NCBI RefSeq assembly: GCF_932294415.1
Contig: NC_065535.1
Span: forward strand, 15,538,282 to 15,602,281
Direction of reading: 5' to 3'
Source: Quercus robur
Taxonomy: Eukaryota; Streptophyta; Magnoliopsida; Fagales; Fagaceae
Length of the DNA stretch: 64,000 nucleotides
Shown: piece after piece, positions 1 to 64,000 of the stretch
Numbering within the stretch: the stretch's first letter is position 1
Layout: every line of letters begins with the position of its first letter
Position numbers and translations under genes: made by a program
The notes under the pieces: generated by a model
Database searches by the model: none
Seen by the model: the letters and a program-made list of their open reading frames with translations, nothing else
Told to the model about the DNA's origin: nothing

Positions 1-43
1 ACTAACCCCCTTAAACTACGAAAATGCACCATCAGCACCTTAA

Positions 44-557
44 GGGTGTGTTTGTTTAGAGGTGAAATAGGGTGGATGGAGCTGTTTAATGGACAAAAAT
101 GTGCACATGGGCAATTCGTACAATTACTTTCTTCTTCTTTTTATCTTTTTTTTTCCTCTCTTTTTTTTTTGTGTGTGCTTTTCCTGAGCACTTCTTCCTC
201 TCTTTTTTTTTTTTTTTTTTTTCTTTTTTTCCTTTCCTGGATGTTCCCTCTTTTTTTTCTTAGGTTGTGGGTGTGATAGTTGTTTAGGTTTTTTTTTTTT
301 TTTTTTAACTAGATATGATTTTTTTTGGGACATGATTTTTATTTTTTACTAAATTGGGTGATTTTTTTTATCACTTTTTTGTTTTAATTGGCCATCATTT
401 TTTAACAATTGTATATTAGTAAATTTATACAAATTCACTTTTTCCATCCCTCCACTTTTCCACTCCAAAAAAAAAAAAAATACGTATATATATATATATA
501 TATAAATTAAAATCTTTTCATCCTCCCACTTTTCCACCCCTCCAACCAAACGAACCC
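44..557. mobile_element. PIF/Harbinger-like MITE
   Basis: The left end reads GGGTGTGTTTGTTTAGAGG. The right end, read on the other strand, is GGGTTCGTTTGGTTGGAGG, giving imperfect terminal inverted repeats. Both ends are flanked by the trinucleotide TAA (41-43 and 558-560), the usual target duplication of PIF/Harbinger elements. The interior is poly-T runs, a TA microsatellite (484-503) and no coding sequence, so it is non-autonomous. Confidence 0.65.
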
Positions 558-724
558 TAAAACCAAAACCTTGTAATACTTAGACCCCTTACATCACTTT
601 CCCAATTAAGTTTGACAAAAAGCATAGTCACATGAGTTCTGCATGACACCAACGGGCATGGAACCCACTAATCCCAGCTAAAATGATTAAAATGCGCCCC
701 CCACATCAGTTACACTTTGAAAAT

Positions 725-926
725 ATTAAGATATGCTAATTGACTTGTAAAACTCTTGATTATAAAATCCTATTATTAATTTTTTTTTAAGAAAAAATAC
801 AAATAATAATTAATAAATTAATGCTAATAATACAACTTTATCAACCTCTAATATTAATATTCCAATTTCTTAAAATCTAAGAACAAAGAACTTTGGCCCC
901 CCAAGTTTGAATCCTAGTTCGTCCTG
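725..926. mobile_element. Right end of a hAT-like element in GDSL intron 1
   Basis: This stretch matches 23640-23850 by eye, including the shared run TGATTATAAA, the AT-rich middle and the terminal GTTCGTCCTG (GTTCCGTCCCTG in the fuller copy). It stops where homology of this block with intron 1 of the complete lipase gene (31090-31167) begins, so it is an insertion, or a breakpoint, inside intron 1 of the left lipase copy. The other end is not recognised; it may lie off the window. Confidence 0.5.
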
Positions 927-1008
927 TATGATGTGATTTTCCCAAAAACACAAACAAACAAAAAGAAAATAATACCACGAGAGAGAGAGAGAGATCATGA
1001 ATTAATAC

Positions 1009-1294
1009 CTATCATGTCCGAGGGGACCTTGCCGTCGCTGAATCTGCCTGTTGCAACTTTTCCTTTAAAGTCAATCCCATACGGACTGTAATTAGCCTTA
1101 GATGGAGTTACTCGATTGTTGTTGTTGCCTGTATCCACTGTCGAATCTCCAAAGATAAAAATTGCAGGATAGGTTTCATTTGGTGGTAGCTTTATGACAG
1201 CCATGGTGTTGTAGAAGAGAACAAACAATATGAGATTGAACAATAATATTGAACAAGGGTGGGAGTTCACAAAGAGAGACTGCATTTTCTTCAT
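1009..1294 (-). CDS. GDSL esterase/lipase, exon 1 only (copy A)
   Basis: Extracellular lipid or ester hydrolase of the plant EXL type. The exon encodes a hydrophobic signal peptide followed by block [13 protein letters not shown], with the nucleophile serine, and continues to VPSDMIG. It ends at a splice donor (GATAG then GTATTAAT at 1008-1007), the same junction as in the complete paralogue at 28181-31444. Translation could start at 1294 (MKKMQSLF) or at the second methionine at 1285; the paralogue starts at the equivalent of the second. Exons 2-5 are not found in the 1 kb to the left. Intron 1 of the paralogue is 969 bp and here a hAT-like end sits in the intron, so the rest may lie beyond the window, or the gene may be broken. 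The TATA-like stretch at 1372-1380 is about 80 bases upstream. Confidence 0.75.
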
Positions 1295-1711
1295 TGGCTT
1301 GCTTGCTCACAGACTCAATGTGAAAGACGTATGTACAGGTTGGCGGGGTGTACAGTTTCCTTTGCATATGATATAAATAGTAGGTTGAACTATTGTTTTA
1401 ATCCTCCACCTAACCTTCGTCTTTGTATTAATTTTGTCCCTAGATCCGACAGTGAGGGGAGAATAAACGTGTCATGTCTTAATTCATAAAACTAAATAAA
1501 AATGTGACACGTCTTATACTTTTAAGTATGGTGATTCTAATAATATGATATAAAATCACCAATTTAAATGTTGAATAGTTTTGAGAATTTTAGTCTTTGT
1601 TAGTATAAACTATATAGTATAGGAGATCAATCATAAGAGCTTTTATAGCAAATGTTTTTTTTTTTTTTTATTATAAAGTTTCAATCGGTAATGTTTGCTT
1701 TTGATGATTAT

Positions 1712-1822
1712 GTTTTTTATTATCAAACTAAGACATCAATCAGTTTTTAATGTAGACAGAGATTAAATCTCATATCTCTTATTTAACCCTCAGAGACTTT
1801 ACCAGTTGAGTTAACTAAAACC
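1712..1822 (-). mobile_element. tRNA-derived SINE
   Basis: On the minus strand it reads TTAACTCAACTGGTAAAGTC (A-box-like), then a B-box-like stretch in which GATTTAATCTC replaces the usual GGTTCRANYCC. The same element lies at 2377-2487, 32126-32240 and 51286-51412, always in minus orientation. The B box is best preserved at 51343 (GGTTCGAGCC on the minus strand). Confidence 0.6.
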
Positions 1823-1833
1823 TACTATAACAA

Positions 1834-2083
1834 ATGTTTTTTAGTATACTCCAGTTTGGAAATTATCATGTTTTTTGTACTTTTCAATTTATTGGTTTTT
1901 CTCATGTACGTCGCCAAGGGAATAGTGTAGCACATGCTTTGGCTAGAAGGGCTATTAGGGAAGTTGATTTAACTGCCTGGATGGAAGATGTACCACCAGA
2001 CATCCACCATAGTGTTCAGGCTGATTTAGCCAATTTTGATTAATAATAATAGTTAACTTCTTTCTCAAAAAAAAAAAAAAAAA
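1834..2083 (+). pseudogene. 5'-truncated LINE: end of RNase H-like domain plus tail
   Basis: The frame 1834-2043 encodes the C-terminal part of the reverse-transcriptase-associated RNase H domain of plant LINEs: [17 protein letters not shown], then WMEDVPP, a stop and the tail TTAACTTCTTTCTC followed by 17 A (2067-2083). The paralogous block near 32260 lacks it, so it inserted after the segmental duplication or was lost there. The intact 3' end makes it the reference for the tail-only insertions reported below. Confidence 0.75.
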
Positions 2084-2376
2084 GCATCTTTTTGAAAGAC
2101 CACATATAATTTTTTTTTTTTCTCAAAATTACGTGTCATGTCTTAATTCATAAAACTAAATAAAAATGTGACATGTCTTATACTTTTAAGTATGGTGATT
2201 CTAATAATATAATATAAAATCAACAATTTAAATGTTGAATAGTTTTGAGAATTTTAGTCTTTGTTAGTATAAACTATATAGTATAGGAGATCAATCATAA
2301 GAGCTTTTATAGCAAATGTTTTTTTTTTATTATTATTATAAAGTTTCAATCGGTAATGTTTGCTTTTGATGATTAT

Positions 2377-2487
2377 GTTTTTTATTATCAAACTAAGACA
2401 TCAATCAGTTTTTAATGTAGACAGAGATTAAATCTCATATCTCTTATTTAACCCTCAGAGACTTTACCAGTTGAGTTAACTAAAACC
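2377..2487 (-). mobile_element. tRNA-derived SINE (duplicated copy)
   Basis: Copy of the SINE at 1712-1822, carried along by the 664-bp tandem duplication. Confidence 0.6.
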
Positions 2488-2498
2488 CACTATAACAA

Positions 2499-2747
2499 AT
2501 GTTTTTTAGTATACTCCAGTTTGGAAATTATCATGTTTTTTGTACTTTTCAATTTATTGGTTTTTCTCATGTACGTCGCCAAGGGAATAGTGTAGCACAT
2601 GCTTTGGCTAGAAGGGCTATTAGGGAAGCTGATTTAACTGCCTGGATGGAAGATGTACCACCAGACATCCACCATAGTGTTCAGGCTGATTTAGCCAATT
2701 TTGATTAATAATAATAGTTAACTTCTTTCTCAAAAAAAAAAAAAAAA
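2499..2747 (+). pseudogene. 5'-truncated LINE, tandem copy
   Basis: Duplicate of the LINE end at 1834-2083. It has one replacement in the translated part (READL for REVDL) and a poly-A tail at 2732-2747. It has no independent function: it is a 69-residue fragment without catalytic residues. Confidence 0.75.
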
Positions 2748-2821
2748 CATCTTTTTGAAAGACCACATATAATTTTTTTTTTTCTCAAAATTCCTTTTTT
2801 TTCAAGATAACAAAATATTAT

Positions 2822-4670
2822 GGGCAAATTATTACTTACCCACCTGTGGTTTGGTGGAAATTTAAATTGTCTACCTGTAGTTTGAAATTTAACACTTTAC
2901 CCACCTGAGCTTAGCTCAGTTAGAGTTTTGTAACCCACCTCTATTAAAAACAGGGTTAAATATATAATTTTGTTATACTTTTATATCTCTCTCCTCCAAA
3001 AACACATAAAAACATAAAAATGTAAGATGAAATAAGATCAAAAAGATGTTGGTAAGGTTTTGAAAAAAACATTTAAAAGAAAAGCTTCCTTTGCCTAAGC
3101 TAAAGTCCACTCTCATTCTTCGGTTGAGTCCACAAACAAACTTCCTACAAGCAAATCAATGTACCAAGGTACCAGTGATTAATGATTTACATTTTCTAGG
3201 TGGATTGGATACTCTGAAATAAATGAAGGCCGAAAGAAAGGTTGTAAGCAGTGGGCCAGTGACGTTACACCAACTAGTTGAGTGGGAGATTTCAAGTAAA
3301 ACATTCTTCTCAATGAAAGGATGTATGGGCCAGTGACGTTACACCGACTAGTTGAGTGGGACTGTGGGAGATTTCAAGTAAAACATGCTTCTCAATTGAA
3401 AGGATGTATGGTATGAACACTCGATCAATGGATTACTTAGCAAAATCGGATGTATGGTAAACATTATCAACAAATTAAAAGACAAAACTACACGATGCTT
3501 TTCAATCCCAAGCAATTATATTTGGCGTTGTGTTCAATATTGTTCTCTAGACATTGGAGGGGTGTCCTTCAAAGTAGCTGTGCCCACTCCTTTAAAGATT
3601 CCCAATTGTCCCTTGAAACAAGTTTCAAGTTTATGATCATAAATCATGTAGATATACTATCTTAATCTAGTATTCACTCTAAAACTTAACCAGAAACAAA
3701 ACAAATCAATGAGAAATTCCAATGTATTTGAACATATATGTAGATATACTACTTTAATCTAGTATTCACTCTAAAACTTAACCAGCAACGAAACAAATCA
3801 ATGAGAAATTCCAATGTATTTGAACATATATAAAGGAGTGACAACAGCACGTTAAGGAGTATATCAGTGCATACAACCCAGTAAATCAATGACGAAGCAA
3901 GAATTCATGTAGTTGTATATAATTTTTTTTTTTTTTAAATTTACCATCATCTTTTTGGTCTTATTTGATATTATATTTGATAGGCTCGATCATATCATCA
4001 ACGTCCATCCATTCACGACTAGGGACGGACGACCTATCCAAGCTCGTCTTGGAAGCAATGGCCGTCGTTCAAGGACGAGTGAATCCACCTCCACTCCTAA
4101 AGGAACCGTTATAAAACATTAATCAGCTTCCAGACCATTGGGAGGGGCAGCTCATCATTAACACCCCGCAGGGGCGTTACCAGGGAAGAATAAAATCTTC
4201 ATCAAGGCTCCACCAACAGCTAGAAGAAACCACCTGCGAGTGCATGCATATAAATACATAACTCCAAAAGGGGAGGAGGTAATTCAAAAACTCTAGCATA
4301 TTATTTTCACAACTTCTCTTTTGTCAATCTTTCTGGCTTTGGCATCGGAGGCTTTTTGGCAGGCACCACGCCGACGACTTGCATCCATTCTTCCCTTCAC
4401 TCGTTCTTGGAGATCGAGTTGGTTGAGGACGACATCAATCTGGATGATCATCCTTGGCTGACGATCTGAACATCATCAATATTTTTATATTTTTTGTGTT
4501 TTTGGAGGAGAGAGATATAAAACTAAAGCAAAATTACACATTTAGCTCTATTTTTAATAGAGGTGGGTTACAAAACCCTAACCTCAGGAGAGTAAAGTGT
4601 CAAATTTCAAATTACAAGTAGGCAACTTAAATTTCCGCCAAACTACAGGTGGGTAAATTATAATTTCTCC
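2822..4670. mobile_element. Non-autonomous Mutator-like element (1.85 kb, long TIRs)
   Basis: Terminal inverted repeats of about 180 bp run at 2822-3005 and 4490-4670. The left begins GGGCAAATTATTACTTACCC; the right, reversed, begins GGAGAAATTATAATTTACCC. Flanking 9-bp target duplications are AAATATTAT (2813-2821) and AAATCTTAT (4671-4679), with one mismatch. Copy B carries the empty site near 32405. Long TIRs with a 9-bp duplication define the MULE class. The interior has two short tandem duplications (3252-3408 and 3648-3835) and a piece that looks like a retrotransposon LTR, but no transposase. Confidence 0.85.
3975..4470 (+). mobile_element. LTR-like fragment carried inside the MULE
   Basis: This GC-richer stretch differs sharply from the AT-rich MULE around it. 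It carries a TATA-type element (CATATAAATACATAA around 4247-4260) and, about 100 bases on, a TCGGAGGC and CACGCCGACGAC stretch of the kind found in U5 regions of plant LTRs. No clean LTR ends are visible, so it is a captured or nested fragment. A captured gene promoter is the alternative. Confidence 0.35.
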
Positions 4671-5107
4671 AAATCTTATATATCTAAATAAAAATACTTA
4701 TAGAAGATCTTAATTTTAGGGGAGACCATGAACCCCACCTCATCTATATGTATAGTTCTAACTCTATCCTCCATCTCAACCACCACATCCCATTAGCCAA
4801 TTGCAAATTAACATATATTATATGTGGATTAGGTTTTCGAAATAGAGCCCAATGCCATTCTAATCATGAAACCGCAAATTAACATATATTATATGTGGAT
4901 TAGGTTTCGAAATAGAGCCCAATGCCAGTCTAATCATAAAACCACAAATAGCAACAATTGGAATTATCCATAATTTAGAGCTTTAGAAGGTTCATGCTTT
5001 CATTATTTCTTGTAAATCTTGAGATTATAAGCATATTTGACCTATTGATGCCTAATTCTCATATTCAAAAAAATTTAATAATAGGCGACATGGCAGGATT
5101 GATATCC

Positions 5108-5108
<1 letters not shown>

Positions 5109-5165
<57 letters not shown>
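5109..5165. repeat. ATT microsatellite
   Basis: About 19 ATT units. Copy B has the same site at 32845-32862 with only about six units, so the tract expanded here or shrank there. Confidence 0.9.
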
Positions 5166-5169
<4 letters not shown>

Positions 5170-5180
5170 TTTGCTAAAAA

Positions 5181-5275
5181 TAGTGTAGTTCAATTGGTTG
5201 ACAATACCTAATATTTCCAATATGTCCAGGTTTCAAATCTTCACTCTCTTATTGTAACTATCTAATTATCCAAAA
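5181..5275 (+). mobile_element. Short tRNA-like SINE
   Basis: TAGTGTAGTTCAATTGGTTG resembles a pol III A box region, and CCAGGTTTCAAATCTT 50 bases on resembles a B box. An A-rich end follows. The same element lies at the colinear position 32871-32970 in copy B, so it predates the segmental duplication. Confidence 0.5.
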
Positions 5276-5467
5276 AATAAAAATCCTCTATTTTATTTAT
5301 TTTTTGAGAATCTTTATTTTTATGGTTAGGGAACAGAGTTACAGGGATGATTTGACTAAGCCCTCTGAATTCTTTTATTATTTTTCTATAAATACTTAAA
5401 TAGGATAGGACTATAGGAGTACAAAGTAAAAGAAAGAATAATAAATAAAATAAAAAAATAAAAAGAT

Positions 5468-5750
5468 AAAGGTAAATTGCAAGTTACACTCCTAAAATTT
5501 GGGGTGTTTGGATTTTACATCCTAAAATTTCAGAATTTAAATTTTATCCTCTAAAGTTTGGAGGTGTTTGGAATTTATACTCTGATGTTTCAAAATTTAG
5601 ATTTTACCCCATAAAGTTTGGAAGTTTTCGATTTTACACTCCCAAATTCTGAAACTTTAGAGTGTAAAATCTAAATACCTTCAAACCTTAGGGAGTAAAA
5701 TCTAAATACCCCTAAAATTTAGAGAGCAAACTTCAAATTTTGAAATGTAA
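5468..5750. mobile_element. Palindromic MITE (copy A)
   Basis: The element consists of variants of TTTAGATTTTACCCCC and AAAGTTTGGAAGTG in direct orientation on its left half and inverted on its right half. It is also present at 33168-33450 in copy B, so it is older than the duplication. Confidence 0.5.
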
Positions 5751-6336
5751 AAAAAAGAAAATGAGGCGGTCAATCATTTTGGTAGATGAATACCAGGAAA
5801 AAGACCCTACATCATCAAATAGTATTGTTAGATGTGAACATTATTAATACTAACTTGTAACCTCATGTACATACATGAATACATTTAAAGATATACAATA
5901 AAATGCATAGTATAATTCTTATATATATAATTTAAATATTATTGATAATCATTCTTATTCTTATATTTTGTTAACTCTTTGAAAAGTGTAAGAATATTAT
6001 TAGGTATAAAATGTAAATTGTCCATGTTTACTTATTTATTTTTATTTTTATTTTTCTATTACTTCTTGATTTTTGTTATTGTGAACTTTTTTTATTTATT
6101 TTTTTACGATTTATTTATTTTAAACTCTTTGGATTTTGTATTTAATAACTCACTTAGATGAATATTTAAAAAGTGGTTCCACATTTGATTCTAAAATTAG
6201 GAAATAAAACTCTCTCTAAAAACAAATAACTTAGGACACATGGTACAAAATTTGACTAATTTAATTGGATTTTCTTTGTGTTTTGCCTCTTTTTTTTTTT
6301 TTTTTTTAAAGTGAGTTTTGCCTACTAATATTAATT

Positions 6337-6367
<31 letters not shown>

Positions 6368-6391
6368 GTTTGCAATTGTAAATATCCTATA

Positions 6392-7200
6392 AATGGGCAA
6401 CTAATCTCTTTTTTGGAAATATCTGGAAAAAAAATGGCACGGTTGAAAACTATCTCAAGAAAAAAAAAAAAAAAATCTTTTTCGAAAAAGGCATCTAAAA
6501 TAGTAAGTACTAATAATTCTAAAATTTTAGGTGGGAGTTTGGATCATAGTAAATTCAGAGGTTCGTATTCATACTTTAAAGCAAAGAAAGGGATATTTAA
6601 ATGCGGTTCATTATTTAGCCAAAAACAAAATGCGGTTCATTAAAGCCACGCCACTTCACGTGATTAAGCAGTTAATGGATGAGACCATTCAATTGATAAT
6701 TACTATAAGAGAGCTTCATGGCAGTTAAACTCGATATGAGTAAGGCATACGATAGGGTAGAATTGGTTTTTGTTGAAAAGGTGATGAGGAAGCTGGGTTT
6801 TCAACACCCATTCAATCATTTTCCATGAAAACCCAGCTTCCTCATCACCTTTTCAACAAAAACCCATTTTACCCTATCGTATGTCTTACTCATATCGAGT
6901 TTAACTGCCATGAAGCTCTCTTATAGTAATTATCAATTGAACGTTCTCATCCATCAACTACTTAATCATGTGGCTTTAATGAACCGCATTTAAATATCCC
7001 TTTCTTTGCTTTATAGTACGAATACGAACCTCTGAATTTATTACAATCCAAACTCCCACCTAAAATTTCAGAATTATTAGTGCTTACTATTTTAGTTGCC
7101 TTTTTTGAAAAAGACTTTTATTTTCCCCCTTGATATAGTTTCAACCGTGCCATTTTTTTTTTTGGAGATATTTCCGAAAAAGACATTAGTTGCCCATTTA
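6392..7200. repeat. 0.4-kb near-perfect inverted repeat (palindrome)
   Basis: Arm 6392-6810 is repeated in reverse at 6828-7200, with a spacer of about 20-26 bp (CAACACCCATTCAATC...). The pairing of TAAATGGGCAACTAATCTC at the outer left with the outer right, and of GATGAGGAAGCTGGGTTTT at the centre, is plain. The outer part of the left arm corresponds to copy B (34020-34240), which has only one arm. The inner 95 bp is a LINE reverse-transcriptase fragment. Confidence 0.9.
6714..6812 (+). pseudogene. LINE reverse-transcriptase fragment, left palindrome arm
   Basis: Translation gives KLDMSKAYDRVE, followed by FVEKVMRKLGF. This is the highly conserved RT segment of plant LINEs that holds the first catalytic aspartate (LDMSKAYDRVEW); the tryptophan after VE is leucine here. 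An inverted copy lies at 6829-6925. In intact LINEs the next block is the one at 21214. Confidence 0.85.
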
Positions 7201-7790
7201 GCGACGACCAAAAAATCATCACTATTAGGCACACATTATTGACGATAATATATGGTCCTCGCTAATAAGTGCATAGTAGCAATGACAGAAAGGTAGTCGC
7301 TAATAAGTCGTTGCTAACGCCATGGATGGAATTTTATTTACTTTTGGAAAATGGAGGAAAACTTTTAGCAACGACAATAAATTTTGTAGCGATGACATTT
7401 ATGTTGCTAAAATAAGGTTTATTTTAACGACAACATCTATTGTCACTAATAATCATCTTTAGTGACGACCTTGTGTATTATCGCAGATATGCGGCCAAAA
7501 ATATATAGTAAATATATTATATATATATACTTTATTTTTTAGTGATGACACATTGGTCGTTGCTATTAGAAAGCTATTAGCGACGATATAATTTGTCGTC
7601 TCTGATAATCACCTTTTAGCAATAACACAACATGTTGTCGCAAATATATCTACCAAAATATAATGGAGGGAAAATTTTCCACTATCAAAAAGTGGTGGGA
7701 ATTATTGGAGGGAATCAGATTATATATTAGCAACGAATCAGGTCGTCGCTATACGGGATCTTTTAATGAAGACAAAGATTGTCATCACTA
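7199..7790. mobile_element. CACTA-like subterminal repeat region (left)
   Basis: Dense short repeats of the type TAGCGACGAC and GTCGTCGCTA appear in both orientations about every 40-60 bases (7199, 7300, 7375, 7545, 7585, 7720). They match the style of 20755-21212. The canonical CACTACAAGAAA terminus is not seen at the left; the palindrome ends where it would be expected. Confidence 0.55.
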
Positions 7791-8284
7791 ATATGTGGCT
7801 AAAATAATTTTGATATATTTTTTATTTATCAAATCCTCCAAATGCCTCTTAAAATATTTAAAATGACATAAATTCCTTTAGTATATTCGAAATGATTAAA
7901 ATACCATTAGCCTTGCCAAAATGACCAAAATACCCCCAAACTTAAATAATAACCAAAATAACCTTGAAACCTACAAAGTAATTTAAAACTCTCAAATTTG
8001 TAGAGAGAGAGAGAGAGAGAGAGAGAGAAGGGAGGGCTTGTTGCTTCAGAATACTCTCAAACCACAATGTTACCCATTTGAAACTTGAAATCAATAAAAT
8101 AACAAAAATCGAGAAGGTTCTAATTCCATTCAAAATACTGACTAATACCCATAATTATCAAAATATAAATCGTATCGTGAATCAATTTTTTATTTTTCTG
8201 TATCATATGTCATAAGAAAGGTATTAGTCAATATTTACCAAACTAATAAATTCATTATAAATATTATGAATTTATAAATTCATA
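7791..8284. other. AT-rich spacer without recognised gene
   Basis: Contains a GA microsatellite (8003-8028) and repeated phrases of the type AAATGACCAAAATACC around 7860-7960. No coding sequence recognised. Confidence 0.6.
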
Positions 8285-8419
8285 ATATATTCAACTAATA
8301 ACCAATTCAATCATTAGTTATGCAATAATATTTACCAAAAGTAACTAAATAAATCAAATTAAAATATATTTATAACATACATATTCAAATTAATTAAAAT
8401 CAGAAGTGATAATTCATGA
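8285..8419. repeat. Direct repeat flanking the LTR element and satellite, left copy
   Basis: About 135 bp starting AATATATTCAACTAATAACC recurs at 16987-17130 with small differences. The LTR retroelement inserted at the right end of this copy, and the remainder (TATATGAGCCAAAATAATAA) resumes at 14338. Confidence 0.8.
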
Positions 8420-9191
8420 TGTAAGGACTCAATTTGTAACGGCCCCAAATTGGTTTATTGGGTTCGAACGTTAAAGGCCCAAACAATAAAATTGTAGAGA
8501 GTGGGTTAAAAGGCTAGGCTTTAGTCACCGAATAGTTGTTAGTCATGGTGTTCAAGATAATCGCACAAGGGTGAATCATGCTTGCCCAAGAAGGCTTTCT
8601 CCTCGGCACGGCCTGGGAGGCTCTAGTTCTTGGCCCTCGTCCTATGAGCTTAATGTTCTTGTTATCCCCTTTTTCTTTCGGTTCTCCTGGTTTTTCTGAG
8701 TCCCCCCCCCCCCCTTTGGCACATGAATTCTTACATTATATAGCCCCTCTCGGTTGATCCTGACCTTCCATCTGTTGATCAGGCAGGTAACTACTCGAGT
8801 ACCTGTCCCATCAGCCGCCTCCCCCCACTTTCTGATAGTTGCAATAACTGAAACCACACTGTTCAGGGGTCTTTTCCCATCAATGTGGCTAGGACATTTG
8901 TTGGCGCATTCAATGCGGAGGTGACGTCTTTTCCTTGAACCACTCCCACACTATACCCCCGTGCGAGTCCCATTCTACTCGCCTTTTCTTCTGGGAGCGC
9001 TTTGGGGGCTGCCTTTGATGACATGTCGTTCTTCCCTTTTAGGCCTTGGGATGCTGAGGACAGGGTCATCCTCGGCTGCATCTCTAGGCCATTTGGACTT
9101 TCGCTGCATGTCCTCGGTAACTACTCTCCTCGACGCGAGCCTTGGGCCTTAATGGAAAGTGGGCCAGGACCACAAATTCTCTGGTCCCACA
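8420..9191 (-). repeat. LTR (3' LTR in the element's sense)
   Basis: On the minus strand it starts TGTGGGACC and ends GAGTCCTTACA. A TATA-type stretch GGGGCTATATAATG reads on the minus strand at 8733-8746, as expected for U3. It is about 95% identical by eye to 13560-14332. Confidence 0.93.
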
Positions 9192-9472
9192 ATAGCCCCT
9201 CAAAATCCTGCTGTCCGGATCCTCGGACGGAGAGGAGGGTTTTGATGTCATCAAGCCTCTATCATAGCTTGTCAATCCTTGTCATCTATCAGTTCCAGAG
9301 ACTCTTCATCTGCCCGAGACACGTTCTTGGAGCCTTGGTAGGTGAAACGTGTCTTCATTAAATGCGGGCGGCTCTGTGCTTCTCACGTTCAACAGCGCAA
9401 TGGTAATCTAACGGTGGAGATTTCCTTACCTTTATGGGCGGGAAAATTCGCGCAGTTACTTTTGATGGGAGG

Positions 9473-9480
9473 TATAAATA
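9473..9480 (+). promoter_or_regulatory. TATA box of the antisense gene
   Basis: TATAAATA lies about 250 bases before the start codon, on the strand opposite to the element's sense and outside the LTR. The leader that follows is pyrimidine-rich and has a possible leader intron (donor TCTGTAAGT at about 9620). Confidence 0.55.
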
Positions 9481-9728
9481 ATTTTCAAAACTGATTTGTC
9501 TCTTCACTTTCGCACTTAAGATTTCTAGTGCACATATCCTGGGTTCAGTCAAACTTTCATCCAAATTCAAGTCTATCTCCAGCATAAAAAGCTTGTCCGA
9601 GGAACCTTTCCTCCTTTCTGTAAGTTTTCTGCTCTCACTAACTCGTGCTTTTTCTCTTCTGGGTTTATTTTTCTCTTGTTCCTCTCCTTCTCCCGTCATC
9701 CCCTGAGTCTGTTTAGTAGTTCCTAGAG

Positions 9729-12366
9729 ATGGCTAAATTGAAAAAGTTGGTTGAGACCGAAGAGGCGATGGAAAAGTTCATTGCCGACTATAGGATACCC
9801 CCCAACATAAGTTTGAGGTACTGCAAGGAGGGGGAGTGGCATCTTAAGAGAAGGACGGGGGAGGTGGTAATTCCCCTTCTCGCCTTCATAGAGGGGGGTA
9901 TGAGAATCCCCATGGGGCCGGTAATGAGGAATTATCTTAGGCATTTCCGATTAGCTCCCACCCAGTGCGCCGCTAATGTGTTTAGGATTCTGGGTTGTGT
10001 GGATGCCTTAAACGAAAAAATGGGGCTAAGACTAACCCATCATGACGTAAATTGGTGCTACAACCTCCAACATTTGAAGGGCAAATCCTACTACATGAAG
10101 ACGAGAGACGATAGGGTTCGGCTAATCCAGTGCCTCCCTGAGTCCAACAAAGGATTGAACAAGGACTTTCTTATTGTATCTAGGGAGTGGCACGATGGCC
10201 TTCCTTACCCAATTGTGGAGGGAGAACCAGGTGGGGTGTAGAGAGTAGGAGGGGGCCAATCTTTTGCGCCGTCTTAATTTTGTGTGGTTCGGTTACTAAC
10301 TATGAACATGTCTTTTTTTTGTAGATCCATACGCCTTTCACCTACACTTTCATCTGGTCAACCGGGTGGATTCGGAGACTGTTCTCTAGGCGGCGGTTTT
10401 TGTAAATGACGAGGATGGTCAAGTCAGGGCCACTCACAAAATCTTAGGGTACGATCCCATCCAGAAGTCATTTGCCGCCCCAAAGTACATGATTAGAGCT
10501 AACGATCCTCGGTTTCAGAAAATCACTGTAGTCGAGCACGGTTTTTTGATCTCTGAAGGATCTTCTGTCCCAGAGGGCATCCCGTTGGCAGTCTCTTCCA
10601 CGTCTCACCAAGCAGCGGAGGACGAAGGTGATTTGGGTCTGTCCGAGAAGGGATTTGGGGTATTTGACCAAGCTGACCCATCCGAGAATCCTTTCGGTGA
10701 CCTAGGTGACCCTGACTTGTCTGAAGCGGAACTATTGTCAGTGGAAACATCCTCTCGGGCGGAGATGGGTCTTAAGAGAAAGCCCCCCACCAGCTTGTTC
10801 AACCTCATTGAGGGTCAGTCGGGGAAGGGTGCATAGGGAAAGTCGTAATCTAGTGTTCCAACTCCCCCACCCCAACCCCAGCCTATCCAGAATAAGTCTT
10901 CTCCTTCCCGATCGTAGCCATAATCTCCCCGCCCCAAACTTCCTGCTCTTCCTTAATCAACTCTGCCTCCTTGGCCGGAGCCCATCGACCCAAAGAGAAA
11001 GAGGAGTCCCAAGGGTAAGGAACCAATGGATGGGGGGAAATCCTAACCCTCTCGAGAGGAGGACGAAGCCCCGCGAGCTCAAAAACAGTTGAAGATCGGG
11101 CATCAAGGCAAGGGGAAAGGGATCGATGCCCAATCCGCGCCGAGTGCTTGGCTTCCTGCCCCAATGCTCCATGGGGAGCCATTGATGGAAGATGCATCCA
11201 TGAGGAACCTTGGAGACGGCGAAGGCGCTTATGTGGCCGACGCGATAAAGAAGGCCCTGCTACTTCCCACCGATATGAAAGAATTGAAGAATATGCGGAT
11301 GCAGGAGGTTTTCCTCAGCGTGAAGAGGTACCTGGGTATGGTAAGACTTCGTCAACTTTTGCTCCTAGATTCCCGTTCATAATGTGTTTGTCTCAATTGG
11401 CAGGCTATCCAGGCCACCTATAGGTTGGAGGAAGAAGCTAAGGGGCAGAGTAAGTTCACAGAGCTTGAGCTCAATAAACGTATAAAGGCTGCGCGAACCC
11501 TCAAAAATTCTGAGGCTGACCTCGCGAAGGCCAGGGAAGACTTAAAAGAGGTAACTAGAGCCAGGGATAGTGTTGAGGTAGGTTTGACTAGTGTCCAAAA
11601 ATAGGCCGAGGAACAGACGAGGTGCCTACTTGCTGCCGAGGAGCAATTAGAGATTGCCAAGAAGCAGATCAGTGATTTAAAGAAGAAACTGATCGAGGCA
11701 GACAATGCTAAGGGCGTGGCGGAATGGGCCAGGGATGAAGCCGTGAGGGCCAAGACAGAGGCCGAGTTTGCCAAGACTGAGGCCGAAACTACCAAGGACA
11801 AGGCCGAGGAGGAGGCTTACGATGCAGGGGTGGCTGAAACCCAGGCCATCCTTAAAGCTCAAATACCTGGTGTATGCAGACTATACTGCTCCCAAGTTTG
11901 GAATGAGGCCCTTAAACGAGCTAGGGTGGAAGCTTCGTCCAACTTGTGGAAGGCGAAGAACGTGTTTTATCCTCCAGCCATCCATGAGACCGCCCCCACC
12001 AACTCCGAGGCTGTGAACATTCCACAGGAGGCTGAGGTTGCTCAATCAGAAGCTGCTCAGCTCATTGTCATTCCTGGCGAGTCGACTGAGGGAGGAGAGC
12101 CTCCTGAGACGACAGAAGCACTCGGAGGTCTGAATCCTGAGATGCCTCAGGAGGCTGCCAAGTCTACAGTCAGTGCTCAGATCTCTGATGCCGAGGAGCC
12201 AGCCCTCTTTGTTCAGTCCCTTCAGGCCATTCCCCTTGCTGATGTCTCCGAAGGCATCGAGGCTAATCCTGCTCAGCCTTGCCAGGAAGGGGATGTCTCT
12301 CAGGGTCTCGAGGCTAATCCTGCTCAGCCTTCCCAAGAAGTGGCCAAAACGAAATTGAAGAAGTAG
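9729..12366 (+). pseudogene. Antisense gene of the LTR element (gypsy-type 'transposase' domain plus coiled coil), with 8 premature stops
   Basis: Three exons fit one frame: 9729-10230 (donor CAG then GTGGGG), 10325-11340 (donor GTAAGA) and 11404-12366, together 827 codons with no frameshift. Residues 1 to about 250 resemble the plant 'putative gypsy-type transposon' domain (PF04195-like), with FRLAPTQCAANVFRILG near residue 75 and APKYMIRANDPRF in exon 2. The middle is basic and proline-rich. Exon 3 starts with a long alanine/glutamate/lysine coiled coil (RDEAVRAKTEAEFAKTEAET). The C-terminus is acidic and holds the doubled phrase EANPAQP. Function is unknown; such antisense frames are known in some plant LTR elements. 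Premature stops lie at 10387, 10834, 10846, 10915, 10921, 10954, 11044 and 11602, so this copy is dead unless only exon 1 is used. Confidence 0.8.
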
Positions 12367-12754
12367 AAGCCCTGGCCAACTTTTGTATTTGTTTCTAGTT
12401 TAACTATTAATTAGTTTCTCTTTTGCTTTGAGGACCTTAGAGTTTGTCTATAATTAAACTCTTTGACCACATGTATGAAATTTTTTTCTTCCTTTTTCCT
12501 TCAAATTACATGTTCGTTGCCCTTGCCGATATTTACTATTGTTGCGAATCTCATGATTTTTGAACTAGTTATCTTAACATGTATGAATGGTTGTGCATAT
12601 GATATATTTGGGATCACATCCCAGAATTCTAACTTACCCGCGCCTATAGGGCGTTGAATTTGTATCTAAACATACTTCTGGGGGACTAAAGGCATCATCC
12701 GAGGTGTCGTGCGTGTTGTTGGGCCGTGTCTGGTACTTAGATTTTCTTGGAGTA

Positions 12755-13290
12755 TCTAGTTTCCCCGTAGGTTTGAGTCCAAGGACCATGCAAGACCTTG
12801 GTTCTGTCCAAAACTTATATTTTTTCTTAAAGTAGTTGGTTTCCCCATAGGCTTGAGTTCGAGGACCATGCAAGACCTTGGTTCTGTCCAAAAATTATAT
12901 TTTCTTAAAGCAGTTAGTTTCCACATAGGTTGGAGTCCGAGGACCATACAAGACCTTGGTTCTGTCCAAACTTATATTTTTTCTTAAAGTAGTTGGCTTC
13001 CCCATAGGTTTGAATCCGAGGACCATGTAAGACATTGGTTCTGTCCAAAACTTAGATTTTCTTTAAGTAGTTGGTTTCCCCATAGGTTTGAGTTCGAGGA
13101 CCATGCAAGACCTTGGTTCTGTCCAAAACTTAGATTTTCTTTAAGTAGTTGGTTTCCCTATAGGTTTGAGTCCGAGGACCATGCAAAACCTTGGTTATGT
13201 CCAAAACTTTTCTTAAAGTAGTTGGTTTCCTCATAGGTTTGAGTCCGAGAACCATGCAAGACCTTGATTATGTCCAAAACTTATAGGAAT
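12755..13290. repeat. Seven tandem 78-bp repeats in the element's leader
   Basis: The core GAGGACCATGCAAGACCTTG recurs near 12783, 12863, 12941, 13020, 13098, 13176 and 13249, spaced 80, 78, 79, 78, 78 and 73 bases. The array lies between the primer-binding site and the 3' end of the antisense gene. Confidence 0.92.
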
Positions 13291-13539
13291 TCGGTGAATC
13301 GGGCTAATGGACTCGCGAGGATTAGCCCCTTAACAAAGGTGTGTGGGGCATAAACCTGATGTTGGAAGCCCCTAGAACTACCCGCACCACTGGCACTTCG
13401 AAGTGCAGCCTTGAGTGGGAGCTGAGTTAGGATGACAACCCCGTGCTGTTGGAAATGATGGAGGAGCTTTCACAGACCCTTGTTTGACAGGAGCTTCATC
13501 CTACCATGATTAACCGCCACTTGTGCCAACGCACAAGCC
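13291..13539. other. Leader of the LTR element between tandem repeats and primer-binding site
   Basis: GC-richer unique stretch, no reading frame recognised. It is the place where packaging and dimerisation signals would be expected in such an element; none can be identified by eye. Confidence 0.4.
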
Positions 13540-13557
13540 TTCCCACAGACGGCGCCA
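13540..13557 (-). other. Primer-binding site of the LTR element
   Basis: TGGCGCCGTCTGTGGGAA on the minus strand, two bases from the LTR end. This TGGCGCC type of site is usual in plant LTR retrotransposons, mostly gypsy-like ones, and fixes the element's sense as minus. Confidence 0.85.
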
Positions 13558-13559
13558 AT

Positions 13560-14332
13560 TGTAAGGACTCAATTTGTAACGGCCCCAAATTGGTTTATTG
13601 GGTTCGAACGTTAAAGGCCCAAATAATAAATTTGTAGAGAGTGGGTTAAAAGGCTAGGCTTTGGTCACCGGACAGTTGTTAGTCATGGTGTTCAAAATAA
13701 TCGCACAAGGGTGAACTGTGCTTGCCCAAGAAGGCTTTCTCCTCGGCACGACCTGGGAGGCTCTAGTTCTTGGCCCTCGTCCTATGAGCTTAATGTTCTT
13801 GTTATCCCATTTTTCTTTCAGTTCTCCTGGTTTTTCTAAGTCCCCCCCCCCCCTCTTTGGCGCATAAATTCTTACATTATATAGCCCCTCTCAGTTGATC
13901 CTGACCTTCTATCTGTTGATCAGGCAGGTAACTACTCGAGTGCCTGTCCCATCAGCCGTCTCCCCCCACTTTCTGTTAGTTGCAATAACCGAAACCACAC
14001 TATTCAGGGGTCTTTTCCCATCAATATGGCTAGGATGTTTATTGGCGCATTCAATGCGGAAGTGACGTCTTTTCCTTGAACCACTCCCACACTGTACCCC
14101 CGTGCGAGTCCCATTCTACTCGCCTTTTCTTCTGGGAGCGCTTTGGGGGCTACCTTTGATGACGTGTCGTTCTTCCCTTTTAGGCCTTGGGTTGCCGAGG
14201 ACAGGGTCATCTTCAGCTGCATCTCTAGGCCATTTGGACTTTCGCTGCATGTCCTCGGCAACTACTCTCCTCGGCGCAGGCCTTGGGCCCTAATGGAAAG
14301 TGGGCTGGGATCACAAATTCTCTGGCCCCACA
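13560..14332 (-). repeat. LTR (5' LTR in the element's sense)
   Basis: Starts TGTGTGGGGCC and ends GAGTCCTTACA on the minus strand. It is followed immediately by the primer-binding site and holds the same minus-strand TATA-type stretch near 13875-13890. Confidence 0.93.
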
Positions 14333-14494
14333 CATGATATATGAGCCAAAATAATAAATTTTTTCATCATTTTATCTAATCAACTTTACCTAAGTTAATG
14401 TTAATGTTCATCATATTTCAAAATTATTTCTTCATTGACATTTTCTATCAACGATTCCAATACCCAATAATCCACTAAAAGCCTTCCCATGAAC

Positions 14495-16915
14495 CTAGTT
14501 TTACCAAGTCCAGTGGTCTCAGGACCATCTATTAAGTTTGACTCGGTTTGACCAATTTTAACTAAACTTTGACCGTGCCTTTCTCTAAATCCAACCATTT
14601 GATTGTGACCATAATTTATGAAAATTAACCTTTCATTACACTCTTCAAATCCAACGGTTAGATTTCAAATCTAAGTATGACATGTGATGGACATCTATTG
14701 TGTACCTGTATGGCTATGTTCTCTCAATCTGACTATCCAATTAGTCTTAAATTTCACCAACACCAATATGTCACCATACTCTTCAATCCCAATGATCGAG
14801 ATTTGAAAATGAATTTCACTAAGTCTAGTGGTCTTAGGAACATCTATTAAGTTTGACCGGATTTGACCAACTTTAACTAAACTTTGACTGGGCCTTTCTC
14901 TAAATCCAACCGTTTGATTGTGACCATAATTTATGAAAATCAACCTTTCATTACACTCTTCAAATTCAACGGTTAGATTTCGAATCTAAGTATGACACAT
15001 GATGGACATCTATTGTGTACCTGTATGGCTATGTTCTCACAATCTGACCACCCAATTAGTCTTAAATTTCACCAATACCAATATGTCACCATACTCTTCA
15101 ATCCCAATGATCAAGATTTGAAAATGAATTTCACCAAGTCTAGTGGTCTTAGGAACATCTATTAAGTTTGACCGAATTTGACCAACTTTAACTAAATTTT
15201 GACCATGCATTGCTCTAAATCCAACCGTTTGATTGTGACCATAATTTATGAAAATCAATCTTTCATTACACTCTTCAAGTCCAACGGTTAGATTTCAAAT
15301 CTAAGTATGACACGTGATGGACATCTATTGTGTACCTGTATGGCTATGTTCTCTCAATCTGACCATCCAATTAGTCTTAAATTTCACCAACATCAATATG
15401 TCATCATACTCTTTAATCCCAATGATCGAGATTTGAAAATGAATTCCACAAGTCTAGTGGTCTTAGGAATACCTATTAAGTTTGACCGGATTTGACCAAC
15501 TTTAACTAAACTTTGACCGTACCTTTCTCTAAATCCAACAGTTTAATTGTGACCATATTTTATTAAAATCAACCTTTCATTACACTCTTCAAATCCAACG
15601 ATTAGATTTCAAATCTAAGTATGACACGTGATGGACATCTATTATGTATCTGTATGGCTATGTTCTCTCAATTTGACCATCCAATTGGTCTTAAATTTCA
15701 CCAACACCAATATGTCACCATACTCTTCAATCCTAATGATCGAGATTTGAAAATGAATTTCACCAAGTCTAGTGGTCTTCGGAACATCTATTAAGTTTGA
15801 CAGGATTTGACCAAATTTAACTAAACTTTGACCATGCATTTCTCTAAATCCAACCGTTTGATTGTGACCATAATTTATGAGAATTAACCTTTCATTATAC
15901 TCTTTAAATCCGACGGTTAGATTTCAAATCTAAGTATAGCGCGTGATAGATATATGTTGTGTACCCGTATAACTATGTTCTCTCAATCTGACCATCCATT
16001 TGATCTTAAATTTCACCAACACCAATATGTCACCATACTCTTCTATCTCAATGATCAGGATTTGAATTTGAATTTCATCAAGTCCAGTTGTCTCGGAACC
16101 ATCTATTAAGTTTGACTAGGTTTGACCAACTTTAATTAAACTTTGACCATGCCATTCTCTAAATATAACTGTTTGATTGTGATCATAATTCACCAGAATT
16201 AACCTTTCCTTACACTCTTCAAATCCAACGGTTATATTTCAAATCTAAGTATGGTTGTGATGGACATGTGTTGTGTACTTGTACGACTATGTTATCTCAA
16301 TCTGACCATCTAATTAGTCTCAAATTTCATCAACACCAATATGTCACCATACTCTTCAATCCCAATGATCCAAATTTGAATATAAATTTCACCAAGTCTA
16401 GTGGTCTCGGGACTATTTATTAAGTTTGACTAGATTTGACCAACTTTAACTAAACTTTGACTGCGTCTTTCTCTAAATTCAACCATTTGATTGTGACCAT
16501 AATTTACGAGAATTAAACTTTCATTGCACTCTTCAAATCCAACGGTTAGATTTCAAATCTAAGTATGGTGTGTTATGGACATATGTTGTGTGCCTATATT
16601 GCTATGTTCTCTCAATCTGACTATCCAATTGGTCTCAAATTTCATCAACACTAGTATGTCACCATACTCTTCAATCCCATTAACCAATATTTGAATATGA
16701 ATTTCACCAAGTCCAGTGGTCTCGGGACCATCCATTAAGTTTGACCAGATTTGACCAACTTTAACTAAACTTTGACCACGCCTTTCTCTAAATCTAACCG
16801 TTTGATTGTAACCATAATTCACCAAAATTAACCTTTCATTACACTCTTCAAATTCAATGGTTAGATTCCAAATCAAAGTACGGCGCATGATGGAAATGTG
16901 TTGTGTACCTATATC
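14495..16915. repeat. Satellite array, period 314-315 bp, about 7.7 copies
   Basis: The marker ATATGTCACCATACTCTTC recurs at 14766, 15081, 15396, 15710, 16025, 16339 and 16654, a spacing of 314 or 315 throughout. Each unit contains TTTGACC words several times. Units differ by scattered substitutions, with the left four more alike than the right ones. No gene; the frames seen on the minus strand are repeats of the unit. Confidence 0.95.
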
Positions 16916-16986
16916 ATGTATCGTATGATACACAAATACTTAAAAAAAATTATGGATATACATATATGAATGATATATTCATTATA

Positions 16987-17130
16987 AATCATAATATATT
17001 CAACTAATAACCAATTTAATCATCAACTATGTAATAATATTTAGAAAAATTAACTAAATAAATCAAATTAACATATATTTATAACATACATATTCAAATT
17101 GATTAAACCCAGAAGTGATAATACATGATA
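16987..17130. repeat. Direct repeat flanking the satellite, right copy
   Basis: Counterpart of 8285-8419. It continues through TACATGATATATGAGCC into 17150, matching the sequence that resumes at 14338 after the LTR element. The satellite array therefore lies between two copies of one flank. Confidence 0.8.
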
Positions 17131-17337
17131 TATGAGCCAAAATAATAAAATTTGTCAATTCACAAATTATTATATCCCCAACAATAAAATTTATTACAAA
17201 AAAAAAAAAAAAAAAAAAACCTTATTGTGATGAAGCATAATAGTTTTCACAATATTGTGTTTCCATGAAGGCAATGTAAATCTTTCATAATATATGGCTT
17301 ATTGTGACAAACGAATGCCACAATAGATATAGTTTTA

Positions 17338-17515
17338 AGTAATGCTATAACCACAAATTATTTTATAATATTTTTACAAAATGTTGATGTAGCTAATTTT
17401 TTATTGGTTTTCATCTAAACCCACCATTAATATTATTTTTTCATTTACCAATAATCACTTATCACATCAGTAGTTTATAAATTTTTTTGTAAAATAGTTT
17501 GTATCACTAGTATTA
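17338..17515. mobile_element. MITE of the 'TAATGTTATAACCACAAA' family
   Basis: About 180 bp with complementary ends: AATGCTATAACCACAAATTATTTTA on the left against TTTTGTAAAATAGTTTGTATCACTAGTATTA on the right, and phrases such as ATTGGTTTTCATCTAAACCC. Related copies are at 31764-32112 and 61230-62000. Confidence 0.5.
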
Positions 17516-17705
17516 TTATATAGTTTTTTTCCAAATAACTCATGAGATGTAGTTTTAAAAAATAAATAAATAAAAAAATGAAAAAAAGAAAGAAGATAAA
17601 AAAGAGCACTACCTAACGCAACGAATTTGAAGTGCATCATCCCCATATTTTTCTCAGTCACTCGGTTGTTTTCTCAGCCACTCTTATCTCTTTTGTTTGC
17701 TTTTC

Positions 17706-18122
17706 AATTTTTCTTTCCTATTTAATTCTTCTTCACGTTTATCAAGTTTTGCTTTTCAAATTTTCACCAATTTGATATTAAGGTTTGCTGGAAGTCCTAA
17801 TAGTAGGCCCTAGCCCCTAGGTATGACTTTTCTCCTTTATTTTTGTCATTAAATTAATAGATATATAATATGATAAATTAATATACATGTAAATTCTTTC
17901 TTTCTTCTTTACTTCTTCATGTTTATTAAGTTGGTTTGTATTTTTTCTTTCTTTGCTTCTCCTTCGTGTTTGTCAGTTCATCAAGTTGGTTTATTTTTCA
18001 ATTTTTTACAGATTTGATATTAAGGTCTGCTCCAAGTCCTACAAGTGGGCCCTAGGTATGACTTTTCTTCTCTGTTTTTGTCATTAAACTAATAAATATA
18101 TAATAAGATAAATTAATAAACA
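17706..18122. repeat. Two direct repeats of about 185 bp
   Basis: 17706-17892 and 17940-18122 share TTTGATATTAAGG, GGCCCTAG, TATGACTTTTCT and TTTTTGTCATTAAA in order. Both contain a good donor-like CCCTAGGTATGAC. They may be leader exons of the CACTA-like element, but nothing coding is recognisable. Confidence 0.55.
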
Positions 18123-18710
18123 TGTAATATGATAAACCGTAACTACAAGTACTGCATTTCTTTATGCTAAGATTTAGAACCCCTTAAAAGTTAAAACACA
18201 GTTGCAACATAATATGTTTTTATTGATTCTTTTAAGTAAGGTTAAACATCTAATGGAAATTGAATAGTTTTTTATGTTTGATTTTTTTAATATTATTTTC
18301 GTAATTAGGATATATCGAAATAGATTCTCAATACTTAAGAAATGCTTAAAGGATATAGTTTACTTGAACATATATGTTTTTTTATGTGCACCAAATGCCA
18401 TACTAAAACAAATAATTGTTTTTTTTCAAAAAAATTGTTTGCTTTCAAAAAAAAAAAAAAAAAAAAAACTATTTGTGTACTGCACATTACATAATGGATT
18501 TATTCAATTTCCAAGTGTAAGTGTCTATTAGTTAGTAATGCTACATGTTTTATTTAATTATCATGTTCACAGTATTCACCAACTAGTTCTTTAATATTGA
18601 CCTACTAAATATGCTAATAGTATAATGTTTAAATTTGATGGTGGCGTTGTAGGATGTTGAAGTGATAACCATAGTGAATTCACAATATTTATCAGCTAGT
18701 TCTTTAAAGA
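18123..18710. other. AT-rich stretch, nothing recognised
   Basis: Poly-A run at 18448-18468. No gene or clear element seen. Confidence 0.5.
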
Positions 18711-18873
18711 AAAATGCTAGTACCACAATTTATTGCAAAACTTTTGCCACAATTTATCAAATGGCAAGTTGTAAGTGGTAGGAAAAAACTTGTGAGCCCA
18801 CTCTACCACAACTCACAACTCGTGGTGAGTTGTGGCAAAAATTGGACAATAAGTTGTGATTCTAACATTGCTC
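18711..18873. mobile_element. Palindromic MITE
   Basis: AATGCTAGTACCACAATTTATTG at the left pairs with its approximate reverse complement (AAGTTGTGATTCTAACATT) at the right. An internal hairpin lies around CACAACTCACAACTCGTGG (18809-18830). Confidence 0.55.
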
Positions 18874-19440
18874 TTTCTTTAATACTAATCTACTCAATAT
18901 GCTATTAGAATAATGTTTAAATTTGATGTAGTTCAATAGGCTATTGAAGTGACAAATAAAGTGAATTCATAGGCTAAAAAGACATGCATTTAACTATATC
19001 CGTATATCTTCGTTAAAACTGCAAACCACTTCCATTAGTGTATTTCAATAATTTCCTTTGTGGCCAAAATATACCAAGGGGATGAGAGAAGTAGTTTAAT
19101 TTCTTATATCTTGGGGGGGAACAAATAAAAAACATAGATCACTCGAAAAAAAGTGGATTAGTTTTATTCATTGACTCTTGAGTTCTAAATGTAACCACTT
19201 CCTATGTCATTCATCTCTCACAAAATTTCCATCTTTTTTAGTATAAGTGTGTAGAACTAATGGAGAATTACTTTGAGCTTCTTGTCAATTTCTCCATTTA
19301 TAGATAAAAATATGGTATAGAATCTAATTTTATATTATTTCTTGCTTTTTCAAACATATCTAACTCATGTAATAATTGATTACACTTTTTTTGTAGCATA
19401 CTATGAACAATAAATAACTTAAATTGTATATTGAATTGCG
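18874..19440. other. Spacer without recognised gene
   Basis: AT-rich; no coding sequence recognised. Confidence 0.5.
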
Positions 19441-19505
19441 TATTGTACATTGTAGGGAAAAAACATTAATTCTCTCTCTCTTGTACATTGTAGGGAAAAA
19501 ACATT

Positions 19506-20055
<550 letters not shown>

Positions 20056-20223
20056 CTTGATGAAAGTATGTTCATCAATGATGACTTGTCTAATGAGGAA
20101 TGGGATCCAGACTCCAGCCATGAAGAAGAAATATATGGTGATAATGATGTTTCAAGCTCAAATCAGGAAAAAGATTTATCTAGCAATGATGAATCTATTG
20201 GAGATCTTGGGGATAAAGATTAA
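20056..20223 (+). pseudogene. Acidic exon remnant, possibly of a CACTA-element protein
   Basis: An open stretch of 55 codons before a TAA reads LDESMFINDDLSNEEWDPDS, then a serine-, aspartate- and glutamate-rich tail ending DLGDKD. It has no methionine start of its own and a stop just upstream. Its position 0.5 kb inside a CACTA-like terminus suggests a relic of an accessory or transposase protein, but the family is not recognised. Confidence 0.35.
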
Positions 20224-20754
20224 GTTGAGTTTTGATACAGGTTAAGTTTTTTTAAATACATAAAGCTTTCATATCTTCTCATCTATGGTATTTTTGAAAA
20301 ATAAAAATATTAAAGTTTTACTTGGATGTTAAAACTATTACTTTTTGTCATCTACTTTAGTTGACTTTTACATTAGTGTATATATATATATATATATTTT
20401 TTATTTCAAGTTAAAATGTCGCGTGCCTTGGGCTACTGATGATGTTGAGGGGAGATACATTTCATTGCAAGCTTGGTTGTATATCTTTTTGAAAAATGTG
20501 TTATTATTTGATTCGTATTTGAGATAGTAGATTTGAATTTAAATTATGTATATGATATTGAATTTGGGTATTGTTTTTCCTTATTAGTAGTTATTGATTG
20601 AGCAATTGTTATGCTTCTATGAGTATCTGTGATGTGTGGAATTGTGATTTATTATTTCTCATTATGTGCATAGAATTGTGCTTTGTTATTTCCCAACAGG
20701 TGCCCATGTAAAATTCAAAATGTAAATTTTAAAGAAAAAAAAATGTAAAATATT
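20224..20754. other. AT-rich stretch between acidic frame and CACTA terminus
   Basis: TA microsatellite at 20378-20396. No gene recognised. Confidence 0.5.
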
Positions 20755-21212
20755 ATTATGGTCACTTAGTGACGACAAACAATATCATCACTAATATGCA
20801 ATTTTTAGTGATGACATGTTTGTGGTCACTTATATATCATTATCAGTGACGACAGCAAGCGTCGTCGCTAGTAATGACATATTAGCGACAACGAAAATGT
20901 CGTCGTTAATAATAATCTACTAGAGACGACAAAAAAATTTGTCACTACTAATGAGCTAGTAGCAATGACATTTCGTCTTGGGTTCTCGAGTTATTTATGA
21001 CAACAATTGTCACTATTAGCGATGACTTTGTCGTCGTTACTAGTATTGTATTTGCGACGACTTTAATATCGTCACTAAAAAACTTTTTTGTTACCATTTT
21101 CGCTTAACGAAAGTTAGCGATGACATTTTTCATCGCCAATATAATTAGCGACAATATTTAAAGCATTAGCGACGACTATATGCCGTCGCTAAAGAACTAA
21201 TTTCTTGTAGTA
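20755..21212. mobile_element. CACTA-like right terminus with subterminal repeats
   Basis: Many small inverted units such as AGCGACGAC...GTCGTCGCT lead to the terminal TTTCTTGTAGT at 21201-21211. This is the complement of the CACTA-superfamily end CACTACAAGAAA, with the first base altered. LINE coding sequence starts immediately after it, so the element lies inside, or was joined to, a LINE. Confidence 0.7.
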
Positions 21213-21213
21213 A

Positions 21214-22030
21214 TGCATCACAATTGTCACATATTCAGTCTTAATCAATGGGGAAGCTCACGGTAAAATCTGCCCGAGTAGGGGGCTTCGACAAGGAGAC
21301 CCATTATCCCCCTATTTGTTCCTCCTATGCATAGAAGCCTTTTCAGCCCTTATTGTTGGAGCAAATAATAGCCAAAGTCTCACTGGAGTATCTATATGTA
21401 GGGGCTGTCCGAGGGTTACCCATTTATTCTTCACGGATGATAGTCTACTATTCTGTTAGGCAGAAAGACAGGAATGCACCAAGTTGGTAGAAATCCTAAA
21501 ACTCTATGAGGCAGCCTCGGGACAAAAAATCAATGCAGATAAGTCCGCAGTGAATTTTAGCCACAATACAACCCCCGAAGCAAGAAGTGAAGTCTTGGAA
21601 ATCCTTGGACCTATGCAGGGCACAAGACAAGGTAAATACCTTGGCCTTCCATTTGTAATAGGCAAGTCGAAGAATCAAGTTTTGCAAAAATAAAAGAGAG
21701 AGTTGGAAAGAAACTATCGGGTTGGAAGGAAAAAATGCTCTCAATGGGTGGAAAGGAAATTCTCATAAAAGTAGTAACCCAGGCAATCCCCACGTATACC
21801 ATGAGCTGCTTCTTGCTCCTAAAAGGCTTGTGTGATGATTTGGAGAGGATGGAGAGGAATTTCTAGTGGGGTCAAAAAGACTAGGAGGCAAAAATGTCTT
21901 GGGTCAGCTGGAGGAAAATGTGCATGTCGAAGGCACATGGAGGTATAGGCTTCTGCAATCTCCAAATTTTCAACTTAGCAATGTTAGTAAAGCAAGCATG
22001 GTGCATCTTGGCTAATCCAACATGCAATGA
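21214..22030 (+). pseudogene. LINE reverse-transcriptase remnant
   Basis: Translation begins CITIVTYSVLINGEAHGKIC, then PSRGLRQGDPLSPYLF (RT palm), FFTDDSLLFC (the FADD-type catalytic pair, here TDD), ASGQKINADKSAVNFS and KYLGLPFVIGKSK. The frame is intact to the stop at 21456 and continues beyond it to 21690; frameshifts then give weaker matches such as AMLVKQAWCILANP at 21980. The conserved part just upstream (LDMSKAYDRVE) is missing here but present at 6714. It is decayed and inactive. Confidence 0.88.
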
Positions 22031-22566
22031 TTTTCCCCACTTGACAAAAGCAGCGTGCAAGACCGTATTACAAGGACTGTGTTTGTTTTATTACACAATG
22101 TTTTTTATAACTTGAATATGTGACTTTAAATGACATTTATAAGTCACAGTTACACACACATTGTCTAGAACAAGTTTTTGCCTTACTAAAAAGAGTCATA
22201 ATTATCTCCAAAAATTAATGGAGTAAATAATGGCTAATAAAATACCATTAACATTTCCAAGAATAATTCTATAATAAAAAAAGAAAAATATATATATACA
22301 TTGACATGATCCCCAGTATGTACCATAGTAAAGAATAATAAAGAAAAGTCTGTAGATTCAAAGTTCCATTGGATAATGTCAATAAATTTTACATGAGATA
22401 GCAAATTAGAATAGGGTTTTTCAATTTGTAAATTTCAATTCTACTGTGCTGATTTGTTTTCCTTGGAATTGGTAGTTAAGCCGTCACAATGGTTTTTCCT
22501 TCAGAATAATTTTTCCATAAGTTTTCTCAGAGTCACCATATTGTGCATGCTTTTGATTCTAGTGTT
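22031..22566. other. Spacer without recognised gene
   Basis: Probably contains the degenerate 3' part of the LINE and AT-rich DNA. Nothing coding recognised. Confidence 0.5.
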
Positions 22567-23850
22567 CAGGGACAGAACTGCCTTAGGGCTGTGGGGGGCC
22601 ATGCCCCCCCCCCCCCAACCTTTGAAAAAAAATCTTATAGTATATATATTTAAACAAAACATTTACTTTAAGCTCTAAAATTTATATACTTGGCCCCCCT
22701 CCCCCAAAAAATTGACAAGATGACCCATAAATCTCAAAAATAGATAACAAGAAAAATATTATTAAAAAAAAAAAAAAAAAAAAAAAAAACACATACCCAA
22801 ATAATAAGAAAAATCTTTGGACAAATCATAAATATGGTCTAAGCAAAAACAATAACAACAAATCAATTACAAATCCTAGCAAAACAAATCACAAAAACCC
22901 AATTACTTTTACCTAATTTCTCCCTCTCATTTGAGAGCTCTATGCCTCTCTCAAATGACTCCACCTCATAGACACAAAGACAACTCTTATATTGTTGATC
23001 ACTTCATCCACACACTAGTTAATCACCAACAACTTGGATCAATTGTTGTCTTTAACTCATCAATGGAAAAAAATTATCTATTTTTTGAATGGTAGAATTT
23101 TTATTTTTAATGTTTTATTAACTTTGGGACACACTTGGCATGCATGTGTGAGATTACTTAACTTTGGGACACACTTGGCATGCATTTGTGACTTAACTAA
23201 ATTAATGTAATGATTGGAAAATCTTTATTATTTACTTAGTTAAAGACTCAAAGTTACCATCCATTATCATGTGATTGTTTAATAAATCTCTTTTAATATT
23301 TTTTTTCTTTACTATTTTTTCAAACTTGCAATTTTTCAAAGGAAAAATTCTCAACCTTACCAAGACACCAATAATTGTCTTACCCCTTTTTTACTCTAAA
23401 TATTAATGCATGATATTATTAACCATTGTTTTGGCTGTTTTATTAATATAATGCTCGACATAGATTTGAACTTTTAACTATAGTTTTTTGTATTTTTTTT
23501 AAGAGTCTTTTAACTATACATATAGCATTATGAAGTTATTAGTTATAGAAGTATGTGACAAGAGTAGATAATTTTTTTTTAAAAAAAAATTTATAATGTC
23601 GATAGAATAAAGAATCAAACTAATCTTGGTCAGATCTTAAAAGTATTAGGACGTGCCAATTGACTTACAAAACTCTTGATTATAAATTGTCATTTGTGAT
23701 TTTTTTTTTTCAAAATAAAAAATAAAAATAATTAAAAAATTAATGCTAATAATGCATTGTTGTCAACCTCTAGTATTGATATTTCAATTTTTTAAAATTT
23801 TTGAACAAATAACTTTGACCCCCTAAGTTTGAACCCTGGTTCCGTCCCTG
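22567..23850. mobile_element. hAT-like non-autonomous element (1.28 kb)
   Basis: Left end CAGGGACAGAACTGCC, right end GGTTCCGTCCCTG; the reversed right end is CAGGGACGGAACC. Next to the left end is a GC-rich stretch with a C run (22604-22617), and CCCCCTAAGTTTGAACCC sits near the right end. No 8-bp target duplication is evident, so hAT assignment rests on the CAGGG ends. No transposase is present. Confidence 0.6.
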
Positions 23851-24572
23851 ATAAACTGGTTTTAATATTTGGTAGAAAAATGGTGCTTTTATCACACATG
23901 AGCCTCTCGCTCGGTCATAACTATTAATTTCGTGTCATTTGATTGTGAATAGCAAATTGTGACAAAATATTTTGTGGCTAGCTAGCCTCCCAAGTTTCCT
24001 AGCAAAAGACTTTTTCTTTGTTATTGACTTACTGCTACGTTGGGTTAAGACTTACAAGCCTTACTGCTCATGGTACTGTACAATTTCGTTGACTTGCTTT
24101 TCTATGCTCGCTATTTACTTCTTGATCAGCTTTCCTCTAATTGCTATTTTCTTCTTTCTTGATCAAAGTAACATCCCCATCATTTTCATTAATAAAGAAA
24201 TGAAATTACAATATTTGAATATTGAACTACGTGATTTTGATATTTGAACTTCTTGATTTTGATTTTCATTAATGGTACGCTACAATGTTTGAATATTTCA
24301 CTCGCGACTTGGCCTGAGTCACGAATGACTTGTGAAATCCAACCTGTCAAAGACTCTTCAAATTCTAGAATGTGCTTCTCGAATGGCCTGTTTCACGAAT
24401 TGGCACTCGCGAGCTAGTCGTGAAATCCTCATTTTCACAGAATTTTCAGCAAACTCTCACACACAACCCTTACATTAAATCCCACAAAAATGTAGGGAAA
24501 TGATTGAACATAATTACAATCAAATTTGACACGGAATTAAAGCCAATAAAAAACATAGTTGTAAATCACAAT
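23851..24572. other. Spacer with a possible LTR fragment
   Basis: The part 24296-24570 (ACTCGCGACTTGGCC, GTTTCACGAATTGGCACTCGCGAGC) is GC-richer and ends just before the split hAT-like end, so it may be a retroelement fragment. Not resolved. Confidence 0.3.
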
Positions 24573-24611
24573 TTACAAAACTCTTGATTATAAATTGTCA
24601 TTTGTGATTTT

Positions 24612-25625
24612 TGATAGGCCAAAAACGAATTGACCCATTGTGATAAATTAATTGATTAATTAGCAAAGTTTATTAATTAATCAAATTAACATGCAATGTA
24701 TATGACAGCACAAACAAATCACCAATTAAACTAAGTATGCAACGGAAAACAAATTTACATAGTAATTTGTTTACGAATGGGGAAAACCAACACGGCAAAA
24801 ACCCCACCAGATGATTTTAAGGTTACCACTCCTGACAATCCACTATTATTAAAACAAGCGGTTACAAGTAAAGGAATCGTAGTAGCTTATACCAACCTAC
24901 AGTTGAACCCTTATCCCAATACCCAATTGAACTTGTTCTATAATGATAATCTCTCATTTTAATGCACGACTCCCAGGTCGTGACTAACCAATTGCACGGA
25001 TCCTAGTACATGACTTCAATCACCAACTAGAGAAGGTTGTTGGCTGCAAAGTTCTTCAGTTAATCACACGATGAATATCGAGAAGCTTCTTGGTTACGAA
25101 ACCCTACGATGCACAAACACAACAGCTTATTCACAAGAAAAATGAATTAGGACAAATTCTGTCTTCAGTCACAACTTGCTTGAACAAACTTTACTCAACA
25201 CTTGTGCAACTTGTGTCACCTTTGATGGCCCTTAAAATAATCTTTTTTATATGTCTAGGGTTGTAAGAAAAGAAAACCCAAACATACAATCACGGATTGA
25301 ATGAAAAACAATTCTGAAAAGCTGAACTTCATAAACCTTGACAAATACCCTATCGGTCAAGCTGCTGTCGAGCCACGGGTTGGAACAGCTCTTCAAGGCT
25401 TAATAGAGGCTAGCTGTCGAGTTTTAACGAATAGCACTTTTCTCACTTGAATCTTGAACAGACTTGCATGACTTTAACACTTGAACTTGAAATAAGATTT
25501 CTTGAAGTACCAAACACATCCTAGATTTACCCAAATACAAGTAAAGTGTGTTTTGTCAAAAAATTAACTAATTACATAAAATAGTGACATATGTTCCTAA
25601 CAAGTGAATCACATATGTCCTAACA
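24612..25625. mobile_element. Solo-LTR-like insertion (1.0 kb) inside the hAT-like end
   Basis: It begins TGATAGGCCAAAAACG and ends TATGTCCTAACA, so TG...CA ends fit an LTR. The short frame beginning MGKTNTAKTPPDD has no known match and looks fortuitous. T-rich flanks make the target duplication ambiguous. A TATA-like TTTTTTATATG lies at 25243. Confidence 0.5.
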
Positions 25626-25731
25626 AATTTTTTTTTTTCAAAATAAAAAATACAAATAATTAAAAAATTAATGCTAATAATGCATTGTTGACAACCTCTA
25701 ATATTAATATTTCAATTTTTAAAAATCTTTG

Positions 25732-27575
25732 TGTTGACGAAAATTGTTTAACCAATGTTTAACAATAATTGCTAATTTATGTTTAACGAACGTTGTCGAC
25801 TTATGTTTAACAAACGTCGTCAAATTATGTTTAACAAATATTGTCAATTGAGGCAAATTCGTCAAACATAATTTCACCCATAGGCCTTTTGGCGTATGGG
25901 TTTTATTGATGTGAGTTGTACCCATTCAAGATAATGTATCTCTTAATTACAATCCCTTGTTTCAAGGGAAGACCTTTTGATTCCAATCATGTCATCTTTG
26001 TACATAAGTTTATTTATTTTTATGTTCAAGGGAACATATGTCTTTATTTATTTGTGGTTGCACCTAATAATTTATTTAGGTTGCCTACGTACCCTTGGCG
26101 GGGATCAAGCCACTTTGTAGTTCTTAATTTGAGGTTTTAGCTTTAAAGTTTCGAATATGGTTTTGTTCCCATTTTAAATGATGGATCTTTAAGTCAATAC
26201 TTTGGCTTTTAATTAAGTATTGGTATAATTTTGTATTTGGGTGAGATAATTGGTTTAAATCTCAAGGATAAGTCAATGACCATGTTTTTTTTATGGAAAT
26301 TGAATCAAGGATTCTCTTTTTGAGAAGTTAAAGTTCCAAGTAATTTTCCCTTTCTTCCATAATATTTTGATTGAAGTTTCCAAATTTAATTAATGGAAAG
26401 AAAACTCCTTTGAAGCAATTATTATTTTTTATGAACATTGGGAATTAGAAAATTTCCTAAATCAATTTTTTACAGTCATTTTATTTTAAGAATTATTAAC
26501 TCTAATCTTGTTTAAAGAATTAATAATCCCAAAGAATTAGTCACAATTAATTTGGTAGAGTTAATGCCTCCATTAATTTGATGATGGAGTCAAGAACTCC
26601 ATAAAAAATGGTAGAGTCAAGGACTCCAATTTTAGGGTAGAGTCAAGGACTCCAATTTTAAGAGAAAAGACATTACAACACAAATTGAGAGAAATTTTAT
26701 TTGGTTATTTTCAAATAGGATTTAAGAGTCAGGGGCTCTTGTATAAAGTTTCATGTATGGAGTTAGGAACTCCTCATGAAACCCAACCCTATTTGTTTTC
26801 CCAAACAAAAATTATTTGAAGAAGGTTGAGAGAAAAGATTTTGGTATTGAGAGAATTTTTATTTGGTAATGTACAAATAGGAGTTATGAGTCAAGGACTC
26901 ATATTTAAAACTTCATGTATAGAGTTAGGAACTCCCCATGAAACTCGATCCTATTTTCATTAACAAAGCAAAAATTCAAATTTGAGAATGAGGGAGAAAG
27001 AGATTTAGAGAAGAAAGGGACTGATGTAAAATCTCATATACGAACCTATGCTGCGTATTTCTCCTCTGCTTGATGTTACTCTCTCTGTATGTGCCTCTCT
27101 TTTTTTCTTCTCTCTATGTCTTTGCCGTGTGTGTGTGCACTTGCTCTCTTTTTATGTCTCTGCTTTCTTTCCTCCCATTCTTTTTCTTATTCTTTTTTTT
27201 TTTTCTCTTTTTTTCTTGCGTGCCTCCCTCTATTTATAGAGAGATTCCAAAGAAGTTGCTCCCTTATTTTTCTCTCAACTGATCAAATCATGGAGCAGTT
27301 TTCGTCAGTTTTTCCTCCACAGCTCCTAATTTCATGTTGAGCCGTGACCCATTTTTCAGCTTCTTTTCTCTTTTTATTTGTTCCGTTGCTTTTTAAACTC
27401 CCCCTTTTTAGCTTGTGACACCCCCACTTTTCAACTTTTCAGGCCCACTTTCACCAAACTTTCTGGTGATGCCACTTCCTTATTCACTTTTCAGCTTTTG
27501 TTTTTGTTTTTGTTTTACTTGATTTGTGTCCATCTTTTGCTTTTGTACTAGGCAGCAGGCTATGAACGTGGCTCA

Positions 27576-27609
<34 letters not shown>

Positions 27610-27730
27610 GTAGTATTGGCTAGATGCCGACCATACATGACCACATTTTTTTTTGATCCTATGCTATTGTTTAATCCTAGTTGCCATGTACATGCAACAC
27701 TTTTTATAAAGTAATTTTTTGGTTTCAACG
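25732..27730. mobile_element. 2.0-kb insertion inside the hAT-like end
   Basis: It starts TGTTGACGAAAATTG and ends GGTTTCAACG, so the ends are short imperfect inverted repeats of LTR type (TGTTGA...TCAACA). A likely target duplication is CTTTG/CTTG. Inside are four repeats of TATGTTTAACAAACGTCGTC type (25740-25835), repeated AGTCAAGGACTCC phrases (26590-26900), a pyrimidine-rich stretch (27060-27430) and an ATT microsatellite (27578-27610). No protein domain recognised. Confidence 0.45.
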
Positions 27731-27781
27731 CTTGAACAAAGAAATTCGACCCCCCAAGTTTGAATCCTGGTTCCGTCCCTA

Positions 27782-28180
27782 CTGGTGTTATTCCTATTAG
27801 CACAATATTGTGTTTGATTGCTTTAATCAAAGCCCTTACATAATTGGACTAAATAATTAATTGGACATAATTGGCACAATCGGAGTCTCTGCCTATCTTC
27901 TTGTTTAATAAATAAGAACTTATTCAATAAAACAGTGATAAGATTGGAACATTTTGCAAATAAGCATCATTAACTACTGATCTTTCGAAATTGACAAATA
28001 TTATTAAGTGAGAACACATAAGATGGATCCTTAGATTCTATCTGTGATCATAGCTAACATAATAAACAAGTATTATGTGTATGAATGAAAATCCAAAATC
28101 AGACTTGACTTGAGGGAAGGACCAGGGCTGAACCATTGAAATTGATTGTAGTGGTAGAATTCAAAGAGAAGAAATTAACT
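27782..28180. other. 3' flank of the GDSL gene
   Basis: Downstream of the stop codon on the minus strand. No other gene seen; AT-rich. Confidence 0.5.
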
Positions 28181-31100
28181 TTATTGATGTCCGAAAAGCC
28201 TATTGCCGTCATTCTTGATGACTTGAGAAGTAATGATCTTGTATGCTCTTTCTGTGGGATGAAAACTATCCCAAAAAACATAATCATTCACATCTGTACA
28301 GATTGCAGACACTGGGTTACATATTGGAGCTACCTCTATTATTCCTGTACCACAGCACCCTTTCTCTGCTATCTTAAAGCCTGTATATGTAATATACAAA
28401 AAAATTATTATTATTATTTTATAAAGAAAATAGCAAAGATCAATTGGTGAAACAGGAGGTTATTTGCTATTTATTTGATGTTTCAAAAACAATTACTTAA
28501 GTAGCCTCGAATGGAATTATTTCGTTATGTTGCCTCATTTGGAACTCTGACTATATGAGAGTCGAGTTTCAAAGGGTAACTCAAGTCTCAAAAACTTGAG
28601 TTCCATAGAAAAAAACACCTAAGTTGAGATTTTTAAAAAGTTTTTAGTGGAACTCAAGTTTTAAAGAGTCGAGTTCTTCACATTGCTAAATAGCCTCATT
28701 CTGACTCCCAAATGCTAGAGTTCCAAATGAAGCTACTTAGCAAAATAGTTTCATTTGAGGTTAATTAATGAAATTGTTTGTGAAATTCAAATAAATAGCA
28801 AAAGAGGCTAGTGAAACAGGATGGTGGTAATGGTTGATGACAAAGTCATCAAGATAACAACGTACGATTATTATAAAAAAAATAATAATTTTAAAAAAAA
28901 AACTGCTGTAAAATATTCTTTGGGATCCTAAAATATAGGTTAAGTTTTAGGAATTTAAAATGTTTACATTTTGTCATTTTGACCATTCATTTTAAATTTT
29001 AATGTCAAAAATAGAACAAATATAGTGTAGGTTCCATTTTTGTCACTAAAATATGTATTCTATTAAATATATTATTACAAAAAAAATTAATGAGTGTGAC
29101 AAAGTTTTCGTTTAAACCAATTTTGAATAAACCATTTTTGACACATAACTAGTTTTACAAACTGCCATGTCCAAAATAGTTTACATACCATATTTCAAGG
29201 ACAAAAAAAAAATTGTGACAAAAATTTGTGAGTTACCATTCTTTTCAGGGTGTTCAATGAGATCAAGTAGAGGGTTGTAAATATCAAGATAGACCATTCT
29301 GCTATCGGGCATGTCCTTGTTAAGGGAATCCAACAAGGTAGTCAGTTTAGCATTGAACAACATTGCTAGCTGATTGTGGCCTTCTCCACACTTTCTGTGT
29401 AATCCTCCGGCAACAGTTCTTTGTGATGGCACACATCCGATTGGCGGAGCTCCGAGTACTCCAATCCTTCGCGCTCCTAGTGAATAAAGTTCCTTGAAAA
29501 CATAACAAGGGACGTCAAGTATTGTTATTGTTCTTGTTAGTTTATTTTTAAAAACGAGGGTATCCAGACCTTATGGTTATTATGAGGTTCCGTTATTCTT
29601 GTCAATGTCATTCTTTTTTGGTTCTTTGGTAATAGAGATAGGAAAACAACACTATTGCTACAATTATGAGCTTGAGTGTGATCAAGAAAGTTGTGTCATT
29701 GAAATTTGAAATTTAATTGATAGGATGAAACGTTACCTTCAAGAATTGGGTAGCATACTTGAGCATAAGGTCAGTGTAGGAAGCGAAATCGTACTCGTAT
29801 CTTCGTGAAGTAGGTCCAAAATATACATTTGCAATGTCACAGCTACTTAATGAAATGAGATATAGACTTCTGGTTAAGATGAAGTTTGTCCTGTTTGCTC
29901 CAACAATTCCTTGAAGCCTCACAATGTATTCTTTCAACATTCCAAGTTGATCGGACATCGACCAGGTTAACTTTGATAAAAAAAAAAAATGATAAAAAGG
30001 GAAATACATGTTACACACAAACTGTGAGTGCACCCAAAAAAAAGGAACAAAAGTATTGTGCATGTACCGCTAGTTTGGGTGTTAAGGGATCATATCCAGA
30101 GCCACCAGCAGCGAAACAAACACCTGTAATGAGGTCTTGAGGTTGCAGGTTTGGATCCAAATATGCAGGTAAAAGCTCTTTAATTTCCAATTCTGCCGCT
30201 AAAAGTTGAAATGGAATCAGAAATTGAACTTTGGGAACGGATTAAGGAAAATTTTAAAAAAGAATGAAAAATTCTATTTTGACTTGTATGTATTCTAAAA
30301 GTTCAAGTGCGTTTGGAAAAATTTATATGTATAATATTTATCAAAATATATAGTTTATTTGTATAAACTTTGAATTTTTTTTTTTTTTTTTAATGTAAGT
30401 CAAAAATATAGCTCATATAAAAAGTAGGAAAAAAAAAAAAAAAAAAAAAAGAAGAAGAAGAAGAAGAAGAAGAGAGAGGAAAAAATATCTGACATGAATA
30501 GTACAGTTTGTACTATTTTATTTTATGAGCATGTTCACTCACCGCTCCTTGTCCTTATGAACCTCAGGTCCCAGCATCTTTGCTTTTCTCTTGTTGTTTC
30601 TTTCTTTTGTTTGCTCTAAATGTTTGATTTGGTTTGTGTTTTGTGGGTGAGGGTGAAACTCAAACGGGTTTTGTTTTTGGGGTTTGAGATTCTGTTTCTA
30701 TGGGTTTTGTTTTGTTGGTGGGGTTAAATTCAACTGGGTTTTATTTTATTTGAAAGGAGAAGAGCACCAAAACAGCAAAACAGCAAACCCAAATAATTAA
30801 AATTATAAAAAAATAAAGAAAGAAGAAGAAGACCTTCGACCACCAGTGTGGGTTCGTGCAAGAGAGATAGGAAAAAAAAGAAAAAGAAAGAAAAAGACAA
30901 AAAGTGGGTTTCGTGCAAGAGAGGGAAAAAAAAAAAAGTCATTTAGTAGAGAAGAAAAGGTTGTCTGTGCTGTTCACATCAGTGAGTCCCAGGAATTTTA
31001 ATATATTTACGATAATGTAGTAACGTTGTTAAGTTTTAGGGGACAATTGTGAATTATTTGAGTACATATAAAATAAGATATAGTTTATGATGTGATTTTT

Positions 31101-31444
31101 CCAAAAATACAAACAAATAAAAAGAAAATAATACCACGTGAGAGAGAGAGAGATCTTGAATTAATACCTATCATGTCCGATGGGACCTTGCCGTTGCTGA
31201 ATCTGCCCGTTGCAACTTTTCCTTTAAAGTCATTCCCATACGGACGGTAATTAGCCCTAGATGGAGTTATTCGATTGTTGTTGTTGCCTGTATCCACCGT
31301 CGAATCTCCAAAGACAAAGATTGCAGGATAGGTTTCATTTGGTGGTAGCTTTATGACAGCCGTGGTGTTGTAGAAGAGAACAAGCAGAATGAGATTGAAC
31401 AATAATATAGAACAAGGATGGGAGTTCACAAAGAGAGACTGCAT
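28181..31444 (-). CDS. GDSL esterase/lipase, EXL type (complete, copy B)
   Basis: Five exons: 31444-31168, 30198-30068, 29970-29737, 29492-29237 and 28380-28181. All introns have GT-AG ends and the joined 1098 bases stay in frame, giving 365 residues, the usual length of the family. Residues 1-29 are a hydrophobic signal peptide, so the enzyme is probably secreted to the wall or apoplast. Block [13 protein letters not shown] carries nucleophile Ser48. The C-terminal YVFWDSFHPTE carries Asp337 and His340. The conserved GAPPIGCVPSQRT is in exon 4. Block III reads SLSSCDIANVYF where relatives have a GSDDIAN or GTND-type motif, so the oxyanion-hole region is altered. Substrate is unknown. Start chosen at the only in-frame methionine before the signal peptide. 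A paralogous exon 1 lies at 1009-1294. Confidence 0.92.
28457..28810. mobile_element. MITE in intron 4 of the GDSL gene
   Basis: Ends AGGTTATTTGCTATTTATTTG and, reversed, TAGCCTCTTTTGCTATTTATTTG. It is flanked by the exact 10-bp direct repeat GTGAAACAGG (28447-28456 and 28811-28820). The duplication length suggests a Mutator-type origin. It accounts for 354 of the 856 bases of intron 4. Confidence 0.8.
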
Positions 31445-31523
31445 TATCTTTCTACGCTTGCTTGCTCACAGACTCACAGTGAAAGACGTACAGGTTGTCG
31501 GGGAGTTCTGTTTCCTTTGAATA

Positions 31524-31535
31524 TGATATAAATAA
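31524..31535 (-). promoter_or_regulatory. TATA-like element of GDSL copy B
   Basis: ATTATTTATATC on the minus strand, about 80 bases upstream of the start codon. The same element precedes copy A (1372-1380). In copy B the stretch is repeated at 31559-31573 by a tail-only insertion. Confidence 0.4.
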
Positions 31536-31538
31536 TAG

Positions 31539-31558
31539 GTTTTTTTTTTTTGAGAAAG
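31539..31558 (-). mobile_element. Tail-only retroposon insertion (20 bp)
   Basis: On the minus strand the insert is CTTTCTC followed by 13 A. It is flanked by the exact 15-bp repeat GATATAAATAATAGG (31524-31538 and 31559-31573). Copy A at 1372-1385 has a single, uninterrupted stretch, so this is an insertion in copy B. Confidence 0.75.
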
Positions 31559-31623
31559 GATATAAATAATAGGTTGAACTACTGTTTTAATCCTCCACCT
31601 AACCTTCGTCTTCGTATTAATTC

Positions 31624-31640
31624 GTTTCTCAAAAAATAAA
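31624..31640 (+). mobile_element. Tail-only retroposon insertion (17 bp)
   Basis: GTTTCTCAAAAAATAAA between GTCTTCGTATTAATTC (31608-31623) and GTCTTTGTATTGATTC (31641-31656), a 16-bp duplication with two mismatches. Copy A has one uninterrupted copy near 1421-1436. Confidence 0.65.
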
Positions 31641-31662
31641 GTCTTTGTATTGATTCTGTCCC

Positions 31663-31678
31663 TTTTTTTTTTATCAGC
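31663..31678 (-). mobile_element. Tail-only retroposon insertion (16 bp)
   Basis: On the minus strand GCTGATAA then A residues, between ATTGATTCTGTCCC (31649-31662) and ATTAATTCTATCCC (31679-31692). Absent from copy A. Confidence 0.55.
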
Positions 31679-31763
31679 ATTAATTCTATCCCTAGCTCCG
31701 ACAGTGAGGGGAAATTAAATGTGACATGTCTTAATTCATAAAACTAAATAAATAAATAAAGAA

Positions 31764-32112
31764 TAATGTTAGAAATATAAATTTTTATACAAATTTTTTA
31801 CAAATTGTTAATGTGGTGAGTGGTTATTAGTAAATAAAAAAATGATGTTAATAGTAAGTTTAGATAAAAACCAATAAGAATTTGGCCAGAGTTAATTCCA
31901 CATTGAAAAATGAGTATAAGTTAAAGAGGTTTAAAGTCTGTGTATCCAAGAGTTTGGTCATTTTGGATATACACCTCTGTAAGTTTCTTTAAAAAAAAAA
32001 CATTCTCCCCTTTGTATTAAAAATATTTAGTATTCTCAAAAAAAAAAAAAAAATTGGTCACATCAACAGTTTATAAAAATGTTGTAAAATAGTTTGTGAC
32101 TGTAACATTACT
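31764..32112. mobile_element. MITE with a smaller poly-A-ended insertion inside it
   Basis: The outer parts (AATAATGTTAGAAATATAAA to AAACCAATAAGAATTTGGCC, and ACATCAACAGTTTATAAAAATG to TGTAACATTACTC) belong to the family at 17338-17515. Between them about 160 bases from AGAGTTAATTCC to an A-run (32038-32053) look like a separate retroposon. Confidence 0.45.
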
Positions 32113-32125
32113 CATAAATTCTGAT

Positions 32126-32240
32126 AATTTTGTTTTTTATTGTCAAACCAAGACACCAATTAGTTCTTGATACAGACAAGAATTAAACCATAGATCTCTT
32201 ATTCAACCATCAGAAACTTTATCAGTTAAGTTAACTGAAA
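32126..32240 (-). mobile_element. tRNA-derived SINE
   Basis: Colinear counterpart of the SINE at 1712-1822. Minus strand: TTAACTTAACTGATAAAGTT (A box region), then CTATGGTTTAATTCTTG (B-box-like). Confidence 0.6.
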
Positions 32241-32870
32241 TTCACTATAACAAATGTTTTTTTAGTACACTTCGTTAGGATATTTTTCAAAAGGGAAAAA
32301 TTATTCAACTTAGCATCATTGAAAGTTTTGGACAAACATTCACTTTTTGAAAGACCAAGTATAATTTTTTTTTTCTCAAAATTCCTTTTTTTTTTAGATA
32401 ACAAAATCTTTTATATCTAAATAAAACTACTTCTGGAAGATCTTAATTTTGGGGGAGACCATGAACCCCACCTCATCTATATGCATAGTTCTAACTCTAT
32501 CCTCCATCTCAACCACCACATCCCATTAGCCAATTGCAAATTAACATATATTATATATGGATTAGGTTTTGAAATACAACCCAATGCCAGTCTAATCATA
32601 AAACCACAAATAACAACAATTGGAATTATCCATAATTTACATCTTCTGAAGGTTCACGCTTTCATTATTTCTTGTAAATCTTGAGATTATAAGCATATTT
32701 GACCTATTGATGCCTGATTCTCATATTCAAAAACAAGCTTCTTAAAATTTAGGGATGAAAAATAAACTTTTGGTAAAGTTTAGGGAGCAAAATAATATTT
32801 TACCCAAAAACTAATAATAAGTGATGTGGCAGGATTGATATCCTTTATTATTATTATTATTTTGCTAAGA

Positions 32871-32970
32871 ACAGTGTAGCTTAATTGGTTGACAATTCCT
32901 AATATTTTCAATATGTCCAGGTTTCAAATCTTTATTCTTATTGTAACTATCTAATTATTCACAAAAAAAA
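32871..32970 (+). mobile_element. Short tRNA-like SINE (copy B)
   Basis: Counterpart of 5181-5275: CAGTGTAGCTTAATTGGTTG, then CAGGTTTCAAATC, ending in an A-run at 32963. Confidence 0.5.
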
Positions 32971-33167
32971 AAAATAAATAAAACAAAAATATTTATTTTA
33001 TTTATTTTTTTAGAATCTTTATTTTTGTGGTTAGGGAACAGAGTTACAAAGATGATTTGACTAAGCCCTCAGATTTCTTTTTTTATTTTTCTATAAATGC
33101 TTAAATAAGATGGGACTATAAGAGTACAAAGTAAAAGAAAGAATAACAAATAAAAAAAAAATTAAGG

Positions 33168-33450
33168 GTAAATTATAAATTACACCCCTAAAATTTTGGA
33201 AGTATTTTGATTTTACACTCTAAAATTTCAGAATTTAGATTTTACCCCCCTAAAGTTCTGGGTGTTTGAAATTTACACCCTGACATTTCAGAATTTGAAT
33301 TTTACCCCTTAAAGTTTGGAAGTGTTTGGATTTCACACCCCCAAAGTCTGAAACTTTAGAGTGTAAAATCTAAACACCCCAAACTTTAGGGAGTAAAATT
33401 TAAACACCCTACAAATTTAAAAGGGTAAAATCCAAATTATGAAATGCAAA
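33168..33450. mobile_element. Palindromic MITE (copy B)
   Basis: Counterpart of 5468-5750; the same inverted arrangement of TTAGATTTTACCCCCC-type phrases. Confidence 0.5.
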
Positions 33451-34240
33451 AGAAAGAAAATGAGGCAGTCAATCATTTTGGTAGATAAATACCAAGAAAA
33501 CGACCCTACGTCATCAAATAGTATTGCTGGATGTGAACATTATTAACACTAGCTTGTAACCCCCATGCATATACATGGATATACTTAAAAATATACAATA
33601 ATATGCATAGTATAATTTCTATATATATAATTTAAATACTATTAATAGTCATTCTTATATTTTGTTAACTTTTTAAAAAGTGTTGTAAGAATATTATTAG
33701 GTATAAAATATAAATTGGTCATATTTATTTATTTTTATTTTTATTTTTCTATTACTTCTTAATTTTTGTTATTGTAAAATAATTTTTTTTTAACAATTCA
33801 TTTATTCTAGAACTCTTTAGTTTTTATACTCAATGACTCACTTGGATTAATATTTATGATGTGGTCTTATATTAGATTTTAAAATTAAGAAATAAAACTC
33901 TTTTTAAAAATAAATAATTTATGACACATGATCCAAAATTTGACTCTCATTTAAAATTCTAATTAGACTTTTTTTGAGTTTTGCCTAATAATAATAATAT
34001 GGCATGGTTTGCAAATGTAAATCTCCTATAAATGGGCAAGTAATGTCTATTTCGGAAAAGGTAACTAAAAACAGTAAACACTAATAACTCTGAACATTTT
34101 AGGTGGGAGTCTGGATCGATAATAAATTCAGAGGTTCGTACTATGAAGCAAAGAAAGGGATATTTAAATGCAGTTCATTAAAGCCACGTGATTAACCAGT
34201 TGATGGATGAGACTGTTCAATTGAAAATTACTATAAGACC

Positions 34241-34328
34241 CCATCAAAAAATAAAAATTACCATCAGACTGCTACTTTTAACTATTGCACCCCTTTATGT
34301 CCGACGCTGATATATATATATATTTACG

Positions 34329-34365
<37 letters not shown>

Positions 34366-35340
34366 TATAATACATCAAATTGCGATAAATAGGTTTAGGT
34401 TTAATGTTTAGCAGCATTGAATTCGTTGAGATGATAATATGTGTTTATTTTTAGATATACTGAACCTAAATCAAGTCTATAAATAGCTATTAAATTATGT
34501 CATAATTATGTTACAACTTAGACACATGATAAATTGCGATTGAATTATCTTTCTCAAGTATCAATGGTTGACCTATGAGTAACTGAGGTAATCTTGTGTA
34601 TGGTTTTAGAATAACTCATATATACATCAGCTAGATGATGAGACAAATTTACAGCTTCATCAAAAAAAAAAATTGTTGTTTGATGTACAAATAAATTACA
34701 AATATATATAAATAATAATTATGATATACCTTAAATAATAAATTTTTAAAACTAATAATTATGATATATCATAAAATAATTTGAAATTTATAATAAAACT
34801 CTTTATAAATATTTTGAAATATTTTGATAATTGAATTTCAATGAAAGTAATTTTTTTAAAAAACTTTGCAATAGAGTTGTACTTATAATAATAATAAATT
34901 ATATATGTTGATTTTCAAAAAAAAAGAAAAAGAAAACTATATATGCTATAGTACTATAGCATATATAGTTTGTTAATCATAGTAGTATTTTATTAAATTT
35001 TTGAAACTTGGCAGGTAGTTTGTTAATCATAGTAATTTTATTAAATTACAAGTGGGAGGATGAAAAATATAATTTATATAAATTGACTCATATATTCTTA
35101 TTAAAAAAAATGAAAAAGTTTAGTTACAAAATTATTACATATTTTGAAAATCTAACCGTTGAATAACATGTTCTTTATGCTCTTAATAAACATGTTGAAT
35201 TTCGTATATCGAATATTGTTTATTATGTGATCTATAATCTTATATTTTATAAATAATATTAAGCTATAAAAAATTGCAGTTTAAACAATTTATTAATGAT
35301 ATAGCTATTGATTTTTAATTTTATAAAAATTTTGCAAGTA

Positions 35341-35375
<35 letters not shown>

Positions 35376-35990
35376 AAGATATAATCTAATGGTAGATTTG
35401 TTAAAATTCACCCCAATAAAAAGATATCGAGTAAGGTTATAATATTAGGATACAACCAATTTTGTACCTAATTAAATTTTGTCCTAAAGAAATTACACCC
35501 GATAAAATAAAATAAAAATAATCAACAAAAAAAGCAATCACACCAATTTTATTAAAACAAAAATCATGCCCAATTGAAAAAGAAAAAGAAAATAATTAAC
35601 CAAAAAACCCAATCTTGCCCAATTAAAAAGGGAAAAGCAAGCCAAAAAATAAAAAATAAAAATCTATCATGCCCAGTTATTTTTTATTTTTATTTTTTAA
35701 CCTAAAACGAAGGCAACGGCCAACCAAAGGAAAGGAGCATTTGCGCCCAATTAGGAGAAAAAAAGAAGAAGGAAATAGCCAACCCTAAAAGAAAAAGACA
35801 AAAAACAAAAAACAAAACAAAGGTTGCATAGTAGAACACAGCGGTGTACTGTAGACACCTCATTTTGTACTCGGTTAATAAACATTAGTCCCCGGTCCCA
35901 ATGATGAGCTTGATATGCCTACAAAAGATAATCAACCACAAAAATTGTAAGTTGTATATTATAGTTTTTGTTATATGTATGTTGTTATTA
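34241..35990. other. AT-rich spacer with microsatellites and a perfect palindrome
   Basis: AT tracts at 34311-34372 and 35342-35373. A perfect 38-bp palindrome without a loop lies at 34934-34971 (centre GCTATAGTACTATAGC). A duplicated phrase GTTTGTTAATCATAGTA lies at 34969 and 35018. No gene recognised. Confidence 0.6.
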
Positions 35991-35999
35991 TTATTATTA

Positions 36000-36416
36000 G
36001 GAGAAATTACACTTTACCATTCTAAACTTTACTCTAGATTACAACTTGCACCCTAAACTTTTCAAATGCACGTTTTGCATTCTAAACTATGACTCTTGTT
36101 ACACTTTACACCCCGACATTAAGTTTACCGTTAACTTGGAAGGAAATCTAAAGTTTAGGGTGCATAGTGTAATCAAAAGTATAGTTTAAGATGATAGAAT
36201 ATAATTTCTTCTTTATTTTTAAGGGCATTGAGAAGAGGGGCAATTGGATCTTTTCACATAATATCATATTTTTCTATCTAAATTAACCGCAAACTTAACG
36301 TTGAGGTGCAAAGTGTAACAATGACCATAGTTTATGATGCAAAATGTGCATTCGAAAAGTTTAAGGTACAAAGTGTAATCTGGGTATAGTTTAAGGTGGT
36401 ATAGTGTAATTTTCCC
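36000..36416. mobile_element. Mutator-type MITE (417 bp)
   Basis: Long imperfect inverted repeats: GGAGAAATTACACTTTACC on the left, GGGAAAATTACACTATACC on the reversed right, and the pairing extends more than 120 bp. Flanks TTATTATTA and TTATCATTA are a 9-bp duplication with one mismatch. Confidence 0.75.
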
Positions 36417-36736
36417 TTATCATTATTATTATTATTATTTAGTAAGTAAATCCTACATTTTTCTTTTAATTTAACTAAAGTTCAGTTGATATCAAAATAT
36501 CAAAAGAAAAATAATTTTCTTGAATCTTTGCTTTTTTATGGTGATTATTGATTGGAAAATAATTTATTGTATAAATATAAGCTTTGTAAATATTATGTAT
36601 TTTCATATTAGAGTTAATATTGTTTGTATGACTATGATTATGATTATGATTATTGTTGTTGTTGTTGTTGTTGTTATTCAAAAATTAGACTAATAAATCC
36701 TTTTATTTGAGTTTATTTCAACTTCATTATTATAGT

Positions 36737-37511
36737 TGTAGGGGCAAAGGCCCAAGATCATACAATAGGCCTTGGGTCCCATATAAAAGTTTGACCACGT
36801 CCGAGGAGAAGGTGTGGGTGCCAAAAGGGCTCCCGGCCCAATTCTTATGGGCCCAAAAATATTTAAAAGGCAGTCCGAGGAGAAATGTCTTCTCGAACGT
36901 ACCAAATATGACTCAAACATGCACTCTGCCTACTATAAGGATCCACTCCTACGAGCATTAGTAACAAGGATGAGTCCCACAAGCCCGTAAGAAGGAATAA
37001 AGTGTAGGATGCCAAAGGAGAGGCTACAGCTGCCACATTAAATGCATGACAGCTACTTTTCTAGCCGCATTAATGTGGAAAGAACTTGCGAACAGTGTTG
37101 TCTTGGCTACCACAACTCACAGAAAGATAGGAGAGATGTCCAATGGGACGGGCACTCAAGTGAAGGTTCAGATGATCAACAAATGTAAGGCCCTAATGAC
37201 TTCAAGGGGGCTATATAAGAGAGGGGAGTCCCCATGAAGGGGGGAAAAAAACAGGAATTGAGAACAGAAGAACAGGGTGAGAACCATAGCCTTTGAACAA
37301 GTACAAAGATACATCATCCACGTCTCCTCGGACCGTATATCTAATGGAAGGAAATTTTCTTATTTTCAATTGTTGTATGGCCCAATGTTAACTAATATAC
37401 ACTTCGTTAAGGCCTAGTTCTGTAACCCACTCTCTATAAATTCATTGTTTCAGGTTCCTTGGGTCAGAACCCCATACCTGTTGGGCCTGGACCCTGAATT
37501 GCGACCCTACA
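36737..37511 (+). mobile_element. Solo LTR (775 bp)
   Basis: Begins TGTAGGGGCAAAGGCCC, ends GCGACCCTACA, flanked by the exact 5-bp duplication ATAGT (36732-36736 and 37512-37516). A TATA-type stretch GGGGGCTATATAAGAG at 37207-37222 gives plus orientation. No internal domain remains, so it is the product of LTR-LTR recombination. Confidence 0.92.
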
Positions 37512-38420
37512 ATAGTTATGACTACAAATATTGTAAGTTATATATGATATTTACAGTAATAAATTGTAATAGTCACCATAAATGAATTTGATTATTTTGT
37601 ATTATTGTTCTTTGTCTTTATTTAGTATTATTTGGTTGTGCTTTTTTTTTTTTTTTTTTACAAGTATCACTCTACAATTCTCACAATCTTTCAGTTGTTA
37701 TCATAATTGTAGTAAGCATCTCGACTCTCTAATTTTTATTATGTTTGTGTTTTGTTAATTTGAAATTTTTATTATTATTTATTCTTATTATGACCACAAA
37801 CATTGTAAGTTAATACTTCATTTATCGTAATAAACCAGCAGATCTAGTGAGTTTTTCTATAACTCAACTCTCTGTCAATTGTAGTATTGTGATTTTTTTT
37901 TAATTTTTTTTTACTTTTTTATTATCAATTGTTACTTCTATTACTTGGAAATAATATATTGCATAATATAGCTGTTATTTTATAATAAAAATAATGTAAA
38001 AATGCATTGTCAATTATATTATAGTTATTGTTACATGTGTATGAGTATGTGTTTTATTTTTATTTTTATTATTTAGTATAATAAATCATACATTTGTATT
38101 TCTTTCGATTTCATTAAAGTTTAGTTGGATTAAAAAATGTAGTACGCTTCTTGAACCTTTACTATTTAGGGTGGTTATTGGTTGGAAAATACATTGTTGT
38201 ATATATGCTATGTGTATATAATAAGCTAATATATTGTAAATATTATATATGGTTACATTATAGTTAATATTGTGTGTATGATTATTTTTATTATTAATAT
38301 TACTATTATTTGAAATTTATCTTGATAACTCCTTTATTTGAGTTTTTTTCAATTTCATCATGGACTACAAGCATTATAAGTTATATCTGATATTTAGCAT
38401 TAAAAAACTGTAATAGTCAC

Positions 38421-39101
38421 TGTGGGGCCCGAAATCTGAGGTCCTAGCCTACTTTATATTCAGGGCCCAAAACCCAAGCTGAGGAGCCCTATTGCCGAGG
38501 ACGTATGATGAAAGCCCCACAAAGGCCCAAGGATGTGGCTGAGGATGATCTCACGCACAACACCTCACAAAACGCCTGAAGAAAAGGACAAACTTAGTAC
38601 AAGGGCAGGACAAGGGAAAAAATTGCCGACACCGCAGTATGGAGCCCTACATCTGACAGGCCCATACTTCAGACCATGCTATTTAACCTTTCCCAACCAC
38701 CCCCAACCACTCGAATGTATGGATTGATAGGACGAATCTATACCTCAAAAAGCAAAACTTACACGTGGACACAAAATGGGAAGTAAACACGAGTATAAAA
38801 GGAAAAGAAAGCCAAGAGAGAGAGGGGAGGATAAAAAATCCTACAAAAAGGAGAATGGGAAGAGTGTGATGCTCCTCGGACTAAGTACGAGGACTCAAAC
38901 CCTCCAAGCTATATCGATGTAAGGCTTAGCTATTCATGCCAAACCTACCTTCGTATGAGCTTCCATAAAAATCATGACCAGACCGCTGTCCGGCGATCAA
39001 GGGCAAGCCTTTCAAGCCCACTCTCTATAAATTATATTGTTCGGGCCCATTACATACGAGCCCAATGTCATCCTTGGGTCGTTAAAAATCGTGTCCCTAC
39101 A
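38421..39101 (+). mobile_element. Solo LTR (681 bp)
   Basis: Begins TGTGGGGCCCGAAATC, ends CGTGTCCCTACA, flanked by the exact duplication GTCAC (38416-38420 and 39102-39106). GAGTATAAAAGG at 38791-38802 is a TATA box in plus orientation. Similar in style to 36737-37511 but clearly a different family member. Confidence 0.92.
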
Positions 39102-39164
39102 GTCACTATATATGAATTTTATTATTTTGTATTGTTGTTCTTTTGTGTTTATTTATGATTATCT

Positions 39165-39187
39165 TTTTTTTTTTTTTTGACAAGATT
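39165..39187 (-). mobile_element. Tail-only retroposon insertion
   Basis: A T run followed by GACAAGA (minus: TCTTGTC then A residues), between two copies of TTTATGATTATCT (39152-39164 and 39188-39200). Confidence 0.6.
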
Positions 39188-39474
39188 TTTATGATTATCT
39201 ATTTGTGTTTTCTTTTTTTCTTCTCTTGCAGGTATCACTCTATACTTTCTACAATCCTTCACTTTGTATTGCAATTGTAGTAAGTTTCTCGACCCTCTAA
39301 TTTAATTGGAAATTATTTTCTTGTATAGATGGTTTGTAAAAAATATACCTTAAGATATTGTAATATTTGAATGTCAATGTTTATATATTAAAGATTTTGT
39401 AAAATGCTTCTTCACTTACATTATAGTTTCTATTATGTGTGTATGAATTTAAGAATACAATAATTAGAATTGTA

Positions 39475-42130
39475 AGTATGATTATGATTAATGTCTTATA
39501 TTATTTTTAATTTAGCTTAATTAATTAATTAACATGTATATGATTTTTATTACTATGTATTTATTTTCCTTCTTGTTTATTTTTGATCATGTAATGGGTT
39601 TTTCTATTTTCATTTTCAACTATCACTCCCTAAAGCTAGTATGCATAGTTTAATATGACAGTTATAGAATATTTGTTATTACATTAAATCCATATGATGA
39701 CGTTTATTAATTTGTACAATAATACATGGTTGTCACTAGACATGAAAGTCGAACTGGTTTACAGAATTTAATGACTTATAATTCATATAGATACCTAATT
39801 CTACTACACTTAGAGGGAAAACGGTAAGTAAGCAAATGAAAAATGACATGCAAGTCAATGTGTATTATTAAAATTATTGTTGTTGCTAGTGTTATTATTA
39901 TTACTTACATTGTTATTATCTTTGGCGTCATTGTTGTTCGAAGACATGTATTACCGTACATGTATGTCCCAATTATGAGTATGATTATGATTAATTTCTT
40001 ATATTATTTTTATTTTAGCTTAATTAATTAACATGTATATGATTTTTATTACTATGTATTTATGTTCCTTTTTGTTTATTTTTGATTGTGTAATGGGTTT
40101 TTTTATATTCATTGTCAACTATCACTTCCTAAAGCTAGTATGTAGATCGATTTTAATATGACAATTATAGTAGGTTTGTTATTACATTAGGTCCATATGA
40201 TGACTTTTATTAATTGTACAATAAGATATGGTTGGCACTAGATGTAAAAGTCAAATTGGTGTACAAAATTTAGTAACTCATAATTCATATAGATACCTAA
40301 TTCTATTACACTTAGAGGGGAAGGCAAAAAGTAAGCAAAGGAAAAATGACATGCACATTAATGTATATTATTAAAATTATTGTTGTTGCTAGCATTATTA
40401 TTATGAGATTAAATTCAATAAGGACGGGGTGTAAATGAAAAGCCAGCCAATAAAAACATGTCACATCAGATTTTTACTTAAACTCATTATAAAATCAATA
40501 CATCCTAATACACCTAATAAAATTCTTTATAAAAAAAATAAAAACCTATTTCATGTTTTGCCTAAAATCTCACTCCCTCCTCAGCTCCTGCGTCTCCAGC
40601 CACAATCCTCGCTAGACCTCCATTTGCTGCCACACTACCTCACTAGACCTCCATTTACCGTTGCACTACCTCACTGAACCTCCGTATGCCGGCACACTAC
40701 CTCATGTTCCAAATACCATAAAACATACCAAATTATTAATTATTCAGAAAAGTGCAAATCTAGGAACACTAATCCTAATGCTATGGGAACACAAACGGTC
40801 TAATTATGGACAAAGAACATAAATTAAAATTTTATAATTGCGTGAGGCTTATATTCCTCAAAACAATTAGACTTACAGATTTCCTACAATTTCACTGACA
40901 ATATCAAAGTAGCTAAAGCATTTTAAAGCATTGCCAAGAAGCAATTTTCTACCATATGTCAGGATTATCCTGCCAGTTCAAATCTAGCTTGTTTCAAGAT
41001 TGAGTTTCATTTCATCATCTTTCCTTCCTAGCAATGAGTGCATGAACATACTGGGAAAACAATAAGTGGGATCAAACCATAATAAAAAATTACCTAGCGA
41101 AACCCATATCTGTCCTTATTTCAAAAAGCAAAATTCGTCCTTACTGTGCAAAACTCATATCTGTCCTTATTTTAAAATAGCAATACCCAAAGGTCCCAAA
41201 CCGTGAAGATATCAAAATATAGCAATGGCCAAATCAATCAAAATAAGCAAAACCCATCAATATTAAGAACAAGAACAAATCACCTAGGTCCGGCAAGGTA
41301 GTGTGGCGGTAGCGGATAGAGGTTCGGTGAGGTACTACAGTGGCAAACGGAGGTCCAGTGAGGTAGTGCGGCAGCAAACGGAGGTCTGATGAGAATTGTG
41401 GTTGGAGACATAGGAGCTGTGGAGGGAGTGAGATTTTAGGGAAAACATGAAAATAGTTTTTTTTTTTTTTTTTTTTTTGAGATGTTATTAAGTGTATCAG
41501 GATGTATTGATTTTACCATGAGTTTAAGTAAAAGTTTAATGTGGCATGTCCTTATTGACTAGTGTAAATCAAAGGGTTTACACCACATCCTTATTGAATT
41601 TAATCTCTATTATTATTATTTACATTATTATTATCTTTTTCATTGTTGTTGTTGGAAAACATTTATTACCTTACATGTATGACCCAATTATGAGTATGAT
41701 TATGATTAATTTCTTATATTAGTTTTAATTTAGCTTAATAAATTAACATGTATATGATTTTTATTACTATGTATTTATGCTTTTTTTTTTTTTTTCAATT
41801 ATCACTCCCTAAAGCTAGTATGTAGTGTTTAATATGACAATTATAGTAGGTTTATTATTACTTCAAATCCATATGACATTTATTAATTGTACAATAATAA
41901 ATTGTTGGCGCTAAACATGAAAGTCAAACTAGTGTACAAAATTTAGTGACTTATATAATTCATATAGATTCCTCATTCTATTACACTTAAGAGGGGAAAA
42001 TGGTAAGTAAACAAAGGAAAAATGACAGGCAAGTTAATGTGTATTATTAAAATTATTGTTTTTGCTAGTGTTATTATTATTATCTTTGTCGTCGTGTTGT
42101 TGGAAGGCATGTATTACCGTACATGCATAA
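39475..42130. repeat. Three tandem units of about 503 bp
   Basis: TGATTATGATTAATNTCTTAT recurs at 39480, 39982 and 41697. The first interval is 502; the second is 1715, which equals 503 once the 1203-bp element and its 9-bp duplication are removed. Other shared words: TAACATGTATATGATTTTTA, CCTAAAGCTAGTATG and TTAGAGGG. No coding sequence. Confidence 0.85.
40405..41607. mobile_element. Mutator-type element with TIRs of about 310 bp (1.2 kb)
   Basis: Left GAGATTAAATTCAATAAGG; the reversed right end is identical for these 19 bases. Pairing continues through ACTTAAACTCAT, CCTAAAATCTCACTCCCTCC and CACTACCTCAC-type repeats. Flanking 9-bp TATTATTAT (40396-40404 and 41608-41616) sits in an ATT tract. 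The TIRs contain tandem CTAGACCTCCATTTGC-type words of about 30 bp. No transposase. Confidence 0.85.
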
Positions 42131-43489
42131 CCGAATTTTTTTACAATTTTAATTATGTTCATATTGTAGGATATATTGATCTCAAAAAATATTGTAGGAT
42201 ATATGCAGAAAGGAGGAAAAGGCACTTGCCTCTTGCTCTTACCATGTTAAGATGTGAATGAGAGCGGGGATAGATGGCATGCGCGCACACACACACTCAT
42301 ATATATATATATATATATATATTAATATATATGTGTGTGTGATTGGATTCAAGTTACACATGATGTAATTCTAAGTAATGTTACATCACCCAATAATTTG
42401 TTATAGAATTCATATTTTGAAAATTTCATAGTTGAATTACATATTCTATATGTTTTTAACATTTATGCCAATTTTCATGTTAATTGGATGTTATTTATCA
42501 TTCGATTTATATACTCATCTTTTATGCATTATTTTAAACTACAAAAACTTGAATTTGAACAATTGATTGATGACATGGATATTAATCTTTGATCATCTTG
42601 ATATTTTGCAAGCATGTGAAATATATGAAAATAATGTAATCTAATGGTGAATTTGTCAAAATTTACATTCAATTAAAAAATATTAAGTAGCGTAACATTG
42701 CTTAAAGTTACACTAAGTGTACAAAAAAATTATCTCTCCTCTCTCCAATTTCGACATTTGTATTGCCACAATCCAAAATTTTAATTTTTCTCTATCCTAT
42801 TTCGGCAATGGGATTGCCAAAATACAAAATTTTCTCTTCTCTCTCCTCTCTCCTATTTCGACAGTGGTATTGCAACAATTCAAATTTTTCTCTCTTCTCT
42901 TTTCGATCAATTGGTTAATTGGGCAGTCGGGCACAAGCACAAAAATTAGGCAATAACAATTTCGGCAATGGTATTGTATTGTGAAAATTTCTTTTTCTCT
43001 CTCCTCCATTTAGTTAGATCATTTCTCTCTCCTTTCTCCTACTTTTTGTCACAATTTGGGTAACACCATTACCGAAATTTACCTCTCTCCTCACACAACT
43101 AAATAACTTTGAACAGTACACATATTACAAATAAACTCGTATTTAAGCAATATTTAGCCAAAAGACTCCAATGGAGCTAGTAATGTGGGAATTTTGATCC
43201 AAACATTTTTGCATCATTTTCTTTCCCATTTTCTCCCCAATCTTGGGAGATTGAGTTTTGGTGGGTCTAGGGAGAAAACACCCAGGCCCCACTAGTTTTC
43301 ATTCTTCAAATTACTCCAACCAAACACCCCAAAACATATTTTTCTCTCTACTTTTCTTCCCCCTTTTTCCATCCCCCTAAAATCCCTCCTACCAAATGGA
43401 CTTTAAGGCTCAAACTAGGATATTTGTAACTTCAAAGAGACAGAATGATGGAAATGGTGTGATGTGTGATAGAGATAGTTGATACCCAT
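42131..43489. other. Spacer with microsatellite and short repeats
   Basis: AC/AT tract at 42281-42325. Between 42740 and 43090, words like ATTTCGGCAATGGTATTGC recur four times about 65-140 bases apart amid CTCTCC runs. No gene recognised. Confidence 0.55.
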
Positions 43490-43815
43490 GTTTTAAATCC
43501 TATTCCGTTCTAGCGGAACAACCAAAATTTTTAGATCTAGTGCACTTACCCCCCATGTGCAATTTTGGTATAAATTTTGATCAATTCCATACGAATTTAG
43601 GTTGTTTCTATCTCTCAATTCTAGACTATTCTGGGCTGTGTTAGAATTTTTTAAACTTTGAAGCCCAAATTTCTCATTTGACTCATTTTATTCACATATC
43701 ACATGTAAAATTTTGTGTTAGTTAATTAGATATAATGAAATATGAAGTTATATAGGAGCACTGATACCAAAATATTCTGTTCTCGTAGTTAATCTGGAAC
43801 GGAATTCAAAACCTT
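43490..43815. mobile_element. MITE-like element
   Basis: GTTTTAAATCCTATTCCGTTC on the left pairs imperfectly with the reversed right end GGTTTTGAATTCCGTTCC. About 325 bp, no clear target duplication. Confidence 0.45.
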
Positions 43816-44189
43816 GGTCGAGCCTGGTGATAATTGGGACTAGTGAGTGAGAGACTAATTTTTTAATAGTGAACTCTTAGAAAACTATTCTAAGCTTTTA
43901 AAAGCCTTTTTATATCTCTTTGGTACTAAACCTATAGTAAAACCAACAGAGTTTTGGCATAGGAACTTTTAGATCTTTTGAAATAACAATGAATGATATT
44001 ATTTATACGCTTAATGGGGCAAATGGGAGTTGGTGGACGTTTTCGTCAGTTGGTTGGCCAAACTAGCTAACCAAAATTGATCTTCGAAATTGAAATGAGT
44101 GATTTTAAGTTTTTGTCTCAAACTTGCGTACGCCACTATTGTAAGGCGCGCTCAAACTTGCGTATGACATATGCTACTTATGCAATGAA
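43816..44189. other. Spacer without recognised gene
   Basis: CTCAAACTTGCGTACGCC and CTCAAACTTGCGTATGAC (44128 and 44151) are a small direct repeat. Nothing else recognised. Confidence 0.4.
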
Positions 44190-44699
44190 GTGATAAGGTT
44201 TTGCAAAACCAGAACCTATGATGGAGTAGTTAACTTCAAGCACAGCTAGCCTCCAAGATTTGAGGAAGAGAGAGACAGAGACAGAGAGAGAGGAATAGAA
44301 TGTAATTGACAAAAGAGATTATTTCATTGCTTAATTCCCTCATACATCAAGCACTCTCTATATACTAATACATGTCTATCCCTTTGCTGTAACTAACTAA
44401 CAGAATAGGAATCTCAACTAACTACTAACAATTTAGCAGTTATATGGTACAACAGCTCACAATACAATTTCTTGCACTCACTCACTTAGCCAATGATCCT
44501 AACAATATCCCCCTTTTAAAGCACCTTGCCTACAATGTGAGGCAATTGTTGTTGTAAACTGTATAAGTTCTCCCAAGTTGCATCATCTTGATTGCTTTCT
44601 TGCCACTGGACTAATAACTGAGTGATGGTTCTGATTTGAAGCCTATGAGACCTCTCTTATAGCACTACAATAGGTTCAAGGTTAACAATGCCTTCTACA

Positions 44700-45548
44700 G
44701 TAAAATCTGGTAAGGTAGGAATGAGAATGATTTGCTGTCCCAGTTTGGCCTTAAGGCAGGACACATGAAATACTAGATGAATTAAGGCATTGGAGGGTAG
44801 GTTTCACCTATCTTCTATAGAACTTGGAATGACCCATAGTACTTAAGAGTTAGCTTGCCAAGAGTTTTATGATTAATTGACTTCTTTCTATAAGGTTGCA
44901 GCTTCAAATACACCCACTACCCCACTTTAAATGACCTTTCAGACCTGTGCCTATTAGTTTGTAGCTTCATTCTTTCTTGAGCTAAAACCAAATTATGTTT
45001 TAGCAATGACAATATCTACTGTCTTGACCTGAGATGCGTATCAACTGCCTCCACTCTAGTAGTTCCAGGAACACAATCCTTTTAATCTTAGTGTTCGATA
45101 ACCATATAGGACTTCAAAAGGAGTTGTTTTAGTGGAGGTGTGAAAATTGGTATTGAACCAATATTAAATTAAAGGCAACCAATCAACCTAAGCAGTAGGT
45201 TTATCAGTTGTAAATGCCCTCAGATATTGCTCCAAGCTCTTGTTCACTACTTTAATTTGCCCATCTGTCTATGGATGATAGAATGAAGACATGGCCAGTT
45301 CTATTTCTTACAGCTCTACATTAATTCCTTCCAAAATTGTGAAGTGAAAGTAGGATCTCTGTCGCTTACAATAGAAGCTGGCATTCCATGCAACTTAAGA
45401 ACATTTTGCACATACAATTCTGCCACCTTGGAAGCTGTGTAAGGATGTGCTAAAGGAATGAAATGAACATATTTGGTCAACCTATCCATAACTACCTAAA
45501 CCACATTTTTCAAGTGGGATTTAGGAAGACCCTCAATAAAGTCCATAT
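44700..45548 (-). pseudogene. Gypsy integrase core and C-terminus
   Basis: Minus strand: NMDFIEGLPKSHLKNVV (first D of the DDE triad), [40 protein letters not shown] (second D) and, after stops, LTLKYYGSFQVL near 44840. The frame is interrupted by about a dozen stops. Confidence 0.8.
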
Positions 45549-46818
45549 TTACATCTGACTAAGGTGTAGAGGGAATGGACAAAGGCTGAAGTAACCCAAC
45601 TGGCTTACAAGTCTCATGCTTAATTCACACTCTCTGATATGCTGCCTTAAGTACTTCCTTAATCCAAGCCAGTGGAAATCTTGTTGAATTCTGTGCAAGG
45701 TCTTCAGATGGCCTGAATGTCCTCCTAAAGGACTGTTGTGCACATAGTACAAGACAAAAGATTTGAGATGGCTATTAGGCCTCAAATAGATTCAACCCTT
45801 GTATAGTAAGAGTCCATTTTGTAGTGAAAACCCTTTAGGAATTCCTCCCCCCCCCCCCCCCCTCCCTCGGTTTGAAAGCTTGAAGCAGTTGGTATAGGTC
45901 AGGATCAAACTCATAACTATCCTTAAGTTTAGCAATCCAAGTAGGAGTGAGAAAATAGATAATGTATAAAGTACAGGCATTAAAGGAAGCACCCTCCTCA
46001 CCGTCCTTCCTGAATAATGCATCAGCTACCAAGTTGTCCTTAGCCTTCTTGTATTCAACTATGAAAGCATACCTCATAAGCTTGGAAATCCATTTTTGTT
46101 GAGCTGGAGTGCCAACCCTCTGATCCAGCAAGAACTTGAGACTCTCTTAATCAGTCTTGATAAGAAAGGGCCTTCCTACCAAATATGGCCACCATTTTTT
46201 GACAGCTGTCACCAAAGTAAGGAGTTCCTTTTTATAAGTGGAGAGTATAAAAGCCTTTCCCTTCAAAGCTTAGCTATGAAAAGCAATGAGCCTGATATTT
46301 TGCATGAAGACAACACCCAACCCAAGACCAGAGGCATCACATTCCACTGTGAAGGTTTGAGAAAAATCTGGTAAAGCCAACACTAGAGGATTGGAAATAG
46401 CTAACTTGAGATTATTGAAGGTTTTTTTAGCCTTGTTAGTCCATGAAAAGTAATTCTTCTCCAACAGAGCAGTTAAAGGTGTTGCTATTTGATTGTACCC
46501 CTCGACAAATTTTTTGTAGTAGCCAGTTAGATCAAGGAAGCCCCTCAAAGCCTTAATATCTTTAGGTATAGGCCACTATTGCATAGCAGCTATCTTTCTA
46601 AAGTCAATTTAACACCCTCCTTGAGATAATATGGCCTAGATACTCCACTTCCTCACAAGCAAACATGCACTTGGATTTTTTTTGTAGACAAGTAATGCTT
46701 AGCCAGCAATGCCAATACAATCCTAAAGTGCTTAACATGGTCAGACAAGGACTGACTATAAACCAAAATATCATAAAAATATATATATACTAACACAAAC
46801 TTCCTTAAATAATGTTTC
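45549..46818 (-). pseudogene. Gypsy RT C-terminal part, RNase H and integrase zinc-finger
   Basis: RT continues with HYLRKFVLVY and YDILVYSQSLSDHVKHF (the YxDD block reads FYDI here, so a catalytic aspartate is lost). Then come GFLDLTGYYKKFVEGYNQIA, LPDFSQTFTVECDASG (RNase H start), YAFIVEYKKAKDNLVADAL and the H2C2-type PLGGHSGHLKTLHRIQQDFHW. Several frame breaks, including a C run at 45845-45862. Confidence 0.88.
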
Positions 46819-48203
46819 TGTGGATTCTTTTTTTATATAGGTAAAACAATACACAGGCCCAAGTAGAAAGCAAAGATCCTAGGCCAAATGCTTTATGTTT
46901 AAGGGACTGAGATTGGTTCACTGCAGTTAAGTTGGGCTAATTTCAAACCAAGTTGTGCACAAAGCGTAAATCCTACAACACATACATATTAACACACAAA
47001 AAAAAACATATACGTATTGTACAACAAGGAACAATAAAAAAGTGATATAACAGAAAAAATGAAATAAATGTTAGAGATCCTTAGGATGATATGGAATGTT
47101 TCATTATTTTCTTAAGTTTTTAATACATTACGCTTACTAGTATATGTTACAAGGTCCAAATAAGTTCAAAAATCACAGACTTAGATGATTCCTCAGGCCT
47201 CTAAAACTTACGAAGTTTGAAACTCTTTGAATCCAAATGTATTATCTAGTGGTTGTTTTAGGATCCCGAATGGTGCTTTCCCTCTCTTTTCTCTTTTTGA
47301 GTTCTAACAGACTTTTCTCAAGAATCTTTTCCTCTGATTCACTGTTGTTGAATGCCTTTCACTGTTGGTTGCCCCTCCTTTTATAATGCCATCCTAGGGT
47401 TTCTATTGTATCATTGATTCCCTCCATTTGCTGCCCTGTGTACCAGAACTAATGTTGTGTCAGCAACATTGGTGATCGACTCCTTCCTTATTTTCTCACT
47501 ATTTCCCTCTTTTGAGGTTTCCTCTTTAAAATCCCCCTCAACTGACTTTCCTGTTCTGGGGGGTCCTAAAGGGTTGACCTTTGATCTTTCTTTTTCCAAA
47601 ACTTCTAAATACCACATTTTCAGACCTACCTTTTGGCTACTTTCATTTTTGTCATTATTCCTAAATGGGAGGATTCCCTTCTATCAAGCTGAAAGATCCC
47701 CAGCCACCTTCTTTCATGATCCATCTTTCTGGGTTCCCCGAGGTACCAGACCCTTATTTATGAATTGCTGGTTCCCCAAGTCTTCTGCCCCTTTTCTGCA
47801 TCATTAGGAGGCTGATGGGACATATCTGCTCTCGTTCTTTATGCTCCTGGGCATGTGTCCTTGAGCTATTTCAATCCCATCCTGGCCTTGCTACATATCC
47901 CGAGGATTCTAGGCTCCTGGGAATCCCCAGGTATCCTGGTTCAGTTTTCTCTCTAGGTTCCCCAGCGATTTTCTCTCTTGGTTCCCGAGCGATTTTCTCT
48001 CTTAAGGGCTGGGCTAAACTTCTTCTTTCCTTGTTTCATAAAGTCCAATGTTTGCCCATTCATGGGCTTGGACCCATTCCTATTGACTTTTAATGGATTT
48101 GGGCATTGCCTTTCATTGAAAGCCCAAGTGGTTCTTGGATTTCAATCTTTTTTGTATTATTTTGGGCTTTGGTACAATATTGACATTTTGGACCTCAACA
48201 ACA
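46819..48203 (-). mobile_element. Solo-LTR-like insertion (1385 bp) in the gypsy RT
   Basis: On the minus strand it begins TGTTGTTGAGGTCC and ends GAATCCACA, and it sits precisely between RT codons for NEVFK and HYLRKF. The flanks share AAA but no clean 5-bp duplication. No coding domain inside; the frames at 47411-47807 overlap each other on both strands and look fortuitous. Confidence 0.65.
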
Positions 48204-48204
48204 T

Positions 48205-48885
48205 TTAAAAACCTCATTCATCAAGGACTAAAATGTGGAAAGGGCATTGGTCAAACCAAATGGCATTACAAGGAACTCATAATGTCCTTCATGGGTTCTA
48301 AAAGCAGTTTTAGGGACATCATGTTATTTTATTCTAATTTGGTGATAACCTGATCTTAGATCAAGTTTAGAAAAAAGGCTAGCTCCATGCAATTCATCTA
48401 AGAGTTCATCAATGATAGGGATAGGGTATTTATCTTTGATTGTAGCTTGATTCAAGGCCCTATAGTCAACACACATACGTCAAGAACCATCTGCTTTTCT
48501 TACTAAGAGAACAGGGGAAGCAAATGGACTTTGGCTATTCCTAAAAGACCCCACCTCCAATAATTCTTTTACTATTTTTTCAATTTTAGTTTTTTGGTAA
48601 TAGGGATACCTATTGGGTCTTTGGCAGACTGGTTGGGTGCCCTTCTTAAGATTAATTTGGTGTTCATGACCCTTTAGAGGTGGTAGACCTGCTAGCGTAG
48701 CAAATACCCCATCAAACTCTTGCAACAAAGACTCAATAGCAACTGAGCATTGGTTCTGATCAACAATAGCACATTGCACTACTATGTGAACAAGTAGACC
48801 TTTCTTAGTAGGTTTCTTGAGGAATTGGGAAGTATCTTGTGAGCTAGTACTTGCTACCTTAATTCCTTGTAAGAGTAGAACTCAC
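48205..48885 (-). pseudogene. Gypsy reverse transcriptase, N-terminal half
   Basis: Minus-strand translation gives LPPLKGHEHQINLKKGTQPV, then [47 protein letters not shown] and [18 protein letters not shown]. These are the ordered RT motifs up to the block before the catalytic DD. An in-frame stop follows at LSTF. Broken just after NEVFK by an insertion. Confidence 0.88.
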
Positions 48886-49330
48886 CTTTGAAAACTGGCT
48901 TATATGGGGAGGGTGCTCAAGAGCTTATAAACATATGGTTAAACTTACACTTAATCCATGTGGGATACTAGGATCATAACATTCCACTACGTTCCGTGGC
49001 CAACGTCCACGATGGCTCACTTTAGCGATACTAACCCGATGGTAGCCTTTCTCTTTTTTGGTGGCTCTACTCACCTATCAATATTTTTAATCTAGCCTCT
49101 AGGTCACCTCCTTCGAGATCTGACCACAAAGCCACAACTTATTTGATCCCATACTCAATGAGTTACACCTAATTACTTGTGGTGGTAGTTGACTTTGATA
49201 CCAAATGTTACAAACCCATGGGTAGAACTCATTATTGAAAATCGGCCTGCAAGGGGAGGGTGTCCAAGAGCTTATAAATACGTGGTTAACCATACACTTA
49301 ATCCATGTGAGATAATAGGAGTTACTATAT
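48886..49330. repeat. Direct repeats of about 75 bp, 325 bases apart
   Basis: GTAGAACTCACCTTTGAAAA... (48877-48960) and GTAGAACTCATTATTGAAAA... (49202-49320) share GGGGAGGGTG, CAAGAGCTTATAAA and ACACTTAATCCATGTG. The stretch interrupts the gypsy homology upstream of RT, so it is probably another insertion. Confidence 0.6.
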
Positions 49331-50030
49331 GGGTTTAAAAGTGGGTATAGGCCTTTTTGGGGTTATCTATCGGGCTTTAACACACGATGCTGATAATTTT
49401 GACAATGATTGAGGCTTTCTTTGTCATTAGGATCGGAGACTTTGGGTATAGGCCAAAATAGAATGGAGTGTTGATAGTGTATGTTATCTGAGTATGTGTT
49501 GAGTCTTATATTAGGTGTTTATAGGTGGAATAACCTTGTGTGAGTTGTGTCAATGTCTAATTCTTGTAACTGGTTTCCTCATAGAATTTTTGTTCCAAAT
49601 AACCTATTGTCTAAACATCCATTCATCTAACCCTTGCTGTAAACTAGCCTCAACCATCAAGTTTAATTCAAAACGGCCTGCGCATAGGATTTGATCAATT
49701 TTTCCATCAACTCATATATTTAATATTTAAGCAACCTAAAAACTCATTTCTTCCATTTCGATAAAAAAATTTCTGTGGATTGAAGTTTTATATATGCTTA
49801 GTTGAAAGAAAGGGGTACCTGAGTAGCTTTTCTCCATGCTTGATCCACCTCCTCCAAGCTTTGAGTGTCTCTAATCCATGCAGCTTCAAATCTGCACAGT
49901 TTGGGCAATTGGTCAATCTCTTGGTTGGCAACTTAGGACTTAAAAACCATAAGAAGTCCTGCGTTAGAAGAACTAGCCAAGGCTTTGCTACCTTGTTTGT
50001 CTTGTCCCTTTGATTGAGTAGACAACATGT
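49331..50030. other. Spacer without recognised gene
   Basis: Frames exist on both strands at 49780-50096 but match no family that I recognise. Left unassigned. Confidence 0.4.
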
Positions 50031-50037
50031 TTTTTGA

Positions 50038-50128
50038 TAATTTAATAGTTGTACTGAGAGGAGGGATCTGAACTTGGACATCTCATTTGAAAACATAGCA
50101 CGTGCCAGTTGAGCTATTGTAATTTGTC
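50038..50128 (-). mobile_element. tRNA-derived SINE fragment
   Basis: Minus strand: AATAGCTCAACTGGCACGTG (A box) and, about 45 bases on, AAGTTCAGATCCC (B box). A-rich sequence would follow on the left. Confidence 0.5.
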
Positions 50129-51285
50129 AATAAGGTCCACCAAAGACATATATAGCGGCTTTTTTTACTTTAGACCCTCTCGTTATTCCTTTTTGTTTGT
50201 CCAATAAAGTGATCCATAAAAAAGCCTATCAACAACTGGTTAGCATTTCACCGATTCAGTAAAGAATAAAGACTATAGTTGAGATCATGCTGGGGCTTGC
50301 ATCATGCATGTCCAATTCTTTGCCGCAACTCCTAGCTTCCAGTTCCACATGAGGCAAAGAGACTCTTGCCATTGCCGGCACACAACAATCTTTGCATGGC
50401 CCATTGCTCTTGTAAGTTGTAACTTTTTCACTGTTGATCTACTTTTTGTTGGAAGTAGTATAAATAAAAGCTTAAAAGTTAAAAAAAAAAAAATGGTTTA
50501 ACTTTTTATTGACAAATAAAAGCTAAATATTAAATAGAATAAGTTGATTTAACTTGAAAGTAACATATATAAAAGCTAAAAAGTAAAAAAAAGAAAAAAA
50601 GAAAAAAAAAAGATTGTTTAGCTAAAAGAGAAATAAAAATATATCAAATGTGGAATTCGCAAATAGTAATATTATCTTTCAAGACACCATAATAATACCG
50701 TTGTCTTGACTTAACGCTTGTGGGACCCAAATCAAAAGGCTAAAAAACGAATGGTGATGTTGGTCCCTGCAAAGAATGATGTCGGACCCACAAACAATTT
50801 ACAAAATAAGTCAAATGTTGGATAAGGAAGCAGAACCCAAATGTACAGTCATTCTTCCTCTTCGTCTGGGAATATACAATTAGATGTTTGAGTTTTTCAA
50901 AAATTTTAATAGTCATTGAGCCAAATTCATGTTGCTCACAAATAGTTTAGTTTGTTTGAAAACTTGAGGAATCTTGTAGATCAATTAGTATTCTATAATG
51001 TTGTTAGAGGATACGCCAAGATTTAAATTCTCCCACTCCCAACTATCAATTTTTTTTAAAAAAAAATTTAAATAAGAGATTTTTAATAAGATTGTTTAAG
51101 TGTTATGAAAATACGTATGCATAAAAAAATATTGTGGAAATGCGTGTTGTGGTATTTAAACAACAGTACTAGGCGGTCTCTTAATTATGTTATTGATTTC
51201 TTTCTCAAATAAAAGGCTATTGATTGTTTTCTTTTATATATATTATTTTATTTAAATATATTTGAATTTCAATTTATGACATCCA
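50129..51285. other. AT-rich spacer without recognised gene
   Basis: The frame at 50304-50501 has no family match. Poly-A stretches at 50480-50493 and 50586-50612. Nothing else recognised. Confidence 0.5.
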
Positions 51286-51412
51286 TTCTATGATGATCAT
51301 TATTTATCATTAGATTAAAACACCAATTAGTTTTTGGTGTAGGTGAGGCTCGAACCCTAAGATCTATTATTTAACAACAATAGACTTTACTAGTTAAGTT
51401 AATTAAATTTCA
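51286..51412 (-). mobile_element. tRNA-derived SINE
   Basis: Minus strand: TTAACTTAACTAGTAAAGTC, then GGTTCGAGCCTCACCTACAC, the best-preserved B box of this family in the window. Confidence 0.65.
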
Positions 51413-51514
51413 CAAATTATTGATTTTTACTGTCTAAATGGAATGGAGTAAGTTTGACAAGTTGTTTTTAAAAACTAGGTTCATTTAATTAGCTATTCCT
51501 AGAAAAAAAGAAAA

Positions 51515-51812
51515 TGGCTAAAATACAAATTTCACCCTCTATGTTTTAATAGAATTCATTTTAGTCATCTAATGTTACTAAATGGAGCGTTAATTGTTCA
51601 AATTTAAAAAAAAATTTCTTCAAATTTTTTAAATTAAAAACAACCAATTAGTGATTAAAAAATATTTTCTATTTTATAATTTTAATAGAAATTGACAGAA
51701 AAACTTTAATTGAATAAACTTGAAATTAGTGGACTGAAATGAACGAAAATAAGGTTAGAGGATTGAAATGAACTATAATGAAATTTAGAGAGTGAATTTT
51801 GTATTTTAACCA
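51515..51812. mobile_element. MITE-like palindromic element (300 bp)
   Basis: GGCTAAAATACAAATTTCACC on the left pairs with the reversed right end GGTTAAAATACAAAATTCAC; the pairing continues for about 60 bp. Confidence 0.6.
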
Positions 51813-52216
51813 ACAAAAAAAAAAGGACAGTTTAAAAAATTATCCTGAAATATATTGGAGGAAGTCAGATTACTAAAAAAATCATAACGAACATAAACTT
51901 AACCTATAAAAACAAATTGAGATAGAAGTTGTAGTGATATCGTGATAGTGGTGGTAACTTTCTATCCATCAAGTTGTTTAGTACTTTAACCTGTGTTTAA
52001 TGCCAACATTGACCCTATGCACAACCAAAATCCCTTTCTTCTTCTTCTCCATTTAATATATAAAGCCAAACCCATTTTGAACTTAATATATATAACCAGT
52101 TAATTTAAAATCTACCAAAAGACAATGTTGCTTTGAGTATCAAAAAGTCAGAACCAAATGCCTTTGATACTAGACATCTCTATTGTTTTTCTTTTTTGGA
52201 TAGAACTAGACACCAC

Positions 52217-52670
52217 TATTTTTTTTTTTTTGGGTGAAAAAGGAAATGCATTAAAGAAAACTAAATAGAACAAAGTCTAAAGCATGAAACACCCCAAGCG
52301 TCAGTTATAAGTTGGTGCAAATACTTGAAGGAGGAGATGAATACAAGTACACAACACAAAAGATAATAGAGACCCCTTCTTTAGCAAAAGATCTACACAA
52401 TGGTTCCCTTCGTGGTGGTTATGATGCAAAAGAGCCTCATCAAAAGACTAGAGCAGGGTTTTCGATTTTGCAATAAAAAATTAGAGCATTGAAAAAGTGA
52501 GCAAAGTCAGTCAGAGCACTAAAAGGGTGAGCAAAGTCAGTTATAAAACAATGTGATGTGATGATATTGATAACAGAATTAGTGTCTATTTTGATGAGTA
52601 ACTTTTAAATGTTGAGGCACCTAGCAAGGTTGAGCCCAACACGGAGGCCTTAGAGTGGAAAATCTTTTAT
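52217..52670 (-). pseudogene. 5'-truncated LINE, RNase H end and 3' tail
   Basis: Minus-strand translation ends with HHNHHEGNHCVDLLLKKG, the closing motif (H..REGN..AD.LAK) of the LINE RNase H-like domain. It is followed by a 3' UTR ending AATGCATTTCCTTTTTCACCC and an A run (T run at 52217-52230). In-frame stops show decay. It belongs to a different LINE family from 1834-2083. Confidence 0.6.
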
Positions 52671-52912
52671 GCACAGGACGTATGAGATTTATGTCTCACT
52701 AACATGTGGGTCCCACGGGACTCACATGGCAGTGAGATATAGATCGACATAGATCTAATACGTCCGACACATGAGATGTTTTCTATCCTAAAATTCACTT
52801 GCCATGGAGTTAGTAAAGACTCACATGTTAGTAAGATATAGGTCTCATACGTCTGGCACATGAGATATTTTTTGTCCTAGCGTTTGGCTGCCATGGAGTT
52901 AGTAAAGGCCAA
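52671..52912. repeat. Palindromic and duplicated short repeats
   Basis: TGCCATGGAGTTAGTAAAG occurs at 52801 and 52890, each after CACATGAGATRTTTT-type words. GTGGGTCCCACGGGAC (52705-52720) is a near-palindrome. Probably a MITE or its relic. Confidence 0.4.
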
Positions 52913-53099
52913 TGTTTCTGGAGAAGCCACTAATCCATGCTCCTCTATCGCCTCTAATTAGACCACCAACATTAGCTACCGATATCTTTAATTCTTTACA
53001 TGCTCTTATATTGAACAAGAATTAGGGACAATTGTGTCAAGTAGAAGTGTGGAAATGTGAGTTTGTTGAACCCTATTATGATAATTATTCTTCTTTTAA

Positions 53100-53253
53100 G
53101 GTCTGTTTGGGATTTGCTTATTTTGCTAAAATTGAAAACTTTTTACTGTAAGGAAATGTAAAAGTTAGTTGAAATAATACAATAAGACCCATAAATAATA
53201 TCAAAAAATTCAATAGGGTTCATAAATAGTAATAAGTTAAATAGTAAAATAAG

Positions 53254-53297
<44 letters not shown>

Positions 53298-53308
53298 AAA
53301 TGCAACCT
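53100..53308. mobile_element. PIF/Harbinger-like MITE with TA tract
   Basis: Left GGTCTGTTTGGGATTTGC; reversed right AGGTTGCATTTGGATATA. TAA/TTA at the flanks. The right part is a TA microsatellite (53258-53295). Confidence 0.55.
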
Positions 53309-54140
53309 TAACTGCGATTTTGACCTATTCGTTTTGCTTTTGTTTGAAGTAACTATTATTGTAATAAAGGAACAAAAAAAGTTAGTGCTCTTATGGTCAA
53401 ATGAAAAGTCTGGACACCTCCATATGTTATGCAACCATTTGTTGCCTTACATTCAGTGGATGAGGCAAAAGTCTGATTTTATATAATTGTAGAATTGTTT
53501 TAAATGAACATGTAGCCGATGTTTTTTTTTCCACCAATCAAGTGTATTTAAACCAATGAAATGTTTTCTATAAAAATTTTCATTAGACCAAGACATACAT
53601 ATAGACGACAAAAAATTGAAAAGTAGATATTAAAATTTTCCAAATAAAAATGAAATAAAGTTTCAAATGTGTCACTTCATTGTCATAAAAAATATCTCAT
53701 CTTCATGCACCTAATCCTGACCAAGCAATGTTTGGGCTTTTGAGTCATAAAGAAAATATTAATTGGGCCAACTGGGTTACAAGACCCGAATCCAATTGAG
53801 GCATCGCTGACCCGACCGGAATGAGAAAGAAAGAAACACAAAGGAAAACACAAACGAGGGGAGGACAATACGCTTAAGATTAACGCAGGGGAAATCCAAT
53901 CCAAAGCCAATAGAATAGAAGGGCACGGATCGATGACGTGGCATTAAATTTTCAAATCCCGCCTAAACCCCCAAATTTCATTTCGTGCGCAATTGAATTT
54001 CAATTTAACCCCTCAACTTAATATCTCCGCCTTTCGGGATTTCTCTATAGTCCCTCCTCAACCTCAACAAAGACCTCACCATCATTCTCACTTCTCTCTG
54101 TCCTTCTCTCTCTCTACGCGTTGAAAAAAAACTTTTCTCC
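53309..54140. other. Upstream region of the HMGB gene
   Basis: AT-rich DNA grades into a GC-richer proximal promoter from about 53760. CT-rich patches (54092-54116) lie near the presumed transcription start. No TATA box of good quality was found. Confidence 0.45.
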
Positions 54141-54142
54141 CG

Positions 54143-54163
54143 AACCCTAACCCTAACCCTAGT
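54143..54163 (+). promoter_or_regulatory. Triple telo-box in the HMGB 5' leader
   Basis: Three consecutive AACCCT units (AACCCTAACCCTAACCCTAG), the plant telomere-type element, lie about 120 bases before the start codon and just before the leader intron donor. Telo-boxes are common near starts of plant genes active in dividing cells. Confidence 0.75.
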
Positions 54164-54179
54164 TCACCAAACCCCCCCG

Positions 54180-54274
54180 GTGAGTCCACCTTTTCCGATC
54201 GATTTTCGACGAGTTTTCGCGTGCTTCGTTCGATTTCCGCAGCGGTTCTAACTGATCCGATCTTAATTTTGCAG
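54180..54274 (+). other. Intron in the 5' leader of the HMGB gene
   Basis: Donor CCCG then GTGAGT, acceptor TTTTGCAG, nine bases before the start codon (95-bp intron). Inferred from splice consensus only. Confidence 0.55.
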
Positions 54275-54282
54275 GATTCGCC

Positions 54283-55545
54283 ATGAAAGGAGCAAAGTCG
54301 AGGTCTGAGCCGAAGAAAGCTGAATCCAAGTGAGTTTTCCTTTTTCTCTCTAATTTTAAGCCCTAATATGCGATAAAAACTCTTCGATCATGTTTTCTCA
54401 GATCTTAGATCTAAAAATTGACCAAAATTGCTCTCTGTTTTTTTATATATGTTATTTGTGTTGTTAATTTTGGTGTGGATTTGTGTGTGTTGTTGTAGGC
54501 TTTCGGTGAAGAAAGGCGGTGCTTCAACCAAAGCACCAGCAGGAAGGAAGGGAAAGGCCGCGAAGGACCCTAACAAGCCTAAGAGGCCTGCTAGTGCTTT
54601 CTTCGTTTTCATGTAACTATTTTTCTTACCCTTCGCTTTCGCTTTCATTTTCCGGAAACTAGTTTTCTCGAGGTAAAAGAAAAGAGAAAAAAAAAGGTCT
54701 ACATAGAAATTTATTTGTTTTTTAATTCTCGTAAAAAGTCAAAATCACATGTAGAACTCTTCATAAACAAAACTAACTTTGACCTTTTGCAAAATAGCTT
54801 AAGCAGTTTGCTACAAAGCTATAATTCCTAATTTTTTTTTAATTAATTTTTATTTTTATTTTCATGATTACAGGGAAGAATTCAGGAAACAGTTCAACAA
54901 GGACCACCCTGAAAACAAATCAGTTTCTGCTGTAAGCTCGATTATATTCATCTGCCTTTTTCGCTGGTGGTAGTTTAGTAAATTCTGTGGTTTTCATCAG
55001 CTTGAAATATGTTCTTTTTCTTAAAATAATCAGGTTGGTAAAGCTGCTGGTGCAAAATGGAAGTCCATGTCCGAAGCCGTAAGTACTTCAAGATGTGAAA
55101 TTTGTTAATTAGTTTTAGCCTATAAATGTTGTATACTCAAGAAATATAAATAATTTCAGGAAAAAGCGCCTTATGTTGCAAAGGCAGAGAAAAGGAAGGT
55201 TGATTATGAGAAAAACATGAAAGCCTATAACAAGAAGCAGGTAATTGCTTTAAAAAGTTTATTTTATTTTCGTTATTCTTTTGTGAGTTTGTGTACTGTA
55301 TGAGTGATTTGTTTGGTTGTTTGTCTGTTTGAACAGGCTGAAGGTGCGAATGCAGCTGAGGATGAAGTAGAGTCCGAGAAGTCAATGTCCGAGGTCAATG
55401 ATGATGATGAAGGGGATGAAGATGGCAGTGAAGAGGTTTGATTGAATTCTTTAGTCTTGATTGTTGTAATAATTTTTTGGTTTTTGGATTTTTTTTGTTG
55501 ATTATTCTTTGAAATTGTTGTTTGCAGGAGGATGATGACGAGTAG
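54283..55545 (+). CDS. HMGB-type high mobility group protein (nuclear DNA-bending protein)
   Basis: Seven coding exons: 54283-54329, 54499-54612, 54874-54931, 55034-55078, 55160-55240, 55337-55435 and 55528-55545. All have GT-AG introns and 462 bases in frame, 153 residues. Residues 1-38 are a basic N-terminus (KKGGASTKAPAGRKGKA). Residues 39-112 form one HMG box (DPNKPKRPASAFFVFMEEFR, then WKSMSEAEKAPYVAKAEKRK). Residues 120-153 are an acidic tail rich in Asp and Glu ending EDDDE. One box between basic and acidic ends, and the length, match the plant HMGB2/3 class (about 140-145 residues in Arabidopsis). It binds DNA with little sequence preference and bends it, acting in the nucleus. Start is the first ATG after the leader intron. 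No defect seen. Confidence 0.95.
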
Positions 55546-58323
55546 AGAATGGCTTGAATGATAGGATAGTCATTTAGGCTGTCGGAATGTTTGATCATCC
55601 CATACTAATGGTTTGATCATTTTATGTCTAAACTTTTGTTCCCCTTTCCAAGAAAATATATCCCTGCTCCCTTGTCATTTGTTTTGCCCTTTCAGGAAAT
55701 GGATAGTTATAGATGGGAAGTTGACCTCTATTTGTACTTTTCAAATGAATTCTAATGATTTAGTGAAGGGGTATTGTCTATTGTAGAGCTTCAGCACCCT
55801 GTCCCCTTGATTTAGCATTTTATGTTAATGCGTTTTATTTCTTTTTATTTTATTAAGGTTTTGTTTCCCTCTGGCTACCATGATCATGTAATCATTTAGA
55901 CATTTTCTTTTGGTATATTTTCTTGTTTGTTTATGTTTTATGGTTTTTAAGAAATGCTTTTATTGTTGGGTGAAAATGTAACATCCAGTGGTTTGCATGA
56001 GTTGTCAGCAATGACTTGGATCTGGTTGTTACTGTGCTAGTTTTTCTGAATAAATGGATATCATGAGAGGAATGCTTACAGTTTAGGCTTGATGTTTAAG
56101 ATGCTGCTTGATTGACTTTGTGTTGATAGGTTCCTTGTGACCCTGATAAGTTCACAAGGATCCATAGAGTTGACTCTGATTCAGTTTAAATCTTGGTTTA
56201 ATGCATTTGTTTTACTAGTCCTTGCAGTTGGGTTTGATAATTTGTACTTGCTCGTATTCTGTTTTTAATTTCTTGGCAGTGTGATTTGAAATCAATGTGT
56301 TGGATGTATTTCATGTGTGTTCCGATACTGGTAATGGCCTGTTATTCTGATTATGGTTGGGTTTTCTTTGTTAGGAGAATTTTTATTCTTACTTTAGTTC
56401 TCTTGTTTCTTTCAACTGTCTAGGAGGTGATTTATACCTTCCAATTTTGGGTAAAAGTTGTACAGATAACTCAACATGGCTTGTTATCGTAAATGATAGA
56501 CTGATTTGTTGTCAAGAAGTTGGTTTTAACTGTTATCATAGCATTGTAAGGTGATGTGGGCATGTACCACTCTGGTGTAGTTTGATGGCAGGGCATTTAT
56601 TTTTGATGTTTTGCAGATATGGTGGTGAGTTTACACCATTGAGTTTTGTTTTCTTCACAACCATATCACTAACCTTGATCTGTAAAGTTACTGTCACATT
56701 GCAACTATAGAATTTGTTTGTGAAGAATCAATTGTGGACAGATGTTTATAAAAGTCAAGTGAAAATAGCTTTTTTGGTTTAAAGTGGCATTGACTTTCCA
56801 AAAAATTAAATGGTTTTCCGCTACCCACTTATAGATTTTGAGTGGGGTTCTGTTTTAACTTGTTCCCATTTTTTGCATTGTTAATATTTTCTGTACAGTT
56901 GCATTTCTGGATTTGATACCTAGAATTGCAAGAAAATCTAATTTAATTAGCATACTACGTCCTCTGTTGCTGCAATCCCCCCATTGACACTGGATTTTAT
57001 TGGTTGTTAGTTTTATGTTGGCATAAATCTGGTTTACCTTGGTATTTGTGCTCATTGCGTTTTGTTTGAAATTGTTTGTCCTAGCCTTTGAGTCAGTGGT
57101 TTATTATTTCTCTCGTCAATTTGGATCTGATTTTCTGTAATTGTTTTTTTATGTTTATTTTTCAAGGTATTGCTTGCGTTTCAATATTTAATTCTTTTGC
57201 TTTTTTGCTCAAATGTGTCATTTGGCATTTGCATTTGGAAATAGGAATTAGGCGCATTATTAAGGTGCTGCTTAATTCATATTAGGTAGAAGTATGGCTT
57301 GCTTTATGTTGTTTGTTTGAAATTTTATTGTAGTTTTGAAATATTTAGAGTGATACCTTTGTGTTGGAAGGATTTAGTTTTGATCATGCTTGGTTTGGAG
57401 GGGGATATTAGGTGTTCATTCAGGTTTTTGAGTTTGGTACAAGCTTTTGAGTTGAATACTGAATTCAAAGAATTTCTGATAGAGTTGATCATGACTCATG
57501 TCATATGGCCTTAGTCGGCTTTGAGATTGATCAGTGGATGCCATTTTGGTCAATACCGTTTGAATGTTTAATGAGGTTCATAATTGTTTGCAGGGTTTTG
57601 CTTTTATCTTCCTGCTAAGATTAGTTCAAGACTGGTAATATCGTAGCCATGGGAGTGGAGTCTGATATACCATTGGTTCTGGTGTGTTGATCTTTCATAT
57701 ATACGCACCCAAACATGTGGGTTTATTGCCTTTATGGTGTTTGTTATGATTCTGTATTTGGATTGTGTGATGATTCTGGTCACACTGGTCATTAGTGCCT
57801 ACTTGTTGAGGTGGTTTTATCAACTCTACGAACTATTCTTACCTCACAAAGAATTGCTTGGCTGCACGTACATACATGAGTCTATCTTTCTCTGACTAGG
57901 GGACTTTTTAGATATCGTTTAATTCGCTGAAAATTGAAAATAATTAAAAAAAATAAGAAAGTTACTGTTTATGTGTGAGTTAAACTCTTTTAAGTTTAAA
58001 TGCATTGTTCATGTTTCATGATTAGTGCAAGAGGTCATGGAAAAAAAAAAAAAAAAAAGCGAGAGAAATTAATTTTATCCACACGTATACTAATTTGTAC
58101 ATTGGGCTATGTAATTGGGTGGCTACCTTGAATTCCAATCTTATAACGTGCAATGGGCTATGAAAATGAACGACAAAAATGGTAATTTAATGTGCAAGGG
58201 CATAGGCATGTCACTGGTGGTTTGTGTTGTAAGCGCTTCTACGATATCTCTTGGAGATCTGTTGACATTTGTTAAACTTTTCCTTTTCGTCTCTGTTGCT
58301 ACTTACTAGGGCCAAGGTTTTCT
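55546..58323. other. 3' flank of HMGB and intergenic region
   Basis: T/G-rich on the plus strand with few repeats, unlike the transposon-dense rest of the window. The 3' UTR probably occupies the first 250-350 bases. Short frames (57088-57514) match nothing I recognise. Confidence 0.5.
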
Positions 58324-58339
58324 TGTAATTGATGTGTTT

Positions 58340-58364
58340 TTTTTTTTTTTTTTTATTTGAACCA
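58340..58364 (-). mobile_element. Tail-only retroposon insertion (25 bp)
   Basis: Minus strand: TGGTTCAAAT then A residues, between two exact 16-bp copies of TGTAATTGATGTGTTT (58324-58339 and 58365-58380). Confidence 0.75.
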
Positions 58365-58380
58365 TGTAATTGATGTGTTT

Positions 58381-59108
58381 CAGTAAAGCCTTTAGTTATT
58401 AGCCTAATGTTGTCCTATGTTTATTTTTTAATGCGAATTATTCACATTGCGTGGATTAGCTGTTATAAAGCAGACCATTTTAAGGATAACTTGTTGACTT
58501 CTGCAATTTTTTTACGAGTTGACTGCTCGAATTTGGGTGTTTGGTTTTTACTGACGCCACAATGGTTCATATCATTTGTTCCTATTTTTTTTATGGGATT
58601 TTGCTTTTGCCAAAGATTATATTCAGATTACAATTTATAAATTTCAATACTTTGTGATTCAAAGTCAAAGATGTTGCATTGCGTGGTGTGAACGCTTATG
58701 AATTGTCATCATTTAAAGATAATTTACGTTGTTGTCAATTTTAAACATTTGTAGTTAATGTTGCACCATAGATTGTAGAACTCCATGTACTATTCCAAAA
58801 GAAAGTTAACGAAGAATTATTATATGATTCAGGTCTATTTATTTTAGGTTAAAATCAGAACTTATTAATTTCCACCGCTAGTTTCATATATATATATAGA
58901 GAGAGGTAAAATTGTACAATAAAAACCAATGGGAATAAGAATCAATAAAAAACTAAGCTCGTCTAAACACACTTTGAGAACATTGTTGATGAAACGAATC
59001 AGACAAAAACTAATCAGACAAAAACTATGTAAAACCACGGGAACACATTAATTTCCAGAGCCATGGTCGCCTTTAAGTGAAATGACGCGAAGCCCTTGGT
59101 AAACCCGG
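58381..59108. other. Intergenic region
   Basis: TA tract at 58889-58900; no gene recognised. It contains the 3' flank of the coiled-coil gene, with no NB-ARC or LRR coding sequence. Confidence 0.5.
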
Positions 59109-59684
59109 TCAGTTAGCATGACCACCAGCTTTTCTTATGTACTCTCTGAACCCTATGACCTCTGTTTCTTCGTCCACAGGATAGCTAGAATTATTGTTTT
59201 GCTGATTCATTGTTAGCCCTTCATCTTGATAGCTTGATCTGTGGGAAGTTAATTGCGGAATCCTGAGAGGCTTCACCTGGTTTGATTTCTTCAACGTTTC
59301 CGCCCTGCTTTTGTCAAGCTCCTCTATCATGTTCTTGATCTTCTCTATCTTATTGCGAAGGTCTCGGTCAGCCTTCAAATTCTTGGGTACGAAAAAGTAC
59401 CTCCAAGCGAAGCCCATTCCCCTTGCATACATTCTCTGCAGGACAAATGCTTCAATGGCATCCTCCACTTTATAAACAACAGTAAGAATATCATCCACAC
59501 ACTCCTTAACACATTTGTCAAGTTCTTTTTCATCTTCAGCATCTATTAGGAAGTTCTGCATTTGTCTGACACTTATTCTGACTAGCTCTACCTCATTTAT
59601 AGCCTTGTTGAAGATGATTGATTCTTGAATGAGCAGGTCTGTGAGTTTCCGTATCACTATGGAAACAACTGCTTCCACATCCAT
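59109..59684 (-). CDS. Rx-type coiled-coil protein, truncated NLR immune receptor
   Basis: 191 residues in one exon. Residues 1-130 match the Rx_N coiled-coil domain of CC-NBS-LRR resistance proteins: four helices with the EDVID-type motif as VYKVEDAIEAFVLQRM (residues 70-85), then RYFFVPKNLKADRDLRNKIE. Residues 172-187 (EETEVIGFREYIRKAG) correspond to the linker just before NB-ARC, where full receptors read (E)xxVGFExx. A TGA follows four codons later. No P-loop, NB-ARC or LRR is found in the next kilobase. It could be a CC-only accessory protein acting with full-length receptors, or a pseudogene cut short. The frame itself is clean, which slightly favours a functional short protein. Start is the only suitable methionine at the domain's usual N-terminus (MDVEAVVS). 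Confidence 0.85.
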   Translation of the reverse strand: MDVEAVVSIVIRKLTDLLIQESIIFNKAINEVELVRISVRQMQNFLIDAEDEKELDKCVKECVDDILTVVYKVEDAIEAFVLQRMYARGMGFAWRYFFVPKNLKADRDLRNKIEKIKNMIEELDKSRAETLKKSNQVKPLRIPQLTSHRSSYQDEGLTMNQQNNNSSYPVDEETEVIGFREYIRKAGGHAN

Positions 59685-60150
59685 TGATTTTTCTCTTCTT
59701 TCTCTTCCTTTTTCTCCTTATCCCAGCCAAACCATATATTGTGCTTCCAGGAACCGCTTCATTGTTTGCACACTGGTTTGCTGAGGGGATGCGGGTCAGT
59801 GAAATTGATTAAATGCAATGAAGTAACACCATGGTAGCACCAGCTGTGTTCTAATTTTGTTTCATCCCTATGACCATGTTTAGATCGCTGGAGGAAAAGA
59901 ACAATGAAATGCTTGATTGACTTAAGACTATCGAGATTGGTAGAATGCAATTAATGCAGTATAGCTGGTTTTTTCTGTTGCACCACCTCAACCAAGGGAT
60001 CATCAATTCACAGAGAAAATTAGGTGCCGCTTTATGTATGGCAATATTTCTAGCTGCATTTCCATTTTCTTTTATGCTTTTTCGGCGTGTTTATTTTGGT
60101 TATGGATCTCTAGCTGCAATTAATCTTGGCAACAAAGGAAGCCCATTAAT
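59685..60150. other. 5' flank of the coiled-coil gene
   Basis: Pyrimidine-rich on the plus strand next to the gene (59688-59720). No other feature recognised. Confidence 0.45.
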
Positions 60151-60166
60151 ATGGTTCAATAGTGTA

Positions 60167-60187
60167 ACTTCTCAAAAAAAAAAAAAA
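60167..60187 (+). mobile_element. Tail-only retroposon insertion (21 bp)
   Basis: ACTTCTC followed by 14 A, between two exact 16-bp copies of ATGGTTCAATAGTGTA (60151-60166 and 60188-60203). Confidence 0.8.
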
Positions 60188-60203
60188 ATGGTTCAATAGT
60201 GTA

Positions 60204-60721
60204 TGAGTACAGGTGGGCCCTTGGCTTGGGGCAAGGCCGACCAATGCCTTGACCTTCATAGTTTCCTTTCTTTTATTTTTTTTCTCCCACCTCCTTTCTT
60301 CCCCAAGATTTCACTCTCAAGGTCTGAAAATTTTCATGTATTCACATTTCGGCCTGGTACGCTGGATCATGCTGGTACTCGCTAGAATTTAGGACGGAAC
60401 GGAACAAGGGACACTGGATTATCCACCGGAACATAACATAATTCAAAACCTTGCATGAAAGTGGTATAATTTTTTTTCTTTTCTAAAATAGTGTATTAAC
60501 AAATGTCATAAAGGCACATATTAACATGACCCTTGTTATAATGACCGACAACCATGCTATAATTGCCAACTAGATTCTTAATAGCTAACTTGCAACATTT
60601 TTTTTCTTTAAAATTTTTTTTAATGATAATTTGGAAACTTTATTAATCAAGTAGAAGAGTCAACAACAATGCAATTAGCCTTACAAGCATCCAAGATGAC
60701 TTTTGGGGCTTCTTGCTTGTT
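60204..60721. other. Spacer without recognised gene
   Basis: 60350-60450 contains GGACGGAACGGAAC and AATTCAAAACCTTG, resembling the right part of the MITE at 43490-43815. Otherwise nothing recognised. Confidence 0.4.
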
Positions 60722-60733
60722 ACAACATAAATG

Positions 60734-60735
<2 letters not shown>

Positions 60736-60773
<38 letters not shown>

Positions 60774-60778
60774 AGGAG
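60736..60778 (-). mobile_element. Tail-only retroposon insertion with long A tail
   Basis: Minus strand: CTCCTC then about 37 A, between ACAACATAAATGG (60722-60734) and ACAACATACTTAAATGG (60779-60795), the second copy with a 4-base insertion. Confidence 0.5.
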
Positions 60779-60795
60779 ACAACATACTTAAATGG

Positions 60796-60842
60796 CTTTT
60801 AAACCTAATAGCAAGTTTGCAGAAATGTGGGGTGCAAAATAC

Positions 60843-60873
<31 letters not shown>

Positions 60874-61229
60874 TTTTTGAGATAGGTAGTTAGTTTTTTT
60901 TTTTTTTTTTTTTAAGTGGGATTAGAATTGAACCTTTCAACTTGACCTTGAATACTTAATTAGCATATGAATATGAATGTAGTGGTGGGATAATGCTTTT
61001 TTTTTTTTTTTTTTTTTTTTTTCTTCTCTTTTGGGTGAGTATAAACTAAAAATAAATAAATGGTATCTCTACTCAAACTCTTTGTATTACATGTATTTTC
61101 TACTATTACTTACATTTAGGTTCAATAATGTGTAAAGTCATGGTAGTAAAAAGTGATAGTCCTATCATGATTGACAAGTTATAATTAGTTTTGAGATGTA
61201 TTATTGTGTGTGTCTATATACATACACAC
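60796..61229. other. Spacer with homopolymer runs
   Basis: AT tract 60843-60866 and T runs at 60867-60880, 60896-60913 and 60999-61021. No gene recognised. Confidence 0.5.
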
Positions 61230-61410
61230 ACTAAAAGATAAATGTTATGTCCACAATATTTTTGCAATACTTTCACAATAAATTCTACGTGGCAAGTTGT
61301 TATTGACATTATTGGTGGGAAAAGGAGTAATTTCAACTGTGGGTTCAAATTAAAGCTAATACTGACTTACTACTATGATTTGTTGTGAAAATATTGTAGA
61401 TGTAGCATTT
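61230..61410. mobile_element. MITE of the 17338 family
   Basis: AATGTTATGTCCACAATATTTTTGC at the left pairs with GAAAATATTGTAGATGTAGCATTTC at the right, with ACGTGGCAAGTTGTTATTGA inside. A close relative lies at 61663-61832. Confidence 0.55.
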
Positions 61411-61493
61411 CTTATATTAAAAAGGATGGAAAGAAAATAAAAACATGACCGCTAATATGGATCAACAAAAGTGCAAGGCCAACGCTATAGTAT

Positions 61494-62170
61494 AGGCAAA
61501 TGAGGTGGTTGCCTAAAGCCCCCAAGTAGAAAAAGGCCCCAAAATTTTAACTAATAGAGTTATTTCTTTCATTATAATAGTATTTATTAAGCCCAAATAT
61601 TAGCTAATAAATAAAATAATATATTTTTATCAAATGGAAAACAAGAAAAAGAGAGAGAAAGAGAAATATTATGTCCACAACATTTTTTACGATAAATCCT
61701 AAGTGGCAGGTTATTACTGATTGTTATTGGTGGGAAAAAAAAAAAAAAAGCAATTTTAGTGGTGGATTTCAATTAGAACCAGTACCAACTTAACACCTAA
61801 GATTTGTTGTGAAAATATTATGAATGTAGCACTTAAAAAAAGAAAAAGCAATACACAAAAAATTTCACAATAGTTGAGTTGACAAACTTTTATTAGTTTT
61901 CATCTAGGTCCGTCACTAACATCATATTTTTACTTACTACTATCAATCTACTATATCAACAAGTGTGGAAAGTTTTGTCAAATTTTTTGTGTCTATAGAC
62001 TTTCATAAAAAAAAAATTCTATGTGGTTAATTAGTATTTTTGCATCTAAAACAACATAATAGAGGTTAAGTAACATTTAATTTTTAAAAAAAATTCACAT
62101 TTAAATATATAAAAGGGCTCAATTTAGTTTTCGCCTAAGGCCTCCAAATGCATCAAGCCACCCATGCAGA
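61494..62170. mobile_element. Decayed DNA transposon with nested MITEs
   Basis: GGCAAATGAGGTGGTTGCC at the left and TTTCGCCTAAGGCCTCC at the right are complementary-type ends with the CCTAAAGCCCCC/GGCCTCC words of a repeated plant element. Two MITEs of the 17338 family (61663-61832 and about 61845-62000) lie inside. Confidence 0.4.
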
Positions 62171-62232
62171 AGTGTAGTAACAATAAATGCTACGTTTCAG
62201 TTTTTAGATATTATATAGATGTGATTAAACCA

Positions 62233-62400
62233 CCCAAGAGCGTAACTTAGTGGTAGGAAATCTTTGTGACCTTTTACATTGCGAGTCCAGGAGTTGTGGT
62301 TTCAAGTAGTGGCAAGCCCTACTATTGCTTGGGCAATCTCACGCTATGCATGACAAGGTTTAAGTGGGTAGGTACAATAATCACACTCTTAAGCTCCCTT
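62233..62400 (+). mobile_element. tRNA-derived SINE
   Basis: AGCGTAACTTAGTGGTAGG (A box) and, 50 bases on, GTGGTTTCAAGTAGT (degenerate B box), followed by a GC-richer body. No clear A tail. Confidence 0.5.
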
Positions 62401-63160
62401 TTCTTTCATAGAAAAATACATATAATTAGATAATTGATTGAATAACAAAGAAAACATAATGCAGTTTTAGGTTAGCTTAAATTTATTGATTTTTTATTTT
62501 TTATTTTTTTATAATAAAAGTATAGTTTTGACTTTTATAATTTTGCTGGAAGAATAGTTATAAATTAAAAACAAATGGGTCTTTTTTTTATAAGCAAAAC
62601 AAACAAATGAGTCTTTATTTACATAAGTTGTCTTAAAAAATAAGTCAACTTTTAAATTTAAACAACCTCACGTGTTTTGGAAAAAAAAAAGGAATATAAC
62701 AAAGAAAACTTTGAGAACTTAAAAATGTGACTAGTACCATATGAGACATCGTGAACGTTAATGAGAACAAATCAAATTGGTAGGAGGTTGGGTCAAATTA
62801 AATTTCTGGTCAGTAGTGGGTAGCAACCAGGCTGCAAGTCTTTCTTTTAGGTTCCATGTCTTAGGTGTGTAGTAAATTAGGTTTTTCATATTGACTTTAT
62901 TAAATTTAATGTGATTAGGTGTTTGAATGTTATTGAGGGAACTCATATACGGACTGTAATGGAATTTTCCTTTTTATTTTTAGAGTCACGTTAATGAGTG
63001 TCTTTAGGGTGATTGTTAATAAACTATATTAAGAAAGTTTTAACATTATTTTCATGACAACAAAAATAAATTGTTTTATCATTTTTCATAAAATATTTTT
63101 GAAAATAGTCTCTAAACTATTGCCCTTAAAACATTTGTTAACATTTTTTTTAATTCTTCA
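62401..63160. other. AT-rich spacer before the DUF4220 gene
   Basis: No gene or clear element recognised. Confidence 0.5.
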
Positions 63161-63306
63161 TTCTTTTATTTCCCTTTGCCGTCAGCCACTCAGCGTTTCA
63201 AACGTTTCACACTTCAAAGTTAGCACTATAGGGCCTATTTCTTACTCCACGCCAGCATTCTATCACTAAGAAATGTAGTTCAGAGATCTCAGAAGCTGAA
63301 CTAAGA

Positions 63307-64000
63307 ATGCTTCTTACAAGTAAGTCACCAACAATATAAAGAACCTTAAACCGCAAAAATTCATTCATAACTTCCTGTTAATATAAAGGAACTTCTGTTT
63401 CTTGACACTGTAGCAGTTATGTCTAATTTAAGTGTTAAAGGTTTGTTCTTTTGCTTTCAGTATTGAGCGCTTGGCTTTTTGTGGAGAAGAGGAGGCTCGT
63501 CGAGGTGTTCCCAGAAAAGGAAAGGAAACCATGGGACCTTTGGGAGCTACGAATATTGGTCCTGATCAGCCTCACCTTGCAAATATCTCAAATCGTTCTA
63601 GGCAGTCGAAGAAAGTATAATCCAAGCACTTTGCTCAGATTGTCTCTCTGGTCTGCATATCTAACTGCAGACTGGGTGGCAACTGTTGCACTAGGTGTCC
63701 TCTCCAATAACCAAAGACCTTCCTGCACTTGTGATATTGATAGCATTAGCAATACTACTAATCCTATCAATGATGAGCTCAGTGCATTTTGGGCACCATT
63801 TCTGCTGTTGCACCTTGGCGGACCAGACACAATTACTGCTTATGCTTTAGCAGACAATGAGTTGTGGATAAGGCATTTGCTTGGACTTGCTGTCCAAATG
63901 ATCGTGGCAATTTATATCACTGTCACGGCCTGGAGTCGAACTTGGCTCTCATTCCTGACCATTCCCATGCTTTTTGCTGGGGGAATAAAGTACATCGAAA
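63307..64000 (+). CDS. DUF4220 membrane protein, 5' part (runs off the window)
   Basis: Main exon starts at 63461 after GCTTTCAG and stays open to the window end. It encodes the DUF4220 N-terminal region: KPWDLWELRILVLISLTLQI (first membrane segment), SAYLTADWVATVALGVLS, then the family hallmark FWAPFLLLHLGGPDTITAYA followed by LADNELWIRHLLGL, and two further membrane segments. Upstream in frame there is a stop and no ATG, so an earlier exon is needed. ATGCTTCTTACAA at 63307-63319 followed by GTAAGT fits: its phase joins to give MLLTILSAWLFVEKRRL. That makes a 13-base first coding exon and a 141-base intron. Function of the family is unknown; such proteins usually also carry a C-terminal DUF594, which would lie to the right. 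At least 184 residues are visible. Confidence 0.88.

Follow-up and report, generated by a model that had tools for sequence, protein, structure and literature searches.

The LTR retroelement at positions 8420-14332 of the window, the 64,000-nt stretch of Quercus robur DNA analysed here, is an old, decayed copy of a large plant retrotransposon family in which missing gag-pol is a family trait. A spliced gene of the TRP28 (PF04195) type runs antisense to the element, and in the gag/pol-less copies this gene shows signs of natural selection, weaker in smaller, differently chosen samples and in exon 3. An antisense TRP28 gene is described as a hallmark of the Retand lineage (PMC11963269), so that the gene as such is already known; what is new here is the loss of gag-pol as a family trait in carriers of the gene. 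Judged from its sequence, the window element is best read as a derivative of the Retand type (Tat, Ty3/Gypsy).

Structure and orientation of the element

The two LTRs (8420-9191 and 13560-14332, minus strand; respectively the 3′ and 5′ LTR in the element sense) are a direct repeat with TG...CA ends, 95-96% identical over ungapped pieces (K2P 0.0588), and are flanked by a 5-bp target-site duplication, CATGA, at 8415-8419 and 14333-14337. The primer-binding site (PBS), TGGCGCCGTCTGTGGGAA, is at 13540-13557 on the minus strand, and a purine-rich stretch adjoining the 3′ LTR (9192-9207, minus strand) is a candidate PPT by its base composition. A minus-strand leader (13291-13539) runs from the PBS to about seven tandem repeats of ~78 bp (12735-13290); its match to a gag-pol-bearing sister family is limited to the last part, at the PBS.

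The initial annotation took the minus strand as the sense of the element, and this is independently backed by relatives in the same genome. L076 and L077, gag-pol-bearing elements of the Retand type, share with the element the 19 nt of PBS that adjoin the LTR; their gag-pol ORFs follow downstream of the PBS and their TRP28 gene is antisense. In the sister family (L085/L098/L099), whose PBS is likewise identical in L099, the matches to gag, RT and integrase are antisense to its copy of the window-type gene. It seems clear, from the LTR pair, the duplication, the minus-strand PBS and the three-exon layout on the plus strand, that the locus was correctly described as an LTR retroelement with an antisense spliced gene.

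The antisense gene

On the plus strand the gene consists of exon 1 (9729-10230), which is TRP28/PF04195-like and stop-free in the window copy, intron 1 (10231-10324), exon 2 (10325-11340), intron 2 (11341-11403; 63 nt in the window copy, 79 nt in 5/5 other copies examined) and exon 3 (11404-12366). In our main alignment of 32 rows (31 copies and the window), the start ATG is kept in 29 rows, the GT of intron 1 in 31 and its AG in 27; GT..AG of intron 2 and the terminal stop of exon 3 are kept in all six rows formed by the window and five longer copies. The putative promoter of the gene's own, TATAAATA at 9473-9480 (plus strand), lies outside the LTR and 256 nt upstream of the ATG, and is exact in 23 of the 32 rows. 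Both the spliced layout and the separate TATA-like box of the annotation are thus upheld.

The proposed open gene of 827 codons does not stand. Exon 2 of the window copy has seven in-frame stops and exon 3 has one internal stop, so that an intact gene in the window is rejected, even though exon 1 has none. No open antisense gene was seen in any of the six copies read across all exons. At least one in-frame stop is present in exon 1 in 16/32 rows and in exon 2 in 31/32, and exon 3 has one to nine in each of its six rows. In exon 2, 27 stop sites are common to at least two rows and 7 occur in a single row. Because stops are so common and so often shared, part of the "shared" class of variants considered below is recurrent change or inherited damage.

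How secure is the TRP28 identity? Exon 1 scores 23.4 bits against PF04195 (E 7.4e-5), below the Pfam cut-off of 26.2 bits, so that the resemblance noted earlier is sub-threshold as a Pfam match. It stands as kinship: in tblastn, exon 1 matches the TRP28 proteins encoded by L076 and L077 at E 8e-9 and 9e-9 with 27-28% identity, and these proteins are themselves above the cut-off (41.5 and 41.2 bits). The window element has no RT, and its probable place among Retand-type elements is suggested by this kinship, by the antisense position of the gene relative to pol in the sister, and by a PBS and tandem array positioned as in gag-pol-bearing relatives. In the sister, as seen in L098, the interval that separates integrase from the antisense gene holds repeats similar to the ~78-bp repeats of the window; L076 has an array at the same place, in which no similarity to the window's 78-bp repeats was found.

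Absence of gag and pol

With the L076/L077 proteins as probes, no match to gag or pol was found within 8420-14332 at E 1e-5, and the only matches inside the window are at 48.2-48.7 kb. There is no long minus-strand ORF in the element, the longest being 143 aa. Having neither gag nor pol, the element is not an autonomous LTR retrotransposon.

One might think that the window copy simply lost gag-pol by a deletion, as would be the case if most family members carried these genes. Among the copies sampled, most do not: all five longer copies (L039-L043, hand-picked rather than randomly sampled) are gag/pol-less, as are 12 of 20 further copies, of which four have pol and four could be assigned to neither class. 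A one-off deletion in the window copy is therefore rejected, and the same layout, which the annotation proposed to look for, is found in other copies. The 10-kb LTR-to-PBS copy at C4:4500962 (L043) had been a candidate for a gag-pol-bearing copy; its extra length is tandem-repeat expansion.

The sister family is closely related to the window element. It has the same PBS, is 86% identical over LTR positions 306-773, and its antisense exon 1 (L019) has 90% protein identity to that of the window. Gene-less mini-elements also occur in this genome, indicating that the gene is not strictly needed in cis.

Constraint on the antisense gene

Is the gene under selection in copies that have no gag-pol? 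In a tree of LTR plus leader (L043 was not included in the trees), the four pol-bearing copies, all of them, and L037 separate from all others (UFBoot 100), and there is a clade of 23 copies in which no pol-bearing copy was found (UFBoot 99). The clade tests leave out L017, L018, L019, L023, L026, L027, L029, L034 and L037. Of the 23 rows, 15 are verified as gag/pol-less: the window, L011 (= L039), L016 (= L040), L041 and L042 over their full length, L010, L020, L021, L022, L024, L025, L028, L030 and L032 by a slice beyond the gene, and L013 by coordinates only. The other eight (L012, L014, L015, L031, L033, L035, L036 and L038) are outside the verified set.

Codon-model omega is 0.37 for exon 1 and 0.56 for exon 2 in the 23-copy clade, and 0.32 and 0.54 in the 15 verified copies, the exon 1 values being lowered by the choice of 29 copies (L010-L038) for exon 1 protein similarity. 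The controls gave 0.77-1.00 for the leader and 1.02-1.13 for the LTR, each in two frames. When seven rows were chosen instead by LTR DNA, omega was 0.55 in exon 1 and 0.93 over the opening third of exon 2, and the leader controls came out at 0.74-0.86. Across the 32 rows, private variants are near neutral (0.91 in exon 1, 0.93 in exon 2), and the estimate drops as more copies share a variant, to 0.20 and 0.33, while shared variants of the leader control also dip, to 0.68-0.88 in 32 rows and down to 0.47 in one frame in 23 rows. The contrast of private with shared variants is significant in the 23 copies (Fisher p 0.0043 for exon 1, 0.0034 for exon 2); in the 15 verified copies it is seen in exon 1 (p 0.029), with no contrast in exon 2 (p 0.5). 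The signal is weaker in exon 3, at 0.73 for private and 0.57 for shared variants in six copies, and transversions alone, with private values of 0.62 and 0.56, give no clean contrast.

Might selection act only in the gag-pol-bearing relatives, with short copies re-made repeatedly by deletion or template switching and inheriting a recently selected gene? We regard this as possible though doubtful. Closely related genes are common to pol-bearing and short copies, and the shared exon 2 stops would be in keeping with short copies having no need of it. Moreover, for L017 and L027 (both verified short) and L034 the trees disagree: the gene tree places them with L018 and L019, both pol-bearing (UFBoot 97), and the LTR-plus-leader tree places them with short copies. 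By the AU test, however, neither that conflict nor a mosaic origin of the three reaches significance (p 0.062 with the gene data, 0.104 with the LTR data). Also against repeated re-making, omega is still low in the 23-copy clade, and the tandem repeats adjoin the PBS leader in 20/20 PBS-side loci, which is what one founding loss predicts.

It would also be possible for the stretch to be kept as RNA or DNA, for example as a packaging signal or regulatory array, rather than for a protein. Conservation of the leader upstream of the gene comes close to that of exon 1 (mean pairwise identity 0.88 versus 0.90), as one would then expect, but shared variants are in excess at third codon positions, the splice sites are conserved, and the low omega of exon 1 belongs to its coding frame, the shifted frames giving 1.21 and 1.94; we think this reading very improbable. 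Much the same may be said of an antisense transcript acting through double-stranded RNA or siRNA, dampening the family and sparing the host: such a role has been proposed generally for retrotransposon antisense transcripts (PMC7264820), but does not predict codon-level constraint, and we give it very little weight.

The annotation had suggested that the gene helps its element, or its host genome. The part concerning the element gains support from the codon-level constraint; nothing supports the part concerning the host. Recruitment of the gene by the host, for which there is nothing specific, is to us scarcely credible, given at least 150 scored exon 1 matches over many contigs and LTR-matching DNA upstream in 31/31 aligned copies.

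A proposed explanation

What, then, accounts for an element that lost gag and pol but retained its TRP28 gene? We propose, with about an even chance of being correct, that it is a Retand derivative, non-autonomous and mobilised in trans, which has retained its antisense protein for the benefit that the protein brings to its own carrier element. The proposal is built on the structure of the element, the family-wide loss of gag and pol, the gag-pol-bearing sister, the conserved splice sites and the constraint in the clade where no pol-bearing copy was found. Packaging, reverse transcription and insertion of the element were presumably the work of the gag-pol of the sister family, which has the PBS, the tandem repeats, a related LTR and a close relative of the antisense gene in common with it. 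The TRP28 gene is probably transcribed from its own promoter, and the spliced product would most likely be a nuclear regulator acting on the family's own DNA, in transcription or escape from silencing. The protein would have to prefer the copy or subfamily making it, strongly enough for gag/pol-less riders to have fared worse once the gene was gone.

A more specific version, which we consider quite unlikely, has TRP28 acting as an anti-silencing or transcription factor with sequence specificity for a CCGAGGA-like motif, and the gag/pol-less elements forming a selfish tier that wakes its own copies. The sites would be in the LTRs, the 78-bp array and even the interior of the gene-less mini-elements, which is otherwise unrelated, and the nuclear factor would be the sole contribution of the gag/pol-less tier. 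Counts of CGAGGA against the shuffle mean, which are not independent tests because the motif was picked post hoc and the LTRs are mutually related, are 4 versus 0.34 (window), 4 versus 0.30 (L041) and 5 versus 0.41 (sister) in LTRs, 3 versus 0.45 and 4 versus 0.56 in mini-elements, and 6 versus 1.68 in the window gene. They are near expectation or slightly above it in L076 (5 versus 5.45), L077 (6 versus 6.85), the window flanks (1 versus 0.45 and 8 versus 4.90), the leaders of L041 (1 versus 0.30) and the window (2 versus 0.38), and the sister gag-pol (5 versus 2.15). About 100 nt of the L064 mini-element stretch is tandem repeat.

Relation to known systems

The preferred reading, of a gene kept by a trans-mobilised element, invites comparison with other families. 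LARDs and other gag/pol-less LTR families are long and thought to be mobilised in trans, and LARDs are defined by having no conserved coding capacity. The window family is likewise one of long LTR elements without gag-pol, but its gene shows codon-level constraint, albeit with a weaker signal in differently chosen samples and in exon 3, and so it does not fit that definition. VANDAL elements are DNA transposons, unlike the window LTR element. As a working model only, with no sequence relation to the TRP28 gene claimed, VANDAL and its VANC proteins offer a likeness in a protein that the element itself encodes, in non-coding DNA that holds tandem repeats and in sequence-specific targets (PMC5735166, PMC10398659).

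The closest known system is the Retand lineage of plant Ty3/Gypsy elements (Vicient 2025), in which the stretch from pol to the 3′ LTR is described as holding an antisense TRP28 gene and tandem arrays (PMC11963269). L076 and L077 fit this published layout; the window element differs in having neither gag nor pol. Elements were recruited to the Retand survey through an uninterrupted RT domain, so that gag/pol-less elements would have been invisible to it, and 10 of its 63 clusters are given as incomplete, without GAG, AP, or RH and INT (PMC11963269). Maize Grande, rice RIRE2 and Silene Retand have an antisense ORF at the same place as the window gene, and Grande gene 23 is reported to have a nuclear product and its own promoter; these elements, in contrast with the window element, are described with gag-pol (PMC7264820). 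The antisense TRP28 gene occurs in 97% of those Retand clusters that were recently active, and DNA binding is predicted for it (PMC11963269). A gag/pol-less family with a constrained gene would set the role of TRP28 apart from the making of particles and from reverse transcription and integration, and the gag-pol-bearing, gene-only and gene-less tiers of a single genome form a natural comparison for what the gene does.

Results

The element at 8420-14332 has its sense on the minus strand, where its primer-binding site (PBS) lies, and is bounded by LTRs of 772 and 773 bp with TG...CA ends and a CATGA target-site duplication. Within it are about seven tandem repeats of ~78 bp each and, on the plus strand, a three-exon gene (9729-10230, 10325-11340 and 11404-12366). 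The LTRs differ by a K2P distance of 0.0588, and those of four other copies by 0.054-0.068. The initial annotation took the antisense gene to be open, but in the window copy it is broken: exon 1 has no in-frame stop, exon 2 has seven, and the interior of exon 3 has one. Exon 1 gives a profile match to PF04195 (TRP28) of 23.4 bits, a score under the 26.2 cut-off. Just outside the element, at 14499-14997, stand two direct repeats of 184 bp, 92% identical and 315 bp apart from start to start.

Is the lack of gag and pol peculiar to this copy? The host genome searched comprises 786 Mb in 42 contigs. In all five longer copies (L039-L043), which were hand-picked and not random, the three exons are followed by tandem repeats and then an LTR, and gag and pol probes matched none of the five; PBS leader matches are present in four, being absent from L041 and partial in L042. 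Of twenty further copies, examined at 3.7-4.4 kb beyond the exon 1 start, 12 have an LTR or the PBS leader there, three tandem repeat only, one nothing recognisable, and four (L018, L019, L023 and L029) integrase or pol. The missing gag-pol to which the initial annotation drew attention is thus not a one-off; gag/pol-less copies are common in the family, and gag-pol-bearing sisters exist alongside them.

The slice of L043 (G000:C4:4502000-4511900) starts within the leader upstream of the gene, its left LTR coming from a separate genome-search match, and its length is due to a 78-bp array of about 5.7 kb. Near-identical long ORFs recur along this enlarged array (about 3300-8990), a hint of a higher-order period, and the array is possibly a satellite seed.

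In all 20 loci chosen by PBS-side DNA, repeats lie within 15 nt of the PBS leader, and no gag or pol match was found in the roughly 1 kb read of each. Thirteen continue as repeats or nearly so, six as other internal sequence, and one (L045) as the 3' flank of the antisense gene. In two of the six, L064 and L065, a window-family LTR follows about 1.6 kb further on; neither has an exon match, and no ORF reaches 130 aa in L064, while one does in L065, at 136 aa. These two, with L047, L049, L052, L055, L057 and L058, are smaller elements having the window-family PBS leader, repeats and LTR ends, and a different internal region in which the antisense gene was not found.

In the one gag-pol-bearing sister examined, matches to gag, RT and integrase lie antisense to its copy of the gene, similar repeats stand between integrase and gene, and the PBS is identical to that of the window element. 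This sister, too, has broken frames, none longer than 263 aa in the listed stretch. In the LTR-plus-leader tree the four pol-bearing copies, together with L037, stand apart from all others (UFBoot 100), whereas in the gene tree L018 and L019 are joined by L017, L027 and L034 (UFBoot 97). A shared history was not rejected when this conflict was put to AU tests (p 0.062 and 0.104), and gene exchange between short and gag-pol-bearing copies is possible rather than shown.

Across 32 rows (31 aligned copies and the window), private variants are near neutral, at 0.91 in exon 1 and 0.93 in exon 2, while variants shared by 2, 3-5 and 6-16 copies give 0.44, 0.22 and 0.20 in exon 1 and 0.56, 0.46 and 0.33 in exon 2. 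Shifted frames of exon 1 give 1.21 and 1.94, and upstream leader DNA read in codon frames gives 0.92-1.21 for private and 0.68-0.88 for shared variants. Codon-model omega is 0.37 for exon 1 and 0.56 for exon 2 over 23 copies, a clade in which no pol-bearing copy was found, and 0.32 and 0.54 over the 15 of these verified as gag/pol-less, against controls of 0.77-1.00 (leader frames) and 1.02-1.13 (LTR frames); as internal branches are only about 11% of the length of the exon 1 codon tree, whole-tree omega mixes post-insertion decay with pre-insertion selection. Private and shared variants within the 23 copies differ in exon 1 (Fisher p 0.0043) and exon 2 (p 0.0034), with p 0.09-0.9 in the leader and LTR controls.

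Similarity to the exon 1 protein was the criterion for choosing copies L010-L038. In seven rows chosen by LTR DNA, exon 1 stands at 0.55 and the first third of exon 2 at 0.93; the controls are 0.74-0.86 (leader) and 0.85-1.14 (LTR). In the 15 verified copies the private/shared contrast is present in exon 1 (p 0.029) and absent in exon 2 (p 0.5). Single leader frames fall to 0.47 and 0.52 in the private/shared test. When only transversions are counted, private and shared variants are not cleanly separated: the private values are 0.62 and 0.56, and the shared variants of exon 1 number 14 N and 7 S. Exon 3, in six copies, gives 0.73 private and 0.57 shared, and stops occur in all six rows read through. 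Exon 2 has at least one stop in 31 of the 32 rows, with 27 stop sites common to two or more rows, a pattern that may come from repeated decay of the same codons. Among the copies listed, in-frame stops in exon 3 matches are mostly TAG, and TAG and TGA are both common in exon 1 matches; decay of methylated cytosines would fit this pattern. For exon 1 the case for selection on the gene is good; it is fair for exon 2 and weak for exon 3.

Discussion

How might copies without gag and pol be mobilised? The PBS that these riders share with the sister family, and their related LTRs, would let its gag-pol act on them. The antisense protein may act on family DNA; its counterpart in the related element Grande is reported to be nuclear (PMC7264820). 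Selection in the riders would require some preference of the protein for its own copy or subfamily. The need for the gene is not absolute, because gene-less mini-elements exist. A CGAGGA-type motif, noticed after the fact, is over-represented in LTRs and repeats of the window family; in L076 and L077, two gag-pol-bearing Retand-type elements of the same genome, it is not. The distribution of this motif suggests a candidate target of the antisense protein. Minus-strand RNA would be the mobilised template, which fits the survival of introns in the copies because these are antisense to the genomic RNA. Among the titles and abstract openings listed, drawn mostly from open-access journals, none describes a family that lacks gag and pol and retains a TRP28 gene under constraint, a scope that does not establish absence from print.

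The window element, L076 and L077 have 19 nt of PBS in common. Exon 1 is 27-28% identical to the TRP28 proteins of L076 and L077 (E 8e-9 and 9e-9), with 22 alignment columns invariant over 18 rows. In both elements a TRP28 gene that passes the cut-off runs antisense to gag-pol; a family scan of L076 matched gag, RT, RNase H and integrase, and the ORF list of L077 includes recognisable gag and pol frames. Neither is shown to be active, since gag-pol is spread over several ORFs in both. A Gypsy-type reverse transcriptase fragment in the window (48204-48665, minus strand) is 39-43% identical to their RT. Another group of host-genome hits, at 45.3 bits, belongs to a TRP28-bearing family in which many scores are identical and most open frames span 300-440 aa; with L076 as the one example read, this family may reflect a recent burst of Retand-type elements that carry gag-pol. 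In blackgrass extrachromosomal circular DNA, PF04195 tops the Pfam domain tables (416 and 361 counts; PMC10606437), a possible sign that TRP28-bearing elements are active in that species.

A survey of Retand elements reports an antisense ORF in every representative element of 63 clusters and TRP28 in 97% of clusters (PMC11963269). The arrangement of L076 and L077, with TRP28 antisense to gag-pol, is the layout published there for the Retand lineage, and the antisense gene as such is therefore an already-known feature of that lineage.
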